Shown in pieces: positions 1-64,000 of a stretch of 64,000 nucleotides of DNA. How positions within the stretch are numbered: position 1 is the first letter of the stretch; every line of letters starts with the position of its first letter. The notes beneath the pieces were generated by a model. That model worked only from the letters and a program-made list of their open reading frames with translations. It did no database searches and had not been told where the DNA came from. A program made the translations under genes and the position numbers. Source of the DNA: Arcobacter sp. (lineage in GTDB: Bacteria; Campylobacterota; Campylobacteria; Campylobacterales; Arcobacteraceae); contig PKUK01000009.1 in the NCBI GenBank assembly GCA_002869535.1, positions 124,001-188,000 on the forward strand. The letters run 5' to 3'.

Positions 1-65
1 TTTGTGATACTTGCAAACATTACAGTTTGCTCAGCGAGATGTTTATGTACGTTTTTATTTGTCAT
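1..65 (-). CDS. N-terminal fragment of an unidentified protein, cut by window edge
   Basis: An ATG on the minus strand at 65-63 opens a frame that runs off the left end of the window; only 21 codons are visible, beginning MTNKNVHKHLAEQTV. It lies upstream-to-downstream in the same direction as the DUF502 gene, 90 bases beyond that gene's stop. No domain can be assigned from so short a piece. The ribosome binding site is weak, so it is also possible that the frame is not a gene or that it starts elsewhere. Confidence 0.4.
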   Translation of the reverse strand, partial: MTNKNVHKHLAEQTVMFASIT

Positions 66-136
66 GATAGCTACTTTAAAACAGGTGGTTAAAGAAATCA
101 ATTATATCAGAAGAAAAATAATAAAAAGTTTGTATA

Positions 137-165
137 AATCCTAAAAATCAAAGATTTTTAGGATT
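137..165 (-). terminator. Perfect 13-bp hairpin at the end of the DUF502 gene
   Basis: The arms 137-149 and 153-165 are exact reverse complements with a 3-base loop. The stop codon of the leftward DUF502 gene (160-158) sits inside the structure. The stem is A/T-rich with a short GC core and there is no strong run of T after it on the minus strand, so it may be a weak terminator or a mRNA 3'-end stabiliser. Confidence 0.5.
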
Positions 166-835
166 CTTGAGTTTTAAGATACTCTTCAATAGTTTTATAT
201 TTATCTATACTTTTTGGTTCTGTTTTTAATATATCTGCCATAGATTTTACACCCATTGATAAAAGATATTGCAAATTACTATCAAAAGTGGCCTCTTCAA
301 TTACGAAGATTTTACTTTTATGCACTTCAAACATAAAGCCACCATTTGGTATTGGAGTCATTGATAAAGTTACAGTATAGTGATCTTTTATCACACTTTG
401 TTTTGTTGAATACATAAGACCAATATTATAATCCTCTTTTGAAAATCCATGTATAAATACAACTAAAACCTTTTTTTCACCTGATTTTGAAGTATTGAAA
501 ATATTTATTAGCTCTTTTATTGTCCCATAACCTGGTATTTTAGAGTATAATTTTTGAACAAAACTCCCCAAACTAGTCTCAACAAAAATTCCAACAACAT
601 AAGCAATAAAAATAAGTAAACAAACCCCAACTATAGTCCAAAGAAAAGGAAATTTTTCAGGATTTAAACCAATAATCTCAAACAAGTACCCAGTAACTGC
701 ATTTACTTTTCCATATAACCAAAGAATAATAGCTGTAATTGCAACAATTGGAGCTAACCAAAAAAGGCCCTTTAGTATAATTTCTAAAATATGACTTTTC
801 CCATGACTTAAAAACTTTTTAATCCTATTCAACAT
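158..835 (-). CDS. DUF502 family inner-membrane protein
   Basis: A 225-residue protein of the DUF502 (COG2928) family, whose members are small membrane proteins of unknown function. Two membrane segments are visible at about residues 21-44 and 62-86, followed by the typical soluble part with the motif IPGYGTIKEL (about residues 103-112) and MTPIPNGGFMFEV (about 158-170), where the family usually has a PTTPNPTSG-like stretch. The start at 835 is preceded by a good ribosome binding site (AAAGGA). It is transcribed away from the Kef-type antiporter; the two share a 91-base divergent spacer. Nothing unusual in length or composition. Confidence 0.8.
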   Translation of the reverse strand: MLNRIKKFLSHGKSHILEIILKGLFWLAPIVAITAIILWLYGKVNAVTGYLFEIIGLNPEKFPFLWTIVGVCLLIFIAYVVGIFVETSLGSFVQKLYSKIPGYGTIKELINIFNTSKSGEKKVLVVFIHGFSKEDYNIGLMYSTKQSVIKDHYTVTLSMTPIPNGGFMFEVHKSKIFVIEEATFDSNLQYLLSMGVKSMADILKTEPKSIDKYKTIEEYLKTQES

Positions 836-926
836 ATTTATCCTTTAGGAAAAATTATAACACTTTTTGTTTACTTTTTATACAAAAAAATAGCTTTTTA
901 GCCTTCTTTTTTGATAATATAAAATT

Positions 927-2534
927 ATGGAATCAATACTATTTATTTTATTTATATCACTTGCAATTGCAACCGTTTTAAACATCATCTTTAAAAGATT
1001 TAATATATCTCATATACTAGGTTACATCATAACTGGAACCATAATTAGTACTTTATTTAATTTTAATGGTGAAAATGATTTAGATGCTTTAGAGTTAATT
1101 GCAGAGTTTGGAATAGTTTTCTTAATGTTTAGTATAGGATTAGAGATGCCTATTGAAAAACTAAAAAGAATGAAAGATGCTCTAATATTTGATGGATTAG
1201 CACAAGTAGTTATAAGTGCTATTATAATATTTCTTGTCTCTAAATTTATTTTTTCTATAGATACCAATTCATCTTTGATTATTGCACTTGCTTTTTCTCT
1301 ATCTTCAACAGCTATTGTTTTAACATATTTAAAACAATCAAAAGATATATATACCCCTTATGGGCAAAGGGCAACTGCAATATTGATATTTCAAGATTTG
1401 GCAGTTATTCCTATACTTTTACTTATTAGTTTTTTATCAAATGACACTTTGAGTTTAGAAGAAGTACTTATCAAAACTGCCATCTCAGCTGTTGCTATTA
1501 TTGTGTTTATGTTCATAATTGGTAAAAAATTAATAGAGTGGCTCTTAAAATTTTCAACACAAACAAAACTTGAAGAGCTATTTTTAGCCTCAGTTTTATC
1601 AATAGTAATTGGTACTTCAATTTTAGCTCACTCATTAGGGTTTACTTACTCTTTAGGGGCTTTTATAGCTGGGATGATTATTGCAGATAGTTCATTTCAT
1701 GTAAAAGTAGAATCAGATATTTCTTCTTATAAAGATTTGCTTTTAGGTACTTTTTTCTTCTCAGTTGGGACAAAAATAGATGTGGCTTTTCTACTTTCAA
1801 ATATTCACTATGTTCTATTAATTTTTGTTGCTATTATGGCTATAAAAGCGTTTGTGATTTATTTTATAATAAAATTTAAAGAAAATAAAAGTGATTCAAT
1901 AAAATCTGCCATTGCACTTTGTCAAGTTGGAGAGTTTTCATTTGCAGTTTTTGCCTTAGCTTCTAGTAATAATTTATTATCAGAAGAGTTAAGTAAATTT
2001 CTTATTTTAGTAACTGTCTTATCTATGATAATAACTCCTTTTATAATAAATAATATCTACAAACTAGCATCATATTTTGTAGTTGAATTTTATGAATCAG
2101 ATAAAATTACTCCCATCAACCAAAAGAACCATACCATAGTTTGTGGATACTCAATGCTTGGAAGAATGATTGCAAATAACTTAGAAGAGAAAAAAATACC
2201 TTTTGTAATTATTTCAGATGATTTAAGACATGTATTACTAGCAAGAAAAAGAGGCTTTAATGCATATTTTGGACACTTAGATAAGCTACCCGTTTTAGAA
2301 TCACTTAAAGCAGATGAGACTTCAAGTATCATAATTACTTTAGATAATATAAATAAAATAAGCCTTATTTGTAGTGCTGTATTAGCATACTACAAAGATG
2401 CAAATTTAATTGTAAAAGTTGATACGGTTGAAGAAAAGAAGAGTTTAAGGGATTTAAATATAAGCAAGTTTGTATATGCAAATCATGAAGTTGCAGATTT
2501 ACTTGTAAAAGAGAGTTTAAAAATAAAAGATTAA
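927..2534 (+). CDS. Kef/CPA2-type monovalent cation:proton antiporter with C-terminal TrkA-N domain
   Basis: A 535-residue transporter of the CPA2 family (KefB/KefC-like), expected to move K+ or Na+ against H+ in the inner membrane. Residues 1 to about 380 form roughly a dozen hydrophobic helices; the stretches FGIVFLMFSIGLEMP and STAIVLTYLKQS are typical of the family, and GQRATAILIFQDLAVIP carries the conserved FQD motif. From about residue 402 a TrkA-N (RCK) nucleotide-binding domain begins (TIVCGYSMLGRMIANNL). There is no ribosome binding site before the ATG; a GATAAT box at 913-918 lies so close that the mRNA may be leaderless. The stop codon overlaps that of the convergent CBS gene in the four bases TTAA. 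Confidence 0.87.
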   Translation: MESILFILFISLAIATVLNIIFKRFNISHILGYIITGTIISTLFNFNGENDLDALELIAEFGIVFLMFSIGLEMPIEKLKRMKDALIFDGLAQVVISAIIIFLVSKFIFSIDTNSSLIIALAFSLSSTAIVLTYLKQSKDIYTPYGQRATAILIFQDLAVIPILLLISFLSNDTLSLEEVLIKTAISAVAIIVFMFIIGKKLIEWLLKFSTQTKLEELFLASVLSIVIGTSILAHSLGFTYSLGAFIAGMIIADSSFHVKVESDISSYKDLLLGTFFFSVGTKIDVAFLLSNIHYVLLIFVAIMAIKAFVIYFIIKFKENKSDSIKSAIALCQVGEFSFAVFALASSNNLLSEELSKFLILVTVLSMIITPFIINNIYKLASYFVVEFYESDKITPINQKNHTIVCGYSMLGRMIANNLEEKKIPFVIISDDLRHVLLARKRGFNAYFGHLDKLPVLESLKADETSSIIITLDNINKISLICSAVLAYYKDANLIVKVDTVEEKKSLRDLNISKFVYANHEVADLLVKESLKIKD

Positions 2535-3151
2535 GACCAAAGTTGAAGTTTTGGAATAGTTGCAACGGCTCTTATAATATCAGCTTTAGAAACAATACCA
2601 ACTAAAGCATGCATTTCATCCACTACAGGAATTGCATCAAGCCTAAAATCTATCATAACCTTTGCAACTCTTCTAATATCTGTAATTGGATCAGTAGTAA
2701 TTAGTTCTTTAAAATATATTTCATCAAGTTTTTTCATTAAAACAATATTAGCATCTTGTCCATCTTCAATTATGTGATTTAATATAATCTTTTTATTAAT
2801 CAATCCTAAAATTTTTCTCTCTCTTGTTAATACAGGAATTTGATTAATATTATTATCTCGTAATTTATAATAAGCATCTTTTAAAGTCTCTTCATTACTT
2901 ATCTCAATACATTGTCTTGTCATAATTTCACTTACGTGATATACACGTTCACTTGTATCAATGTTTGCTATTTTTTTGTAGGCATTTACAACTTGATGTT
3001 TTTTGTCATTTTTCTCATTCATATAGTCTTGAAATGAACTATCATCAGGCTCTAAAGTAGGCTTAGGAGGACCTTCTACCCTTTTTAAATCATATAAGTT
3101 ATCAACTGTACTTCTAAATCCAACACTTCCATTATCATATATAGCAAACAT
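2531..3151 (-). CDS. CBS-pair domain protein
   Basis: A 206-residue soluble protein with two CBS motifs, at about residues 73-128 (beginning VSEIMTRQCIEI) and 145-200 (beginning ELITTDPITDIRRV, including DAIPVVD and GIVSKADIIRAV). CBS pairs usually bind adenine nucleotides and regulate a partner protein; no enzyme or channel domain is attached here. The first 65 residues are polar and not recognised. The start at 3151 has a strong ribosome binding site (AAGGAAG). It is convergent with the Kef-type antiporter and shares its last bases, so a functional link with that transporter is possible but is only a guess from position. Confidence 0.8.
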   Translation of the reverse strand: MFAIYDNGSVGFRSTVDNLYDLKRVEGPPKPTLEPDDSSFQDYMNEKNDKKHQVVNAYKKIANIDTSERVYHVSEIMTRQCIEISNEETLKDAYYKLRDNNINQIPVLTRERKILGLINKKIILNHIIEDGQDANIVLMKKLDEIYFKELITTDPITDIRRVAKVMIDFRLDAIPVVDEMHALVGIVSKADIIRAVATIPKLQLWS

Positions 3152-3397
3152 ATCACTTCCTTTTAGTGTTTTGTTAATAGTATCAAAATTTGTTGTAAAA
3201 TTAATAAAAAAGAAAGAGTATAAGCAATAATTACAACTATCTTAATACTTCCAAAGGAAGTATTAATGTATATTAAATACAGTGATAGTTGAATTTAATC
3301 TGAATGATTATATAAAAAATTAGTTTTGTATGCTAACTTAAAAGTGTAGCAAAACCATAGCTATTTAGATTAAATCATATTTTAATATACATTTAAA
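3152..3397. other. Structured divergent spacer between the CBS gene and bioF
   Basis: This gene-free stretch holds several nested inverted repeats. Arms 3243-3252 and 3256-3265 form a perfect 10-bp hairpin; it lies inside a 7-bp closing stem (3235-3241 with 3284-3290) that also encloses a small GTAT/ATAC hairpin. Further on, 3293-3301 pairs with 3367-3375 (9 bp) and encloses another stem-loop (TGCTA at about 3329 with TAGCA at about 3347). It may be a structured RNA, a pair of terminator-like hairpins, or a decayed repeat; no known RNA family was recognised. Confidence 0.4.
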
Positions 3398-3403
3398 TAT
3401 AAT
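3398..3403 (+). promoter_or_regulatory. -10 box (TATAAT) of bioF
   Basis: A perfect TATAAT lies in an A/T-rich stretch, as is usual for housekeeping promoters in Campylobacterota, which rely mainly on the -10 box. Transcription would begin near 3410, which is downstream of the ATG at 3406, so it argues for the bioF start at the TTG at 3430. Confidence 0.55.
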
Positions 3404-3429
3404 AAATGACTAAATTTACGGAGATTCTT

Positions 3430-4518
3430 TTGTACGAAAAAGAACTTAATGCTATTAAAAAATCCAATTTATATAGACATAGAAAAATATTTGATGAGAA
3501 TTTAATTGATTTGGCATCAAATGACTATTTAGGCTTTTCATCAAATGAGACACTTTTTAAAAATGCCTATGAAAAAGTTCTAAAACAAAAATATAAATCA
3601 CCAAAAGCCTCTATTCTTGTCAATGGGTATAGCCCTATTCATAAAAACTTTGAAGATGACTTAAAAAAAGCAAATAATTTTGAAGAGGCGTTAGTAGTTG
3701 GTAGTGGATTTTTAGCAAATATCTCTTTAATAGAAGCCTTGGTACGAAAAGGTGATACACTTTTTATAGATGAAGAGTATCATGCAAGTGGAATACTTGC
3801 AACTAAGCTTTTAAAAAAAGAGCAAGTTGTTCTTTTTTCACATAATGATTACCATGATTTAGAAAATAAAATAAAAAATAGAAGTTCAACGAATAGATTT
3901 ATAATTGCCATCGAGGGTGTTTATTCTATGAGTGGAAATATTGCTCATAAAGAATTTTTTGATATAGCTAATAAATATGATGCTTTACTTATCGTTGATG
4001 AAGCACATAGTTCTGGTGTTATTGGAGATAATCTTTTAGGAATATTTGATTATTATAATATTAAACCACAAAAAAATCATATAAAAATGGGAACACTAGG
4101 AAAAGCATATGGAAGTTATGGAGCATATATTTTAGCTTCAAGTAATATAATTGATTTTTTGATAAATAGAGCAAAAGCTGTTATTTATACAACAGCCCCT
4201 TCTTTATTTGATATTGCTTTAGCAAATGAATCATTAAAATATATTTTATCAAATACAAATGAACTAAAAAGAAAAATAATAAATCGTCAAAAAATTGTAA
4301 AAGATTTATTAGATATAGATTTAAAATCTTTAATTGTTGCTTATGAAATAGGTAATAATAAAAAGGTTTTAGAAATACAAAAAAAGGTTTTAGAAAAAGG
4401 TTATATTGTTGGTGCAATAAGACAACCAACAGTTAAAAGTGCTATTATTAGACTTATTACGAAAATAGACGTTTCAACAAATGATTTACAAAATGTTTGT
4501 AATATTATAAAAAAGTAA
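3430..4518 (+). CDS. bioF: 8-amino-7-oxononanoate synthase-like PLP enzyme (alpha-oxoamine synthase)
   Basis: PLP-dependent enzyme of the alpha-oxoamine synthase family; in biotin synthesis BioF joins pimeloyl-ACP/CoA and L-alanine. Family motifs are plain: SNDYLGFS near the N-terminus, NGYSPIH, DEEYHASG, the PLP-binding VDEAHSSGVIG, and KMGTLGKAYGSYG holding the Schiff-base lysine. I place the start at TTG 3430 (362 residues) and not at the upstream in-frame ATG at 3406. A ribosome binding site (GGAG, 3420-3423) stands six bases before the TTG, the -10 box at 3398-3403 would put the mRNA start after the ATG, and homologues begin at about this point. Other biotin genes are not in the window. 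A related oxoamine synthase role cannot be excluded. Confidence 0.85.
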   Translation: MYEKELNAIKKSNLYRHRKIFDENLIDLASNDYLGFSSNETLFKNAYEKVLKQKYKSPKASILVNGYSPIHKNFEDDLKKANNFEEALVVGSGFLANISLIEALVRKGDTLFIDEEYHASGILATKLLKKEQVVLFSHNDYHDLENKIKNRSSTNRFIIAIEGVYSMSGNIAHKEFFDIANKYDALLIVDEAHSSGVIGDNLLGIFDYYNIKPQKNHIKMGTLGKAYGSYGAYILASSNIIDFLINRAKAVIYTTAPSLFDIALANESLKYILSNTNELKRKIINRQKIVKDLLDIDLKSLIVAYEIGNNKKVLEIQKKVLEKGYIVGAIRQPTVKSAIIRLITKIDVSTNDLQNVCNIIKK

Positions 4519-4532
4519 TGTAAGAGGATATC

Positions 4533-5180
4533 ATGCATACTATAAAAAGATTAATTGAGGGAAATGAAAAGTTTAGAAAAGAATATTTCCCATATTTTGA
4601 AAAAGAGTTAAGAAAAAGTGTTAAAGAAGGGCAAAAGCCAGAAGTCCTTTTTATAGGATGTTCAGATAGTAGAGTTACTCCTGATTTGATGCTAGATTCA
4701 CAACCTGGTGATATGTTTATTATGAGAAATGTTGGTAACTTCGTACCTCCATATAAACTTGATGAAGACTTTCATGGAACTGCTGCAGCAATTGAGTTTG
4801 CCGTTTCTGTACTTCACGTAAAAAACATTATAGTTTGTGGTCATTCTCACTGTGGAGCATGTAAAGCTTTGTATGATGATATTGTGGATGATCCAACAAT
4901 GATTCATGTAAAAGTATGGCTAAAACTTGGAGAAAAAGCTAAAGAGCGAACTCTAAAAAATCAAAAATTTACAACCAAAGAAGGTATGTATAGAGCAACA
5001 GAGAGAAACTCTATACGACATCAACTTGATAATTTATTAACATATCCAGAAGTTAAAAAAAGAGTTGAAACTAATTAACTTATGATTCATGGTTGGTATT
5101 ACGACATAGAGACTGGAAATATCGATTATTATGATAAAAGTCAAGATAATTTTAAACCATTGAAGGAGTTTTTAAAATGA
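4533..5180 (+). pseudogene. can: Beta-class carbonic anhydrase, interrupted by an in-frame TAA
   Basis: Beta-carbonic anhydrase (CO2 + water to bicarbonate), cytoplasmic zinc enzyme. The zinc and active-site motifs are intact: CSDSR (about residues 43-47), RNVGNFVPP, and CGHSHCGAC. At codon 182 (5076-5078) there is a TAA, yet the same frame continues with LMIHGWYYDIETGNIDYYD, the usual C-terminal end of the family, and stops at 5178-5180 with a 4-base ATGA overlap with the next gene. That overlap and the full length of 215 residues support one original gene. The truncated product keeps all zinc ligands but loses the last beta-strand and C-terminal tail, so activity is uncertain. A GAA to TAA change would explain it. 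Confidence 0.85.
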
Positions 5181-5494
5181 GCCAACCAGAAGTAAGGAAA
5201 CTACCTAAAAAAACCATAATTATTATAGTAATATTAACAATCTCATGTATTATTGGATATTTATTAATAACACTTTCAAGGGATGCTAAGATATCAGAAG
5301 TTTTAAATTCACTTGGATATAAAAATATTAGCAGTATAAAAGTTTATAGTGTTTCACAAGTTGAAGATGAAAAAACTAAACTACGAAGTAAGTTGTTTAA
5401 AGTAAGTTTTACTAATGATGAGACTAATCAAGAGTGTTATGGTTTAATAAATGAATATAATGGAAATTTTAAAAAAGAAATAGAGTGTAAGTAA
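5177..5494 (+). CDS. Small single-pass membrane protein of unknown function
   Basis: A 105-residue protein with a short positively charged N-terminus (EVRKLPKKT), one membrane helix at about residues 13-30 and an extracytoplasmic domain of some 70 residues containing one cysteine near the middle (NQECYG) and one near the end (EIECK). I do not recognise the family. Its ATG overlaps the original stop of the carbonic anhydrase gene (ATGA) and mqnE begins two bases after its own stop, so the three genes are likely one transcription unit. The two cysteines could form a disulphide in the periplasm. No other clue to its role. Confidence 0.6.
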   Translation: MSQPEVRKLPKKTIIIIVILTISCIIGYLLITLSRDAKISEVLNSLGYKNISSIKVYSVSQVEDEKTKLRSKLFKVSFTNDETNQECYGLINEYNGNFKKEIECK

Positions 5495-5496
5495 AT

Positions 5497-6558
5497 ATGA
5501 ATATTATAGATAAATTAGAAAGAAATGAAAGACTAAATTACGAAGAAGCAATAGGTCTATATGATTTAGACCTATTTGTTTTAGGTAAATATGCAAATAA
5601 AATTAGAGAAGAAAAACATGGTAGAAAAAGCTACTTTAATATAAATAGACATATAAATCCCACAAATATTTGTAAAGATGTATGTCAGTTTTGTGCATAT
5701 AGTGCAAGTAGAAAAAACCCAAAACCTTATACTCTAAAACACGAAGAGATTTTAGACGTAGTTAAAAACTCATCATTAAATGGTATAAAAGAGGTTCATA
5801 TAGTCTCTGCTCATAATCCCCAAACTGGATTAGAGTGGTACTTAGAAATTTTCAAAAAGATTAAAACTGCCTATCCACAAATTCATGTAAAAGCATTAAC
5901 AGCAGCAGAAATTCATTTTTTAAGCGAAGAGTATAATAAAAGCTATGAAGAGATTATTGATCTTATGATTGAGTATGGTGTTGATTCTATGCAAGGTGGT
6001 GGAGCTGAAATCTTTGATGAAAAAGTTCGAAAGAAAATCTGTGGAGGAAAGGTTACTTAACAACAATGGCTTGATATCCATGAACTTTGGCACAAAAAAG
6101 GTAAACAGAGTAATGCAACAATGTTATTTGGACATGTGGAGTCAAGAGAAAATAGAATAGACCATATTTTAAGACTTAGAGACTTACAAGACAAAACTAG
6201 TGGATTTAACGCATTTATTCCATTAGTTTACCAAAAAGAGAATAACTTTTTAAAAGTAAAAGATTTTCTTACAGGACAAGAGATACTAAAAACAATGGCA
6301 ATCTCAAGAATTTTGCTTGATAATATTTCTCATATAAAAGCATATTGGGTAACTTCAACTGTAAAACTAGCTCTTGTAGCTCAAGAGTTTGGAGCAAATG
6401 ATTTAGATGGAACTATAGAAAAAGAGTCTATTCAAAGTGCAGCGGGAGCAGCAAGTGCAAATGGTCTTCCTATTGGTTCATTTGTTGATTTGATTAAAAA
6501 CTCTGGATTTACTCCCGTTGAGAGAGATTCAGTTTATAACGAATTAAAAGTTTGGTAA
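5497..6558 (+). pseudogene. mqnE: Aminofutalosine synthase (menaquinone synthesis), interrupted by an in-frame TAA
   Basis: Radical-SAM enzyme MqnE of the futalosine route to menaquinone, converting the chorismate-derived MqnA product and SAM to aminofutalosine. The cluster motif CKDVCQFC (CxxxCxxC) is visible at about residues 60-67, and VHIVSAHNPQTGLEWY and GVDSMQGGGAEIF are family features. Codon 188 (6058-6060) is TAA; the same frame resumes with QQWLDIHELWHKKG and runs to 6558 for a total of 353 residues, the normal length. The break lies inside the barrel, so the product would be inactive unless read through. The futalosine route is the usual quinone pathway in Campylobacterota, which makes loss surprising. 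TCA to TAA is the simplest origin. The related MqnC is less likely but not excluded. Confidence 0.85.
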
Positions 6559-6574
6559 ACTAGAGATTTTAAAA

Positions 6575-6634
6575 GAAACCTAAAAGTTTTCGAAGAAATC
6601 TAAAGATTTTCGAGGAAACTTATAAGTTTTGATT
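6575..6634. repeat. Three imperfect 20-bp tandem repeats at a convergent gene junction
   Basis: Units 6575-6594, 6595-6614 and 6615-6634 each begin GAAA and contain an inverted repeat around AAGTTTT or AAGATTTT; the third contains the perfect palindrome AAACTTATAAGTTT. The stretch lies between the stop of mqnE and the stop of the leftward gene at 6620, so it probably acts as a bidirectional 3'-end structure. It has no spacers and is not a CRISPR. Confidence 0.55.
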
Positions 6635-8209
6635 AAATTGAAGTGTAAAACTCACTTCAATACTTGAATCTTGATTTTTCAAAAATATTATTGGATAAGA
6701 TATATTTATTGAGTACAACTCTTTATTTAAACTTTCCAATAATCTAAAGAACTCAATTGGTGAACTTATCACCATATTAACTTTAAAATTATATGTAGAA
6801 ATATTCAAATTAAATGTAGATTCGTAAACCAAAACTGCACTCTTTGGCAAAATAATTTTCAACTGATCACTTACTCTTTTTACTGGCATAAATCCATCAG
6901 CTAAATATTTTGGAAGAGGTTTATTATAAAGACTTTTAGAATCTTTAAAAATAGGGTCACTATTATATATCATCACATCCAAGGCAATATTTTTTGAATC
7001 TTTTATTTGAATATTCGAATATTTATAAAAATGTAAAAGCTTAGGCTGAATATCTTTAATATAATAATCAGGAGCTAGCATTTTACCAGTAATTGTTGAG
7101 TTATCTTTTTTTATTTCTAAGCTATCAATCACCATATCATACGGTATTGACTCCAATAAAATCAATAAATCATCTTTTATTTCATTATTTATATTTATAT
7201 GATTTGGTAAAGCAATTCTCTTTTCTAAAACACTATTCTTAGGTTCTTCTTTTTTCATCTGTTTTATTTTTTGAACGAAGTCTATTACTTTTTCTTTATA
7301 ATAAATTCCTGAACCAGTAATTCCAAATAAAAATACCAATAATAGTAAAATCCATTTCGTTGAGGACTTTCCTTTTTTAGGTCTTGGTTTTACATAACTT
7401 TGTAATAGTCTATTGGGACCACGTGAAAGCTCATAAATAGAGTCTTTTAATGAAATATAGTGATAGTGTACACTTATCATCAAATCATCTTCTATATCTT
7501 GTAGTTGTTCATCACTTAACTGTTTAATAGTATATAAAATATCAACTTTTTCAACAAAATTATCGCTTTTATTTTTATAATACTCTTTTAATGTTTTTGA
7601 AATAAAGTTCTGTAATTCTAGGGAATAAACTTCATCATAAAGTTTTTGACCTAAAACATCAGATGAATAAAATCTTGACTCTTTTATATCTTTAAACTCT
7701 GGTACTTTATGTATTTTATTAAAAACAATTTTATTTAACTCATTTACTATTACAATATAAATATAATCGCTTACTGTTAAAACAACTAAGGTATTTGAAG
7801 TTGGGTTTTGTTCCAAGTGCTGATTTAAAATCTGAAAAGGAGAAAAAACATAGTCTAAACCTGTAAATTCAAAATAGTGCTCTACTTCAAAGAGTTTCTC
7901 TTTTTTTACAACCACATCAAAACTATTGTTTAATTGAACTTTTGTGTAATCTGTTAATCTTTTATTTGTTTTATTGATTATTTTTTCATCTGCACATAAA
8001 CAAAGTGTTGAGATAAAAGTTTTTGGGATAGATTCTTGCCATTGATTTATTTTTGTAGCAATATCACGAGGAAGTATTTCATCATGAATTATAAATGTTG
8101 ATTCTTCAGTTTTATCAAGATTTTCATTTTTAAGTTTTTTAAAGTCAACCTTTAACTGTGTGTTATATTTTAAAATACTTATAAATTGAGAATCTTTACC
8201 AAACATCAC
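6620..8209 (-). CDS. Unassigned membrane-anchored protein with a large extracytoplasmic domain
   Basis: A 529-residue protein that I do not recognise by name. The first 285 residues are soluble and presumably cytoplasmic, with alternating strand-like and helix-like stretches (for example TLVVLTVSDYIYIVIVNEL). One membrane helix follows at about residues 286-304 (KWILLLLVFLFGITGSGIYY), preceded by a basic stretch (KPRPKKGKSSTK). The C-terminal 220 residues have repeated strand patterns. This order, cytoplasmic half, single helix, outer half, resembles the PilM/PilN-type inner platform of type IV pili or type II secretion, but no motif proves it. It is 8 bases upstream-adjacent to the DUF374 gene and downstream of miaB in a leftward unit. 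Confidence 0.6.
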   Translation of the reverse strand: MMFGKDSQFISILKYNTQLKVDFKKLKNENLDKTEESTFIIHDEILPRDIATKINQWQESIPKTFISTLCLCADEKIINKTNKRLTDYTKVQLNNSFDVVVKKEKLFEVEHYFEFTGLDYVFSPFQILNQHLEQNPTSNTLVVLTVSDYIYIVIVNELNKIVFNKIHKVPEFKDIKESRFYSSDVLGQKLYDEVYSLELQNFISKTLKEYYKNKSDNFVEKVDILYTIKQLSDEQLQDIEDDLMISVHYHYISLKDSIYELSRGPNRLLQSYVKPRPKKGKSSTKWILLLLVFLFGITGSGIYYKEKVIDFVQKIKQMKKEEPKNSVLEKRIALPNHININNEIKDDLLILLESIPYDMVIDSLEIKKDNSTITGKMLAPDYYIKDIQPKLLHFYKYSNIQIKDSKNIALDVMIYNSDPIFKDSKSLYNKPLPKYLADGFMPVKRVSDQLKIILPKSAVLVYESTFNLNISTYNFKVNMVISSPIEFFRLLESLNKELYSINISYPIIFLKNQDSSIEVSFTLQFNQNL

Positions 8210-8216
8210 AACCTCT

Positions 8217-8831
8217 TTATTTCATAGCATTTATCAAAAGCTTTTCTTTTATAAACTCTTTAGCTTCAGCCATATCCAAATGGGATACACTAAAAGGTTC
8301 ACTAACATAAAAATCTATCACACCAAAGGGTTTTGGAATAATAAACTTATCCCAAGAGTTAAATTGCCAATATTTACTAGGACGACAATTAAATGCTAAA
8401 ATTTTAGCATCAGTTTTCTTATGAATTGCTACTATTCCATCCGCAACTGAAAATCTAGGACCTTTTGGGCCATCAGGAGTAATTGCAATGTCATTACCAC
8501 CCTTTAGTTCTTTTATAGCACCAATTAAAGCTTTTGTTCCACCTCTAGTACTTGACCCACTAATAGAATGAATTCCTAAATATTCAACAGTTTTAGTAAT
8601 TGCTTCTCCATCTTTGTGTTCACTAATCATTGCACTTACTTTACCTTTTGGTTTAAGCTTTTGATAATTGAAAGGTTGCATTAAAAGTTCACCATGCCAA
8701 AAAGAGACAATATAAATATCATCTTTTAACTCTTTTGGATGGTGAAAATTCTTTTTATTTGTTAGATATACAAATCTTACAAATAATTGCAAAAAAAATG
8801 GCACAATTCGTGTTACTAAAAAAAGCTTCAT
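8217..8831 (-). CDS. DUF374 lysophospholipid acyltransferase-like protein
   Basis: A 204-residue protein of the DUF374 family, related to the LPLAT acyltransferases acting on membrane lipids or lipid A. Typical features are SFWHGELLMQPF (catalytic-histidine region near residue 45), MISEHKDGE, GSSTRGGTKAL and ITPDGPKGPRFSVADGIV. An N-terminal hydrophobic stretch (residues 3-22) would bind the membrane. The substrate is not defined by the sequence. The start at 8831 overlaps the stop of miaB by four bases (ATGA), so the two are translationally coupled. Confidence 0.8.
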   Translation of the reverse strand: MKLFLVTRIVPFFLQLFVRFVYLTNKKNFHHPKELKDDIYIVSFWHGELLMQPFNYQKLKPKGKVSAMISEHKDGEAITKTVEYLGIHSISGSSTRGGTKALIGAIKELKGGNDIAITPDGPKGPRFSVADGIVAIHKKTDAKILAFNCRPSKYWQFNSWDKFIIPKPFGVIDFYVSEPFSVSHLDMAEAKEFIKEKLLINAMK

Positions 8832-10147
8832 TCGCTTATTACTTCACCTTTTAAGGCTGTTCTACTTGCAGCTGTAACTTTTACTTTTACAAACTTACCA
8901 AGAAGTTCATCACTTCCTTTTACAAATACTTGACACCAATTATCTGTAAATCCACAAACTTCACCATCAGATTTTAGATTTTCAACTAAAATTTCCACTG
9001 TTTTACCAACATATGAATTCATATGTTCTACAAGATGTTTTTTATGAAGTTCAATAACCTCTATTAATCTAGCACTTCCAATCTCATCTGAAACCTCTTG
9101 CTCTTTTAACTCTAAAGCTGCTGTATTTGGACGAGGAGAATATTTAAAATTAAATATTTGGTCAAATTTTACTTTTTCTATTACATCCATTGTATCTTGA
9201 AAATCTTCATCGCTTTCACCAGGAAATGCAACAATAATATCTGTTGTGATTCTTACATCAGGCACTAGCTTTTTAATTTTCTCTGCTCTATTTAAAAACC
9301 ACTCTTTTGTATATCCTCTTTTCATGGCTTTTAAAATAGATGTTGAACCACTTTGTAGTGGCATATGAATACATTTACTTATTTTTGGATTTTTAGAAAA
9401 CTCTTCAATAAACTCATCATCCATATGTAAAGGATGTGGTGAAGTAAATCGTATTCTTTTAAGACCTTCTATTTTAGAAATATCTTGTAAAAGTTTTGTA
9501 AATGTAGTTTTAGCTCTTTTATCTGAAAATCTTCTTCCATAAGAGTTTACATTTTGCCCTAAAAGCATAACTTCAACAGCACCTTTATCTACATCTTTTT
9601 TTATTTGGTCAATTATCATTTCAGGAGGAATTGATATCTCATCACCTCTTGTTGCAGGAACAATACAATAAGTACACTCCTTATCACAACAAATAGAGAT
9701 ATTAACAGATGTTTTGTACATAGATGTCTCAGTTCTTGCAAACTCATAAGTACTATCATCATGCTCAATTGAAATTTCAACAGCACCTTTTGTATCTATT
9801 ATATCTTTGATTTTTGAAATATTTCGTGCACCAACTACAAAATCAACATAAGGAGCTCTTTTAATAATATCTTTTCCTAAATGTGAGGCAGTACAACCGC
9901 AAACACCAATTTTGGCACCATCTTTTTTCTTAGCATTAAACTGCCCTATTTCTGAAAAAAGTTTTTGCACGGGTTTTTCTCTTACTGAACAGGTATTGAT
10001 AATAATTAGATCTGCATCTTCCATATTATCAGTTGTTTTATAATCTTTATACTTTTCTAGCTCAGCAATTATGTGTTGGCTGTCAGTATCATTCATCTGA
10101 CAACCAAGAGTTTGTATAAATAGTTTTTTAGATTCTTCTTTACTCAT
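8828..10147 (-). CDS. miaB: tRNA-2-methylthio-N6-dimethylallyladenosine synthase
   Basis: Radical-SAM methylthiotransferase that adds the 2-methylthio group to i6A37 of tRNA. A UPF0004 N-terminal domain begins FIQTLGCQMNDTDSQ and carries the auxiliary-cluster cysteines (GCQ, NTCSVREK, CGCTAS). The radical-SAM motif CDKECTYC is near residue 155, with the product-specific CIVPATRGDEISIP after it. A TRAM domain ends the 439-residue protein. One oddity: the residue just before the first SAM-cluster cysteine is Cys (codon 9691-9689, TGT), where nearly all methylthiotransferases, including RimO in this window, have Gly. A GGT to TGT change would explain it, and the effect on activity is unknown. 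Confidence 0.93.
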   Translation of the reverse strand: MSKEESKKLFIQTLGCQMNDTDSQHIIAELEKYKDYKTTDNMEDADLIIINTCSVREKPVQKLFSEIGQFNAKKKDGAKIGVCGCTASHLGKDIIKRAPYVDFVVGARNISKIKDIIDTKGAVEISIEHDDSTYEFARTETSMYKTSVNISICCDKECTYCIVPATRGDEISIPPEMIIDQIKKDVDKGAVEVMLLGQNVNSYGRRFSDKRAKTTFTKLLQDISKIEGLKRIRFTSPHPLHMDDEFIEEFSKNPKISKCIHMPLQSGSTSILKAMKRGYTKEWFLNRAEKIKKLVPDVRITTDIIVAFPGESDEDFQDTMDVIEKVKFDQIFNFKYSPRPNTAALELKEQEVSDEIGSARLIEVIELHKKHLVEHMNSYVGKTVEILVENLKSDGEVCGFTDNWCQVFVKGSDELLGKFVKVKVTAASRTALKGEVISE

Positions 10148-10165
10148 TATTATTTCACTTTAATA

Positions 10166-10408
10166 CTAAAGTGCATGTACCTCATACATATATTCATCAT
10201 CAGCTAATCCATATCTAACTTCTCTAAAATATACATTATAACCTTCACCTTCTAAGGCATCAACCAATGCCATCATATCTTTGTGTGAATTATCTTTATC
10301 AAAATAGAATATTTTTTCTCCAAGTTCTTTTAACTCTTCAATTATTTTTTCAATTTTTACTTTTTTTGGTTTTTCATTTAATTCGTTTCTTGCGAACAAT
10401 AATTCCAT
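10166..10408 (-). CDS. HP0268-family small nuclease-like protein
   Basis: An 80-residue protein that matches the HP0268 family of Campylobacterota in length and key blocks: MELLFARN at the start, KIFYFDKDNSHKDM in the middle and YFREVRYG near the end. The Helicobacter pylori member has been reported as a metal-dependent nicking endonuclease and ribonuclease; whether this one has that activity is not shown by the sequence. It lies 18 bases upstream of miaB and probably heads the leftward unit miaB-DUF374-unknown. The start has a moderate site (AGAGATGG context with AAGG further upstream). Confidence 0.78.
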   Translation of the reverse strand: MELLFARNELNEKPKKVKIEKIIEELKELGEKIFYFDKDNSHKDMMALVDALEGEGYNVYFREVRYGLADDEYMYEVHAL

Positions 10409-10488
10409 CTCTATAAGCCTTTTATGTTTAAATTTAACTATATATTTTATCTTAAAGTTACTTTTATTTTTATAAAAGAAGTTTTAGA

Positions 10489-10494
10489 TATAAT
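10489..10494 (+). promoter_or_regulatory. -10 box (TATAAT) of nusA-cysS
   Basis: TATAAT at this position would start transcription near 10501 and give a leader of about 60 bases before nusA. The leader holds an A-run and an AGG ribosome binding site at 10551-10553. Confidence 0.55.
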
Positions 10495-10559
10495 ATTGCT
10501 CTACATTCACATTGAAAATCAAAAAAAAATCATAGTTCAATGTTAAAAAAAGGTTATAA

Positions 10560-11735
10560 ATGGATAAGATTATTGATATATTAGATTCTATTGCTTATGA
10601 AAAAGGAATCAAATCTGAACATGTTGAGACTGCACTAAAAGAGGCGCTAATTAAAACTGGTGAAAAAATGGTTGACCATACTCTAATTTTTGATGCGGAA
10701 ATTGATATAAAAAATAAAAGATTAAAACTTTTTCAAAAGATTGAAGTTGTTAATGATGATGATAAAAGGCTTCTAGGTGAGGAAGTTGATCAATATGACA
10801 ATATTATAAATCCTGAAAATTTTATTCCTTTAAGTGAAGCAAAAGAAATTGATGCTGATTTAGATATTGGTGATTTTTTAGATTATGATTTAGAATTCGA
10901 AAATATGGGAAGAAATGCTGCAACAATTCTTCATAACAATTTTGAGTACAGACTTCAAAGATATATAGAAGAGAATCTTGTATCAAAATATAAATCAAAA
11001 ATTGGAAAAATCATCAATGGTTCTGTTACAAGAGTTGATAGAGCTGAAAATACTTTTGTTGAAATTGGTGAAGTAAAAGGTATGCTTACTAGAAAAAGTA
11101 GAATAAAAGGTGAAACTTTTAAAGTTGGAGATAATTTAAAAGCAGTTGTAAAGGCTGTTAATATTGATAAAACAAATGGATTAATTATTGAATTATCAAG
11201 AACAAGCCCAAAATTCTTAGAAGCTCTTTTAGCACTTGAAGTTCCTGAACTAAAAGATGAAAGAATTACAATAGAAGCCAGTGCTAGAATCCCAGGTAGT
11301 CGTGCTAAAATCGCCCTATCTACAATGGAAGCACAAATTGATCCTATTGGTTCAGTAGTTGGTGTTAAGGGAGTTAGAATTACCTCTGTTAGCCAACAAT
11401 TACATGGAGAAAATATTGATTGTGTTGAGTACTCAACAATCCCTGAGATGTTTGTTGCACGAGCTTTAAGCCCTGCAATAATTAAAAGTGTTCAAATACA
11501 AAAATCTAATAATCCAGAAGTTAAAGATAAAGCAATTGTAACAATTTCAAGTGACCAAAAATCTAAAGCAATTGGAAAATCTGGTTTAAATATCAGACTA
11601 GCATCTATGCTTACAAGATGTGAAATAGAACTTGTAGAAGTTGGTGATAATACACAGGCTACAGAAGGTTCAACAGCAATTCCAAATGATGAAAAAACAA
11701 AAGATACTTCAGAGTTAGAGGCTTTATTTAAATAA
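10560..11735 (+). CDS. nusA: Transcription termination/antitermination factor NusA
   Basis: NusA binds RNA polymerase and nascent RNA and controls pausing, termination and rRNA antitermination. Domains in order: N-terminal polymerase-binding domain (about residues 1-125), S1 domain (about 137-200, GKIINGSVTRVDRAENTFVEIG), KH1 (about 230-300, ASARIPGSRAKIAL and DPIGSVVGVKGVRI) and KH2 (about 305-372, DQKSKAIGKSGLNIRLAS). The 391-residue form ends in a short acidic tail and lacks the C-terminal acidic repeats of the E. coli protein, as is usual in this phylum. Its TAA overlaps the ATG of cysS in TAATG, so the pair is coupled. Confidence 0.95.
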   Translation: MDKIIDILDSIAYEKGIKSEHVETALKEALIKTGEKMVDHTLIFDAEIDIKNKRLKLFQKIEVVNDDDKRLLGEEVDQYDNIINPENFIPLSEAKEIDADLDIGDFLDYDLEFENMGRNAATILHNNFEYRLQRYIEENLVSKYKSKIGKIINGSVTRVDRAENTFVEIGEVKGMLTRKSRIKGETFKVGDNLKAVVKAVNIDKTNGLIIELSRTSPKFLEALLALEVPELKDERITIEASARIPGSRAKIALSTMEAQIDPIGSVVGVKGVRITSVSQQLHGENIDCVEYSTIPEMFVARALSPAIIKSVQIQKSNNPEVKDKAIVTISSDQKSKAIGKSGLNIRLASMLTRCEIELVEVGDNTQATEGSTAIPNDEKTKDTSELEALFK

Positions 11736-13138
11736 TGGACAAAATATTCATTTATGACTCTGTCAAAAAAGAGAAAGTTTTATTTGAACCAATAGTTAAA
11801 AACCAAGCTAAAATATATGTATGTGGTCCAACAGTTTATGATGACTCACATTTGGGTCATGCTAGAAGTGCAATAGCTTTTGATATGTTACACAGAGTCC
11901 TTAAAATAAATGGACTTGATGTAACTATGACAAAAAACTTTACAGATATTGATGATAAAATCATTAAAAAAATGAATGAATCATCAAGATCTTTGGAAGA
12001 TATAACAACTCAATATATCTTAGCATACAAAAAAGATATGCACTCGCTTAATATCTTAGATAACACCCTAGAACCAAAAGCTACACAAAATCTTGAAGCC
12101 ATGATAGAGATGATAAACGATTTAGTCTCTAAAGATATAGCTTACAAAATAGATGATGGAGTCTATTTTGATGTATCGAAAGATAAGTCTTATGGAAATA
12201 TCTCAAAAAGAGCGAGTGATGAAAACTCAATTGCAAGGGTTGAAGTAAACACTCAAAAAAGAAATTCCTCTGATTTTGCCCTATGGAAATTTGAAAAAGC
12301 AAATGATGTGTCATATGAAGCTAGCTTTGGAAAAGGACGACCTGGTTGGCATATAGAGTGTAGTGCTATGATAGAAAAACATTTAGCATACAAAGATGAA
12401 GCTTATCAAATAGATATTCATGGAGGAGGAGCTGATTTACTTTTTCCTCACCATGAGAATGAAGCTGCACAAACTAGATGTTCATCAAATAATGAACTTG
12501 CAAAATACTGGATGCACAATGGTTTTGTAACTATTGATGGTGAAAAGATGAGTAAATCATTAGGAAACTCTTTTTTTCTAAAAGATATTTTAAAATCTTA
12601 TAGTGGAGAAGTTGTTAGGTTTTATTTATTAACAGCTAATTACAGAACAGATTTTAACTTTAATGAAGAGGATTTAATCTCTTCTAAAAAAAGACTTGAT
12701 AAATATTATAGAGTGAAAAAAAGAGTTTATGGAAGTGCTTCATCATCTGTAAATAGTGAATTTAAAAGAAAAGTTTTAGAAGCACTAAATGATGATATAA
12801 ATAGTTCAAAAGCAATTTCAATTGTTGATGAAATGATAAATAGTGCAAACGATAAACTTGACACTAATCCAAAAGATAAGAATCTAAAAAAAGAACTAAT
12901 AGCAAACTTTGAGTTTATAAATGAAGTTTTAGGAATCTGTTTTAATGATGCCTATGAATATTTTCACTTTGGTATAAATGAAGATACAAAAGAAAAAATA
13001 GAAGAGCTAATAAACAAAAGAAGCCAAGAAAAAAAACAAAAAGATTTTCAAACAGCAGACATGGTTAGAGATGAACTAACTGCCTTAGGAATATCTGTAA
13101 TGGATACTCCAAACGGTGTAGTTTGGGAGAAGTTATAA
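11735..13138 (+). CDS. cysS: Cysteinyl-tRNA synthetase
   Basis: Class I aminoacyl-tRNA synthetase charging tRNA-Cys. The zinc-site cysteine and HIGH-like signature appear as YVCGPTVYDDSHLGHARS (residues about 29-46); the KMSKS loop is GEKMSKSLGN (about 270); other zinc ligands are in WHIECSAM and HHENE. The 467-residue length is normal. It is translationally coupled to nusA. The gene ends seven bases before the stop of the convergent calcium-loop protein, so the two genes meet tail to tail without an obvious terminator between them. Confidence 0.96.
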   Translation: MDKIFIYDSVKKEKVLFEPIVKNQAKIYVCGPTVYDDSHLGHARSAIAFDMLHRVLKINGLDVTMTKNFTDIDDKIIKKMNESSRSLEDITTQYILAYKKDMHSLNILDNTLEPKATQNLEAMIEMINDLVSKDIAYKIDDGVYFDVSKDKSYGNISKRASDENSIARVEVNTQKRNSSDFALWKFEKANDVSYEASFGKGRPGWHIECSAMIEKHLAYKDEAYQIDIHGGGADLLFPHHENEAAQTRCSSNNELAKYWMHNGFVTIDGEKMSKSLGNSFFLKDILKSYSGEVVRFYLLTANYRTDFNFNEEDLISSKKRLDKYYRVKKRVYGSASSSVNSEFKRKVLEALNDDINSSKAISIVDEMINSANDKLDTNPKDKNLKKELIANFEFINEVLGICFNDAYEYFHFGINEDTKEKIEELINKRSQEKKQKDFQTADMVRDELTALGISVMDTPNGVVWEKL

Positions 13139-13145
13139 ACTTCTT

Positions 13146-14117
13146 CTAAACCTTGTAATCTACACTTCCAATAACTCCAGCATCCCCATTTTCTTTAAGA
13201 AATATTGAACTTTGGCCTCCATTTACAGAGCCTACATTTGCCAAGTAAATTGCCCCTATTCCTGAGTCTGCTAAAGATACTAATGAATTCTCTCCATTTG
13301 CTTTTTTCTCCCATACTCTTAAGTCATTGAAAACTGAATCATTTTCATCAATCCAATTATTTCCATCCTCATCATAAGCACTTAATTCTTTAAAACCATC
13401 TCCAGAATTAACTCCAAATAGTTCATTTCCATTATCAATTTTGTCGTTACCATTTTTATCCAAAGCTAAATAACTTACATTATTTTGTAAAGATGAGATA
13501 TCGCTATTATTTTTATCTTTGTTTACATCAAACTCAAAACCCATATCTCTAGAAACATTGTCAAAATCACCTTTTTGATTTTGCATGTCAACTGAAAATG
13601 GATTTTCGCCACCTCTTCCATATGCATTTATACTAGTTTCGTTTCGTTGATAAAACTCATTTGAGTATGAAAGACTAAGATTAATTTTAAACTCTCCATT
13701 TGCAGTCTTTATTGTAGCTTCTGCACTAAAATCCATAGTAGTTTTTTCATAGTACTCTTCTTTACTTTCATATGAAAACCCCCATTCACTATTTTTTTGC
13801 GCATAGGGATTATTTGAAGATTGTGCACTATTTTGACTCTCATTTGGAAATAGTCTTATTTTTTGGTCACTATGTAAAAGTCTAGAAAGAAGTTCTTCAA
13901 TTATTCTTTTTTTTACTTTATCTTCTACTGATAAATCTGCTTCACTATTAAATACTAACTTTTTTGGCTCTATATTTATGTCAGTTTCAAGAGCTTTTTG
14001 TTCATCTAAATTTTCTGTTTTGCTAAAAGAAGTTGCACTTACATTTTTTTCATACTTTTGTATAAAACTACTACTTGCTTGTAAATTTACTTCTGAAGAA
14101 TCAATTCTCATATGCAA
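13146..14117 (-). CDS. Unassigned protein with EF-hand/dockerin-like calcium loops
   Basis: A 323-residue protein without a signal peptide. The N-terminal 200 residues are polar and not recognised. The C-terminal third has two calcium-loop-like motifs, DKNGNDKIDNGNELFG and DEDGNNWIDENDSVF, followed by DLRVWEK and a Gly/Ser-rich end. This block occurs in many proteobacterial proteins, often found with flagella or secreted repeats, and its role is unknown. It could bind Ca2+ when exported by a type I or flagellar-like route, but no export signal is visible. It is a single gene with its own spacer, downstream of the rpsR terminator. Confidence 0.65.
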   Translation of the reverse strand: MHMRIDSSEVNLQASSSFIQKYEKNVSATSFSKTENLDEQKALETDINIEPKKLVFNSEADLSVEDKVKKRIIEELLSRLLHSDQKIRLFPNESQNSAQSSNNPYAQKNSEWGFSYESKEEYYEKTTMDFSAEATIKTANGEFKINLSLSYSNEFYQRNETSINAYGRGGENPFSVDMQNQKGDFDNVSRDMGFEFDVNKDKNNSDISSLQNNVSYLALDKNGNDKIDNGNELFGVNSGDGFKELSAYDEDGNNWIDENDSVFNDLRVWEKKANGENSLVSLADSGIGAIYLANVGSVNGGQSSIFLKENGDAGVIGSVDYKV

Positions 14118-14210
14118 CTCCTTAATTTATCTATATTTAAGAATTGTATAGTAAAAACTATTAATTTACTATTAAAAAAATATTTTAGTTGTATATGAAA
14201 ATTTGGCATA

Positions 14211-14246
14211 AAAAAAGGGGGAAGATTTTACTCTTCCCCCTTTTTT
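14211..14246. terminator. Strong bidirectional rho-independent terminator after rpsR
   Basis: Arms AAAAAAGGGGGAAGA (14211-14225) and its exact complement (14232-14246) form a 15-bp stem with a 6-base loop. The A-run and T-run on the two sides make it work in either direction. It closes the leftward rpsF-ssb-rpsR unit. Confidence 0.9.
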
Positions 14247-14262
14247 TTATAAAAACTAAAAC

Positions 14263-14520
14263 TTATCTTGCGTATGCTGCATCTGTAAGGTTTTTAGTAT
14301 CTACAATATATGGAACCAATGCCATATGTCTTGCTCTTTTGATTGCATTTTCAACCATTTCTTGAGCACTTTTAGAATTTCCTGTAAGTCTTCTAGGCAT
14401 AATTTTACCTCTTTCACTCATTGAAATTCTTAATAAATCAGTATTTTTGTAATCTATGAAATCAACTTTCATTTCAGTATATTTACAATATTTCTTTCCG
14501 TATTTTCTTCTTTCAGCCAT
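14263..14520 (-). CDS. rpsR: 30S ribosomal protein S18
   Basis: Small-subunit ribosomal protein S18, which contacts S6 on the platform of the 30S particle. The 85-residue sequence has the family stretch [19 protein letters not shown] followed by [15 protein letters not shown], with a basic tail ([13 protein letters not shown]). It begins [14 protein letters not shown], as in other Campylobacterota. It is the last gene of rpsF-ssb-rpsR and is followed by a strong terminator. Confidence 0.97.
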
Positions 14521-14535
14521 TTTCTTATCCTCTTT

Positions 14536-15057
14536 CTAGAACGGTATTTCGTCTTCGTCTATATCGATTTCTGGTATTTTATAACTACTATTTTCTGTAG
14601 TAGTTTTTACACCACCTTGTGCGTAGCTGTTTTGACCTGACTGCGGTTTATTGTACTGATTACTGCTTGGTTCTTGAGCTTGTGGTTGAGAATACTCACC
14701 TTCATACCCAGTGTTTCCATTTTGTGAATCAGCTTTTGAATCTAACATTTTCATATTATCAACTCTTAATGAGTGTCTATTTCTGTTAGTTCCATCTTGA
14801 GCAGTCCATTGTTCAAAAACAAGTCTTCCTTCTAATAATACTTTAGAGCCTTTACGCAAATATTGATTAGCAACCTCAGCACTTCTATTGAAAATGTTGA
14901 AATCTAAAAAACAAACTTCATCTTTCTTTTCACCAGTACTAGTCTTATAATTATAAGACGTTGCAATTGCACTTTTAGCAACTGCTGCACCACTTGGTAA
15001 ATATCTCAATTCAATATCCCGTGTTAAATTTCCAACCATAATTACTTTATTATACAT
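14536..15057 (-). CDS. ssb: Single-stranded DNA-binding protein
   Basis: SSB coats single-stranded DNA in replication, repair and recombination. The OB fold spans about residues 1-110 (MYNKVIMVGNLTRDIELRY, FNIFNRSAEVANQYLRKGS, LEGRLVFEQWTAQDG). A Gln/Ser/Asn-rich linker follows, and the acidic tail ends in DEDEIPF, the docking peptide for partner proteins. 173 residues is a normal length. It lies between rpsF and rpsR, the standard order. Confidence 0.97.
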   Translation of the reverse strand: MYNKVIMVGNLTRDIELRYLPSGAAVAKSAIATSYNYKTSTGEKKDEVCFLDFNIFNRSAEVANQYLRKGSKVLLEGRLVFEQWTAQDGTNRNRHSLRVDNMKMLDSKADSQNGNTGYEGEYSQPQAQEPSSNQYNKPQSGQNSYAQGGVKTTTENSSYKIPEIDIDEDEIPF

Positions 15058-15084
15058 ATCAGGCCCCTTTTATAAAATTATGCC

Positions 15085-15438
15085 TTAAGCAGACTTTTTA
15101 GCTGCTTCATCACTTAGTTTTGTCCAAGCAGTAACTTCTTTTTTACTCTCATATTTAATGAAAATAAATCTAATAATATTTTCATTGATTCTATAATTTC
15201 TTTCTAATTCTAAAATAGATTTAGTTGGTGCTCTAAAATAAATCACGTAGTAGTGACCTCTTTTATGCTTTTCAATTTCGTATGCTAGTTGTCTAGTTCC
15301 CATATCGTCACAAGTAACGATTTCTCCACCATTTTTTTCGATATTAGCTTTCACTAAATCAATCTGTGCTACAGTTTCTTCTTCAGTCATCGTAGGCTTT
15401 ACAATAAACATTGTTTCATAATGTTTTATTCTTGACAT
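15085..15438 (-). CDS. rpsF: 30S ribosomal protein S6
   Basis: Ribosomal protein S6, partner of S18. The 117-residue protein starts [17 protein letters not shown] and includes [20 protein letters not shown] and the C-terminal end [13 protein letters not shown] that packs against S18. It has a ribosome binding site (AAGGAG) before the ATG. Gene order rpsF-ssb-rpsR is conserved, so they are presumably cotranscribed, with holA and rnr upstream on the same strand. Confidence 0.97.
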
Positions 15439-15506
15439 TCATTCTCCTTTTAGTTTTCGCCGGTATTCTTAAAAATATCAGCAAGGTTTTTGTAAAGTCA
15501 GAGATT

Positions 15507-16490
15507 TTATCTAAGTTTATCTGAAAATTTTCTTAGACTAGCTTGTATATACGCATTATGGTCTGGAATTTTTGAACTTTTTAAATCCAACTCTAAATCA
15601 TTTAAAAAATTAAACAACTCTAAAAACAGCTCTGGTTTTATTTTTATTGCCAATTGGGTTTTTTTCTCCCAAATATTTTGAGGAGGTACATAACCTAAAA
15701 TCTCTCTGGCATTTGGAGTTCCAATTGTCCTTGAATACGAACTTATCATAAAAAGTTGATGAACAAAAGCAGCTATTTGGGTAAGTAAATTTATCTCATT
15801 CATCCCCTCTTCAAGTAAAAAATGCAAATCTCTTTTTACTAATTGTCCATTCATTAGATTAAATAAAAAGTCCTCTAATGATACACTTCCTATTCCAAAA
15901 CAGTGTATTTCCACAAGTTTTGAAGAGATTGATTCTTCGTTTAATATTGCTAACTTTTTTAAGTCATTTACACTCAGGTTTAAATCATTTCTATGCATAA
16001 AAAATAGATGATTTAATGCCGAAACTTCATATCTCAAACCTAAACTTTTAGCTTCACTTTCCAATATTTGAATAGCTTCACTTGGATATGGTGTAAACAT
16101 TCTCACGCTTACACTATTGTTTTTATTACTAAAGTATGAGCCCATAGTTTTAAAATCCCCATCTCCCATACAAGCAAATATTACTGTTGAGTCTGGGTTT
16201 GTATTACAAGCTTCAATTAATTGTGTTGTCTCGTTTTTATTTAGTTTTTTAGCAAGTTTTATAAGTAAAACATTTTTACTTGCAAAAAGTGATGATTGTA
16301 AAAGCTTATCTTTTGCATATTTAAAATCAAAATCATCAAAATATATCTTCTCAATATCTTCTCCAGCAGCTACACTGTTTGCAACTAAGTTTGCATATTT
16401 TTCTATTAAATAATCACTTTGCCCAAAAAACATATATGCGCAAAACTCTTTTTTTGCTCTTAATAATCCGTCAAACTCTTTTTTATACAT
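15507..16490 (-). CDS. holA: DNA polymerase III subunit delta
   Basis: A 327-residue protein matching the clamp-loader delta subunit of Campylobacterota in length, layout and position. The N-terminal AAA-like domain includes YMFFGQSDYLIEKY at residues 18-31 and NVLLIKLAKKLNKNE; there is no Walker A lysine motif, as expected for delta, which does not hydrolyse ATP. The C-terminal part (about residues 205-327) is helical. Its start overlaps the end of rnr by eight bases. Similarity in this family is low, so the call rests partly on context next to rnr and rpsF. Confidence 0.8.
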   Translation of the reverse strand: MYKKEFDGLLRAKKEFCAYMFFGQSDYLIEKYANLVANSVAAGEDIEKIYFDDFDFKYAKDKLLQSSLFASKNVLLIKLAKKLNKNETTQLIEACNTNPDSTVIFACMGDGDFKTMGSYFSNKNNSVSVRMFTPYPSEAIQILESEAKSLGLRYEVSALNHLFFMHRNDLNLSVNDLKKLAILNEESISSKLVEIHCFGIGSVSLEDFLFNLMNGQLVKRDLHFLLEEGMNEINLLTQIAAFVHQLFMISSYSRTIGTPNAREILGYVPPQNIWEKKTQLAIKIKPELFLELFNFLNDLELDLKSSKIPDHNAYIQASLRKFSDKLR

Positions 16491-18339
16491 TTTTTATTGA
16501 CCCAACTATATTTTTACTAATCATATCAACAGATTTGATTATTACTTTTATTTTTAAAAAGAGTTTCTCTCCCCTATAATTATCCAAATGAACTCTAAGT
16601 CCTGGCATATCTTTATAAAACTTTGCAAAACCTCTTTCAATATCAACTATTTGTGCTTTAAACTCTTTTCCAACTTGATCTTTTGCCCATCTTGCATATT
16701 TTCTATCTTCATAATCCCACACAAGTTGATCAACTTTTCTCTCATTTACAGAGATATGCTCACATATTTCTTCAATACTAGCAGGTGTTTTTTTACTTTT
16801 TAACATCCTATGAAGAACTAAATCAGAGTATCTTCTAATTGGGCTTGTAAAGTGTGAATAAGAATCAAAACCTAAACCAAAGTGACCTAAGTTTTTTGAC
16901 GAATATTTTGCTTGAGATTGTGATTTTATTATCAAATCATTTATCTCTTCAACCAAAAGGCTATTTTTCGCTTTTGCTTGTATGTGTGTAATTGTCTCAT
17001 GAACAGAAGCTTTAATCTCTGCTTTTATTCCAAGTAAATTTACCTCATCTACAAGTTTAGAAAGTGATTGAAAAGATGGCTCTTCATGTATTCTAAAAAT
17101 ACCTACATTTCCTAGTTTTTTACTAGCTTCAATATTTGCTAACAGCATACACTCTTCAATAAGTTGATGGGAAGCAGTTGACTCTTCTATTGAAATACCC
17201 TCTAACTCTAAGTTATGATTTAACTTTTGTCTATACTCTTTACTTATAAAATCATAACCTTTCTGTAATCTTTTTGCCCTAATTTTTTTTGTAATTTCAT
17301 ACAAGGGAATTAGGTAATCAAAAATCTCTTTTTCAGTTTGACTATACTTATCTAAATGTCCTTCAATTACTCTATCAATTCTTCCATAAGAGAATTTTTT
17401 ATGAGATTTTATTATGGCCTCAAAAAGTTCTGATTTTTCTATCTCATAATCTTTTGTTAAATATATTTTAAATACATATGAATATCTATCAACATTCTCT
17501 TTTAAAGAACACATCTCTTCACTCAAACTTGGAGGAAGCATAGGTAAAACTTTGTTTGGAAGATATATAGAAGTTGATTTTAATAAAGCTTGTTTATCTA
17601 AGGGGCTATCTTCTTTTACAAAATAAGAGACATCTGCAATTGCCACATAAAGTATATTTTCTTTTACATCAAAATAGATAGCATCATCATGATCTTTTGC
17701 ACTAGCTGGGTCAATAGTAGTAAAAGCAAGATTTGTTAAATCAACTCTTTTATTTACATCATCCATTTTTGCCTCAACCTCAAGATACATTTCTAATCTT
17801 ATGAGTTCATCATATAAAAATAGAGAAATAAATTGATCAACCTTTGGATCTTGAATATTTCCAACATCTTTTTCTATCTCAAAAGTTTTACTGTTTACTA
17901 CATAGATATTTCCATTTGTTGAGGAAGAGAAATCTTTTTTTGTCTCTAGCTTAATCGACTCTTTTACGCTAAATAATTCACCCTCATTGACATAAACTAA
18001 AAGTGAAGTTGCATTTGTATATAAAATCTTTTCAACTTTTGCTTTAAAAGAAGACCTTGGATTAAATATTCTTTTTACTAAAACCAAATCATTGTTATAT
18101 GCACCCTTTAATTCATTCATATCAAGTTTTAAAGTTTTGTGCTCATTATCCAAATCACTTAATGTCACACTCTTATTTTTTATTTTAATAATTCCTACTC
18201 TATATTTTGAATTCAGTTTATAAATACCATTTTCAAGACTTACAATATCATCTTTTATAAATGGTTCTAAATACTCTTTATCATTTTGTGTAAAATTTTC
18301 ATGTGCAGATATAACTTTTCTAAAAATAGTTTGAATCAA
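16483..18339 (-). CDS. rnr: Ribonuclease R/VacB family 3'-5' exoribonuclease
   Basis: RNase II/R family exonuclease that degrades structured RNA from the 3' end. The catalytic RNB domain covers about residues 200-520: TTIDPASAKDHDDAIYFD holds the metal-binding aspartates, LPPSLSEEMCSLKENVDR and HFTSPIRRYSDLVLHRML are standard. A C-terminal S1-like part follows. At 618 residues it is shorter than E. coli RNase R (about 813), lacking the extended N- and C-terminal regions, which is usual for this phylum. It is coupled to holA downstream. Confidence 0.9.
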   Translation of the reverse strand: MIQTIFRKVISAHENFTQNDKEYLEPFIKDDIVSLENGIYKLNSKYRVGIIKIKNKSVTLSDLDNEHKTLKLDMNELKGAYNNDLVLVKRIFNPRSSFKAKVEKILYTNATSLLVYVNEGELFSVKESIKLETKKDFSSSTNGNIYVVNSKTFEIEKDVGNIQDPKVDQFISLFLYDELIRLEMYLEVEAKMDDVNKRVDLTNLAFTTIDPASAKDHDDAIYFDVKENILYVAIADVSYFVKEDSPLDKQALLKSTSIYLPNKVLPMLPPSLSEEMCSLKENVDRYSYVFKIYLTKDYEIEKSELFEAIIKSHKKFSYGRIDRVIEGHLDKYSQTEKEIFDYLIPLYEITKKIRAKRLQKGYDFISKEYRQKLNHNLELEGISIEESTASHQLIEECMLLANIEASKKLGNVGIFRIHEEPSFQSLSKLVDEVNLLGIKAEIKASVHETITHIQAKAKNSLLVEEINDLIIKSQSQAKYSSKNLGHFGLGFDSYSHFTSPIRRYSDLVLHRMLKSKKTPASIEEICEHISVNERKVDQLVWDYEDRKYARWAKDQVGKEFKAQIVDIERGFAKFYKDMPGLRVHLDNYRGEKLFLKIKVIIKSVDMISKNIVGSIKNV

Positions 18340-18412
18340 AACTTATCCTAATCTCTCATTAATTTAAGTATTCATTATATAACTCTTTTATTTACATTTA
18401 GGTTACTTTTGG

Positions 18413-18418
18413 TATAAT
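18413..18418 (+). promoter_or_regulatory. -10 box (TATAAT) of ilvC
   Basis: GGTATAATCC gives a perfect -10 box; transcription would begin near 18425, leaving a leader of about 22 bases that contains the ribosome binding site AAGAGGA. The leader is too short for attenuation. Confidence 0.6.
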
Positions 18419-18446
18419 CCTCAAAAATTATTAAGAGGATTATTGA

Positions 18447-19469
<1,023 letters not shown>

Positions 19470-19471
19470 TT

Positions 19472-19504
19472 TTAAAGTAAGGTTTAAAACCTTACTTTAA
19501 TTTT
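19472..19504 (+). terminator. Rho-independent terminator after ilvC
   Basis: Arms 19472-19484 and 19488-19500 form a perfect 13-bp stem with a 3-base loop, followed by TTTT. The next gene starts only eight bases later, so it probably also needs read-through or a promoter inside ilvC. Confidence 0.8.
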
Positions 19505-19512
19505 CCAACTTT

Positions 19513-20679
19513 ATGACGAAAAGAAAGCCTCAAAGAAGAAGAAAAAGTAGTAAAAAAAATTATAAGATTTCTACAATAAATAAATTTTTAGCTCTATTGC
19601 TATTTTCTTTACTAATAACCTTAGCAACATATTTTATTCTTTTAAAAAATCACAATGAAAAAATAGATGATTTAGAAAAATCCAAAAAAGAAAATACTGA
19701 ATATTCAAAAGAAAGCAACCTTGATAAAATACTTGCAGAGTATGAAAAAAATCTAAAAACAACAGTTGTAGATAAATACGAAGAGTATAATAAAGACCTA
19801 GAAAAAGAGTATATTCATCAAAAAGATTTTGAAAAAGTTGAAGAAGTTTTAAAAGAGAAAAATACAAAGATTCAAAGTGTTGAGAAGAAAGTTTTCCCCA
19901 ACATAGATAAATTTATAACAAAAGAAAAGATAGAAGAATATATTCCCCTTCCTCCATTAGAAAAAAATGAAAAAACAGAAATAATTAAAAATGAAAAAAC
20001 TATTATTAAGTCACCTATAATTAAATCAAATAGACAAAAACTTGCCATTGTAATTGATGATGTAACTTTACAATCACAAATCAATCATATAAAAAAGATA
20101 GGATATGTAGTAAATATTTCACTAATGCCTCCCACAAATGGACATAAATATTCAGCAGTAATTGCTCAAAACCTTCCCTTTGCGTTAGTTCATTTCCCAC
20201 TACAAGCAACTGTTAGTAACTTTGAAGAGGATTATACTTTAAAAGTAGGAGACTCATATGAAAAAATCGAAAAAAGAGTTGCACAAATAAGAAAATGGTA
20301 TCCAAAACTAAACTATACAAACAATCATACAGGAAGTGTTTTTACAGCAGATAAAACATCTATGGAGTACTTAATAAAAGCTCTTAAAAAATATAACTTC
20401 ACCTTTATAGATAGTAGAACAACTTCCAAAAGTGTAGTAAAAGAAGTAACAAAAGAGTTTGGTATGCCATATATTGCTAGAAATATTTTTTTAGACAATA
20501 AAAAAGATTTTAACTACATACAAAATCAACTAAAAAAAGCAATTAGAATAGCTAAAAAAACTGGCTCATCAATTGCCATTGGACACCCTTATCCTATTAC
20601 TATGAAAGTGTTAAGAAAATCAAAACACCTATTAAAAGATGTTGATTTAGTTTATGTAAACGAACTACCTATTAATTAA
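19513..20679 (+). CDS. Divergent polysaccharide deacetylase family protein
   Basis: A 388-residue membrane-anchored protein. A very basic start (MTKRKPQRRRKSSKKNYK) is followed by one membrane helix at about residues 26-46, then a Lys/Glu-rich linker of about 120 residues with coiled-coil character, then a divergent polysaccharide deacetylase (COG2861, DUF610) domain from about residue 177. Domain motifs are IVIDDVTLQS, ALVHFPLQA, NNHTGSVFTAD, FIDSRTTSKS and AIGHPYPIT. The substrate is unknown, though peptidoglycan or another envelope polymer is likely. No ribosome binding site is evident before the ATG. Confidence 0.8.
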   Translation: MTKRKPQRRRKSSKKNYKISTINKFLALLLFSLLITLATYFILLKNHNEKIDDLEKSKKENTEYSKESNLDKILAEYEKNLKTTVVDKYEEYNKDLEKEYIHQKDFEKVEEVLKEKNTKIQSVEKKVFPNIDKFITKEKIEEYIPLPPLEKNEKTEIIKNEKTIIKSPIIKSNRQKLAIVIDDVTLQSQINHIKKIGYVVNISLMPPTNGHKYSAVIAQNLPFALVHFPLQATVSNFEEDYTLKVGDSYEKIEKRVAQIRKWYPKLNYTNNHTGSVFTADKTSMEYLIKALKKYNFTFIDSRTTSKSVVKEVTKEFGMPYIARNIFLDNKKDFNYIQNQLKKAIRIAKKTGSSIAIGHPYPITMKVLRKSKHLLKDVDLVYVNELPIN

Positions 20680-20686
20680 ACTTAGA

Positions 20687-20692
20687 TATAAT
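20687..20692 (+). promoter_or_regulatory. -10 box (TATAAT) of dprA
   Basis: AGATATAATTA just after the deacetylase stop gives a perfect -10 box, with transcription expected near 20699, so dprA is probably not dependent on read-through from upstream. Confidence 0.5.
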
Positions 20693-20719
20693 TATTTATA
20701 TTATTTTTTTTTGAGTAGT

Positions 20720-21496
20720 ATGAATTCTATAGTTGATTATGAAATAGACGAGCTAAAAGCGTTAAAAAACAAACCAGCAAACTTATACTATAAAGGCAAT
20801 TTAGAACTACTAAAAAAGCCTAAAATATCCATCGTAGGCACTAGAAAGCCCTTTAATTATACACAATTGTTAACCCACCAATTAGCACAAAAACTCTCCC
20901 TTGCTGGAAATTGTATTGTAAGTGGTGGGGCTATGGGAGTAGATGCAATTTCCCATAAAGCAGCGGGAGTTGATAATACAATTTTAGTAAGTCCTTGTGG
21001 AATAAACTACAAATATCCTGCAATCAATAAAAAACTAATTACTCAAATAGAACAAGAGGGCTTACTTTTAAGTCCTTTTGATGAAGATTTTAAAGCAACT
21101 TATTATAGCTTTGTCCAAAGAAATGAAATAGTTGTTGCCCTTGGAGATATTCTTATTGTAACTCAAGCTGATTTAAATAGTGGAAGTTTACGAAGTGTAG
21201 AGTATGCAAAAAAGATGGAAAAAGATATTTATGTATTACCACATAGGATAAATGAAAGTCTAGGAACAAATGAGTTAATAAAAGAAGGTTCTGCAAAAGT
21301 TATATACGATATTGAAGAGTTTATAAATGAGTTTACTAAAACACCTATTCAAAAAGAGAATAGTGATGATTTTTTAGAATTTTGTAAAACAAATCCAACT
21401 TTTGATGAGGCTTTATTAAAATACAACTCTTTAGTGTACGAGTATGAATTAGATGGAAAAATACAAATTAAAAATGGTTTTATAAATCTTTGTTAA
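20720..21496 (+). CDS. dprA: DNA-processing protein DprA
   Basis: DprA (Smf) loads RecA on incoming single-stranded DNA during natural transformation. The Rossmann-like DprA fold is seen in ISIVGTRKPFNY, CIVSGGAMGVDAISHKAA, YSFVQRNEIVVALGD and GSLRSVEYAKK. I take the ATG at 20720 (258 residues), with a weak GAG site just before it, in preference to the in-frame TTG at 20711, which follows only T-rich sequence. The C-terminal winged helix found in some DprA proteins is shortened, as usual in Campylobacterota. It converges on nhaA, whose stop is two bases away. Confidence 0.88.
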   Translation: MNSIVDYEIDELKALKNKPANLYYKGNLELLKKPKISIVGTRKPFNYTQLLTHQLAQKLSLAGNCIVSGGAMGVDAISHKAAGVDNTILVSPCGINYKYPAINKKLITQIEQEGLLLSPFDEDFKATYYSFVQRNEIVVALGDILIVTQADLNSGSLRSVEYAKKMEKDIYVLPHRINESLGTNELIKEGSAKVIYDIEEFINEFTKTPIQKENSDDFLEFCKTNPTFDEALLKYNSLVYEYELDGKIQIKNGFINLC

Positions 21497-21497
21497 T

Positions 21498-22679
21498 TTA
21501 AATATTACAAGCTTTTTGTGATTTGGCAAATCTCAAAATTAAATAACCCAAAATACCAGAAAAAAGAGAACCTATTAAAATAGCCAATCTATCAGTATAA
21601 AAGTATCTTGTATCATCCATAAAAGCAAGAGAATCAATAAATAGACTCATTGTAAATCCTATACCTGTTAAAGCTGCTATTCCATATATTTGTGTCCAGT
21701 TTGTACATTTTGGTATTTTTGCTAATTTTAATTTTACAGCTAAATAAGTAAAAATAAATACTCCAAACTGTTTTCCAAAGAAAAGTCCTAACATAATACC
21801 AAGAGGTACCCCTTCAGTCATCTTTGTAAAATCAATATCTCTTAAATCAACTCCAGCATTAGCAAAAGCAAACAAAGGCAGAATAAAAAAAGAAACCCAA
21901 TAATGTAAATTATTTTCCAAATGTCTTATTGGAGAATTAACTTTGTCATCTTTTTTAGTTTTAAGAGGAATTGCAAAGGCCAAAATTATACCAGCTAAAG
22001 TAGCATGAACACCTGATTTTAAAACAGTAATCCACAGCAGAATACCAACAATACTATATAAAGAGATAGTAGATACACCCATACGATTCATAAAAAATAA
22101 GATCCCAATTATAAATAATGAGATATATAAGGCATCAATAGATAGGTTTGAAGTATAAAATACAGCAATAATTAATATAGCTCCAATATCATCGATTATT
22201 GCTAATGCCATTAAAAATATTTTTAAGGATACGGGTACTCTTTTACCTAACAAAGACAATATTCCAAGTGAAAAAGCAATATCAGTTGCTGTTGGGATTG
22301 CCCAACCATTTAAGGCATTAGAATCACCTTGATTAAAAAAATAGTAAATTAAAGCTGGGCAAAGCATCCCACCAATGGCAGCAAATGTGGGTAGGGAAAT
22401 CTTTTCCCAGGAAGATAAATGCCCTGCAATTAACTCTCTTTTTATCTCAAGTCCTACAACTAGAAAAAATAGTGTCATTAGTCCATCATTTATCCATAAA
22501 TAAAGCGGTTTACTTATTTCTAGATTATTAGCCGAAAAATGAATAGGGATATGCAAAAACTCATAATAATACTCAGATAAAGCAGAGTTTCTTAAAATTA
22601 AAGCAAAGATAGTTACGAAAATAAGAATAATTCCAGATGATGATTCATTTTTGATAAAATTATTTACTAAAATCTTCAT
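21498..22679 (-). CDS. nhaA: Na+/H+ antiporter NhaA
   Basis: Inner-membrane Na+/H+ exchanger that expels sodium and controls pH. The 393-residue length and about twelve hydrophobic segments fit the family. Signature stretches include FFLVVGLEIKREL, NGWAIPTATDIAFSLGIL and the ion-binding pair of aspartates in LAIIDDIGAI (the equivalents of D163 and D164 of E. coli). GIGFTMSLFIDSLAF is also typical. It lies 17 bases downstream of murC on the same strand and may be transcribed with it. Confidence 0.95.
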   Translation of the reverse strand: MKILVNNFIKNESSSGIILIFVTIFALILRNSALSEYYYEFLHIPIHFSANNLEISKPLYLWINDGLMTLFFLVVGLEIKRELIAGHLSSWEKISLPTFAAIGGMLCPALIYYFFNQGDSNALNGWAIPTATDIAFSLGILSLLGKRVPVSLKIFLMALAIIDDIGAILIIAVFYTSNLSIDALYISLFIIGILFFMNRMGVSTISLYSIVGILLWITVLKSGVHATLAGIILAFAIPLKTKKDDKVNSPIRHLENNLHYWVSFFILPLFAFANAGVDLRDIDFTKMTEGVPLGIMLGLFFGKQFGVFIFTYLAVKLKLAKIPKCTNWTQIYGIAALTGIGFTMSLFIDSLAFMDDTRYFYTDRLAILIGSLFSGILGYLILRFAKSQKACNI

Positions 22680-22696
22680 ACCTATCCTTTAAATGG

Positions 22697-24007
22697 TTAT
22701 TTTGAGATATCCCTTAATTGATAAGTAATATCTCCTGCACCAACACCTACAACTATACCTTCATTATATGTTTTTATAACTTTATTATCTTTTATAATAT
22801 CTATTTCACAATTTTTTGCAAGCAATTTATCAGCAAAAATTGGATTATACTGTTTGAACTCTTTTTTGAAATCTATATCTAAAACATGTTCACCTGGTAT
22901 TGTCCAAATAGGCAAGATAACTAGTTCATCACACCCTTTGAAACATTTTTTAAAACCTTCTAGATTGTCATAAGTTCTACTATATTTGTGTGGTTGCCAA
23001 ATAATAACTCTTTTATTGAGGTTTTTCAAGTTGTCATATAACTCTACAGACTTGATTGTAGCTTCTATTTCCGTTGGATGGTGTGCATAGTCATCTATTA
23101 AAACAAATTTCTCACACTTTTGTAAGATATCAAATCTTTTTTTAATACCCTTATAACTCTTAAGATTTTCTCTTATATCCTCAACATCAAGCTCATTTAG
23201 AGCTGCTAATATTGCCAATGAAGTATTAACTGCAATATGATAACCAAATCCCCAAACTTCAAAATAACCCAAGTCTTTTAACTCAAACTTTGTAAAAGGC
23301 TCATCATCTTGTAAGATATATGAGATATTTTTTATATCAACACTTGGATAAAGTTTTGTAGCCTCTTCTATTCCAAGTTTTTTTATATACTTATCTTCTG
23401 CATTTATAACTCTATGAACACCCAAATTGATAAACTTTTTGTAAGTATCAAAAAACTTTTCATAATCATAGTTATAATACTCCATATGCTCAGGTTCTGC
23501 ATTTGTTACAATAGAACAATATGGATTTGAAAGTATAAAGCTAGCATCACTCTCATCAGCTTCAAAAGCTACTATTCCATTTTTATATCTAAAGTTTGAG
23601 CCAAAATCTTTTGAAATCGCTCCAATAATTGCAGTTGAGTCTAAAATAGAAGCTAAAATAGAAGTTGTGGTAGATTTGCCATGGGCACCGGCTACACAAT
23701 AGTTCTTTCTATCACCCAATATTATAGGTAAAGCTTCTTTTCTTGATATGGTTCTTATTTGTCTAATTCTAGACTCTATTAATTCTGGATTTTCATCTGT
23801 TACTGCTGCAGAATAAATTACAACTTCTGGGTCTTTTATATTTGATGCACTTTGAGGAGAATAAACAGTTATTCCCTCTGCCTTTAACTCATTTGTTATA
23901 GGAGTCTCTTTCATATCAGAACCACTAACTTCATGACCACTATGTTTTAAAAATCTAGCTAGTGCAGAAAGACCTATTCCACCTATTCCTATAAAGTGTA
24001 CTTTCAT
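22697..24007 (-). CDS. murC: UDP-N-acetylmuramate--L-alanine ligase
   Basis: MurC adds L-alanine to UDP-MurNAc in cytoplasmic peptidoglycan synthesis. The UDP-binding N-terminus is HFIGIGGIGLSALARFL; the ATP P-loop is AGAHGKSTTT at about residue 107; EADESDASF, TNAEPEHME and the C-terminal DDYAHHPTEI and WQPHKYSR motifs complete the Mur ligase pattern. 436 residues is normal for the phylum. It starts two bases after the stop of the small helical protein, in a unit with the dapC-like aminotransferase that supplies the diaminopimelate pathway. Confidence 0.95.
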   Translation of the reverse strand: MKVHFIGIGGIGLSALARFLKHSGHEVSGSDMKETPITNELKAEGITVYSPQSASNIKDPEVVIYSAAVTDENPELIESRIRQIRTISRKEALPIILGDRKNYCVAGAHGKSTTTSILASILDSTAIIGAISKDFGSNFRYKNGIVAFEADESDASFILSNPYCSIVTNAEPEHMEYYNYDYEKFFDTYKKFINLGVHRVINAEDKYIKKLGIEEATKLYPSVDIKNISYILQDDEPFTKFELKDLGYFEVWGFGYHIAVNTSLAILAALNELDVEDIRENLKSYKGIKKRFDILQKCEKFVLIDDYAHHPTEIEATIKSVELYDNLKNLNKRVIIWQPHKYSRTYDNLEGFKKCFKGCDELVILPIWTIPGEHVLDIDFKKEFKQYNPIFADKLLAKNCEIDIIKDNKVIKTYNEGIVVGVGAGDITYQLRDISK

Positions 24008-24008
24008 C

Positions 24009-24587
24009 TTAATCCAATAAATATTTTAAATTTGTATATTCAGTTTTTAGAAGTTCACTATTCTTTTCTAAAAAGTCTTTTGTTTCAAAATTAAATGAAG
24101 TAATAAAATAACCATATTTTTCATCTACTGGCATATTGTTAGTATTTACTTTTTCATCATAAAATTTATCTAAATCAAACTCTTTTGAACAAGCAACTAA
24201 ATGAACATGTAAAGCATCACCTAAAATCTCATCATCAATCACATTTGCTAAGACAAAAAATAACTCTTTTGCACCTTTTAGGTCATTATAACTCCATTTT
24301 TCTATGGCATGTTCATAAAATGATCTAGTGTAATAAAGTTCATCATTTTCTAAAACTATTTTTTTACCGCTATTTACGATTTTTTCTACATTTTCAAAAT
24401 ATATTTTTAAAATATTTTCATAAACTGTATTTATTTTTTCTTGTTCCAAATCTAAAATTAATAAAGAGTCTAAGACTTCATAAAGTGCAGAGATATTTTT
24501 AGTCTTTATTGCATCATCTTTTGTTTTTTCCAAATAATTTATAAAATCTGGATTTGTTCTAGCTTCATTTAGCTCTTCGTTAGTCAT
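24009..24587 (-). CDS. Unassigned soluble helical protein between dapC-like gene and murC
   Basis: A 192-residue acidic protein with no membrane segment and a mostly helical pattern, beginning MTNEELNEARTNPDFINYLE. I do not recognise a family. The start overlaps the stop of the aminotransferase gene by eight bases, and murC begins two bases after its own stop, so it is tightly coupled to cell-wall precursor genes. That position suggests, without proving, a link with envelope synthesis. No key residues stand out; two cysteines are absent from any recognisable metal motif. Confidence 0.65.
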   Translation of the reverse strand: MTNEELNEARTNPDFINYLEKTKDDAIKTKNISALYEVLDSLLILDLEQEKINTVYENILKIYFENVEKIVNSGKKIVLENDELYYTRSFYEHAIEKWSYNDLKGAKELFFVLANVIDDEILGDALHVHLVACSKEFDLDKFYDEKVNTNNMPVDEKYGYFITSFNFETKDFLEKNSELLKTEYTNLKYLLD

Positions 24588-25710
24588 TCATAAAGTCCTT
24601 CAATCTATTTAATACCTCTTTTGTTTTTTGAGCATTTTCAACTAATGCAATTCTTACATACCCTTTTCCAATACCTTCTCTTCCTAAAAAGCTTCCAGGT
24701 AATACTTTAATATTCTTCTGTTTATATAAGTTTTTTGTAAATTCTAATTCATCATCAACTTTTAGCCAAATATAAAAAGTCGCTTGAGGAATATCTATGC
24801 CTAAAATTTCCCGTGCCAATTCAAAGTTCTTTTTATATGTATCTCTAAAAACTTGCACATGATTTTCATCTTTCCATGCAGTAGCAGCTGCGTGTTGCAA
24901 TGGAATTGGAGCAGCACAACCAACATAAGTTCTATATTTCATATAACTTTTTAAAATATCTGCATCACCAGCTATAAAACCACTTCTTAATCCTGGAGCA
25001 GAACTTCTTTTAGAAATAGAGTTAAGTACTAATACATTTTTAAACTCGCTATTTCCGGCATGTATACTAGCTTCTAAAAGCGAACAAGGTTTATTTTTTT
25101 CATCAAAATAAACTTCTGAATAACACTCATCATTTATCAAAACAAAATCAAATTCTAAAGCCTTTTTAACCCAAATAGCCAACTCTTCTTTACTCATATT
25201 TGCAGAGGTTGGATTGTTTGGATAGTTTAATACTACTAAATCACATTTCTTAAGGGTTTCATCATCTAAAAGTGCTTTATAGTCGTTTTCTTTAGTTAAA
25301 TTTATATGAACAACTTCTGCCCTACTAGCAATTGCTGCACCTTCATATATCTGATAAAAAGGGTTTGTAAAAGCAATTGTTGGTTTAACTTTATCAAACA
25401 AATAAAACTGTGGAAAGTTAAATAAAACCTCCCTAGTACCAAAACAAGGGATAATCTGATTTTGTTCTAATTTAACGTTAAATCTTTTTTCTACAAAACC
25501 AATCATAGATTCACTTAAGAAATTCTCCCCTGCAGTTTTTGGGTAGTTTCTTAAGTACTTTGCACTTTCAGCCAAACTATCTTGAATAAATTGTGGCGTA
25601 TCAAACTGTGGTTCACCTATTGTTAATGCACTTGCTTCATATGAACTATTTGGCACAATTTCATCCAATAATTCATTTAATTTTTCAAAAGGATATTTTT
25701 CAAATACCAT
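24580..25710 (-). CDS. dapC: PLP aminotransferase, probable succinyldiaminopimelate transaminase
   Basis: A 376-residue class I/II aminotransferase. The internal-aldimine lysine is in LNSISKRSSAPGLRSG, the PLP phosphate site motif NYPNNPTSANMS is present, and NDECYSEVYF carries the PLP-contacting Asp and Tyr. In Campylobacterota a homologue sits next to murC (as in Helicobacter pylori HP0624/HP0623) and is annotated as N-succinyl-diaminopimelate aminotransferase of lysine and peptidoglycan synthesis. Substrate specificity cannot be read directly from the sequence; a general aspartate or aromatic aminotransferase is the alternative. Confidence 0.75.
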   Translation of the reverse strand: MVFEKYPFEKLNELLDEIVPNSSYEASALTIGEPQFDTPQFIQDSLAESAKYLRNYPKTAGENFLSESMIGFVEKRFNVKLEQNQIIPCFGTREVLFNFPQFYLFDKVKPTIAFTNPFYQIYEGAAIASRAEVVHINLTKENDYKALLDDETLKKCDLVVLNYPNNPTSANMSKEELAIWVKKALEFDFVLINDECYSEVYFDEKNKPCSLLEASIHAGNSEFKNVLVLNSISKRSSAPGLRSGFIAGDADILKSYMKYRTYVGCAAPIPLQHAAATAWKDENHVQVFRDTYKKNFELAREILGIDIPQATFYIWLKVDDELEFTKNLYKQKNIKVLPGSFLGREGIGKGYVRIALVENAQKTKEVLNRLKDFMND

Positions 25711-25723
25711 CTCTTACCTTTAT

Positions 25724-27148
25724 TTAATTTTCTACTACAGGGATTAAAAGTTGATTGTTTTGTTTTATATCAAAAGATAACAAATCAGAGTTTGTATAAA
25801 AAAATCTACTTAAATTTCTTTTTATAAACATATCTTTTTTTAGTGGTAAAATTTGCAATATGTTTTTTTTGTTTTTCAACTCTCTTATTGGGTTTTTCTC
25901 TTTTGAGACTATCTCTACTTTTTGTCCAAATATTTTTGCTAAGTTTTCAAAGTGATCCAAAATATTTGACTTATCTTCTTGTCCTGTGGGGTCCATATCG
26001 AATATTTTTGTTTTAAGTTTTAACTGACTTGAAACATCAAAAACTATTGGAGAGATTTGTTCATAAGATTTTGTATCATTTAATAAAATTACACTATTTT
26101 TTATTTTTGTGATATCTCCATAACCTGATTTAAAAATAGGAATTCTTAAATCTACTAGTTTAGAGATCCCCTCTTTGTTTTTAAATAGTTCATAAGAAAT
26201 CATCATTAAGCCTATATCAAAGCTCTTTAAATCTTTTTTTAATAGGGCATCAAAGCCTATATTTCCATAATCAATTTCAAAGATAAGATTATCTTCATCT
26301 TTTAATTCTTCATTTATAAATTTCATTAAACCAACAGTAGTTGGTCTTGTAACTCTTACAATTAATTTTTGGTTTTTTATTAATTGATTTAGATACTTTA
26401 CTTCTAAAACACATTTTTTTACAGTATCAACAGTTTGTAAATAGAGATCTAAATATAGATATAAATTGTGTCCAAAAGGCATAGGAAACTGCCCTTGTGT
26501 TTTTCCAACTGCATTATATACTTGCATCAAAACTTCAGGTTTTCCAATTATCAAAATAACATCATTTGGTTTTAAGATAAGTGATGGTTTGATTTTTATT
26601 AATTGTTGTTTTCGATAAAGTCCAAAAATTTTCCATTCTCGCTGTTCTATTGAACCTATATATCTATAGGCATAAGAGCTACCAAATGGAATTCTTATTT
26701 CCATTATTTCACCTTGTTTTAAACCTATATTTTGGGCTACAACAGGGATATTTGGAAGTCTTTCAACCATACCATTTGCAAGGACATCAATTCCTTTATA
26801 AATATTTATGTACTGATCAGAAAGGTCAATCCCCCAATAGTCCAAAATACTCATTTGCATTTTTGGTTTTTCTTCTTTTATATTCTCAATCACACTTAAC
26901 ATCTCATCTTTTGAATTAAGGGCAATAAGAGCTTGGGCATGAAGATCTTTATCTAATACCATAGCTAGCTTTGATTTTGATGTGGGATCAAATTTAAAAA
27001 ATGTAAAATTTGAGGGTCTTTTATCAGTTAAGATAGCATCATTCATGTAAATAACATCGTATGAGTTATCACCAGTATTTGTCTCAATAATTATTTGAAG
27101 CAATTTTTTAGCAACAATACCATCTAATATAATTAATATCTTTTTCAT
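25724..27148 (-). CDS. COG3400-type protein with TrkA-like nucleotide-binding and C-terminal RCK domains
   Basis: A 474-residue cytoplasmic protein without membrane segments. It begins KKILIILDGIVAKKLLQII, a TrkA-N/Rossmann-like start in which the usual GxGxxG is altered to a LDGIVAK loop, and has a TrkA-C (RCK-C)-like part at about residues 135-215 (GLKQGEIMEIRIPFGS, IKPSLILKPNDVILIIGK). The second half is not recognised. Such proteins in Campylobacterota are annotated as COG3400 and their function is unknown; regulation of a K+ channel or transporter is a guess from the RCK parts. It heads the unit leading to dapC-murC-nhaA. Confidence 0.7.
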   Translation of the reverse strand: MKKILIILDGIVAKKLLQIIIETNTGDNSYDVIYMNDAILTDKRPSNFTFFKFDPTSKSKLAMVLDKDLHAQALIALNSKDEMLSVIENIKEEKPKMQMSILDYWGIDLSDQYINIYKGIDVLANGMVERLPNIPVVAQNIGLKQGEIMEIRIPFGSSYAYRYIGSIEQREWKIFGLYRKQQLIKIKPSLILKPNDVILIIGKPEVLMQVYNAVGKTQGQFPMPFGHNLYLYLDLYLQTVDTVKKCVLEVKYLNQLIKNQKLIVRVTRPTTVGLMKFINEELKDEDNLIFEIDYGNIGFDALLKKDLKSFDIGLMMISYELFKNKEGISKLVDLRIPIFKSGYGDITKIKNSVILLNDTKSYEQISPIVFDVSSQLKLKTKIFDMDPTGQEDKSNILDHFENLAKIFGQKVEIVSKEKNPIRELKNKKNILQILPLKKDMFIKRNLSRFFYTNSDLLSFDIKQNNQLLIPVVEN

Positions 27149-27202
27149 TAAGATATTATATCTTTTTCTTACTGATAGTGTGTTTTATCAAATTGCTTTT
27201 AA

Positions 27203-28387
<1,185 letters not shown>

Positions 28388-28437
28388 GTGTCTTAACCAC
28401 AGACAAAACTCTTTTTAGATAAAATGCAAAAAGTTGA

Positions 28438-28455
28438 AGAGCAACTCGTTGCTCT
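28438..28455 (+). terminator. 8-bp hairpin AGAGCAAC-TC-GTTGCTCT downstream of tgt
   Basis: Perfect 8-bp inverted repeat with a two-base spacer, followed by GTTTAGAATTTT. The same hairpin, with one base pair swapped (C-G for T-A), occurs at 38187-38204 after the permease gene, which suggests that the RNA fold is kept. It is a likely weak terminator. Confidence 0.55.
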
Positions 28456-28491
28456 GTTTAGAATTTTCTCAAAGAGAGTGCAAGCACAAAA

Positions 28492-28530
28492 CTACTTTTA
28501 AGGATTTTAATAAAGCCTAATAAAAAGTAG
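28492..28530 (+). other. Second inverted repeat in the tgt-gatC spacer
   Basis: CTACTTTT (28492-28499) pairs with AAAAGTAG (28523-28530), with AGG/CCT pairing further in. It could be a second 3'-end structure for tgt. The spacer 28388-28577 has no open reading frame of interest. Confidence 0.4.
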
Positions 28531-28541
28531 ACAAATATTTC

Positions 28542-28571
28542 AGGTCCCTTTTAAAGGGCACCTTTTAAAGG
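28542..28571 (+). promoter_or_regulatory. Leader hairpins overlapping the gatC ribosome binding site
   Basis: GGTCCCTTTTAAAGGG at 28542-28557 can fold on itself and with CACC after it. The following CCTTTTAAAGG places the ribosome binding site AAAGG (28567-28571) in a competing weak hairpin. A related sequence precedes tal on the other strand (33204-33221). Control of translation initiation is possible; it may equally be a small repeat. Confidence 0.35.
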
Positions 28572-28577
28572 AAAAAA

Positions 28578-28868
28578 ATGACTATTGATGATAGTACAAT
28601 TGATAAATTAGCAAAACTTTCTAGCTTGGAAATTGATGAGAGTAAAAGAGAATCACTAAAAAAAGAACTAGGTGATATTATTAATTTCGTTGAAAATTTA
28701 AATGAAATTGATGTTAGCCACATAGATGCAACATTTACAACAGTTGAAGGTGGAACACCTCTTAGAGAAGATGTTTCTAGCCAAGATTTAGAGATGTCAA
28801 AACATATACTTTCAAATGCTCCTAAAAGTGAAGATGGATACTTTATAGTTCCAAAAATCATAGAATAA
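28578..28868 (+). CDS. gatC: Glutamyl/aspartyl-tRNA amidotransferase subunit C
   Basis: GatC is the small scaffold subunit of the GatCAB complex that makes Gln-tRNA and Asn-tRNA by transamidation. The 96-residue protein has the family pattern IDKLAKLSSLEID at the start, LGDIINFVENLNEIDVS in the middle and PLREDV followed by the C-terminal DGYFIVPKIIE. gatA and gatB are not in this window. The ribosome binding site AAAGG is seven bases before the ATG. The ArsC-like gene follows 10 bases after its stop and is probably cotranscribed. Confidence 0.92.
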   Translation: MTIDDSTIDKLAKLSSLEIDESKRESLKKELGDIINFVENLNEIDVSHIDATFTTVEGGTPLREDVSSQDLEMSKHILSNAPKSEDGYFIVPKIIE

Positions 28869-28878
28869 GGCTTTTTTA

Positions 28879-29220
28879 ATGATAACTGTTTATGGAATAA
28901 AAACCTGTGGAAGTGTACAAAAAGCCCTGAAATTTTTTAAAGAAAATAATATAGAAGTAGATTTTTTTGATTTTAAAAAAGATACTCCAAGTGCCCAAAA
29001 AGTAAAATCTTGGACCCAAAAATCAGATATAAATATACTTTTTAATTCAAAAGGTACTAAATATAAAACCCTCCAATTAAAAGAGTTAAACTTAGATGAA
29101 AATGGTAAATTTGAATGGCTATGTAAAGAGCCAATGCTTTTCAAAAGACCAGTTATTGAGTTTGATGATAAAGTTCTTGTAGCTTTTAATGAAGATATGT
29201 ATAAAGAGACTTTTTTATAA
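28879..29220 (+). CDS. ArsC/Spx-family thioredoxin-fold protein
   Basis: A 113-residue protein of the ArsC/YffB family. It begins MITVYGIKTCGSVQKALKF, with the single conserved redox cysteine in TCGSVQKA, then LFNSKGTKYKTL and the cis-proline region LFKRPVIEFDDKVLVAF. Family members include arsenate reductases and Spx-like regulators; the YffB branch has no proven arsenate activity. There are no ars genes nearby, so arsenate reduction should not be assumed. It follows gatC closely. Confidence 0.78.
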   Translation: MITVYGIKTCGSVQKALKFFKENNIEVDFFDFKKDTPSAQKVKSWTQKSDINILFNSKGTKYKTLQLKELNLDENGKFEWLCKEPMLFKRPVIEFDDKVLVAFNEDMYKETFL

Positions 29221-29267
29221 GCCCCTTTATATAAAAAAAGATTATTTTACTTTCTATATCTAAGAAC

Positions 29268-29600
29268 TCAAGCTAAATAATCATGGGAAACCCCAGGTTC
29301 TGAAGAGATAATCTCTTCATAAGTGATTTTTTGTAAATTTAAGTCTTTAAACTCTTTTGAGATTATATCAATGGCATCTTTATCTGCTGAATATAGCAAG
29401 GACCTACCATTATCATTACTTACATAAACAACATTTTTAGTTTGTTTAAAAATATTATCTACATGTTTTTGCCAATATTCTAAAAGTTCTTCATTATCAC
29501 TAAGTTCATCATATCTGATATCCCATTGAAAGCATAAATCAGGTAATAATCCACAAGTTCTTTTATCAAAAAAATCTAATGTTATGCCAGTTAGTTCCAT
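29268..29600 (-). CDS. Unassigned small acidic protein
   Basis: A 110-residue soluble protein beginning MELTGITLDFFDKRTCGLLPDLCFQWDI; two cysteines sit close together at about residues 16 and 23. I do not recognise a family. The ribosome binding site is AAGGGG upstream of the ATG at 29600. It is convergent with the ArsC-like gene, from which it is separated by 47 bases, and downstream of the 345-residue membrane protein on the same strand with 103 bases between. Coding potential looks real from the codon pattern. Confidence 0.55.
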   Translation of the reverse strand: MELTGITLDFFDKRTCGLLPDLCFQWDIRYDELSDNEELLEYWQKHVDNIFKQTKNVVYVSNDNGRSLLYSADKDAIDIISKEFKDLNLQKITYEEIISSEPGVSHDYLA

Positions 29601-29703
29601 AATGTACCCCTTTTTCTTTTATTTTAATCCATTAAAACTTAAATAAAAGAAAATCTTAAAAGTACTTATTTACTTTCAGTTTTTATTTTATTAAAAACAC
29701 AAA

Positions 29704-30741
29704 TCAATCTAAACTCAAAATAGGTTTCTCTTTTACATTAAAAGTTTCCACTTTAAACTCATCATTCATGTGACTTACTGAAATATATGCTTCTTGATTA
29801 TCTTTGTTTTTCAACATAAAAGAGGTCTCTTTATCAACTACAATTTCATTAAAACCTAAACCTTCATACTGATTTAATAAATCCTCTTTAATCTGTTCAA
29901 AGCTAATATCATATCTCTCATCAATAACCATTTTAAAATTATTCTCATCTTGAAAAAACTCTATTTCATTTAATTTTTCTTCTACTTCAATAACTTCTTG
30001 CTTGCTAATTATATATTCATAAGTTACAGATAAAAAACCAATGGTAAAAACTGTAATAAAAACATTAAGTAAAGAGTATAAAATACTTAACTTTTCAGAG
30101 ATTAAAGCCATAAGAAATTCAATTGCCAAACCATAAACAAACCCAACAACTACTGCAAAAAAAACAGGTATTACAAGTACAGTTATAAAAACTAAAAATT
30201 TATGATTTTTTGTTAATTCAAAGGCATCAGAAAAATCAATTGGCTTATCTATTGAAATAGCAGGGAAAATTAGAGATATTCTTGAAAAAACAATTCCAAT
30301 AAAGACTACAATTACAATAGAAATACCAACACTATAAATAGATGCAAGGCTAGAACCCAACAGACTTTGAATAGCTTTACCTAAAAACATAGCAATAAAA
30401 TACAATATAAAAAAAGTGAGTCCTAAAAGGATTCCTAATCCAATTCCTTTTAAAATAAAAGTGAGTTCTCTTGTTCCAAATGTGTAAACTCCCCAAGTTG
30501 GAGTTTCTTCTTTACTTAAAAGTAATATTCTATGTACATTGATAGACATAACAATTGTAATAAGAAAAGATAGGGCTACTAAAGCATACAAATAAAAAGA
30601 GCTTGTAGTTTCGCCAATACCATGTGTACTATAAAACTCAATTACAATTAATAAAAAAAAAGGAATAAGTAAAGCTTTGGTCAAAATATACTTTTTTTCA
30701 AAAAGTAAGTCTAAAGTTCTTTTTATAATCTCTTTATACAT
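29704..30741 (-). CDS. Unassigned six-helix membrane protein with a soluble C-terminal domain
   Basis: A 345-residue protein. Six hydrophobic segments can be read at about residues 20-40, 48-67, 98-120, 131-152, 185-211 and 222-243, followed by about 100 soluble residues with an acidic linker (EVEEKLNEIEFFQDE). Between helices 2 and 3 there is the stretch LSKEETPTWGVYTFGTRE. I recognise no transporter or enzyme motif. It is downstream of aroG, with a terminator-like hairpin between them, so it probably has its own promoter. Confidence 0.65.
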   Translation of the reverse strand: MYKEIIKRTLDLLFEKKYILTKALLIPFFLLIVIEFYSTHGIGETTSSFYLYALVALSFLITIVMSINVHRILLLSKEETPTWGVYTFGTRELTFILKGIGLGILLGLTFFILYFIAMFLGKAIQSLLGSSLASIYSVGISIVIVVFIGIVFSRISLIFPAISIDKPIDFSDAFELTKNHKFLVFITVLVIPVFFAVVVGFVYGLAIEFLMALISEKLSILYSLLNVFITVFTIGFLSVTYEYIISKQEVIEVEEKLNEIEFFQDENNFKMVIDERYDISFEQIKEDLLNQYEGLGFNEIVVDKETSFMLKNKDNQEAYISVSHMNDEFKVETFNVKEKPILSLD

Positions 30742-30780
30742 ATATTTTCCTTAGCTATCTTTGCAGATTAATTTGGGGAA

Positions 30781-30806
30781 AAGAGAAGAGATAAAACCCT
30801 TCTCTT
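30781..30806 (-). terminator. Terminator-like hairpin after aroG
   Basis: AAGAGAAG (30781-30788) pairs with CTTCTCTT (30799-30806) around a 10-base loop. On the minus strand the stem is followed by TTCCCC, so the U-tract is short. It lies ten bases beyond the aroG stop. Confidence 0.55.
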
Positions 30807-30815
30807 ATAAATATT

Positions 30816-32168
30816 TTATTTTCTTGCCTCTTTTAAAGTATCAGCAATCATAAATGACAATTCTAAAGCTTGGTCAGCATTTAGTCTTGGGTCACATTGG
30901 GTATGGTATCTACTTGCAAGTCCCTCTTGCGTAATAGCAGAACTAGCACTTCCAGTACACTCAGTTACATTTTGTCCTGTCATCTCAAGATGAATTCCAC
31001 CGGCAACTGTACCTTCAGCATTGTGAATTTGGAAGAATTGTTTAACTTCCCCTAATACTGATTCAAAATCTCTTGTTTTGTATCCATTATCAGTTTTGAT
31101 TGTATTTCCATGCATAGGGTCACTTGACCATAATACATTTTTACCTTCAGCTTTTACTCTTTTTAGTAAATTTGGATAGATATCCCCAATCTTTTGGGCA
31201 CCCATTCTAACAATAAGATTTAATCTTCCTGCTTCATTTTCAGGATTTAGGGCATCAATTAATTTGATTAATTCATCCTCTTTCATAGAAGGACCAACTT
31301 TGCATCCTATTGGATTTTTAATACCTCTAAAGTACTCTAAATGTGCACCATCAAGCTCTCTTGTTCTATCACCTATCCATAACATATGAGCAGAACAATC
31401 ATACCAATCACCTGTTAGTGAATCTCTTCTTGTAAGTGCTTCTTCATAGTTAAGTAAAAGTGCTTCATGGGAAGTATAAAGTGTAGTTTGATTTAGCTGT
31501 TGTGTATTTTCTGAAGTTATTCCACAAGCTTTCATAAAAGCTAAAGTTTCAGAAATCTTATTTGCTAACTCATCATATTTTACACCCAAAGTATGGTCTT
31601 TAATAAAACCTAAATTCCACTCATGAACTTGATGTAAATCTGCCATTCCACCTCTTGAAAATGCTCTTAAAAGGTTTAGCGTAGCTGCACTTTGATTATA
31701 TGCTTTTAAAAGTTTTTTAGGTTTTGGCAATCTTGATTTTTCATCAAACTTAACAGAGTTTACAATATCACCTCTATATGAAGGTAGTGCTATTCCATTT
31801 ATATTTTCAAAATCATCACTTCTTGGTTTTGCAAATTGACCTGCGATTCTTCCAACTTTAACAACTGGACATCCACCTGAAAAAGTCAATACAACTGCCA
31901 TTTGCATCATCACTTTAAATAAGTCTTTTATATTATTTGCATTAAATGCATCAAATGATTCAGCACAATCTCCACCTTGAAGTAAAAAAGCTTTTCCTTC
32001 TACAACATCTGCCAATTGACTTTTTAAGTTTCTAGCTTCCCCTGCAAATATTAGTGGAGGATAAGAAGCTAACTCCTTTTCCACTTTTGTAAGTTTTTCT
32101 ATATCATTATAAGTTGGTTGTTGTTTTATAGGCAAATTTCTCCAAGAACTTGGATTCCAATTATTCAT
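30816..32168 (-). CDS. aroG: Class II 3-deoxy-7-phosphoheptulonate (DAHP) synthase
   Basis: First enzyme of the shikimate pathway, joining phosphoenolpyruvate and erythrose 4-phosphate. The plant-like class II type is shown by [103 protein letters not shown] and the metal-binding CDPRLN near the end. 450 residues is the usual length. It starts 25 bases after tal on the same strand; transaldolase supplies erythrose 4-phosphate, so the pairing makes metabolic sense. Confidence 0.95.
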
Positions 32169-32193
32169 AGTATACCTTTTATTTTAAATTATT

Positions 32194-33186
32194 TTATGCT
32201 TTTATTTTTGCTAAAAGCTCTTCAAATGAGACTTTAAATGCATCTAAACCTTCTGTTAATAAAGTATCATATATTTCATTTATATCAATATCATGACTTG
32301 AAAGCATTTTAAAGAATTCATCACATTCATTTTCACTAATTATCTCGCTAGGTTCTTTACTACCACTTGTTATATAATCTTCAATCGTAGCTAAAGGTGC
32401 AGTGTTTACACTATTTGGATAGAGTAAGTTATCTACGTAATAAGTTGATTCTAACTCATCCCCTTTTACCCCTGTACTTGCAAAAAGTGCTCTTATATTT
32501 TTATTTTTAAATTTATTTATTTCATGGTAACACTTTACAGCATTTATAATACCAAGTTTAGAAGTCTCAATGCCTTTTGCTTTAAATTCAGTATCACATA
32601 ATCTATCAAATCTTGAAACAAAAATAGAGACAACAGCTTTACATTCTGTAATTGATTTTTCCATTCCAGCATTTAGTGCTTTTGAACAATTAATTGCTTG
32701 TTGGGGAGAGAATATTAAAGTTGCATTTACATTTATACCTTGTGAAGTCAGCTCTTCCATTGCAAGATATCCAGCTTGCGTAGCTGGAACTTTTATCATA
32801 ACATTGTCATGACCTATTGTTTTAAAAAGTCTAATTCCCTCTTCAATAGTTCCATTAGCATCATCACACAATGTAGGGTCAACTTCTAAAGAAATAAAAC
32901 CATCATCATAATCATCTTTGTGCATTGGCTCTAGTACTTCAGCTGCTCTTTTAATATCTGTCATTGCTAATTCTTCATATATTGTTTTAGCATTATTTGC
33001 TTGTAAAATCTCAAGTTGTTGCTTATATGCAACAGAGTTTGCAATAGATGAAGCAAAAATTGCAGGGTTTGAAGTAGCACCTTGAATAACCTCATCTTTT
33101 ATTAAATCTTGAAATTGTTTCTCTAAAAAATCTCTTTCAATAAAATCACACCACAATGAAAAATTTATATCTTCTTTTAAACTCAT
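32194..33186 (-). CDS. tal: Transaldolase
   Basis: Non-oxidative pentose phosphate enzyme. The 330-residue form with GATSNPAIFASSI near residue 36, VMIKVPATQAGYLAMEEL (Schiff-base lysine in IKVPAT) and NATLIFSPQQAINCSKAL fits the transaldolase type used by Campylobacterota. VSIFVSRFDRLCD follows. It precedes aroG and may share its transcript. Its leader holds a hairpin that ends just before the ribosome binding site AAAAGGAG. Confidence 0.93.
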   Translation of the reverse strand: MSLKEDINFSLWCDFIERDFLEKQFQDLIKDEVIQGATSNPAIFASSIANSVAYKQQLEILQANNAKTIYEELAMTDIKRAAEVLEPMHKDDYDDGFISLEVDPTLCDDANGTIEEGIRLFKTIGHDNVMIKVPATQAGYLAMEELTSQGINVNATLIFSPQQAINCSKALNAGMEKSITECKAVVSIFVSRFDRLCDTEFKAKGIETSKLGIINAVKCYHEINKFKNKNIRALFASTGVKGDELESTYYVDNLLYPNSVNTAPLATIEDYITSGSKEPSEIISENECDEFFKMLSSHDIDINEIYDTLLTEGLDAFKVSFEELLAKIKA

Positions 33187-33203
33187 TTTAACTCCTTTTA
33201 ATA

Positions 33204-33221
33204 GTCCCTATTAAAAGGGAC
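33204..33221 (-). promoter_or_regulatory. Leader hairpin before tal
   Basis: GTCCCT (33204-33209) and AGGGAC (33216-33221) make a perfect 6-bp stem with a 6-base loop. The ribosome binding site of tal follows directly on the minus strand. The sequence shares GGTCCCTTTTAA with the gatC leader at 28542-28553. Confidence 0.4.
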
Positions 33222-33238
33222 CTTTCATTTTTTTATTT

Positions 33239-33275
33239 CTTTTAACGATAAAAATAAATTCCATCTAAAGAAACA
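33239..33275 (-). repeat. Copy A of a repeated intergenic hairpin (serB-tal)
   Basis: A 21-base stretch (33252-33272) is identical, on the opposite strand, to 38218-38238 before panC. Both copies can fold into a two-part hairpin. In this copy the outer pair is T-A where the other has C-G, and two inner pairs are G-T wobble where the other has G-C. Confidence 0.55.
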
Positions 33276-33286
33276 AATCCTAAAGT

Positions 33287-33300
33287 GCGTCCAAAGACGC
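33287..33300 (-). terminator. Short GC-rich hairpin after serB
   Basis: GCGTC (33287-33291) and GACGC (33296-33300) form a 5-bp stem with a 4-base loop seven bases beyond the serB stop. On the minus strand ACTTTAGG follows, so this is a weak or partial terminator. Confidence 0.4.
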
Positions 33301-33306
33301 TGTTAC

Positions 33307-33927
33307 CTAGATATGTTGTAAGATTTGTGTCAAATCTTTTGTATCAACAATAATATTTGCCTCTTTTTTCAAAATCTCTTTTGCACAAAAAGCTACTCTT
33401 TTAGCGGCATATGGAAACATTGAAACATCATTTGCACCATCACCTGCTACTAAAGTGTTCTCTTTAGAAACACCAAGCATGGCTTGAACTCTTTGTATCA
33501 TATCACCTTTGGAAAACCCAAACATCATATCTCCACCAACTAGACCTGTTAAAATCCCATCTTTATGGTGTAAAATATTTGAAAAATCAGCATCAAGTCC
33601 TAGTTTCTGTTTTGCAGGTGTTGTTCCTATTCTAAATCCACCAGAAAAACATACTACTTTGTAACCTTGTTCTTTTAGTTTTGCAATAGTCTCTTGGGCA
33701 CCTGGCATAAGCGGTAGATTTTTACATATTTCTACTGCTAAGCTATTTTCTAAACCTTTTAATAAAGCCACTCTTTCAATAAGTGACTCAAAAAAGTCCA
33801 ATCTTCCAGCCATCGCTTCTTCTGTGATTTTTGCAACTTTTTCTTCAAGACCTAATGGTTTTGCTAAAAAATCAATAGTCTCTCCATCCATCAAAGTTGA
33901 ATCAAAATCAAATACAGCTAATTTCAT
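33307..33927 (-). CDS. serB: Phosphoserine phosphatase
   Basis: HAD-superfamily phosphatase for the last step of serine synthesis. The nucleophile motif is VFDFDSTLMDGETIDFLA (catalytic Asp in DFDST), motif II is CFSGGFRIG, and motif III is VAGDGANDVSMFPYA. The 206-residue size is the short form found in this phylum, without the N-terminal ACT domain. It is a single gene; tal follows after a spacer of 120 bases with repeats. Confidence 0.92.
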   Translation of the reverse strand: MKLAVFDFDSTLMDGETIDFLAKPLGLEEKVAKITEEAMAGRLDFFESLIERVALLKGLENSLAVEICKNLPLMPGAQETIAKLKEQGYKVVCFSGGFRIGTTPAKQKLGLDADFSNILHHKDGILTGLVGGDMMFGFSKGDMIQRVQAMLGVSKENTLVAGDGANDVSMFPYAAKRVAFCAKEILKKEANIIVDTKDLTQILQHI

Positions 33928-34037
33928 CGTTTATCCTACCCATATATCATTGTATATATTTTTAAAAAAGATATATATTACCAAAATTATACTAAAATGA
34001 TTACTTTACGGTTTCAAAGCAAAGATAAGGATATAGA

Positions 34038-34418
34038 TTGAAATTAGCCTCTATTGATATAGGATTAAAAAGAATTGGCGTAGCACTGAGCCTTACAAAG
34101 ACTATAGTTACCCCACAAACAGCCATATTAAGAAAGAATAGAAATCAAGCTTCAAATGATGTTGATAGCTTTTTAAAAGAGTGGGAAATAGAGAAACTAA
34201 TTGTGGGATTTCCAAGTTCTAGTGATGATATGCAAAAAAGAGTAAAACACTTTGTCAATCTTCTAAAATTTGAAGGTGAAATAGCTTTTCAAGAAGAGAA
34301 CATGAGTTCAATCGAAGCAGAAGAGTTAATGAAGGGTGATATAAAATATAAAAGAGATGGTAGAGTTGATTCACTAGCAGCTAAAATAATACTTGAGAGA
34401 TATTTAGCAAAAAATTAA
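34038..34418 (+). CDS. ruvX: Putative pre-16S rRNA nuclease / Holliday junction resolvase-like RuvX (YqgF)
   Basis: A 126-residue YqgF-family protein with the RNase H-like fold. It starts LASIDIGLKRIGVALS with the first catalytic Asp in DIGLKRIG, then KLIVGFPSS (Glu/Gly region), ENMSSIEAEELM and the late Asp in GRVDSLAAKIIL. The start is TTG at 34038, preceded by AAGGATATAGA. In E. coli the family member matures the 16S rRNA 5' end; a role in recombination was the older proposal. It is convergent with lpoB. Confidence 0.85.
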   Translation: MKLASIDIGLKRIGVALSLTKTIVTPQTAILRKNRNQASNDVDSFLKEWEIEKLIVGFPSSSDDMQKRVKHFVNLLKFEGEIAFQEENMSSIEAEELMKGDIKYKRDGRVDSLAAKIILERYLAKN

Positions 34419-34441
34419 TTATAGGGATTTCCCTATAATTA
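34416..34441. terminator. Bidirectional terminator between ruvX and lpoB
   Basis: TAATTATAGGG (34416-34426) pairs with CCCTATAATTA (34431-34441) around a 4-base loop. It overlaps the ruvX stop codon and lies six bases before the lpoB stop, serving both converging genes. Confidence 0.75.
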
Positions 34442-34447
34442 AACTAT

Positions 34448-35059
34448 TTACCAAGTCACAGTATCGTTTGAGCCAATTTTTCCTATAACTACCTCATCTT
34501 CCCAAGTTACAAGTCCAGTTTTTATATCTGTCATTGAAAGTTGAAAATAGTATTCAACTATTTGGTCATCTTTATTTGCTTTTGCTGTTCTTTGTAAGAT
34601 ATTACCTGATAGTGATAATTCAGGGGCATAGAGTGTATTTTTTTTAATAACTGTACTTTTCTTGAACTCATCATTATCTCTTAGTGTTCTAGAATCTTGG
34701 GCTAAATCATCCCTTTGTGTTCCCACAGCTGATGTCATTATTGCTTTTCCAGAATTTAGTATTGCAATTCTCATTTTTTTAGTCAAAAATTTCACATCAA
34801 TTCTTTGGGTAGTATCATTTACAATATCACTCATCATAACTACATATTTCCCACCAGCACTTTTATTTAAAGCCCCACTTTCTAATAAAGAAGCTACCAT
34901 ATCACTAGCTGCTTTTTCAAAATCTTGTCTATCAATTCCCATAGTTACAACTGATGATTTTGGAGAGTTTTCTGGTAAATACTCAGGTTTTTGGCTACAA
35001 GCCGTAAATAGTATTGTTGTTATAAATAGTGTTGAAATTATTAATTCTTTACTTTTCAT
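34448..35059 (-). CDS. lpoB: LpoB-like penicillin-binding protein activator lipoprotein
   Basis: A 203-residue lipoprotein with lipobox LFTAC (Cys21), resembling LpoB, the outer-membrane activator of the peptidoglycan synthase PBP1B in gammaproteobacteria. Domain features are the DFEKAASDMVASLLESG start of the folded part, YVVMMSDIVNDTTQRID, and the C-terminal YYFQLSMTDIKTGLVTWEDE strand. It sits directly after a YcfL-like gene, the same order as in E. coli, which supports the call. A matching PBP1B is not in the window, so the partner in this organism is not known. Confidence 0.82.
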   Translation of the reverse strand: MKSKELIISTLFITTILFTACSQKPEYLPENSPKSSVVTMGIDRQDFEKAASDMVASLLESGALNKSAGGKYVVMMSDIVNDTTQRIDVKFLTKKMRIAILNSGKAIMTSAVGTQRDDLAQDSRTLRDNDEFKKSTVIKKNTLYAPELSLSGNILQRTAKANKDDQIVEYYFQLSMTDIKTGLVTWEDEVVIGKIGSNDTVTW

Positions 35060-35067
35060 TGTTTTCC

Positions 35068-35499
35068 TTAATTTTGGTATTCATAGTTGTAACTATCTTT
35101 TCTTCTCATATCATCTTCTGTTGGTTCTTGTAGTCTAATTTCAAAACCTTCTGCTCTTATTGAAGGAGAGATGGCACGAATCATAAATCCTCTTTTTGCT
35201 TCAACTTCAGCAATCTTCCATTGTGATAATATTGTTCTTTCACTAAAGCCATTTCTATCTAACCACTCTATTTTATAAACTACTTTTTTATTTGTTGATG
35301 AAGTATTTTTAAATTTTGCTTCAAGAAGTATAAAACCATCATGTCTTTTAACATGGTTTACTCTTTCTAATTTTAACCACTCTTCTAGTGATGAGTCTTC
35401 AATGATTATATGGGAATCACTTACTTCAAGCTCTTTTTGAGCACAACCTGAAAAAAATAGAAAACTTAATATACCAATTAATAAATAAACTTTTTTCAT
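35068..35499 (-). CDS. YcfL-family (DUF1425) lipoprotein
   Basis: A 143-residue lipoprotein with signal peptide and lipobox FFSGC (Cys19). The mature part shows the YcfL pattern: LEAKFKNTSSTNKKVVYKIEWLD, then a strand-rich region ending GFEIRLQEP. The function of YcfL is unknown, but it is encoded next to lpoB here and in enterobacteria. It lies 8 bases before lpoB and 12 bases after the COG3014 gene, so all three lipoproteins are likely one operon. Confidence 0.78.
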   Translation of the reverse strand: MKKVYLLIGILSFLFFSGCAQKELEVSDSHIIIEDSSLEEWLKLERVNHVKRHDGFILLEAKFKNTSSTNKKVVYKIEWLDRNGFSERTILSQWKIAEVEAKRGFMIRAISPSIRAEGFEIRLQEPTEDDMRRKDSYNYEYQN

Positions 35500-35511
35500 A
35501 CTTTCATCTCC

Positions 35512-36837
35512 TTAAAATAAAATTTCATGAATTATCTCATTTCCTACATTTTGGGATTTTACATATATCAGTGCATTTTTCCCTTTAGGAATCAGAATTT
35601 CTTTTATAATTTTACCTTGATTATTTTTAATATCTATTACTTTTTCATTTAATTTCAATCTTAAACTTTGAAAGTTTTTAGGTAAATCACTCCATGACCT
35701 AATATCAGCCCTATTTGTGAGGTTTTGATATAAGAAGCTTAAAAATCCACCTAATGGGCTTTTATCATTTAATTGTTTTTGGGCTACTGTTTTTGAAATA
35801 GTATTAGCTATAGCTTCACTTAAAACTTTTGGAAACTTTTTTTTAAATTCTGTTTTAATTACTCTGTCCATATTACTTATCTCAGTGGTTTTTTTATTAT
35901 TAACTTCTAAATAAGCATAGGAAGTACTTCTTTCAATGATTTTTGGTAAAGCAATACCTGTATATATTACATTATTTGTAAATATAAACAAAGGAATATT
36001 GATTCTTATTTCATCTTTTATAATGCCTTCTCCATTTTCATAGATAATCCAAGCATAATTTTCTTTTGAATTTTTAAATGAACTTAAATATTTTTGACTT
36101 AATTCAAAATCACTTTTTATCTGCTCATTTAAAGGGTTCATCTCATACGATTCTTTCAATAAGTCTCTAGCTTTTATCCCATCACCTTCTAGTAAAAAAT
36201 AAATGCCTGCAATATAATTAACAAAAGGATTTACAAAATTAGGATATGCCTTAAAATCATTTAGTAAAGAGTCATACTCTTTATAAACAAAATCTTTTGC
36301 TTCAGTTTCTTGATTTTTACTAGATAACTCTTCTTTTTTATCTTTTATTTCATCAATAAAATACTCTTTTGCTCTTCTTTGTCTATCTAATGCTCTATTA
36401 AATTCTACCCTTGCATTTTGAGGGTCATTTAAACTTGCAAAATTTAGTGCTTTGTAGGTATTAAGCATAACCTTTTCATAGGTATTACCTTCATATTCAT
36501 TGGCATTATTATTTACTAAAATACTTACTGAACTTTCTAAGATATTTTTTACTGTTGAATCTTTATCAACCGTTTCTTTATACGAAATTTCTGCTTTATC
36601 AAAAAAATCATTACTTTTTTGATAATCTAGGCAATTCCTAGCTTTTGAGCCACCTTTTATAGCCCAAAGAATAGTATCATTGTCATCTTTTATTTTTTCA
36701 TCTATTTTTTTATAGTCACAGCTATTTGATTCAATATTAGAATCATTTGGTCCTATTATGCTAGTACATCCAGCTAAAACTAAAAGAAGAGAAGAAAATA
36801 ATAAAAACTTTATATTTAAATAAACTTTTTTTTTCAT
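35512..36837 (-). CDS. COG3014-type TPR lipoprotein
   Basis: A 441-residue lipoprotein with lipobox VLAGC (Cys24) and a helical N-terminal half that looks like TPR repeats (ARVEFNRALDRQRRAKEYF, NPFVNYIAGIYFLLEGDGI, ARDLLKESYEMNPLN). The C-terminal half includes a predicted beta-rich part with IIYENGEGIIKDEIRINIPL. COG3014 proteins of unknown function accompany ycfL and lpoB in several marine proteobacteria. The likely role is in envelope or peptidoglycan synthase control through that neighbourhood, but this is inference. The ATG is nine bases after the stop of acpS. Confidence 0.75.
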   Translation of the reverse strand: MKKKVYLNIKFLLFSSLLLVLAGCTSIIGPNDSNIESNSCDYKKIDEKIKDDNDTILWAIKGGSKARNCLDYQKSNDFFDKAEISYKETVDKDSTVKNILESSVSILVNNNANEYEGNTYEKVMLNTYKALNFASLNDPQNARVEFNRALDRQRRAKEYFIDEIKDKKEELSSKNQETEAKDFVYKEYDSLLNDFKAYPNFVNPFVNYIAGIYFLLEGDGIKARDLLKESYEMNPLNEQIKSDFELSQKYLSSFKNSKENYAWIIYENGEGIIKDEIRINIPLFIFTNNVIYTGIALPKIIERSTSYAYLEVNNKKTTEISNMDRVIKTEFKKKFPKVLSEAIANTISKTVAQKQLNDKSPLGGFLSFLYQNLTNRADIRSWSDLPKNFQSLRLKLNEKVIDIKNNQGKIIKEILIPKGKNALIYVKSQNVGNEIIHEILF

Positions 36838-36846
36838 ATAAAGTAA

Positions 36847-37194
36847 TTACTTCTCTAAAGCAACAACAGCTATTGCAAAGCCATTGTCATGTGTTATTGA
36901 TACATGAGCTTTTTTTATAGAAAAGTGCTCTATTACTTCTTGTGAGAAAGTTATAAGAGGTGCATTTTTAGCAGACTTTGAAAGTAAAATATCATGAAAA
37001 CCACACTCTTCTCCAATGCCACAACCCAAAGCTTTACTTGCTGCCTCTTTTGCTGCCCAAAAGCCTGCTGCTGTTTCTATTTTTTTGATTAACTTTATTT
37101 CATCTTCATTTAAATATTTTTGATAAGCTTTTATTCCAAACTTTTTATACATCTTTTCAATTCTATTTATACTTACGACATCAATACCAATCAT
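36847..37194 (-). CDS. acpS: Holo-[acyl-carrier-protein] synthase
   Basis: AcpS transfers the 4'-phosphopantetheine group from CoA to acyl carrier protein. The 115-residue protein has the two family motifs: GIDVVSINRIEKM with the Mg2+-binding Asp5, and WAAKEAASKALGCGI with the catalytic Glu; the C-terminal SITHDNGFAIAVV is also standard. It is divergent from the permease gene, with only 30 bases between the two start codons. It probably heads the unit acpS-COG3014-ycfL-lpoB. Confidence 0.93.
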   Translation of the reverse strand: MIGIDVVSINRIEKMYKKFGIKAYQKYLNEDEIKLIKKIETAAGFWAAKEAASKALGCGIGEECGFHDILLSKSAKNAPLITFSQEVIEHFSIKKAHVSITHDNGFAIAVVALEK

Positions 37195-37212
37195 TTTTAA
37201 CCTATGTAGATG

Positions 37213-37218
37213 TATAAT
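37213..37218 (+). promoter_or_regulatory. -10 box (TATAAT) just upstream of the permease gene
   Basis: TGTATAAT ends six bases before the ATG at 37225. Transcription would start at or next to the ATG, so the mRNA is probably leaderless. No ribosome binding site is present. Confidence 0.5.
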
Positions 37219-37224
37219 ACACCC

Positions 37225-38184
37225 ATGAATATTCTATTTAAAAAATTATTATACCTTATCATTATGCTTTTTATTATTAGCTTGATATCATTTTTAGCAA
37301 TTAATCTGGCTCCCAACTCATTTTTTGCAAGTGGAGAACTAAATCCAAATATTACCCAAGAATCAATAGAGCACTTAAAATCTATCTATGGTTTGGACAA
37401 ACCTCTTTATGTACAATTCTTTTCATGGATTTTTGCAATAGTTCAACTTGATTTTGGGATTTCCTTTAGTTCAGGAGAGATGGTAAAAAATGAAATCCTA
37501 GATAGAATACCAATAACACTAACCATAAATATAATTTCTATGGTTCTTATATTTATAATTTCATTATATTTAGGGATTAAATCAGCTCTAAAAAAATCAT
37601 CTTTTTTTGATAAGTTTACAGGGCAACTCTCTCTTTTAAGTTTTTCTATGCCTTCGTTTTATTTGGCACTACTAGCAGTTTTAATATTTGCTATGAATTT
37701 AGAAGTTTTACCAATAGCAGGATTACATAGTGTAAAAGATGATGGAAGTTTAAATTATTATTTGGATTTTGCATGGCATTTGATTTTACCAATTTTTATA
37801 ATTGTTTTTGGAGGAATTGGAAGTTTAACGTTATATATAAGGTCACTTACAATAGAGATATTAAAAAGTGATTATATCTTTTTTGCAAAAGCTAGAGGAC
37901 TAAATAAAAATCAAATATTAAAATACTATATTTTGCCAAATCTCTATCCTCCAGTTATAACCATACTTGGATTGTCACTTCCAGGTATAATTGGAGGATC
38001 TGTTATACTTGAAACTATATTTTCAATAGATGGAATGGGCTTACTTTTTTTCCATAGTGCCCTAGCACATGATTATCCAGTTATTATGGGGATATTAATT
38101 ATTGGTGCATTTTTAACTCTGCTTGGAAATATATTAGCTGATTTGGTTTTATTAAAACTAAATCCAAATTACAATGAAAAATAA
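37225..38184 (+). CDS. DppB/OppB-type ABC transporter permease
   Basis: Inner-membrane permease of the peptide/nickel ABC family. From the ATG at 37225 the protein has 319 residues and begins MNILFKKLLYLIIML; I prefer this to the ATG at 37210, which overlaps the -10 box. Six hydrophobic segments are visible; the N-terminal part has NLAPNSFFASGE and YGLDKPLYVQFFSWI, and the cytoplasmic ABC-contact (EAA) loop is DYIFFAKARGLNKNQILKYYILPNL. GGSVILETIFSIDGMGLLF is also typical. No DppC, ATPase or binding-protein gene is next to it; a terminator follows. It may work with subunits encoded elsewhere. Confidence 0.88.
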   Translation: MNILFKKLLYLIIMLFIISLISFLAINLAPNSFFASGELNPNITQESIEHLKSIYGLDKPLYVQFFSWIFAIVQLDFGISFSSGEMVKNEILDRIPITLTINIISMVLIFIISLYLGIKSALKKSSFFDKFTGQLSLLSFSMPSFYLALLAVLIFAMNLEVLPIAGLHSVKDDGSLNYYLDFAWHLILPIFIIVFGGIGSLTLYIRSLTIEILKSDYIFFAKARGLNKNQILKYYILPNLYPPVITILGLSLPGIIGGSVILETIFSIDGMGLLFFHSALAHDYPVIMGILIIGAFLTLLGNILADLVLLKLNPNYNEK

Positions 38185-38208
38185 AAAGAGTAACTCGTTA
38201 CTCTTTTT
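38183..38208 (+). terminator. Rho-independent terminator after the permease gene
   Basis: AAAAAGAGTAAC (38183-38194) pairs perfectly over 12 bases with 38197-38208 across a TC spacer, with a T-run in the right arm. It is the second copy of the hairpin at 28438-28455, with a compensating base-pair change. Confidence 0.8.
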
Positions 38209-38216
38209 AGGGTTTG

Positions 38217-38254
38217 CTTCTTTAGATGGAATTTATTTCCATCCATAAAAGAAG
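38217..38254 (+). repeat. Copy B of a repeated intergenic hairpin (permease-panC)
   Basis: Outer arms CTTCTTT (38217-38223) and AAAGAAG (38248-38254) enclose inner arms ATGGAA and TTCCAT. The 21 bases 38218-38238 recur on the other strand at 33252-33272. It lies in the 5' leader region of panC. Confidence 0.6.
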
Positions 38255-38289
38255 TCATTAAAAATAGGAACTAATTTTAAGGAGTTTTA

Positions 38290-39114
38290 TTGCAAATAAT
38301 TAATACGATAGAAGAGTTACAAACTATAAGAAAAGAGTTAAATGGAACAATAGGATTTGTTCCAACTATGGGTGCGTTACATGAAGGGCATATCTCCCTA
38401 ATAAAAAATGCACGGGCAGACAATGATATTGTTGTTGTTTCAATTTTTGTTAATCCAACTCAATTTTCTATAAACGAAGACTTGGATAAATATCCAAGAC
38501 GTGATGCTGCTGATAAAAAAATCTGTGAGCTTTGCAAAGTTGATTACCTTTTTATGCCAGAAGTTGCTATGATGTATCAAAGCAATGATGAAGTTTTAAT
38601 AAAAGCTCCAAAAATACCTAGCTTTATTCTAGAAGGTGAAAAGAGACCTGGACATTTTGATGGAGTTTTACAAGTTGTATTAAAACTGTTTAATTTAGTT
38701 CAACCAACAAATGCTTATTTTGGTAAAAAAGATGCTAAACAACTCTCACTAATATCTCAAATGGTCAAAAATCTTTTTTTACCTATAAACATAGTTGAAT
38801 GTGAAATTATAAGAGAGCAAGATGGACTTGCTATGAGCTCTAGAAATGTTTATTTAACACCAGATGAAAGAAAAGAAGCATTAGCCATTTCAAAATCTTT
38901 AAATGTAACAATAGTATCAATTACAAAAGGGCAAAGAGATAGCAAAATCATAAAAGATAAAATGCATGAAGTTATGTCAAATCTTGATGTTGAATATATT
39001 GCCGTAGTAAATAGAAATTTTGAAGAGATTCAAACAATAGAGGCAAAAAATACAATTATACTAATTGCTTGTAAAGTAGGTACTACAAGACTTATAGATA
39101 ATATTTGGATATAG
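38290..39114 (+). CDS. panC: Pantothenate synthetase
   Basis: PanC joins pantoate and beta-alanine with ATP to make pantothenate, the CoA precursor. The nucleotidylyl-transferase motifs are [18 protein letters not shown] (HxGH-like), [43 protein letters not shown] and the late [19 protein letters not shown]. 274 residues is normal. The start is TTG at 38290 with an AAGGAG site five bases upstream. Other pantothenate genes are not nearby. Confidence 0.95.
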
Positions 39115-39135
39115 ACTTTAAAAAGAAGTCTATAT
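39109..39135. terminator. Hairpin at the convergent end of panC and the DUF2892 gene
   Basis: ATATAGACTT (39109-39118) pairs with AAGTCTATAT (39126-39135) over 10 bases with a 7-base loop. It includes both the panC stop and the stop of the leftward gene. No clear T-run follows. Confidence 0.55.
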
Positions 39136-39312
39136 CGTACACTTTTTTGTAATCTTACATAAAGGACAAAAGTTAGTAAGTCCTGCAATCAAAGGTATAA
39201 CACCTAAATAAAACCACGCAATACCTGTAAAAATCCCAACCAATATTAAGATAATCCCTATAGCTATTCTAAACTTTCTACAAAAAAGTTTTATTTTATC
39301 AAATTTGTTCAT
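39130..39312 (-). CDS. DUF2892 (YgaP-type) small membrane protein
   Basis: A 60-residue protein with two membrane helices at about residues 13-30 and 33-46 and a cysteine-containing end (NFCPLCKITKKCTI), as in many short DUF2892 proteins (YgaP membrane part without the rhodanese domain). It begins with a basic stretch, KIKLFCRKFR. Function is unknown; the Cys pair could bind metal or a persulphide, but this is not proven. The spacer 39313-39490 on its right is A/T-rich and holds a 9-bp hairpin (39418-39426 with 39430-39438) and a possible -10 box for rimO (TAAAAT at 39461). Confidence 0.72.
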   Translation of the reverse strand: MNKFDKIKLFCRKFRIAIGIILILVGIFTGIAWFYLGVIPLIAGLTNFCPLCKITKKCTI

Positions 39313-39490
39313 TTTTATTCCTATTTAAAATAAGTTTTTATTATATGTTATTATATATTTTTAAATCATTTTTGTCAAATTTTATATAATTAATTATAAT
39401 AATAAATTATATAAAATAAAATAGAATTATTCTATTTTTGATAAATTCAAACTATTATGCTAAAATTCCAAAAAAATTAATAGGTTATAT

Positions 39491-40831
39491 ATGAAATTTT
39501 CAACACAAAATCCTGAGAAATCATTGCATCTAGTTAGTCTTGGTTGTACAAAAAACCTTGTTGACTCAGAAATTATGCTTGGGAAATTAAGAGATTATAA
39601 AATATCAAATGAGGTAGAGACTTCTGATGTAATTATTGTAAATACTTGCGGGTTTATTGATAGTGCAAAAGAATAGAGTATTAATACAATTTTAAACCTG
39701 CATGATCTTAGAAAAAAAGATTCAGTTTTAGTAATGGCTGGGTGTTTAAGTGAAAGATATAAAGAACAACTTCAAAAAGAGTTACCTGAGATTGATATTT
39801 TTACAGGAGTTGGAGATTATGATAAGATAGATACACTTGTAAATGAAAAAAGAAGTGGTTTTTCAGATGAAGTATTTTTATTAAATGAGACAAATGATAG
39901 AGTAATCACTGGTTCAAATTATCATGCTTATATAAAACTATCAGAAGGGTGTAATCAAGTTTGTTCTTTTTGTGCTATTCCATCTTTTAAAGGAAAACTT
40001 CACTCAAGAACTTTAGAGTCTTTAGTAAAAGAAGTTAAAAACTTGGTGGCACAAGGTTTTTATGATTTTTCTTTTGTTTCACAAGATAGTTCATCATTTT
40101 TAAGGGATTTAGATATTAATAATGGATTAGAACAATTAATTAGTGAAGTTGAAAAAATAGATGGAATCAAAAGTGCTAGAATATTATATCTTTATCCATC
40201 AACTACAACTCTGTCACTTATAAAAAAAATCGAAAACTCAAAAGTATTTGAAAACTATTTTGATATGCCACTACAACACGTAAGCTCTAACATGCTTAAA
40301 ATCATGAAAAGAGGTAAAGGTATAGAAAAACTCAATGAGCTTATGAGAGCCATGAGAGATACTCCTAAATCCTTTGTAAGAACTACATTTATCGTAGGAC
40401 ATCCAGGTGAAACAGAAAATGACTTTAACGAACTATGCTCTTATGTTGAAGAGTATGGATTTGAAAGAGCAAATGTATTTTCATATTCTGATGAAGAGGG
40501 AACAACTGCCTATGATAATACAAATAAGATAGAGCAAAAGACAATTGATGCTAGAGCTGATATTTTAGGTGAAATAATCCAAAGAAAAACTTTAGAATCC
40601 CTAGAAAATGAAGTTGGAAAAATAGTAGATGTTTATATTGATGGACAAAGTGATGAGCATGAATATTTACTAAGTGCTAGAAAGACTATTTGGGCACCTG
40701 AGATTGACGGAGAAATTTATATCAATGATAAAGAGATAAACACAGAATTAACTGTTGGAAAGACTTATCAAGTAAGAATCACTGAATTAGTTGGAGATAA
40801 ACTCATTGGAACGGCAATTAAAGAGCTTTAA
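39491..40831 (+). pseudogene. rimO: Ribosomal protein S12 methylthiotransferase RimO, interrupted by an in-frame TAG
   Basis: RimO is the radical-SAM enzyme that methylthiolates Asp89 of ribosomal protein S12. Auxiliary-cluster cysteines are in [25 protein letters not shown] and MAGCLSERY; the SAM cluster is CNQVCSFC with CAIPSFKGKLHSR after it; a TRAM domain ends the protein. Codon 62 (39674-39676) is TAG, between the second and third auxiliary cysteines, with the frame otherwise intact to 40831 (446 residues in all). Homologues have Glu or Gln here, so GAG to TAG or CAG to TAG would explain it. The upstream fragment is useless, and an internal start at 39734 would lack two cluster ligands. 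tilS overlaps in TAATG. Confidence 0.9.
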
Positions 40832-41805
40832 TGATTGAATTTAATATCAATACTCAAAAAAATCTTTTAGCATTTTCTGCTGGTATTGATTCAACTGCGC
40901 TATTTTTTTTACTTCTTGAAAAAAATATTCCTTTTGATATTGCAATTGTTGATTATAATTTAAGAGCACAATCAAAAGATGAAGTTGCATATGCAAAAGA
41001 GTTAGCTTCTAAATATGATAAAAAATGTTTCACTAAAGAGATAAAACTTGCAAATACATCAAATTTTGAAAAGCACGCAAGGGATATAAGATATGAGTTT
41101 TTTGAAGATATTATAAAAAACGAAAACTACCAATCACTCATTACTGCACATCAACTAAATGATAAACTAGAGTGGTTTTTAATGCAACTAACAAAAGGTG
41201 CTGGCTTAGTTGAATTAATTGGATTAGAAGATAAGACAAGCAAAGAAACATATACTATATATAGACCTCTTCTTGAAGTATCAAAAGATGAACTTCAAAA
41301 TTTTTTAGAAAAAAACAAATTAAAATACTTTATTGATAGTTCCAATAGCGATGAAAAATATAAACGAAACTATTTTAGAAAAAACTTTAGTAATGATTTA
41401 ATAAAAACTTATAAAAATGGAATTAAAAATAGCTTTAAATATTTAGAAAGTGATATCCAATCTCTGAGTTTAAAAGGAAAACCTATTTATAAAAAAGAGT
41501 CTTTAGAAATCTTTACTAATCAAAATGATAAAAATTTAAATATTAAAATAATAGATAAATCTTTAAAAAAAAGAGGTATTTTAATATCAAAAGCTCAAAG
41601 GGATGAAATACTTAAACAAAAAGAGATAAGCATCTCAGATAAAATAAATATTTCAATTACAGATAAATTTATTTATATAGCACCAAAATCAGCTCATGTT
41701 ATGGATAAGGTTTTTAAAGAGAGTTGTAGAATCAATAAAATTCCAAAAAATATAAGAGCTTATATTTTTGAAATAAAGATTGAGCCAAAAGATCTATTTA
41801 TCTAA
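40831..41805 (+). CDS. tilS: tRNA(Ile)-lysidine synthase
   Basis: TilS modifies C34 of the CAU-anticodon tRNA-Ile to lysidine, an essential step for decoding AUA. The PP-loop is FSAGIDSTALFFLLLE at about residues 15-30; the first Gly of the usual SGGxDS is Ala here, as happens in some family members of this phylum. Later motifs are ITAHQLNDKLEWFLMQLTKG and the YRPLLEVSKDELQNFL and DSSNSDEKYKRNYFR stretches. At 324 residues it is the short form. It overlaps rimO by one base (TAATG) and meets the leftward 89-residue gene tail to tail with a 12-base overlap. Confidence 0.92.
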   Translation: MIEFNINTQKNLLAFSAGIDSTALFFLLLEKNIPFDIAIVDYNLRAQSKDEVAYAKELASKYDKKCFTKEIKLANTSNFEKHARDIRYEFFEDIIKNENYQSLITAHQLNDKLEWFLMQLTKGAGLVELIGLEDKTSKETYTIYRPLLEVSKDELQNFLEKNKLKYFIDSSNSDEKYKRNYFRKNFSNDLIKTYKNGIKNSFKYLESDIQSLSLKGKPIYKKESLEIFTNQNDKNLNIKIIDKSLKKRGILISKAQRDEILKQKEISISDKINISITDKFIYIAPKSAHVMDKVFKESCRINKIPKNIRAYIFEIKIEPKDLFI

Positions 41806-42063
41806 AAACTTTTTTACGTTAGAGATTGTTTTTAACTCTGTTAAAATATCTTCTCTATAATTAAATAAAAAGTTTGCATTTTTAAAAAATAGTTCTCTTA
41901 ATTTTAAAAGTTCTTCATGTGTTAGGTCAAAGTCAGTTATTTCTGTAGTTTCTAAATAAGTTAAAGCCCAAGACTTTAACCCCTCTGCTCTTAGTTCATC
42001 TTCTAAAGAATCAACATAAGTTAATCTCTTTAGTGCTTCTAAAGACCAGTCTCGTCTTTCCAT
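41794..42063 (-). CDS. Unassigned helical protein overlapping fliS, possible flagellar chaperone
   Basis: An 89-residue mostly helical protein (MERRDWSLEALKRLTYVDSLEDEL...). Its start lies 25 bases inside the end of fliS in another frame, so it is translated as the last gene of the long flagellar operon. Small helical proteins in this place are often FliT, the FliD chaperone, but I see no sequence signature that proves this. It overlaps tilS by 12 bases at the 3' ends. Confidence 0.55.
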   Translation of the reverse strand: MERRDWSLEALKRLTYVDSLEDELRAEGLKSWALTYLETTEITDFDLTHEELLKLRELFFKNANFLFNYREDILTELKTISNVKKFLDK

Positions 42064-42407
42064 GCTTCTATAAGACCCTGAGATACTTTTTTAACTTGGT
42101 GTATTAAATTAACATTGTCATTAATACCAGCAGTAAAAAGAGTCTCTATTTGATATAGGTATAAACCATCAAGATAGTGTGCAATATCTCCACCATCAAA
42201 GTCTAATACATTTCTTAATTCATCAAAAATTGCAATTGATTTATTTATATATATAAATTTTTCTTCAACGTCGCCATTTTCCATTGCCTCTTCAGCAAAA
42301 GAAAGATATCTAAGTAAACCCTCATATAATTTAAGGATTAATACATATGGGTCGTTACTTACTGCATTTTGTTGATTATAAACATCTAATCCCACCATCA
42401 TCTCCAT
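42039..42407 (-). CDS. fliS: Flagellar export chaperone FliS
   Basis: FliS binds newly made flagellin in the cytoplasm and delivers it to the export gate. The 122-residue protein begins with the family pattern LDVYNQQNAVSNDPYVLILKLYEGLLRYL, followed by helices with FIYINKSIAIFDELRNVLDF and YQIETLF. It follows fliD in the order fliD-fliS, as in most flagellated bacteria. The flagellin gene itself is not in this window. Confidence 0.92.
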   Translation of the reverse strand: MEMMVGLDVYNQQNAVSNDPYVLILKLYEGLLRYLSFAEEAMENGDVEEKFIYINKSIAIFDELRNVLDFDGGDIAHYLDGLYLYQIETLFTAGINDNVNLIHQVKKVSQGLIEAWKDETGL

Positions 42408-42446
42408 CTTTTTCTTGACTCAGAGTATATTATATTAAACCTTAAA

Positions 42447-44012
42447 CTAATTAGAAACAGATTGATTTATCATCATCTCTAAACCTGCAAATTGCGAATT
42501 AAATCTACTAATAATTGTTCCATAGTCTGCAAATTGCTGTGCTAACTGTGCATATTTTGAATCTAAATCTTCCGTTGCTTTTTCTAAATCACTTTCAAGG
42601 GCTGTCTTTCTAGAATCCATATTATTTTCATAAGAAGTAATTATCCCATCAAATCCATCCATATCATCAAGTAAAGTCTTTAATTGTGTACCAAACCCTT
42701 CATTTTCTGCTGTTCCAATAAAAAGATTCTTTAGATTGTCAAAATCATCACTAATTGCTGTATTAAATTCTGTATCATTTAATGACAAGGTACCGGTTTT
42801 ATCAAGTGACAATCCGTAGTTAAATAAATTTAAATCAGAATCTGCCCCATAATTTCCAAAAATCTGATCTTTAACTTGTGAAAGAATAGTTCTTAAAGTA
42901 CTTCTATCATCTATATTAGAATCAGCTGAGTAAAGTTCAGTATCAATAGAATCAACTAAAGTATTATATTTATCAATAAAATCTTTAAAAAGTGTTGAAA
43001 TACTTGTAGTATCTTTTTCAATTGAAATTGAAGATTCTCCTATTTTTACTGCTGTAATTTTTAATCCACCATCTACTGTTACAAGATTTGAGGAGACATC
43101 ATAATCAACCCCATCAATTTTTGCTTGTAAATTTTGTGCAGTTAAAGTATGGTTGTTATTAGTTAAATTTAATCCCAAATCATCATTTGTAACCTCAAGT
43201 GGGCTTCCATCACTTCTTCTAATAGATACAGTTCCATCAACTCCAATAGAGGCATCAAAATCAGGATCTGCATCTATACTTGCGATGAATTGACTATAGT
43301 TATCAACTCCATCAGTTGTAAAATCTGTACCATTTAAAGATAATGTTAGTCCAGCTGCAGGAACTGTTCCAGAAGCAATTGTAGTATCAGATAAGAATTC
43401 ATTAAGCCCTAAGTCAATTCCAGTTTCTGTTATACTTAAAGCATTGTCAGTTCCTGACTTCTCACTTTTTATTACTAATCTAAAAGAATCTGTTCCTACT
43501 GATTCAACTGATGCATTAAAATTAGAGTTTATATTAATCTCTTCTGCTAACTTTTCATAAGTTTTGTTAAGTGTTGAAAACTCTACACCATTGATAACTA
43601 GCATTGATCCTGAAGTTGAAGATACAATAGCATCTTTATCAGCAAATGAAGAAGATTGATATACATCTCTTTGTGCTAATTGTGATACATCTACAGTTGT
43701 TGTACCTGTATTCAAACCTCCAGCATCAACTGCATCAAAATTTACAGACTCACCAGTTGTTGTTGCACTTTTAGTTTCAAAAGCATTTACTCCACCTGAT
43801 ACAAATAGGTCAAATGGTTTTATGGAATTAAGTAAATCTTGCGTTTGAAGTTTTATTTCTGCTACTTTTACTCTCTCTAATTCCCAATTTGAAAGACTTG
43901 TTTCAATTGGTTCAATAGAACCTTTTCTTTCGGCAGATTTTAACTTATCAATTAATTCTTGATTTAAAGTAGAAGCTTGCCCTGTTCCTAATCCTAATAC
44001 ACCTTCAGCCAT
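42447..44012 (-). CDS. fliD: Flagellar filament cap protein FliD
   Basis: FliD forms the cap at the filament tip and helps flagellin to polymerise. The N-terminal FliD_N region starts GVLGLGTGQASTLNQELIDKLKSAE and FliD_C spans roughly residues 290-520, with the coiled-coil ends (MDSRKTALESDLEKATEDLDSKY) that embed in the filament. The middle (about 180-290) is Ser/Thr/Asp-rich and variable. 521 residues is near normal; the Campylobacter protein is longer. It lies 10 bases after flgK and 39 before fliS. Confidence 0.92.
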   Translation of the reverse strand: MAEGVLGLGTGQASTLNQELIDKLKSAERKGSIEPIETSLSNWELERVKVAEIKLQTQDLLNSIKPFDLFVSGGVNAFETKSATTTGESVNFDAVDAGGLNTGTTTVDVSQLAQRDVYQSSSFADKDAIVSSTSGSMLVINGVEFSTLNKTYEKLAEEININSNFNASVESVGTDSFRLVIKSEKSGTDNALSITETGIDLGLNEFLSDTTIASGTVPAAGLTLSLNGTDFTTDGVDNYSQFIASIDADPDFDASIGVDGTVSIRRSDGSPLEVTNDDLGLNLTNNNHTLTAQNLQAKIDGVDYDVSSNLVTVDGGLKITAVKIGESSISIEKDTTSISTLFKDFIDKYNTLVDSIDTELYSADSNIDDRSTLRTILSQVKDQIFGNYGADSDLNLFNYGLSLDKTGTLSLNDTEFNTAISDDFDNLKNLFIGTAENEGFGTQLKTLLDDMDGFDGIITSYENNMDSRKTALESDLEKATEDLDSKYAQLAQQFADYGTIISRFNSQFAGLEMMINQSVSN

Positions 44013-44022
44013 AATTTACTCC

Positions 44023-46767
44023 TTAACTTTTAAGTCCAAGTAGCGTCTGCAACATTTGATCAACTGTTGTTATCATTTTTGCATTTGCAGAATACGCTGC
44101 TTGAAATTTCATTAGATTTATCATCTCTTCATCATTATCAACTTTTGTTTTCAAATCATATGAGTTCTTCAATGATTCAACAACCGCAGTTTGTGTTTCA
44201 AGAATAAAATCACTACTCTCTTTATCCCTTGATATATTTGTTCTTATACCTTGTAAAAATTGAGAAAGAGATGCTGTATCTTTATCGTTTGCTACCATAT
44301 CATTATTTGAATCTTGTCCAAATCCTAAAAATGAAATATCCTCTTTCCATTGGTGTGTTGCCAAGTAATCATAATCTTTTTGTTCTAATCTTCCAACAGC
44401 TACTTTATTAAACTGCATTGTTCTCACGCTTGAACCACTAAACAAATCAATATCATCTGCTATTTCAATGTTATTATCTGTTGCAATTTCACCGTTAATA
44501 TAAGTCCCATCATCATTTTTAATATAACTAGAAGTCATATCAACAAATGTTTTAGCAAAATCATCTAAAGATTTTTTATACTCATCAAATATATTATTTC
44601 CAGAATCTGTGACTAAATTTTCTACTATAGCTTTTAACTTACCATTTGTAATATTTAAAGCCTCATCACGTGTATTTATAGTAATTGCATTACTTGAAGC
44701 CAAACTTCTATCTGCTTCTTTATAAATATAACGAGATGTAACTCCCTCTTTATTATTTATAAGCAATGTTGATGTCATAGTAACAGCTTGAGAACCACTT
44801 GCAGCTGCATTATCTGTAATGGAAAAACTATATGTATGGTCTGTATTTACATCAGCTAACTCATTAGTAGGAGTTGTAAAACTAAAACTTTTAGTTCCTG
44901 CTGGAATTGTAATTTGTCCAGTTTCAATATCATAGGTTATATTATTAGGACTAAATACAGGAGCCTGATCAAAATAATCCCCCGTATCATCAGTAAATGA
45001 TATTTTCATTACTTGTTCAGTACTGCCTGAAGCTTTTAAATCAACTGTATGGGTAATTGAACTTCCATCAACAGCTGCTAAACTTTTTATTGACTCAACT
45101 TGCAATGTCCCACTTGCTTGTGAATCACCGGTAATCTCATTTACACTAGGTATTGCACTTACTATATTGTTTGTGTTTGTAGTAGATGTAGATATCTCAT
45201 AATCTTGTGTTACATCTTTCCCATCATTTACAACACTTAGAACCGAAGTAATTGTATTACTAGTTCCTGTCAATGAGAGTGTATACTCTTGAGTTTTACC
45301 AAATAGTGCAAGAGAAGACTCAGCTGTCCCTGTTCCATATGGTAAAGTTCCAGTCGCTTGTTCAACTGAATCAACAGTTATAGTAAAAGATTCAACCCCT
45401 GAAGGCACTGTTAATTGATTTGTTGTTGCATTATATGTTACACCATTGGTTAAAGTAACAGTTCCTGAAGTTCCATAGTTATCAGATAAATCTATATCAA
45501 AAGTCTCACCTGCACTTGCAGCTCCTAAATCTACAGCATGTGTCACACTTAAGCCATCATCTGCAAATTTACTTTGAATAGTTACTTCATTGCTGTTTAT
45601 TGAAGGGCTTACTGAGTATGTAGCTTCGTTAATAGAGTATGCTTCTTCAGTAAATGTAACTCTACTATCAAATTTCCCATCTGTTCCTGTAACTTTTGCT
45701 TCAATAAGTAAAAACATATCCTGACTATCAACTGTAAATTTATTTCCTTTTTCATCAATTCCATAGTTTCCATTATAGGCTTTTACTTTTGTAGCCATAT
45801 CTGCATTACTATTTATTTTTTCGATTAAGGCTCTTACATAGTTATCTTTATCTACTTTTACAGTTTCATCAACTCCATCGCCATCTAAGTCAAATACCAT
45901 TGTTTCACCGTATTCAACACTAACAGATGTTGTATTATCTAATTCAAAAGTAATTACATCTTCTTCATCAAAAGTATCTGTATCTTTTAATATATTACTT
46001 TTACTTCCAGTTTCAGTAACATATCTATCTATTTGAGCCGTATACTCTTGCCCTAAAGAGAGTTCACCAACAGTTGCATTTGAAATGATAATTTCACCAC
46101 CGATTTTCAACTCATATAAATCAGTTCCTCTATCAACACTTACATCAACATAATCAGATAATTGTTTTTCTAGTAAATCTCTTTTGTCCAATAAGTCATT
46201 AGAAGCAAATCCTTGCTCATTTATTTTTTTATTTATTTTTCCAATATCATTAAGCATTCGATTTACATCATCAATATTTGTTTCCAAGGCTTGTTGAAAA
46301 ACTTTTTCTTGATCTTCAATTCCTTCATAAAGACGATTTAAATCATCAACAATTAATTGTCCACTAATTTTCAATTCATTTTTATAAACTTCATTATTAG
46401 GGTTTGCTCTTAGACTCTCAATTGTCTGAAAATATCTATCTAAATCAAAAGATAAACCAGCCTCATCTGTTTCTTGGAAAATTGATTCAACATTTTCTAG
46501 CATAAAAGATAGTTCGGATTGATAGTTTTCTTTACTGTTTTGTTTAATGATGTTGTCATATAAGTATTGACTAGTGATTCTGATTGTATCATCAACTGAA
46601 ACACCTCTTCCCCAAAGACGGTCATCAGAGATATTCATTTCACTTGTTTCTACAACTCTTTTTTTATATCCCTCAGTATTCATGTTAGAGACATTATTCA
46701 TTGTATTCTCAACAGCAATTCTAGCTGCAGATAGACCAGTTTGTGCAACATTTAACGAATTAAGCAT
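44023..46767 (-). CDS. flgK: Flagellar hook-filament junction protein FlgK, unusually long
   Basis: FlgK (HAP1) joins hook and filament. The conserved ends are clear: the N-terminus LNVAQTGLSAARIAVENTMNNVSNMNTEGY with SFDLDRYFQTIESLRANPNN, and the C-terminal EEMINLMKFQAAYSANAKMI with TVDQMLQTLLG. Total length is 914 residues, against about 550-610 in most relatives. The extra part, roughly residues 370-730, is Thr/Ser/Gly/Asp-rich, lacks Cys and contains two related segments that alternate DLGAASAGETFDIDLSD-like and TVPSGVESFTITVDS-like beta motifs, so it probably forms added surface domains. It is in a leftward operon between flgH and fliD. Confidence 0.93.
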   Translation of the reverse strand: MLNSLNVAQTGLSAARIAVENTMNNVSNMNTEGYKKRVVETSEMNISDDRLWGRGVSVDDTIRITSQYLYDNIIKQNSKENYQSELSFMLENVESIFQETDEAGLSFDLDRYFQTIESLRANPNNEVYKNELKISGQLIVDDLNRLYEGIEDQEKVFQQALETNIDDVNRMLNDIGKINKKINEQGFASNDLLDKRDLLEKQLSDYVDVSVDRGTDLYELKIGGEIIISNATVGELSLGQEYTAQIDRYVTETGSKSNILKDTDTFDEEDVITFELDNTTSVSVEYGETMVFDLDGDGVDETVKVDKDNYVRALIEKINSNADMATKVKAYNGNYGIDEKGNKFTVDSQDMFLLIEAKVTGTDGKFDSRVTFTEEAYSINEATYSVSPSINSNEVTIQSKFADDGLSVTHAVDLGAASAGETFDIDLSDNYGTSGTVTLTNGVTYNATTNQLTVPSGVESFTITVDSVEQATGTLPYGTGTAESSLALFGKTQEYTLSLTGTSNTITSVLSVVNDGKDVTQDYEISTSTTNTNNIVSAIPSVNEITGDSQASGTLQVESIKSLAAVDGSSITHTVDLKASGSTEQVMKISFTDDTGDYFDQAPVFSPNNITYDIETGQITIPAGTKSFSFTTPTNELADVNTDHTYSFSITDNAAASGSQAVTMTSTLLINNKEGVTSRYIYKEADRSLASSNAITINTRDEALNITNGKLKAIVENLVTDSGNNIFDEYKKSLDDFAKTFVDMTSSYIKNDDGTYINGEIATDNNIEIADDIDLFSGSSVRTMQFNKVAVGRLEQKDYDYLATHQWKEDISFLGFGQDSNNDMVANDKDTASLSQFLQGIRTNISRDKESSDFILETQTAVVESLKNSYDLKTKVDNDEEMINLMKFQAAYSANAKMITTVDQMLQTLLGLKS

Positions 46768-46830
46768 TTGAACCTTCCTTTGGGATAATATCCCTAATTA
46801 TTACATTACAATTCTTAATGTTAGATTAAA

Positions 46831-47544
46831 TTAGAAGGGCCAAAGCATTTTTAGTAGTTTTGTTCCCCAAGGTTGATGCATAACGTCCTGTTCTTCACCA
46901 TCTTTTTTATACAAAACTTTCAAATTTGCAACTTGAGATGATTTTATAGAGTTGTCTGGACTTATATCATAAGGCCGAATAACCCCCGAAATTATTATCT
47001 CTTGCTTCTGTTCATCAATCAACATCTCTTTAGAACCTTTAATGTAATAGTTTCCATTTTGATATGTTTCTTCTATTATAACAGAAAGTGTCGTAGAAAA
47101 AGATTCATCCGCTGCAGCTTTGACATCTCCTTTGAAAGAGCTATCACTACTTGAGTTAAATTCAACACCGCCATAGCTATTAATTTTGTCTGCTACTTTT
47201 TGAACTCTATCATTTAAAGGTAGCAAATTGTTTGCTGAAGGAGTTATAAGTCCTCCACCTAAAGATTCTGAGCTTGTGTTTGTAAGTTCTCTTTTATTAC
47301 TAGTGTTTGAGGATAGAGCTTCATCAATAACTACTTGAATTATATCACCAACTTGTAGGTCTTTTTTATCTGCAAATAAAGAAGGTCCTTTTCGAGAATA
47401 TAAAGAACCTTTATTATATTGAACAACAGGCTGTGGTTTTACTACTTGTATAGGAGGTTTTTCAAATTCAATCTCAGGAGTAGTGCCTGAACAAGAGTTT
47501 AAAAAAAAAGCAAATAAAACAACTGCAAAATATTTAGTTTTCAT
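46831..47544 (-). CDS. flgH: Flagellar L-ring protein FlgH
   Basis: FlgH is the outer-membrane lipoprotein of the L-ring. Lipobox FLNSC (Cys18) follows a standard signal peptide. The 237-residue protein carries the family stretches GSLYSRKGPSLFADKKDLQVGDII, VVIDEALSSNTS, and the C-terminal YYIKGSKEMLIDEQKQEIIISGVIRPYDI. Its start overlaps the preceding unknown gene by 11 bases. flgI, the P-ring partner, lies on the other side of the divergent promoter region at 50.7 kb. Confidence 0.94.
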   Translation of the reverse strand: MKTKYFAVVLFAFFLNSCSGTTPEIEFEKPPIQVVKPQPVVQYNKGSLYSRKGPSLFADKKDLQVGDIIQVVIDEALSSNTSNKRELTNTSSESLGGGLITPSANNLLPLNDRVQKVADKINSYGGVEFNSSSDSSFKGDVKAAADESFSTTLSVIIEETYQNGNYYIKGSKEMLIDEQKQEIIISGVIRPYDISPDNSIKSSQVANLKVLYKKDGEEQDVMHQPWGTKLLKMLWPF

Positions 47545-47956
47545 TATATTTACTCTCTATTATATATTTTATATCTATTACTATTTTAATATTGTTTAAA
47601 TCATTCTTTATTAATGCTAAAGTTCCATATCTAACCTTTAGGGCATCTAGATTTGCACTTGTATCACATACTAATAATATCTTGTTTTTTACAATTTTAA
47701 CATCTTGTATATACTCTTGACCAATCAAATCGACTGCTGTTTCAACTTCTTTGAATATCAGTCTCTCTACTTTTTTAGAGTCTTCTCTTTTCATCTCTTC
47801 AATATTTTGTGGAGATATTTTATCTCTATCTTGGCTTGAAGAAAACTCATCACTCATATGAAAATAGTATGCAGTAAACATAGTAACTAATGCAAGAACT
47901 GAAATTATTTTCATTACATAATTTTTAGGTCCACTATTTTTTACTGTAACTATCAT
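47534..47956 (-). CDS. Unassigned single-pass membrane protein in the flagellar operon
   Basis: A 140-residue protein with a membrane helix at about residues 15-33 (VMKIISVLALVTMFTAYYF), then a polar segment and a folded C-terminal part with VKNKILLVCDTSANLDALKVRYG. I do not recognise the family. It is five bases after fliL and overlaps flgH by 11 bases, so it is coupled to both. The topology, a short cytoplasmic end and periplasmic domain of about 105 residues, suggests a basal-body or stator-associated protein, but that rests on position only. Confidence 0.6.
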   Translation of the reverse strand: MIVTVKNSGPKNYVMKIISVLALVTMFTAYYFHMSDEFSSSQDRDKISPQNIEEMKREDSKKVERLIFKEVETAVDLIGQEYIQDVKIVKNKILLVCDTSANLDALKVRYGTLALIKNDLNNIKIVIDIKYIIESKYNEN

Positions 47957-47961
47957 TTATC

Positions 47962-48495
47962 CTACTTTATTACAAAAGTTGTAAACAAAATATCTTTAAT
48001 ACTACTCTTTTGAATATCAGAGTTTCCAGTAGTTGCATCATTTAAAACTTTATTAATTTCATCAATCATCTCATCTTTTAATAAGGCTTTCCCACCTACA
48101 GTTAAAAGTTCTTCTGAACTTCTTGCACTTATTTGAGATATAACAACATCAATAATTTCTGCTTTATAAGCTTCTACAATTGCTTCAATAGCTGGATCAC
48201 TACTTTTTAATGTAAAAGATAGCTTCATCAACTTTTCTCTACCTTTTGCATTAGTAATATTTAATACTAAATCATTAACTGCAGCTTTAAATCTATCACT
48301 TGAATTACTCTCTTCTTTTTTTGCTGTTTCTGCTTGATTGCTATTTTCTTGAGGACTAAAAACCCCTTGAGAATAGAGAAAAAATCCACCACCAACTACT
48401 GCTAGTAATAAAAATAAGATTAGTGCAATAAGCACCATCATTAAACCTTTTCCCCCACTCTTTGCAGGTTGTTCTACAACTACTTCTTCAGCCAT
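47962..48495 (-). CDS. fliL: Flagellar basal body-associated protein FliL
   Basis: FliL is an inner-membrane protein near the stator and supports torque. The 177-residue protein has a single helix at about residues 18-41 (LMMVLIALILFLLLAVVGGG), a polar linker and a periplasmic SPFH-like domain with VNDLVLNITNAKGREKLMKLSFTL, AIVEAYKAEIIDVVISQISARSSEEL and the typical end SIKDILFTTFVIK. It lies two bases after the MotE-like gene. Confidence 0.9.
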   Translation of the reverse strand: MAEEVVVEQPAKSGGKGLMMVLIALILFLLLAVVGGGFFLYSQGVFSPQENSNQAETAKKEESNSSDRFKAAVNDLVLNITNAKGREKLMKLSFTLKSSDPAIEAIVEAYKAEIIDVVISQISARSSEELLTVGGKALLKDEMIDEINKVLNDATTGNSDIQKSSIKDILFTTFVIK

Positions 48496-48497
48496 TG

Positions 48498-48989
48498 TTA
48501 TCCTTTCTTGCTTTCATCTTTAACTCTAAAATTTTTAAGCTTTTCAGTAAGCTTAGAGGCATTTCTTATACTTAAAAATCTCATGATTTGAGTTACTTTT
48601 TTCTCTTTTAATTTCAAGATTATATCAAAAACATCTTCAATTTTTCCATCATCTATCATTTTGTTAAAAATTTGACCGGCAATTTTTGGTTTCATTGCAT
48701 TATATATTTTTGAAGTTTTACTAACAACTTCTCCTTGTATATCTTTTAAAATTGTTTGATTTCTATCATATATATTTTGTATTTTTTGTTTTTCAGATTT
48801 TATTTTAGCCATTAATGCTTCTAGCTCTTGTTTTCTTTTTTTGTACTCTTCTTCTTTTAATGTATAAAACTTATTTAAATCTTGTTTTAAAACCATAATC
48901 TCTTTTTTCTCTTTAATAAAATAACCAGCTGTCTCTTGTGAAAATAGATATGTTCCAAAAACCAAAATTATTAAAAATATTTTATTCAA
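48498..48989 (-). CDS. MotE-like flagellar motor chaperone
   Basis: A 163-residue exported protein: signal peptide (residues 1-16), then a long coiled coil of about residues 25-90, then an MgtE-N/FliG-like helical block (NAMKPKIAGQIFNKMIDDGKIEDVFDIILKLKEKKVTQIM). This arrangement matches the MotE family, periplasmic proteins that stabilise the stator protein MotC, and the similar PflA/PDP-type proteins of Campylobacterota. The exact partner is not shown. It stands between fliJ and fliL in the flagellar operon. Confidence 0.7.
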   Translation of the reverse strand: MNKIFLIILVFGTYLFSQETAGYFIKEKKEIMVLKQDLNKFYTLKEEEYKKRKQELEALMAKIKSEKQKIQNIYDRNQTILKDIQGEVVSKTSKIYNAMKPKIAGQIFNKMIDDGKIEDVFDIILKLKEKKVTQIMRFLSIRNASKLTEKLKNFRVKDESKKG

Positions 48990-49000
48990 TTAAAATCTCC

Positions 49001-49405
49001 TTATCCTGTTATATATTTACTTTGTACAAATTCACTTGACTCTGCTTCTTCTGCAACTAGCATCTTTTTATATAACTCTTTTTTCTGTTCTTTAAGTAAA
49101 TAATCATATTGTTCAGCCTCTTTTTGAAGTTGTACAATTTCTAAATTTAACTTATCTATTTTTGTTAATAAAAAGTTTCTTTGAGACTCTAGTTTTTTAC
49201 GTTCCATTCTTAGTGTCTCTTTATGAATTTCTAAAATCTTAAAGTCTGAAATTGCTCCATGTCTATCAACACTTGCTGTATTTATATTAACACTTAAATC
49301 GTTTATTTGTTCATCAAATAGTGAAATTGAATTCATAATTTCAGCTTTATACATCAATTTTTGATCAGTTTGAGATTTTTTTAGCTTATATAATTTTTGT
49401 ATCAT
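49001..49405 (-). CDS. fliJ: FliJ-like flagellar export protein
   Basis: A 134-residue, almost entirely coiled-coil protein with no signal peptide, containing MERKKLESQRNFLLTKIDKLNLEIVQLQKEAEQYD. Size, helical pattern and place in the operon fit FliJ, the cytoplasmic stalk of the flagellar export ATPase. FliJ sequences diverge strongly, so this is a context call. It overlaps fliQ by four bases (ATGA). Confidence 0.6.
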   Translation of the reverse strand: MIQKLYKLKKSQTDQKLMYKAEIMNSISLFDEQINDLSVNINTASVDRHGAISDFKILEIHKETLRMERKKLESQRNFLLTKIDKLNLEIVQLQKEAEQYDYLLKEQKKELYKKMLVAEEAESSEFVQSKYITG

Positions 49406-49674
49406 CCGTTATTACCAAACATTAAAATCATATTCCATAACTCTATTGTATAAGTACTTACATTATCGCCAATCCATGGTAAAGAGATTAATATAAAAAC
49501 AGATACAAAAATAACTTTAGGTACAAAAGCCAATGCCGCATCAGAGATTTGAGTTACTGCTTGAAATACAGAAATCAAAAGCCCTATTACCATACTTACA
49601 AGTAGTGAGGGTAAGGCTAACAAAAGAATTATCTTAACTGTACTTTGGGCAATAGCCATTAGATCCATGTTCAT
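49402..49674 (-). CDS. fliQ: Flagellar export protein FliQ
   Basis: FliQ is a 90-residue inner-membrane part of the flagellar type III export gate. It has two hydrophobic helices, at about residues 15-38 and 55-75, joined by the conserved FQAVTQISDAALAFVPKV loop. It overlaps the acidic gene upstream and fliJ downstream by four bases each, so translation of the three is coupled. fliP and fliR are not in this window. Confidence 0.93.
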   Translation of the reverse strand: MNMDLMAIAQSTVKIILLLALPSLLVSMVIGLLISVFQAVTQISDAALAFVPKVIFVSVFILISLPWIGDNVSTYTIELWNMILMFGNNG

Positions 49675-50627
49675 TCTTTTATCTTTACCGTAATTTCTAA
49701 TGCTTTACTCTCTAATAATTTAGTTAAAAACTCTTTTATATCATTTGGATTATCAAGTTTTAAACTCATCTCTTTTGCTTTATTTTCTATTTTTTTTGCT
49801 ACTCTTGGCTTTATATCTTTTCCACTTAAAGCAGATAAAATATCATCTTCTGTTAAATCATCTAAAGATGTGATATCTTCAAAACTCATTAGTTCATCCA
49901 TCTCTTCAAGAGAAGTGATTGATTCAAATGTTTTATCAGTTTCATCATTAGTATTAATTTTAGACTCCTCATCTAGCAACTGCTCAGATTCATTTGTTTC
50001 AAAAGATTCTTCTTCATTTTCTTGAAGTTCTTCTTCACCTATTTCAATTTTTTCACTATCTTCATCTATAGCGTCATCATAATCAGTTTCTTCATCTTGA
50101 GATAATAAATCTTTTAAATCATCACTGAGTTCATAATCATCATCTATAATTTTATCTTCATTTTCTACAGTATCTTTATCTTCACTATTATAAGCATCAT
50201 TAACAATATTTGTAATAGAATCTTGTATTTGTCTATCATCAAAATCATCGTCATCATCTAGACCTAAGTCTTTCATTTTCTTAAGAATATATTTTGATAT
50301 ATCAGCAATAGAATCAACACTTAAATCATCAATTCCTTTTTGTTTTAAATACTCTTGTTCTATTCCATCTTTTGGTTTTAAAAACTTTATTTTAGAATTT
50401 ATTAAATTCTCTTTTATAATCTTTGCATCATCAATTAAAAAGACATCATCATCATTATCTTCAATTAGCTCTTTTAAGGTATTCAAGGATTGAACATCTT
50501 GAATTAAACCATTATCACCTAATTTAAAATCGATGTGAGTTCTATTTAATTCATCTTTAATATCTTTTTTAAAGTTTTGACCGCCATAAATATAAATATT
50601 CAAAGATAACCCTAATTTATTTTTCAT
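49671..50627 (-). CDS. Unassigned highly acidic protein heading the flagellar operon
   Basis: A 318-residue protein without a membrane segment. The N-terminal 120 residues look folded (LNIYIYGGQNFKKDIKDEL; VFLIDDAKIIKENL), the middle (about 123-255) is extremely rich in Asp and Glu (for example DDDDDFDD and EEELQENEEES) and low-complexity, and the C-terminal 60 residues (ITSLDDLTEDDILSALSGKD, then a Lys-rich helix) look folded again. I do not recognise a family. It overlaps fliQ by ATGA and is divergent from flgI, so it is the first gene of the leftward flagellar unit. It might be a flagellar regulator or positioning factor; the sequence does not say. Confidence 0.65.
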   Translation of the reverse strand: MKNKLGLSLNIYIYGGQNFKKDIKDELNRTHIDFKLGDNGLIQDVQSLNTLKELIEDNDDDVFLIDDAKIIKENLINSKIKFLKPKDGIEQEYLKQKGIDDLSVDSIADISKYILKKMKDLGLDDDDDFDDRQIQDSITNIVNDAYNSEDKDTVENEDKIIDDDYELSDDLKDLLSQDEETDYDDAIDEDSEKIEIGEEELQENEEESFETNESEQLLDEESKINTNDETDKTFESITSLEEMDELMSFEDITSLDDLTEDDILSALSGKDIKPRVAKKIENKAKEMSLKLDNPNDIKEFLTKLLESKALEITVKIKE

Positions 50628-50691
50628 TTATGATATCTAAAATTTATATAAATTTAGATAAAATAAATCAATAATCATACGAGGTAAACTA

Positions 50692-51744
50692 TTGAAATAC
50701 ATTTTTTTATTTTTTTTCTTATTTACATCTATATATGCACAAACAATAAAAGATATAACAAATATTGTTGGTATTAGAGAAAATCAACTTTTAGGTTATG
50801 GGCTTGTAGTTGGACTTGCAGGTACTGGTGATAAATCAACTTTTACTATGCAAAGTTTACAAAATCTACTTAGAAATTCATATATAAAAATTCCTACATC
50901 ATCAATTAAGTCTAAAAATATAGCAGCAGTAATGGTAACTTCATCACTTCCTGCCTTTGCTAGACAAGGTGATAAAATAAAAGTTAAGATTTCTGCTATT
51001 GGTGATGCCAAATCAATCAATAATGGTGAACTTTTATTAACTCAATTAAAAGGTGTAGATGGCAATGTTTATGGACTTGCACAAGGAACAATAATAGCTA
51101 CTAAAGATAATGAAACCACTGGAATGATTTATGAGGGTGCTATTATAGAAAATGAAATACCATATACCCTAAAAAATGAAAAAAATTTAACACTTAGTTT
51201 AATAAAAGCATCTGCCTCTGATGCTGATATGATTCAAAGAAAAATAAATGAAAAGTTTGGCTCAAAAATTGCTTTTGCATATGATACAAGAACTATTGAA
51301 GTTAACAAACCCCAAGATGATATGTCAATGGTAAGATTTATCTCAATGATCGAAGATATACCACTAGACTCCTCTTTTAAAAAAAGAATTATCATAGATA
51401 AAAATAGAGAGATGATTATCTCTGGAAATGAGATTGAGATAGGTCCAGTTACTGTTACAAAAGAGAATTTTATTTTAAGAATTAAACAAACAGATTTAAA
51501 TAGTGAAGAATGGGATAACATAGAAGTAAATAAGGGAATGAATATTGGTGATGATATTGTTATTGCTGATAAACCAATAGTAGATTTAGATAATACCATG
51601 ATAAATACAAAAGGTTTACCAAAAGTTTCTGATTTAGTAAGAGCAATGAAAGTAATGAAATTGCCAATGGTAGATATAATTGAAACCCTTAAATTAATTA
51701 AAGAGCTAGGGGCTCTTGATGTTGAACTTGAAATTAGAGGATAA
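50692..51744 (+). CDS. flgI: Flagellar P-ring protein FlgI
   Basis: FlgI forms the periplasmic P-ring round the rod. A signal peptide covers residues 1-16 (cleavage after IYA). Family stretches are DITNIVGIRENQLLGYGLVVGLAGTGD, FTMQSLQNLLRN, AAVMVTSSLPAFARQGDKIKV and the C-terminal LPKVSDLVRAMKVMKL. The start is TTG at 50692, seven bases after a GAGGT site; no ATG fits a signal peptide start. 350 residues is normal. fliM follows three bases after its stop. Confidence 0.95.
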   Translation: MKYIFLFFFLFTSIYAQTIKDITNIVGIRENQLLGYGLVVGLAGTGDKSTFTMQSLQNLLRNSYIKIPTSSIKSKNIAAVMVTSSLPAFARQGDKIKVKISAIGDAKSINNGELLLTQLKGVDGNVYGLAQGTIIATKDNETTGMIYEGAIIENEIPYTLKNEKNLTLSLIKASASDADMIQRKINEKFGSKIAFAYDTRTIEVNKPQDDMSMVRFISMIEDIPLDSSFKKRIIIDKNREMIISGNEIEIGPVTVTKENFILRIKQTDLNSEEWDNIEVNKGMNIGDDIVIADKPIVDLDNTMINTKGLPKVSDLVRAMKVMKLPMVDIIETLKLIKELGALDVELEIRG

Positions 51745-51747
51745 GAG

Positions 51748-52842
51748 ATGGCAGAATTTTTAAGTCAAGATGAAATTGATGCTCTTTTAGATATAGCTGA
51801 GCAGGGTGAAGATATTGATAAAACTGCCGATGAACCAATAATATCAAAAGAAAAAAACTACTCTATTTATGACTTTAAAAAACCAAATCGTATTTCAAAT
51901 GAACAGTTTAAAGCTTTTTCAACACTCCATGATAAAATGCTTAGAGATCTTATTACTGACCTTTCTGCTATGCTTAGAAAGATTGTTGATATAAAACTAT
52001 ACTCTATTGAGCAAATGACTTATGGTGAATTTATTTTATCTATTCCACAATTAACATCTTTAAATACTTTATCTATCAAACCACTAGATGGAAGAATAGT
52101 AATTGAGTGTAATCCAGGTATTTCACATAAAATTATTGCAGAATTATTAGGAAGTGGTTCAGTTGCTGCTAGTGATAACCTAGATAGAGAGTTAACAGAA
52201 ATTGAAGTTGAGATATTTGACCATTTTTATAAACTTATTGTTTCACATTTATATAAAGCTTGGGATGAAATTACAACACTTAACTTTAAAATAGAATCAA
52301 GAGATACAAATGCAAATGCTATTCAAATTATCTCAGATCATGAAATTGTTCTGCTTGTTGTTTTAGAATTTACAATTGATGAAGAATCAGGATTTTTATC
52401 TATTTGTTATCCTATTTCATACATAGAGACTCTATTAAATAAAATTGTTACAAAGATTTTCGCAGAAGGTAGAAATAAAAAAGCAAGTAGAAAAAGAGAT
52501 ATTACAACTTTGATCTCTGGTGCAAAAATGAATATTGAAGCAATTATGGCTGAAACTGTTCTAAAAGCCTCTGAAGTTTTAGATTTAAAAGAGGGAGATG
52601 TTATAGTCTTTAACAAAAACTCAACTTCATCAACTTCAAAAGTATATATCAATAATAAAGAAAAATTCTTAGCAATAAGTGGCTTATCAAATAATAGAAA
52701 AGCTATCCAGATAAAAGCAAATATAGATCATGAGAAAATGGAAACATTAGAAACTTTAAGAAGTATGAGAGAAGAGCGAATTCAAAAAGCTAAAGAGAGT
52801 CAAGAAAAAATTACTCAACTCTTATCAGAAAGAGACACTTAA
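51748..52842 (+). CDS. fliM: Flagellar motor switch protein FliM
   Basis: FliM is the C-ring protein that binds CheY-P and sets motor direction. The N-terminal CheY-binding peptide is FLSQDEIDALL (residues 4-14), the middle domain contains LTEIEVEIFDHFYKLI and WDEITTLNFKIESRDTN, and the C-terminal SpoA domain includes LKEGDVIVFNKN. A 364-residue length is normal. It shares the unit with flgI and ends in a small hairpin shared with pyrC. Confidence 0.95.
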   Translation: MAEFLSQDEIDALLDIAEQGEDIDKTADEPIISKEKNYSIYDFKKPNRISNEQFKAFSTLHDKMLRDLITDLSAMLRKIVDIKLYSIEQMTYGEFILSIPQLTSLNTLSIKPLDGRIVIECNPGISHKIIAELLGSGSVAASDNLDRELTEIEVEIFDHFYKLIVSHLYKAWDEITTLNFKIESRDTNANAIQIISDHEIVLLVVLEFTIDEESGFLSICYPISYIETLLNKIVTKIFAEGRNKKASRKRDITTLISGAKMNIEAIMAETVLKASEVLDLKEGDVIVFNKNSTSSTSKVYINNKEKFLAISGLSNNRKAIQIKANIDHEKMETLETLRSMREERIQKAKESQEKITQLLSERDT

Positions 52843-52849
52843 GTCTCTT
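52830..52849. terminator. Hairpin between converging fliM and pyrC
   Basis: AAGAGAC (52830-52836) pairs with GTCTCTT (52843-52849), loop 6 bases, followed on the plus strand by ATTTTAT. It overlaps the fliM stop codon and the pyrC stop. Confidence 0.6.
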
Positions 52850-53860
52850 ATTTTATAGACCACTTCAGTTTTTGATTATTGTACATTGGAACAACATTTT
52901 CACCAAAACCTTCATAAATATTAGGAACAGTAAATTCCTCTTTTACTAAAGTAATATCTTTACTTAGTGGTTTAAAATTATAAATCTTTTGAGCATTTAA
53001 ACTTAGAAAAGCATTTAAATTATCTAATTTATCATGTTCTTCAAAAAGCTCCACTAAAACTTGAAGAGCTATAGGAGAAGTAAAAACTCCTGCTGCACAA
53101 CCACAAGACTCTTTTTTATGTTTAGGATGCGGTGCAGAATCTGAACCAAACATAATTTTTGCATTTCCATCTAATGCAGCTTTTAGTAAGGCATCTCTAT
53201 CTTCATATCTTTTTGCTATAGGTTTACAAAAAAGATGTGGTTGAAGCATTCCACCTGCAACATCATCTAATGTAATAAGTAAATGATGTAAAGTGATTGT
53301 TGCATACAAGTTATCATATCTTTCAACTAACTCTACAGCATCTTTAGTAGTAATATGCTCCATAATAATTTTAAGTTTAGGAAAGGCTTTAGCTAAACCT
53401 TCATAAATAGGCATAAACTCTTTTTCTCTATCCATTACAAAGCCATTTGTTTCACCATGAACACATAAAGGGATATCCAAATCACTCATAGCTTCAAGAG
53501 TTGGTCGTAAACTCTCAGCATCTATTGCTGCAACTCCATTTTCTGAATTTGTAGTAATTCCTGCAGGATAGAGTTTTATACCTATAATTTCATCTTTAAC
53601 ATCTTCTAAAAATTCTCTTGAGTACTCTTGAAAAAATAGAGTAATAAAAGGCTCAAAGTTATCTTCTTGGCAAGCCTCTTTTATTCTATTTTTATAAGCT
53701 ATTAAAGCCTCTTTTGTAGTAACAGGTGGCACTAAGTTTGGCATTACCAATGCACCAGCAAAAGTTTTAGAAGTTAGTGGCCCCACTAGTTTTAACATTT
53801 CACCATCTCTTAGGTGAAGATGCATATCTAGTGGAGAATTAAGAACAATTTGCTTACTCA

Positions 53861-53861
<1 letters not shown>
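52848..53861 (-). CDS. pyrC: Dihydroorotase
   Basis: PyrC closes carbamoyl aspartate to dihydroorotate in pyrimidine synthesis. Metal-binding motifs are DMHLHLRDGEML (HxH), KLYPAGITTNSENGV, LCVHGETN, MEHITTKDAVEL, ITLHHLLITLDD and GSDSAPHPKHKKE with the catalytic Asp. 337 residues fits the class II type. The start is GTG at 53861, overlapping the TAG of glnB in TAGTG, so it is coupled to a nitrogen-control gene, which may tie carbamoyl phosphate use to nitrogen status. Confidence 0.94.
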
Positions 53862-54220
<359 letters not shown>

Positions 54221-54278
54221 TTATATTCTAACAAAATAAATTTAAATAAATCTAATCATTCTATAACTAATAATTAGA

Positions 54279-55463
54279 TTAAAATGCTCGTTTGAATTCT
54301 GGATATGCTTCAAGTCCACACTCTTCAACATCCAATCCTTGCATCTCTTCGTCTTTTTCTGCTCTTAGTGGTACTATTTTATTAATTATAAATAATACTA
54401 CAAATGATGTAACAAAAGCAAAAGTTCCAACAACAAGTACACCTTTTAATTGTCCAAGTAAGGTAATATCATCTCCATTTGATGCAAAAATACCAACAGC
54501 AATTGTTCCCCAAATACCATTTAATAAGTGAACAGATAGAGCCCCTACTGGATCATCAAGTTTTAATTTATCAAAAAAGCTTACACCAAAGATAACTAAA
54601 ACACCACCAATTGCACCTATTAAGATTGGAGTATAAATATCATAAAGATCAGGACCTGCAGTAATTGCAACCAATCCACCTAATGCTCCATTTAATACCA
54701 TAGTAATATCAAGTCTGTTATATCTAAAATGCATATATAAACCAACTAAAATAGCTCCTGCTAAACCTGCTGTATTAGTATTCATAATAGTTAAAGCTAC
54801 CGCATCTGCACTCTCTTTTGAAGCAATTGAACCTACACTTCCACCATTGAATCCAAACCAACCAATCCATAAAAGAAATGCCCCTAAAGTTACAAGAGGG
54901 ATATTTGAAGCTGGAATAACCCGAACCCCACCCTCTTTTGGATATCTTCCTCGTCTAGCTCCTATAATAATTATAGCTGCAAGTAGTGCCCAACCACCAG
55001 TACTATGAATAACAGTAGATCCTGCTAAATCATACATAGTTAAATCTAAAACAGTGCCTTCTAGCATATCGCTTCCCCAAGACCAATTTACAACTATAGG
55101 ATAAATTAATGCACCCATTATTATAGTAAATAGTCCAAGTGGTAACACCTTTGCTCTTTCACTAACTCCTCCAGACATTATATTAATTACCTTACCAACA
55201 AATGCCATTTGGAATAAAAATGCAGCCCATTTACTCATACTATCACTTCCAAAATCACCAAAAGCAATAGAGTACCCAACTAATAAAAATGCCAAAGAGG
55301 CTACTGCATAAATCATAGTATTAACCATTAGCACTGCACTTACATTTTTAGTACGTACTAATCCCGCTTCCAACATAGCAAAACCTGGAACCATAAAAAT
55401 GATTAAAGTCATTGCAAAAATTGCAAAAAATGTATCAATTACATAAGAGATGTTTGCATCCAT
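54279..55463 (-). CDS. amt: Ammonium transporter Amt (intact copy)
   Basis: Trimeric ammonium channel, 394 residues with eleven expected membrane segments. Typical stretches are MVPGFAMLEAGLVRTKN, LAGSTVIHSTGGWALL (twin-histidine region: His in VIHS), ASNIPLVTLGAFLLWIGWFGFNGGS, DVVLNGALGGLVAITAG-like VLNGALGGLVAITAGPD, and DDPVGALSVHLLNGIWG with the second pore histidine. The WIGWFGFNGG block shows the Gly that has become TGA in the neighbouring amtB. It is followed by its own P-II gene and pyrC. Confidence 0.95.
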   Translation of the reverse strand: MDANISYVIDTFFAIFAMTLIIFMVPGFAMLEAGLVRTKNVSAVLMVNTMIYAVASLAFLLVGYSIAFGDFGSDSMSKWAAFLFQMAFVGKVINIMSGGVSERAKVLPLGLFTIIMGALIYPIVVNWSWGSDMLEGTVLDLTMYDLAGSTVIHSTGGWALLAAIIIIGARRGRYPKEGGVRVIPASNIPLVTLGAFLLWIGWFGFNGGSVGSIASKESADAVALTIMNTNTAGLAGAILVGLYMHFRYNRLDITMVLNGALGGLVAITAGPDLYDIYTPILIGAIGGVLVIFGVSFFDKLKLDDPVGALSVHLLNGIWGTIAVGIFASNGDDITLLGQLKGVLVVGTFAFVTSFVVLFIINKIVPLRAEKDEEMQGLDVEECGLEAYPEFKRAF

Positions 55464-55582
55464 ACTTATCCTTATTATTTAATTTGGATTATTATATATT
55501 ATCTCTATAATTTTTGATTTATTTTGATGGTTGTTTTTTATACATAATTTTTGGGTGTTTTTTAGACTGATAGAATATCTTG

Positions 55583-55670
55583 TATAATTAATATACAAAA
55601 ACTAAAGAGTGCTTAAGAGGCGCACTCTTTGTTTTAATAAAAAAAGACAAATAAAAGTATTGTCTTTTTT
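55583..55670 (+). ncRNA. Candidate small RNA between the two amt/P-II pairs
   Basis: On the plus strand a TGTATAAT -10 box (55583-55588) is followed, after the expected start near 55595, by hairpin AAAGAGTGC (55604-55612) with GCACTCTTT (55622-55630), and then by a second hairpin (55641-55650 with 55660-55669) ending in a run of T. That makes a possible transcript of about 75 bases with a terminator. The second hairpin is bidirectional and also ends the glnK transcript from the right. A simple pair of terminators without a small RNA is the main alternative. Confidence 0.35.
55641..55669. terminator. Bidirectional terminator after glnK
   Basis: AAAAAGACAA (55641-55650) pairs with TTGTCTTTTT (55660-55669) around 9 bases, with A and T runs on both sides. 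It lies 15 bases beyond the glnK stop and separates the two amt/P-II units. Confidence 0.75.
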
Positions 55671-55684
55671 ATATAAAATAAGAA

Positions 55685-56026
<342 letters not shown>

Positions 56027-56066
56027 TTATTCCTTTTAGTAATATTTCAAAAAAATATATCTTTTT

Positions 56067-56090
56067 AAAAGGTAAGTCTCCTTACCTTTT
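56067..56090 (-). terminator. 10-bp hairpin between amtB and glnK
   Basis: AAAAGGTAAG (56067-56076) and CTTACCTTTT (56081-56090) are exact complements with a 4-base loop. On the minus strand the stem ends in TTTT and is followed by AAAAAG, so it may reduce read-through or protect the amtB mRNA end. Confidence 0.55.
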
Positions 56091-56098
56091 ATCACCAT

Positions 56099-57313
56099 TT
56101 ACGCTCTTTTAAACTCAGGATAAGCTTCAAGTCCAGTTTCATGGATATCTAAACCTTGTACTTCAACTTCTTCGCTTACTCTTAATCCAACAATTAAGTC
56201 TAAGATTTTCCATACGATAAATGAAGATATGAAAACAAATGCACCAATAACAACGATACCTTTAACTTGTGCCATAATTGTAACATCTGGATTGAAGATA
56301 CCAACAGCTAATGTTCCCCAGATACCTGCAACTAAGTGAACTGATAATGCACCAACTGGATCATCAATTTTCATTTTATCAAACATAGGTACAGCAAATA
56401 CTACTAAAGCACCACCAACAATACCTTCAATAAATGCAACCATCATTCCTAAATCTGGTCCTGCAGTACAAGATACAAGTCCTGCTAAAGCACCATTTAA
56501 AACCATAGTTAAATCAACTTTTTTATAGATAAGTTGAGTTAAAATTGCAGCCATAATAGCCCCAGCTGCTGCTGCCATATTTGTATCAGCAATAACCATT
56601 GCAATGCCATCAATATCACCTTTTGAACCTAGTGCTAATTGAGAACCACCATTAAATCCAAACCATCACATCCATAAAATGAATGTACCAAGTGTAGCTA
56701 ATGTTAAGTTTGAACCAGGGATTGGTCTAACTCCACCATCTTTACCATATTTACCTTTTCTAGCTCCTAAGATAAGAACACCAGCTAAAGCAGCCCATCC
56801 ACCAACAGAGTGAACAATAGTTGAACCAGCAAAATCAGAGAAACCAGCAATAATTCCACCTAATTCACTTCCACCCCATGTCCAGTGACCTTGTAGTGGA
56901 TAAATAACACCACTTAAAACAACAACAAATATTAAAAATGGCCATAATTTCATTCTTTCAGCAATTGATCCTGAGATAACAGAAGCAGCAGTTGCAACGA
57001 ATACAACTTGGAAGAAGAAATCAGCAGCAGCAGGATATGCAGCATCAGCAGCTGTTTCCATACTAATTGTTGAGAAGCTTCCCATGATAGATCCACCATC
57101 TCTATACATTAAGTTATAACCTACAAAGTAATACATAATACAAGATATTGCAAATAAAGCAATATTTTTTGTTAATACAGTAGCATTATTCTTACTTCTT
57201 GTTAAACCAGATTCTAACATAGCGAACCCAGCTGCCATCCACATAACTAAGATTCCCATCATGATAAATAAGAACCCATCAAGAACATATTTTACATCAG
57301 CAAAATTTTCCAT
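56099..57313 (-). pseudogene. amtB: Ammonium transporter AmtB, interrupted by an in-frame TGA
   Basis: A 404-residue ammonium channel with one stop. Family features: AAGFAMLESGLTRSKN, FAGSTIVHSVGGWAALAG (pore histidine), GSNLTLATLGTFILWM, and after the break WFGFNGGSQLA, MVLNGALAGLVSCTAGPD and DDPVGALSVHLVAGIWG. Codon 216 (56668-56666) is TGA exactly where the family has Gly in LWxGWFGFNGG, as in the intact copy beside it, so GGA to TGA is the origin. The cut protein would lose half the membrane helices. I use the ATG at 57313, which has an AAAAGG site, and not the in-frame TTG at 57328. A second full amt gene lies downstream, so loss would be tolerated. Confidence 0.93.
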
Positions 57314-57429
57314 TTTTTTCCTTTTCAAAATTGATATGAGAAATTATAAAATAAAAAATAAACTTCTACTAGACATACTCTGTATAAATAATATAAAATT
57401 ATTATTTTTTTTACTTTTCATTAAAATGT

Positions 57430-57435
57430 TATAAT
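57430..57435 (+). promoter_or_regulatory. -10 box (TATAAT) of the PDC-like gene, AAA protein and glnD
   Basis: TGTTATAATG holds a TATAAT with an upstream TG. Transcription from about 57442 gives a short leader with AAGGA at 57452-57456 before the ATG at 57463. It probably drives the three-gene unit. Confidence 0.5.
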
Positions 57436-57462
57436 GTATCTAGTTACATAAAAGGAATAAAC

Positions 57463-58326
57463 ATGGAAGAATTTTTAACCATATATGAGGTTAATAAAGA
57501 GAAGATAGAAGATTTTATAATTAATAGTATTCACAACCTAGGAAGCTTAAAAGATAACGAAGAGAATAACTTTTCTAATATTTTTTCAGTATTTCCTTCT
57601 TTAGAATTAGTTTATACAGTCAACAAAGATACAAAAATACAAAACTCACCTAACTACTACAGAAATAAACTTGATGCTAGTGCAAGTAATCAAAGTCGTT
57701 CTTATATAATAGATAAGCTTCATTTTAAAGATAAATCTACAGCATTTTCATCTCCTTATATAAGTAGTGCCACAAGAAGTAACTGTATTACTCTTACTAT
57801 AAAAGAAGGCGATATAATAATTTTTTTAGATTTTAAAATAGAGACCCTATTAGAAAGGTTAGAACTAATTGAGTTAAATAAACCTTTCCATACTTTAACA
57901 AAAATATTCTATGCAATAGCTGGTTTTTCTATGGTTTTATTAGCTTTATTTATTATACTTTATTCACTAGGAGGATTTTTTATAAGTTTAATAATACATT
58001 ATGATTTTACTCTTGATGCTATTTTTAAACCTATAATTGCCTTAACTTTAGGTATTGCTATATTTGACTTGGCAAAAACAATATTAGAACAAGAGGTCTT
58101 TTTTAAATCCTACTCTAGAAACTCTAAAGTTGATACTAGAATGGTCATAAAATTCTTGATTACTATTATTATAGCCTTGTCAATTGAGGGCTTAATGGTT
58201 GTATTTAAAATAGCAATAGAAAATTATACTGAAATGTTAAATGCACTTTATCTTATAACAGGTATCTCTTTTATTATTATTGCCCTATCTATTTTTATTT
58301 ATTTAACTTCAAAAAAATATAAATAA
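57463..58326 (+). CDS. Membrane protein with a PDC/Cache-like sensor region
   Basis: A 287-residue protein. About 140 N-terminal residues form a soluble region that recalls PDC sensors: LELVYTVNKDTKIQNSPNYYRN and the SSPYISSATRSNCITLTI stretch. Four membrane helices follow, at about residues 147-172, 186-204, 226-252 and 258-281. There is no N-terminal helix, so the sensor would face the cytoplasm unless the topology is unusual. No kinase, cyclase or methyl-accepting part is attached. It stands first in the unit with the AAA protein and glnD, opposite amtB, so a link with nitrogen sensing is a guess from position. Confidence 0.65.
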   Translation: MEEFLTIYEVNKEKIEDFIINSIHNLGSLKDNEENNFSNIFSVFPSLELVYTVNKDTKIQNSPNYYRNKLDASASNQSRSYIIDKLHFKDKSTAFSSPYISSATRSNCITLTIKEGDIIIFLDFKIETLLERLELIELNKPFHTLTKIFYAIAGFSMVLLALFIILYSLGGFFISLIIHYDFTLDAIFKPIIALTLGIAIFDLAKTILEQEVFFKSYSRNSKVDTRMVIKFLITIIIALSIEGLMVVFKIAIENYTEMLNALYLITGISFIIIALSIFIYLTSKKYK

Positions 58327-58362
58327 TTGTATACTATATATACTAAATAGTAGAGGGTAAGT

Positions 58363-59112
58363 ATGCAAGAATTTATAGCTGTTTCAGAGATATCAAAAGA
58401 GATAAAAAACTCAGCAGAACTTCTTAAGTCATTAGATATTAATGCATTAATAACAGGTCAAAGAGGCGTTGGTAAGAAAAGTTTAGCGAAATATATTACA
58501 CAAGATTCAAATATTTATAGTGCAAAATCACTACAAGATGATATAACAGATAATGTAATCTCAATTTCTAATTGTACGGTTATTATAGAGAATATTGATG
58601 AGATAACAAATATTGATTTATTTATAAATTGGGTTGAGAATAACTCTATAAAAGTCATAGCAACATCAAAAAAAGATGATTTAAATGAGAAACTATCAGA
58701 TTTATTTTCAATAACTATAGATATTCCACCATTAGATACTAGAAAAGAAGATATAAAACCCTTAGCAAATAAATTTGCAAAAGAGGCTAGTGATATTTTA
58801 GGAATAGAAGATAAACCCTCTAAACTTATAGTAAATACAAGCCAAAATGCTTATAGTTTGAGAAAATCTATATTCTTTTCATACCTTTTTGAATCAATTG
58901 GTGAAAATGAGATTATGATGCTTTTAGAAAACTATATACTTGATAATATGGAAGGTGAAAATACTTACAGAGATTTTGTATATCTATTTGAAGCACCACT
59001 TCTTAGAGCTTCACAAAAGAAGTTTAAGTCCCAAGTTCAAATGGCTAAAAACCTAGGATTAAATAGAATAACCTTAAGAAAAAAGTTAGAGTTACATAAA
59101 GAATTAATATGA
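58363..59112 (+). CDS. Degenerate NtrC-like AAA protein with Fis-type DNA-binding domain
   Basis: A 249-residue protein built like the core of a sigma-54 activator, but reduced. A P-loop GQRGVGKKSLAKYI is at about residues 32-45, a Walker B-like IIENIDEI at about 73-80, and the C-terminal Fis-type helix-turn-helix ends it (MAKNLGLNRITLRKKLELH). The GAFTGA loop that touches sigma-54 is missing, as is any receiver domain. It could act as a repressor or as a regulator with the main sigma factor. It is between a PDC-like membrane protein and glnD, with an ATGA overlap with glnD. Confidence 0.75.
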   Translation: MQEFIAVSEISKEIKNSAELLKSLDINALITGQRGVGKKSLAKYITQDSNIYSAKSLQDDITDNVISISNCTVIIENIDEITNIDLFINWVENNSIKVIATSKKDDLNEKLSDLFSITIDIPPLDTRKEDIKPLANKFAKEASDILGIEDKPSKLIVNTSQNAYSLRKSIFFSYLFESIGENEIMMLLENYILDNMEGENTYRDFVYLFEAPLLRASQKKFKSQVQMAKNLGLNRITLRKKLELHKELI

Positions 59113-61643
59113 TAACTGAGATGAATATTGAAGTTGAAGAACTTATTGAAAAAAATGCAAATGATTTTCAAATAGCAAAAGTATTTAAAAAATATATAAA
59201 AGAGTATGTTGACTCAATTGATACAAGTATTGATACAAATGGGGGAAAAGATTTTTTTGTAAAACATACAAAAAATACAGATATGTTTTTAATATCTCTT
59301 TATAAATATATCTTGCGAAAAAACTTTGGCTCTTACCAACCAATGAGTACTGCGATTCCCATTTCACTAATTGCTTTGGGCTCTTATGGAAGAGAACAAT
59401 TATGTATTTATTCTGATATTGACCTAATGATACTTTATGAAGATATCAAGGGTTACAATACAAAAGATATGATACAAGAGTTTATTACTTTAGCTTGGGA
59501 TTGTGGTCTAAAGTTAGGTTCTAGAGTACATGAACTAAAAGATGTAGCGGATAGTGTAAAAGAGGATGTTACAATTAAAACAGCTCTTATTGAATAAAGA
59601 TTAATTTATGGTTCAAAATATTTATGGTTTGGTTTTGAAAATGTCTTAAATAGAATTAGAAAAACAGACCAACTGCAATTTGTACTAGAAAAAAAACAAG
59701 AACATAAAGATAGACTGTTAAAATATCCATTGAAAATGGAACCAAACATAAAAGATGGTTATGGTGGAATGAGAGAGGCTAATATGGTCTTTTGGATTGC
59801 TAATATTGTCTTTGGTGTAACAAAACTAAAATATCTTATGGATAAAGAGTTTACAGAAGAAGAGTACAAAAAATATAGAACTTCTTTAGAATATATCTTT
59901 CAAGTAAGAAATCACTTACATAATATTGCAAAGAAAAAACTAGATACAGTAAACTTTGATATATTGCCAGAGTTAAGTAGCAAACTTGGATTTAAACATA
60001 CTCCAAGAAAAACAAAAGAGACTCAAGCAATGAATAAAATCTTTGAGTCTTTACATAATATTCATTTTTTTACAAATATTTTAACTAAAAAGTTTACAAG
60101 GGCAATCGAATTTAAAAATGAAAATTATGATTTAGTTAGAAAACATAGGTTTAAAAAAAATCTTTTTATCTATGAAGGAAAACTTTATACCTCATACTTT
60201 AACAAACCAAAAACGCTAACTGCATTTTTAAAAGAACTTATATCTTTGCCAATAGAAGTTGAAAGGTATGACCAGTCATACGTTTATTATGCAAGTAAAA
60301 CTATCTTGCCACATAAGCAAACAAAAGAGCACAAACAACTATTAAAAAGATTGCTTTACAAAGAGTCTTTATACGCGATTATGAAGTTACTTTATAATGC
60401 AAGAATATTTCAAACAATATTCCCTATTACTAAAAAAATGATAAATCAACCACAGTTTGATGGATACCATGAACTTCCTGTTGATGTTCATTCAATAAAA
60501 ACACTAAAACATCTAGCAGATATAAAAGATGACTTTGTAAAAGAGTTATATGATAAGTTTGACAAAACAGAACAATCTTTAGTAAAAATAGCAACTTTCT
60601 TTCATGATGTAGGTAAAGGAAGACATAATGATCACCATGTTTCAGGGGAAAAACTATTTAGAAATATGGCAAATGGTCTTGACTTTAAATCTGAACATGT
60701 TCAAATTATTGCAAAACTTATAAGATATCACAATATGATGAGTAAGGTAGCAACTAGTGAAGATATCTACTCAGAAAAAATCATTAGAAATTTTGCAGGA
60801 TTGGTTTTAAATAAGAAATTCCTAGATATGCTATTTGTTTTAACATATGCAGATATATCAGCTGTTGGTAAAAATGTTTATAAGAGTTCAACTTCTGCAT
60901 TATTAAAAGAGTTATATAACCAAACTATGTATGCCTTTGAAGATGTAACACTTTTAACAGAGAGTTCAAGAAGAGTTAGAAAAATCAATAGTATTAAAAA
61001 ACTAAAACAGTATATTGAACTTCCTTCATTAATTAAGAAAAAAATATCTTACATCTCTTCAAATCAGATATTTTTACAACTTAAGGCTGCTGATATTTTA
61101 GACTTGGTAATAAAAGCAAAAGATGTAGAAACATACACTTATAAAATATTAAATGATAGCCAGTTAACAATAAGAATTATTAGAAAAATCCCTCTTAACT
61201 TAGGTTATTTACTGGGAAGACTAGAGTTTTTAGATATCTCTACAATGAATATTTTTAAGCTATTTGATGATAAAAAATGTTTTGAAATTACATTTACAGA
61301 AAAAGTCACAGAGGGTGATATTTTACATATTGAAGATATTATAAAATCCTCTTTTGATATGAGTAAGAAACTAAATATTAAAAAACCAAATATTCTAAAA
61401 AATGAAGTAGAAATAGATTGTAATCACACCTCTTATTTGGCAAGTATGAAAATCAACTCTACCAACCAAAAAGGTTTATTAGCATATATTACTAAAATTT
61501 TTGATGATTTTAATGTGGAAATTGAGAGTGCAAAACTATCTTCAACTAAAAGAAAAGTTAGAGATTTATTCTTGATTGAAAAGAATGGAAACTTTTGTAT
61601 AAATACAGATAAAATCGTAGATATAATTAGTAGTGGCGAATAG
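59109..61643 (+). pseudogene. glnD: Bifunctional uridylyltransferase/uridylyl-removing enzyme GlnD, interrupted by an in-frame TAA
   Basis: GlnD modifies P-II proteins in response to glutamine. The nucleotidyltransferase site is GSYGREQLCIYSDIDLMILYED (residues about 93-114), the HD domain has FFHDVGKGRHNDHHVSGEK, and two ACT domains close the protein, the last near ASMKINSTNQKGLLAYITKIFDDF. Codon 163 (59595-59597) is TAA in KTALIE-stop-RLIYGSKYL; the frame continues cleanly to 61643 (844 residues in all). TCA to TAA or GAA to TAA would explain it. The truncated protein keeps the catalytic Asp residues but not the rest of the domain or the HD and ACT parts. P-II uridylylation would be lost if the stop is real. 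Confidence 0.9.
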
Positions 61644-61651
61644 TGCCACTA

Positions 61652-63382
61652 CTAAAAATATTTATTAACTATTTCTAAAAACTCTTTTGGGTTTTTATAT
61701 CCAACAATTTTTGAGGCATTTATCTCTTTTTTATTCTTATCCCAAAAAATCAATCCTGGGGGTCCAACTATATCAAATCTTTTTTGTAACTCTTTATCAT
61801 CTTGATTGTTTGCCGTTACATCAGCTCTAAGTAAAGTAAAACCTTTTAGTTTCTGAATAACTTTCTCATCTTTAAATGTTATCTCTTCAAGCTCTTTACA
61901 AGAGACACACCAATCAGCATAAAAATCTAACATAACTGGCTTATCAGAACTTTTTATTGCCTCTTCTAGCTCAGCAATATTTTTAACACTTTTAAATACT
62001 AATTCATTTTGTTGCATTGAAATAGTTTTACCTGAAGTAAATTTTTCTAGAGGATTTAAGACATTTGTTGCACCACTTATGGCACCAACAAAAACTACAA
62101 TACCATATATCAAAATCACTAAAGTAGTAAGTTTTATTAAAATATGTTCATATACTTTTAAATATATTGCACTTCCTAAAAGTAATAAAGCCCATAAATA
62201 CATAACAATAGTTGGCTCAAGAACTCTATCTAACATCCAGATAGCAATTGCTAACATCACTATTCCAAATATTTTTGTAATAGTTTCCATCCAACCACCT
62301 GGTTTTGGCATAAATTTTCCTGCACCAAGACCAATTAAAAGTAGTGGTAAACCCATACCTAAACTCATCACAAATAAGGCAGCTCCACCTAAGATAGCAT
62401 CACCTGTTTGACCTATATAAACTAAAGCTCCAGCTAATGGTGGGGCAAAACAAGGACCAACTATAAGTGCTGATAGGAACCCCATAATTGCAATACCTAC
62501 AATTCCTTGTTTCTCTTTTCCTTCTGTTGTTTTATTTATTCTATTTTGTAAACTTTGAGGTAGTTCTAATTTAAAATATCCAAACATTGAAAAAGCTAAA
62601 GCCACAAAAATAGCAGCAAAAATAGTTAATACATATGGATTTTGAAGTGCAACTTGTAAGTTTGCACCAAAAATTCCAGCTATTACCCCAGCTATTGTAT
62701 ATGCCAAAGACATTGCAAGTACATAAACCAAAGATAAAAAGAAACCTTTTCTTGCAGTTAATATCTCATTTTGCCCTGCTTTTACAATAATTGAAGATAA
62801 AATTGGAATCATTGTAAAAACACAAGGAGTTAATGATAATAAAAGCCCAAATCCAAAAAATGTAATTAATACAATAAAAAAGTTTCCATCTTTTAAACTA
62901 CTAGCAATGGTATCAGTCTCATTTAAATCTGTATTGGTCACAGTTGTAGTTGTAGTTTTAGCTACTATATTTTCAGGTATATTTACAATTGTTGTTTTAC
63001 TCATAGGAGCATAACAAAGCCCTGCTTTTGAACAACCTTGAAAGTTAAACTCTATTTCATACTCTTTTGCATCAACTTTTGATTTTAACAAAGAAAAGGG
63101 AACTTCAATTTTTAAATTGTAAAAATGTACTATAAACTCTTCATAGGGTACAGGTTCTTTTATATCTAACTCTTTTGTTAAATCAAATTGTTCTGGCTTT
63201 TTTATTTTTACGCTTACTTTATCAGCATATAGATAAATATCTTTACCTAACTCTAGGTTTATTATTAAACTATTGTTATTAGCTTCAAAACTCTCTTTAA
63301 ATGCCTCATTAGGAGGTAAAAAAGTTCTTTCAATCCCAAAGGCAAAAGCAAAAGTAAGAAGTAAAAATATAAGTTTTTTCAT
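61652..63382 (-). CDS. dsbD: Thiol:disulfide interchange protein DsbD
   Basis: DsbD carries electrons from cytoplasmic thioredoxin to periplasmic thiol proteins. Domains: signal peptide (1-15), N-terminal alpha domain with CSKAGLCYAP (about residues 116-125), eight membrane helices (about 160-440) with the redox cysteines in LTPCVF and VGPCFAPP, and a C-terminal thioredoxin-like domain with DFYADWCVSCKELEE. 576 residues is normal. Two residues are odd: Thr190 replaces the Pro of the PCVxP motif (codon 62815-62813, ACA) and Phe312 replaces the usual Val after the second Cys (codon 62449-62447, TTT). Each is one G:C to T:A change from the consensus. It pairs with the thioredoxin gene 11 bases upstream. 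Confidence 0.92.
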   Translation of the reverse strand: MKKLIFLLLTFAFAFGIERTFLPPNEAFKESFEANNNSLIINLELGKDIYLYADKVSVKIKKPEQFDLTKELDIKEPVPYEEFIVHFYNLKIEVPFSLLKSKVDAKEYEIEFNFQGCSKAGLCYAPMSKTTIVNIPENIVAKTTTTTVTNTDLNETDTIASSLKDGNFFIVLITFFGFGLLLSLTPCVFTMIPILSSIIVKAGQNEILTARKGFFLSLVYVLAMSLAYTIAGVIAGIFGANLQVALQNPYVLTIFAAIFVALAFSMFGYFKLELPQSLQNRINKTTEGKEKQGIVGIAIMGFLSALIVGPCFAPPLAGALVYIGQTGDAILGGAALFVMSLGMGLPLLLIGLGAGKFMPKPGGWMETITKIFGIVMLAIAIWMLDRVLEPTIVMYLWALLLLGSAIYLKVYEHILIKLTTLVILIYGIVVFVGAISGATNVLNPLEKFTSGKTISMQQNELVFKSVKNIAELEEAIKSSDKPVMLDFYADWCVSCKELEEITFKDEKVIQKLKGFTLLRADVTANNQDDKELQKRFDIVGPPGLIFWDKNKKEINASKIVGYKNPKEFLEIVNKYF

Positions 63383-63393
63383 TTAGTTTCCTA

Positions 63394-63759
63394 TTATTTT
63401 AATAAATGTGAATTAACATTATCATTTATTTCATCTAGTGATTGAACACCTACTTTTAATTTTACTACTTTTCCATCATATACATATACCAGTGTTGGAA
63501 TACTAACCACTCCAAACTTACTTACTAATTCTCTTTGGTCATCAATATCAACTTTATATATTGTTATCTCTTCTGGTTTTGTTGAATCATATGTTGTTAA
63601 ATTTTTTGCAATCACTTTACAAGGAGGACACCATGTGGCATAAAAATCTATAATAACTTTTTTACCTTTGATTTTCTCATCAATATTATCAACAGTTAAA
63701 TGCTCAAAAGCAAACAAGCTTGAAGCAAATAAACAAAATATAATTAAAAGCTTTTTCAT
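63394..63759 (-). CDS. Periplasmic thioredoxin-like protein
   Basis: A 121-residue thioredoxin-fold protein with a signal peptide (MKKLLIIFCLFASSLFA, residues 1-17), so it works in the periplasm. The active site is WCPPCK at about residues 43-48 and the cis-proline is in VVSIPTLVYVYDGKVV. The gene is 11 bases before dsbD on the same strand, so DsbD probably keeps it reduced. The client could be cytochrome c maturation or a repair pathway; the sequence does not tell. The spacer 63760-63886 to its right holds two divergent promoters, with a TATAAG -10 box at 63840-63845 for the rhodanese gene. Confidence 0.85.
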   Translation of the reverse strand: MKKLLIIFCLFASSLFAFEHLTVDNIDEKIKGKKVIIDFYATWCPPCKVIAKNLTTYDSTKPEEITIYKVDIDDQRELVSKFGVVSIPTLVYVYDGKVVKLKVGVQSLDEINDNVNSHLLK

Positions 63760-63886
63760 AAATAATTCCTTTGATATAAGTATAGTAAAAAAGTGTGTAA
63801 ATATTGTTTAGTCTTATTAACTTTTTTTATATACTTTAGTATAAGAATTATTTATGTAAGATTTTTAAAAACTATTAGGATTTTTA

Positions 63887-64000
63887 ATGAATAAAACTTT
63901 AAAGAATGTACTTCCACAAGATATACAACCCTTCATAGATGAAAATGTACCACTTATAGATATTAGAAGAGATGATGAGTTTAAAGCAACTGGTATCATA
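63887..64000 (+). CDS. Rhodanese-like protein, N-terminal fragment cut by window edge
   Basis: The first 38 codons of a plus-strand gene that runs off the right end. The start is ATG at 63887 with an AGGA site at 63877-63880. The sequence VPLIDIRRDDEFKATGII matches the opening of a rhodanese domain (LIDxRxxxEFxxGHI pattern); the catalytic cysteine would lie outside the window. Rhodanese proteins transfer sulphane sulphur. Confidence 0.75.
   Translation, partial: MNKTLKNVLPQDIQPFIDENVPLIDIRRDDEFKATGII

Follow-up and report, generated by a model that had tools for sequence, protein, structure and literature searches.

An in-frame TAA in mqnE of an Arcobacter genome assembly belongs to a genome-wide set of G:C>T:A stops and is most likely a consensus error

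The DNA analysed, called the window below, is a stretch of 64 000 nucleotides (contig C4, positions 124001–188000) from an Arcobacter sp. assembly (G000; 2.68 Mb in 12 contigs). Nearly the whole window is syntenic with two other genomes of the genus, G001 and G002. It contains mqnE, the gene for aminofutalosine synthase, which is full length and in frame apart from a single TAA at codon 188; the presence of this stop in the deposited sequence, reported in an earlier note on this DNA, was confirmed. When the frame was read through (with the stop as X), the protein scored 654.4 bits against a cut-off of 560 for NF006276 and 487 against 434.55 for TIGR03700. It is thus a full-length MqnE above both curated cut-offs and differs from these equivalog families in its reading frame, which is interrupted by the one TAA. 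The two halves match positions 1–187 and 189–353 of the MqnE profile, without loss. The positions of mqnE, its stop and four further interrupted genes are given in Table 1.

Table 1. Positions in the window of mqnE and of the in-frame stops
Feature	Position	Strand	Remarks
mqnE (aminofutalosine synthase)	5497-6558	+	353-codon frame, interrupted at codon 188; above NF006276/TIGR03700 cut-offs when read through; uninterrupted, with conserved synteny, in G001 and G002
In-frame TAA, mqnE	6058-6060	+	Ser in each of the 57 other sequences; a single C>A change (G:C>T:A) would give it
In-frame TAA, carbonic anhydrase (frame 4533-5171 and on)	5076-5078	+	Glu in G001 and G002; G:C>T:A class
In-frame TAG, rimO (39491-40831)	39674-39676	+	Glu in G001 and G002; G:C>T:A class
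In-frame TGA, ammonium transporter gene amt (57328-56099)	56666-56668	-	Gly in G001 and G002; G:C>T:A class
In-frame TAA, glnD (59109-61643)	59595-59597	+	Ser in G001 and G002; G:C>T:A class

In 57 of the 57 other sequences covering codon 188, drawn from Campylobacterota loci and the congeners G001 and G002, it encodes serine. Nearly all of them use TCN, and the nearest relatives TCA, so that a single C>A change yields the stop. The ratio pN/pS, computed against G001, is 0.088 before the stop and 0.101 after it; codon-level constraint is therefore equal on both sides, and the sequence downstream of the stop has not decayed.

Comparison of genes with G001 and G002 identified the four other interrupted genes of the window, namely those for carbonic anhydrase, RimO, an ammonium transporter and GlnD. 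All five stops fit a G>T or C>A change (Glu to TAA, Ser to TAA, Glu to TAG, Gly to TGA and Ser to TAA). The ammonium-transporter region (window 53861-57328) is duplicated, with two copies of a 112-amino acid protein and two amt-like genes that align mutually; the same duplication is present in G001.

From what is established for Campylobacterota, mqnE is probably essential. The earlier note had regarded futalosine as the only expected route to menaquinone, and the genome agrees with it: two MqnA/MqnD-family genes are present, both intact, MqnC is intact and encoded on contig C9, and no match to MenD above the cut-off was found in the genome. The matches to MenD all lie far below the cut-off and presumably represent other ThDP enzymes; the classical Men pathway was rejected on these grounds. 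The note had also allowed for a second intact mqnE. The genome was searched for one and none was found, so that mqnE is single-copy; a radical-SAM match on C9, considered as a candidate, proved to be the intact mqnC. In Campylobacter jejuni, as cited in PMC3229698, menaquinone is used, ubiquinone is not, and menaquinone is made via futalosine.

The occurrence of such stops beyond the window was analysed by comparing G001 genes with 269 G000 genes (72 689 codons) from contig C4 and from portions of C5 and C8; within each gene, the 30 codons at the start and the 15 at the end were left out. Eighteen interior nonsense codons were found, and no frameshifts or split-frame genes among the 269. Sixteen of the 18 fit G:C>T:A (GAA, GAG, GGN and TCN origins), a class that accounts for 25.8% (0.258) of the single-step routes to a stop (P = 3e-8); 14 of these 16 are reached from the G001 codon in one step and 2 have one more third-position difference. 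When only single-step stops were considered, 14 out of 16 belonged to the class (P = 4e-7). Routes through A>T or T>A, though abundant, account for a single stop, which lies near a C terminus. The G:C>T:A stops include rpoB E954* (rpoB is single-copy in G000), rplE E137*, rplA E58*, lipA S287*, nuoL S447* and both G337* and E414* in mnmG. Two stops lie outside the class, at codon 871 of 894 in aceE and at Y116 of ygiQ; the latter (L155 near 3002, on C5) is a TAG in place of Tyr, with no single-step G:C>T:A route from the G001 codon. A single transversion class unaccompanied by indels is what a G:C>T:A damage artefact would leave.

The congeners do not carry this load. No interior nonsense codon was found in G002, either in 85 genes compared with G001 queries or in 59 compared with window queries. 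The reverse scan, with G000 queries against 277 G001 genes, gave four interior nonsense codons, three of them within one 119-amino acid ORF of doubtful reality and none a single-step G:C>T:A change.

We then compared nonsense with missense changes on C4. G:C>T:A nonsense occurs at 11 of 6988 possible sites (0.0016), and rare radical G:C>T:A missense (D>Y, G>V, G>C, S>Y, P>H, R>I and W>L, classes picked once the amino-acid pairs had been inspected) at 22 of 12 481 (0.0018), as against 3 of 12 623 in the reverse direction (Fisher P = 8e-5). Nonsense being as frequent per site as radical missense, the changes appear to be unfiltered by selection; the stops fall in all classes of gene at roughly a single rate per site, those for ribosomal proteins and RNA polymerase included. 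This lack of a selection imprint, with essential genes hit, is as expected of an artefact. The sum of all nonsynonymous changes (410 G:C>T:A versus 421 reverse) has no excess, lying ~2.5 SD below the roughly 60 extra changes predicted by the unselected rate, and is dominated by background divergence; the G:C>T:A excess is clear only in classes with a low background. Background divergence likewise made a comparison of total G>T/C>A counts with their reverse uninformative as a test. The rRNA genes could not serve as a test of unselected damage, the single 16S gene having a 16-N gap and GC sites being too few. This only 16S rRNA gene (G000:C7:277306-278706; L179) is ~116 bases short and lies at the 16-N scaffold gap, which points to scaffolding from short reads. 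Events cluster modestly at the kilobase scale (10 gaps below 1.5 kb versus 4.8 expected, P ~0.01), which fits locally thin or patchy coverage; the strand coherence of neighbouring events is suggestive only (P = 0.12).

RNA polymerase beta subunit, L5 and MqnE are indispensable to a haploid cell, and the bases that interrupt their genes are therefore most likely errors of the consensus; no living cell would carry these stops as its genotype. We consider it highly probable that the mqnE TAA is a false consensus base, one of a genome-wide G:C>T:A set absent from the living organism, and judge codon 188 accordingly. By extrapolation, there would be ~1300 wrong bases genome-wide, ~180 of them nonsense. 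Artefacts of the G>T/C>A kind are known to arise from oxidised guanine, 8-oxoG being read as T (for example PMC12390751). The stops resemble the artefacts treated there in being of one mutation class, without indels and unrelated to function or selection; they differ in that such artefacts are usually low-frequency reads outvoted in the consensus, whereas here they stand in the assembled consensus. Oxidised guanine pairing with A, so that G is read as T, may have been the source, if the input DNA was damaged or very small in amount and the affected sites were represented by too few independent templates for the consensus to correct the error. Against a consensus error, the 12 contigs and a completeness of 99.96% suggest that coverage was good, and at good coverage oxidation errors are normally outvoted; the technical route to the error is uncertain on this account. 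The lack of an overall G:C>T:A excess among nonsynonymous changes, the choice of the low-background classes after inspection and the two stops outside the class also weigh against it. A literature search on the assembly itself found nothing. Our reading as most likely a consensus error comes from the assembled sequence and not from the reads.

The same spectrum is that of 8-oxoG mutagenesis, and one has to weigh a lineage that recently became a G:C>T:A hypermutator, for instance by lacking 8-oxoG repair, and in which the stops are real, mqnE is lost and menaquinone comes from elsewhere. Lines deficient in MutY or MutM resemble G000 in their G:C>T:A spectrum, with nonsense arising from GAA, GAG, GGA and TCA. 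Fpg/MutM is absent from G000, G001 and G002, and in all three the MutY model has only endonuclease III (Nth)-like matches, none above the cut-off; the genus appears to be without the usual GO repair enzymes, and its GO repair to be weak. This absence is, however, common to congeners without a nonsense load and not private to G000, so that a private loss of MutY or Fpg was rejected as the cause of a mutator phenotype. Moreover, real mutator lines must keep rpoB and ribosomal genes, whereas here these are hit at about the common rate. Since rpoB, rplE, rplA, nuoL and mqnE cannot all be null in a viable haploid cell, and nonsense as frequent per site as radical missense means no selection at all, we regard such a lineage as improbable.

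Even less probable is that a mutant tRNA suppresses the stops, or that they serve as sense codons, with proteins made at full length. The intact and constrained mqnE sequence downstream of the stop would agree with it. All three stop codons occur, however, and they replace Glu, Ser and Gly, which no single tRNA explains; ordinary genes still terminate at these stops; and Lys>TAA, Gln>TAA and Leu>TAA would also be expected, yet are almost absent despite many opportunities. Among the ARAGORN-reported tRNAs at the loci examined (46 RF00005 matches less a few, including C5:607629, C5:411859, C1:95581 and C3:5040) all have standard sense anticodons and none has a stop-reading one. With three stops involved, three residues replaced and no stop-reading tRNA among those examined, recoding can for practical purposes be excluded. 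We give a similarly small chance to the stops being present in cells and tolerated genome-wide, rpoB included, through general read-through or through polyploidy with different 8-oxoG mutations in each chromosome copy. The least probable reading is that mqnE is a genuine single pseudogene in an organism that relies on quinone uptake or on another partner; there is one clear nonsense codon with neither a second mqnE nor menD, but mqnC, mqnA and mqnD are kept intact, no decay follows the stop, and the same class of event occurs across the genome, in rpoB as well.

We return to a consensus error as the preferred explanation. The earlier interpretation was right as to the sole visible route and the single copy, and mqnE was well chosen as a gene on which to decide whether the stops are real, the outcome being that they are false. 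Its further proposal, that menaquinone synthesis is lost, finds no support: stops of this class also lie in rpoB, rplE, rplA and nuoL, and neither a second copy nor quinone uptake nor read-through is required to explain the mqnE stop. The search for other mqn genes that it called for yielded those described above.

The finding is an artefact, of value as a warning and as an easy check of quality. G000 passes quality checks (completeness 99.96%, contamination 0.67%), and it seems to carry ~180 false stops and more than 1000 false bases, mostly missense and likely to go unnoticed. It costs little to ask whether the nonsense codons of an assembly are all of one transversion class and fall in rpoB or ribosomal genes, a question that standard checks leave out. 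Anyone arguing from G000 for the loss of a gene or pathway, menaquinone synthesis included, would be mistaken; a menaquinone defect should not be inferred from the mqnE stop, and the organism itself would have an intact mqnE and futalosine pathway.
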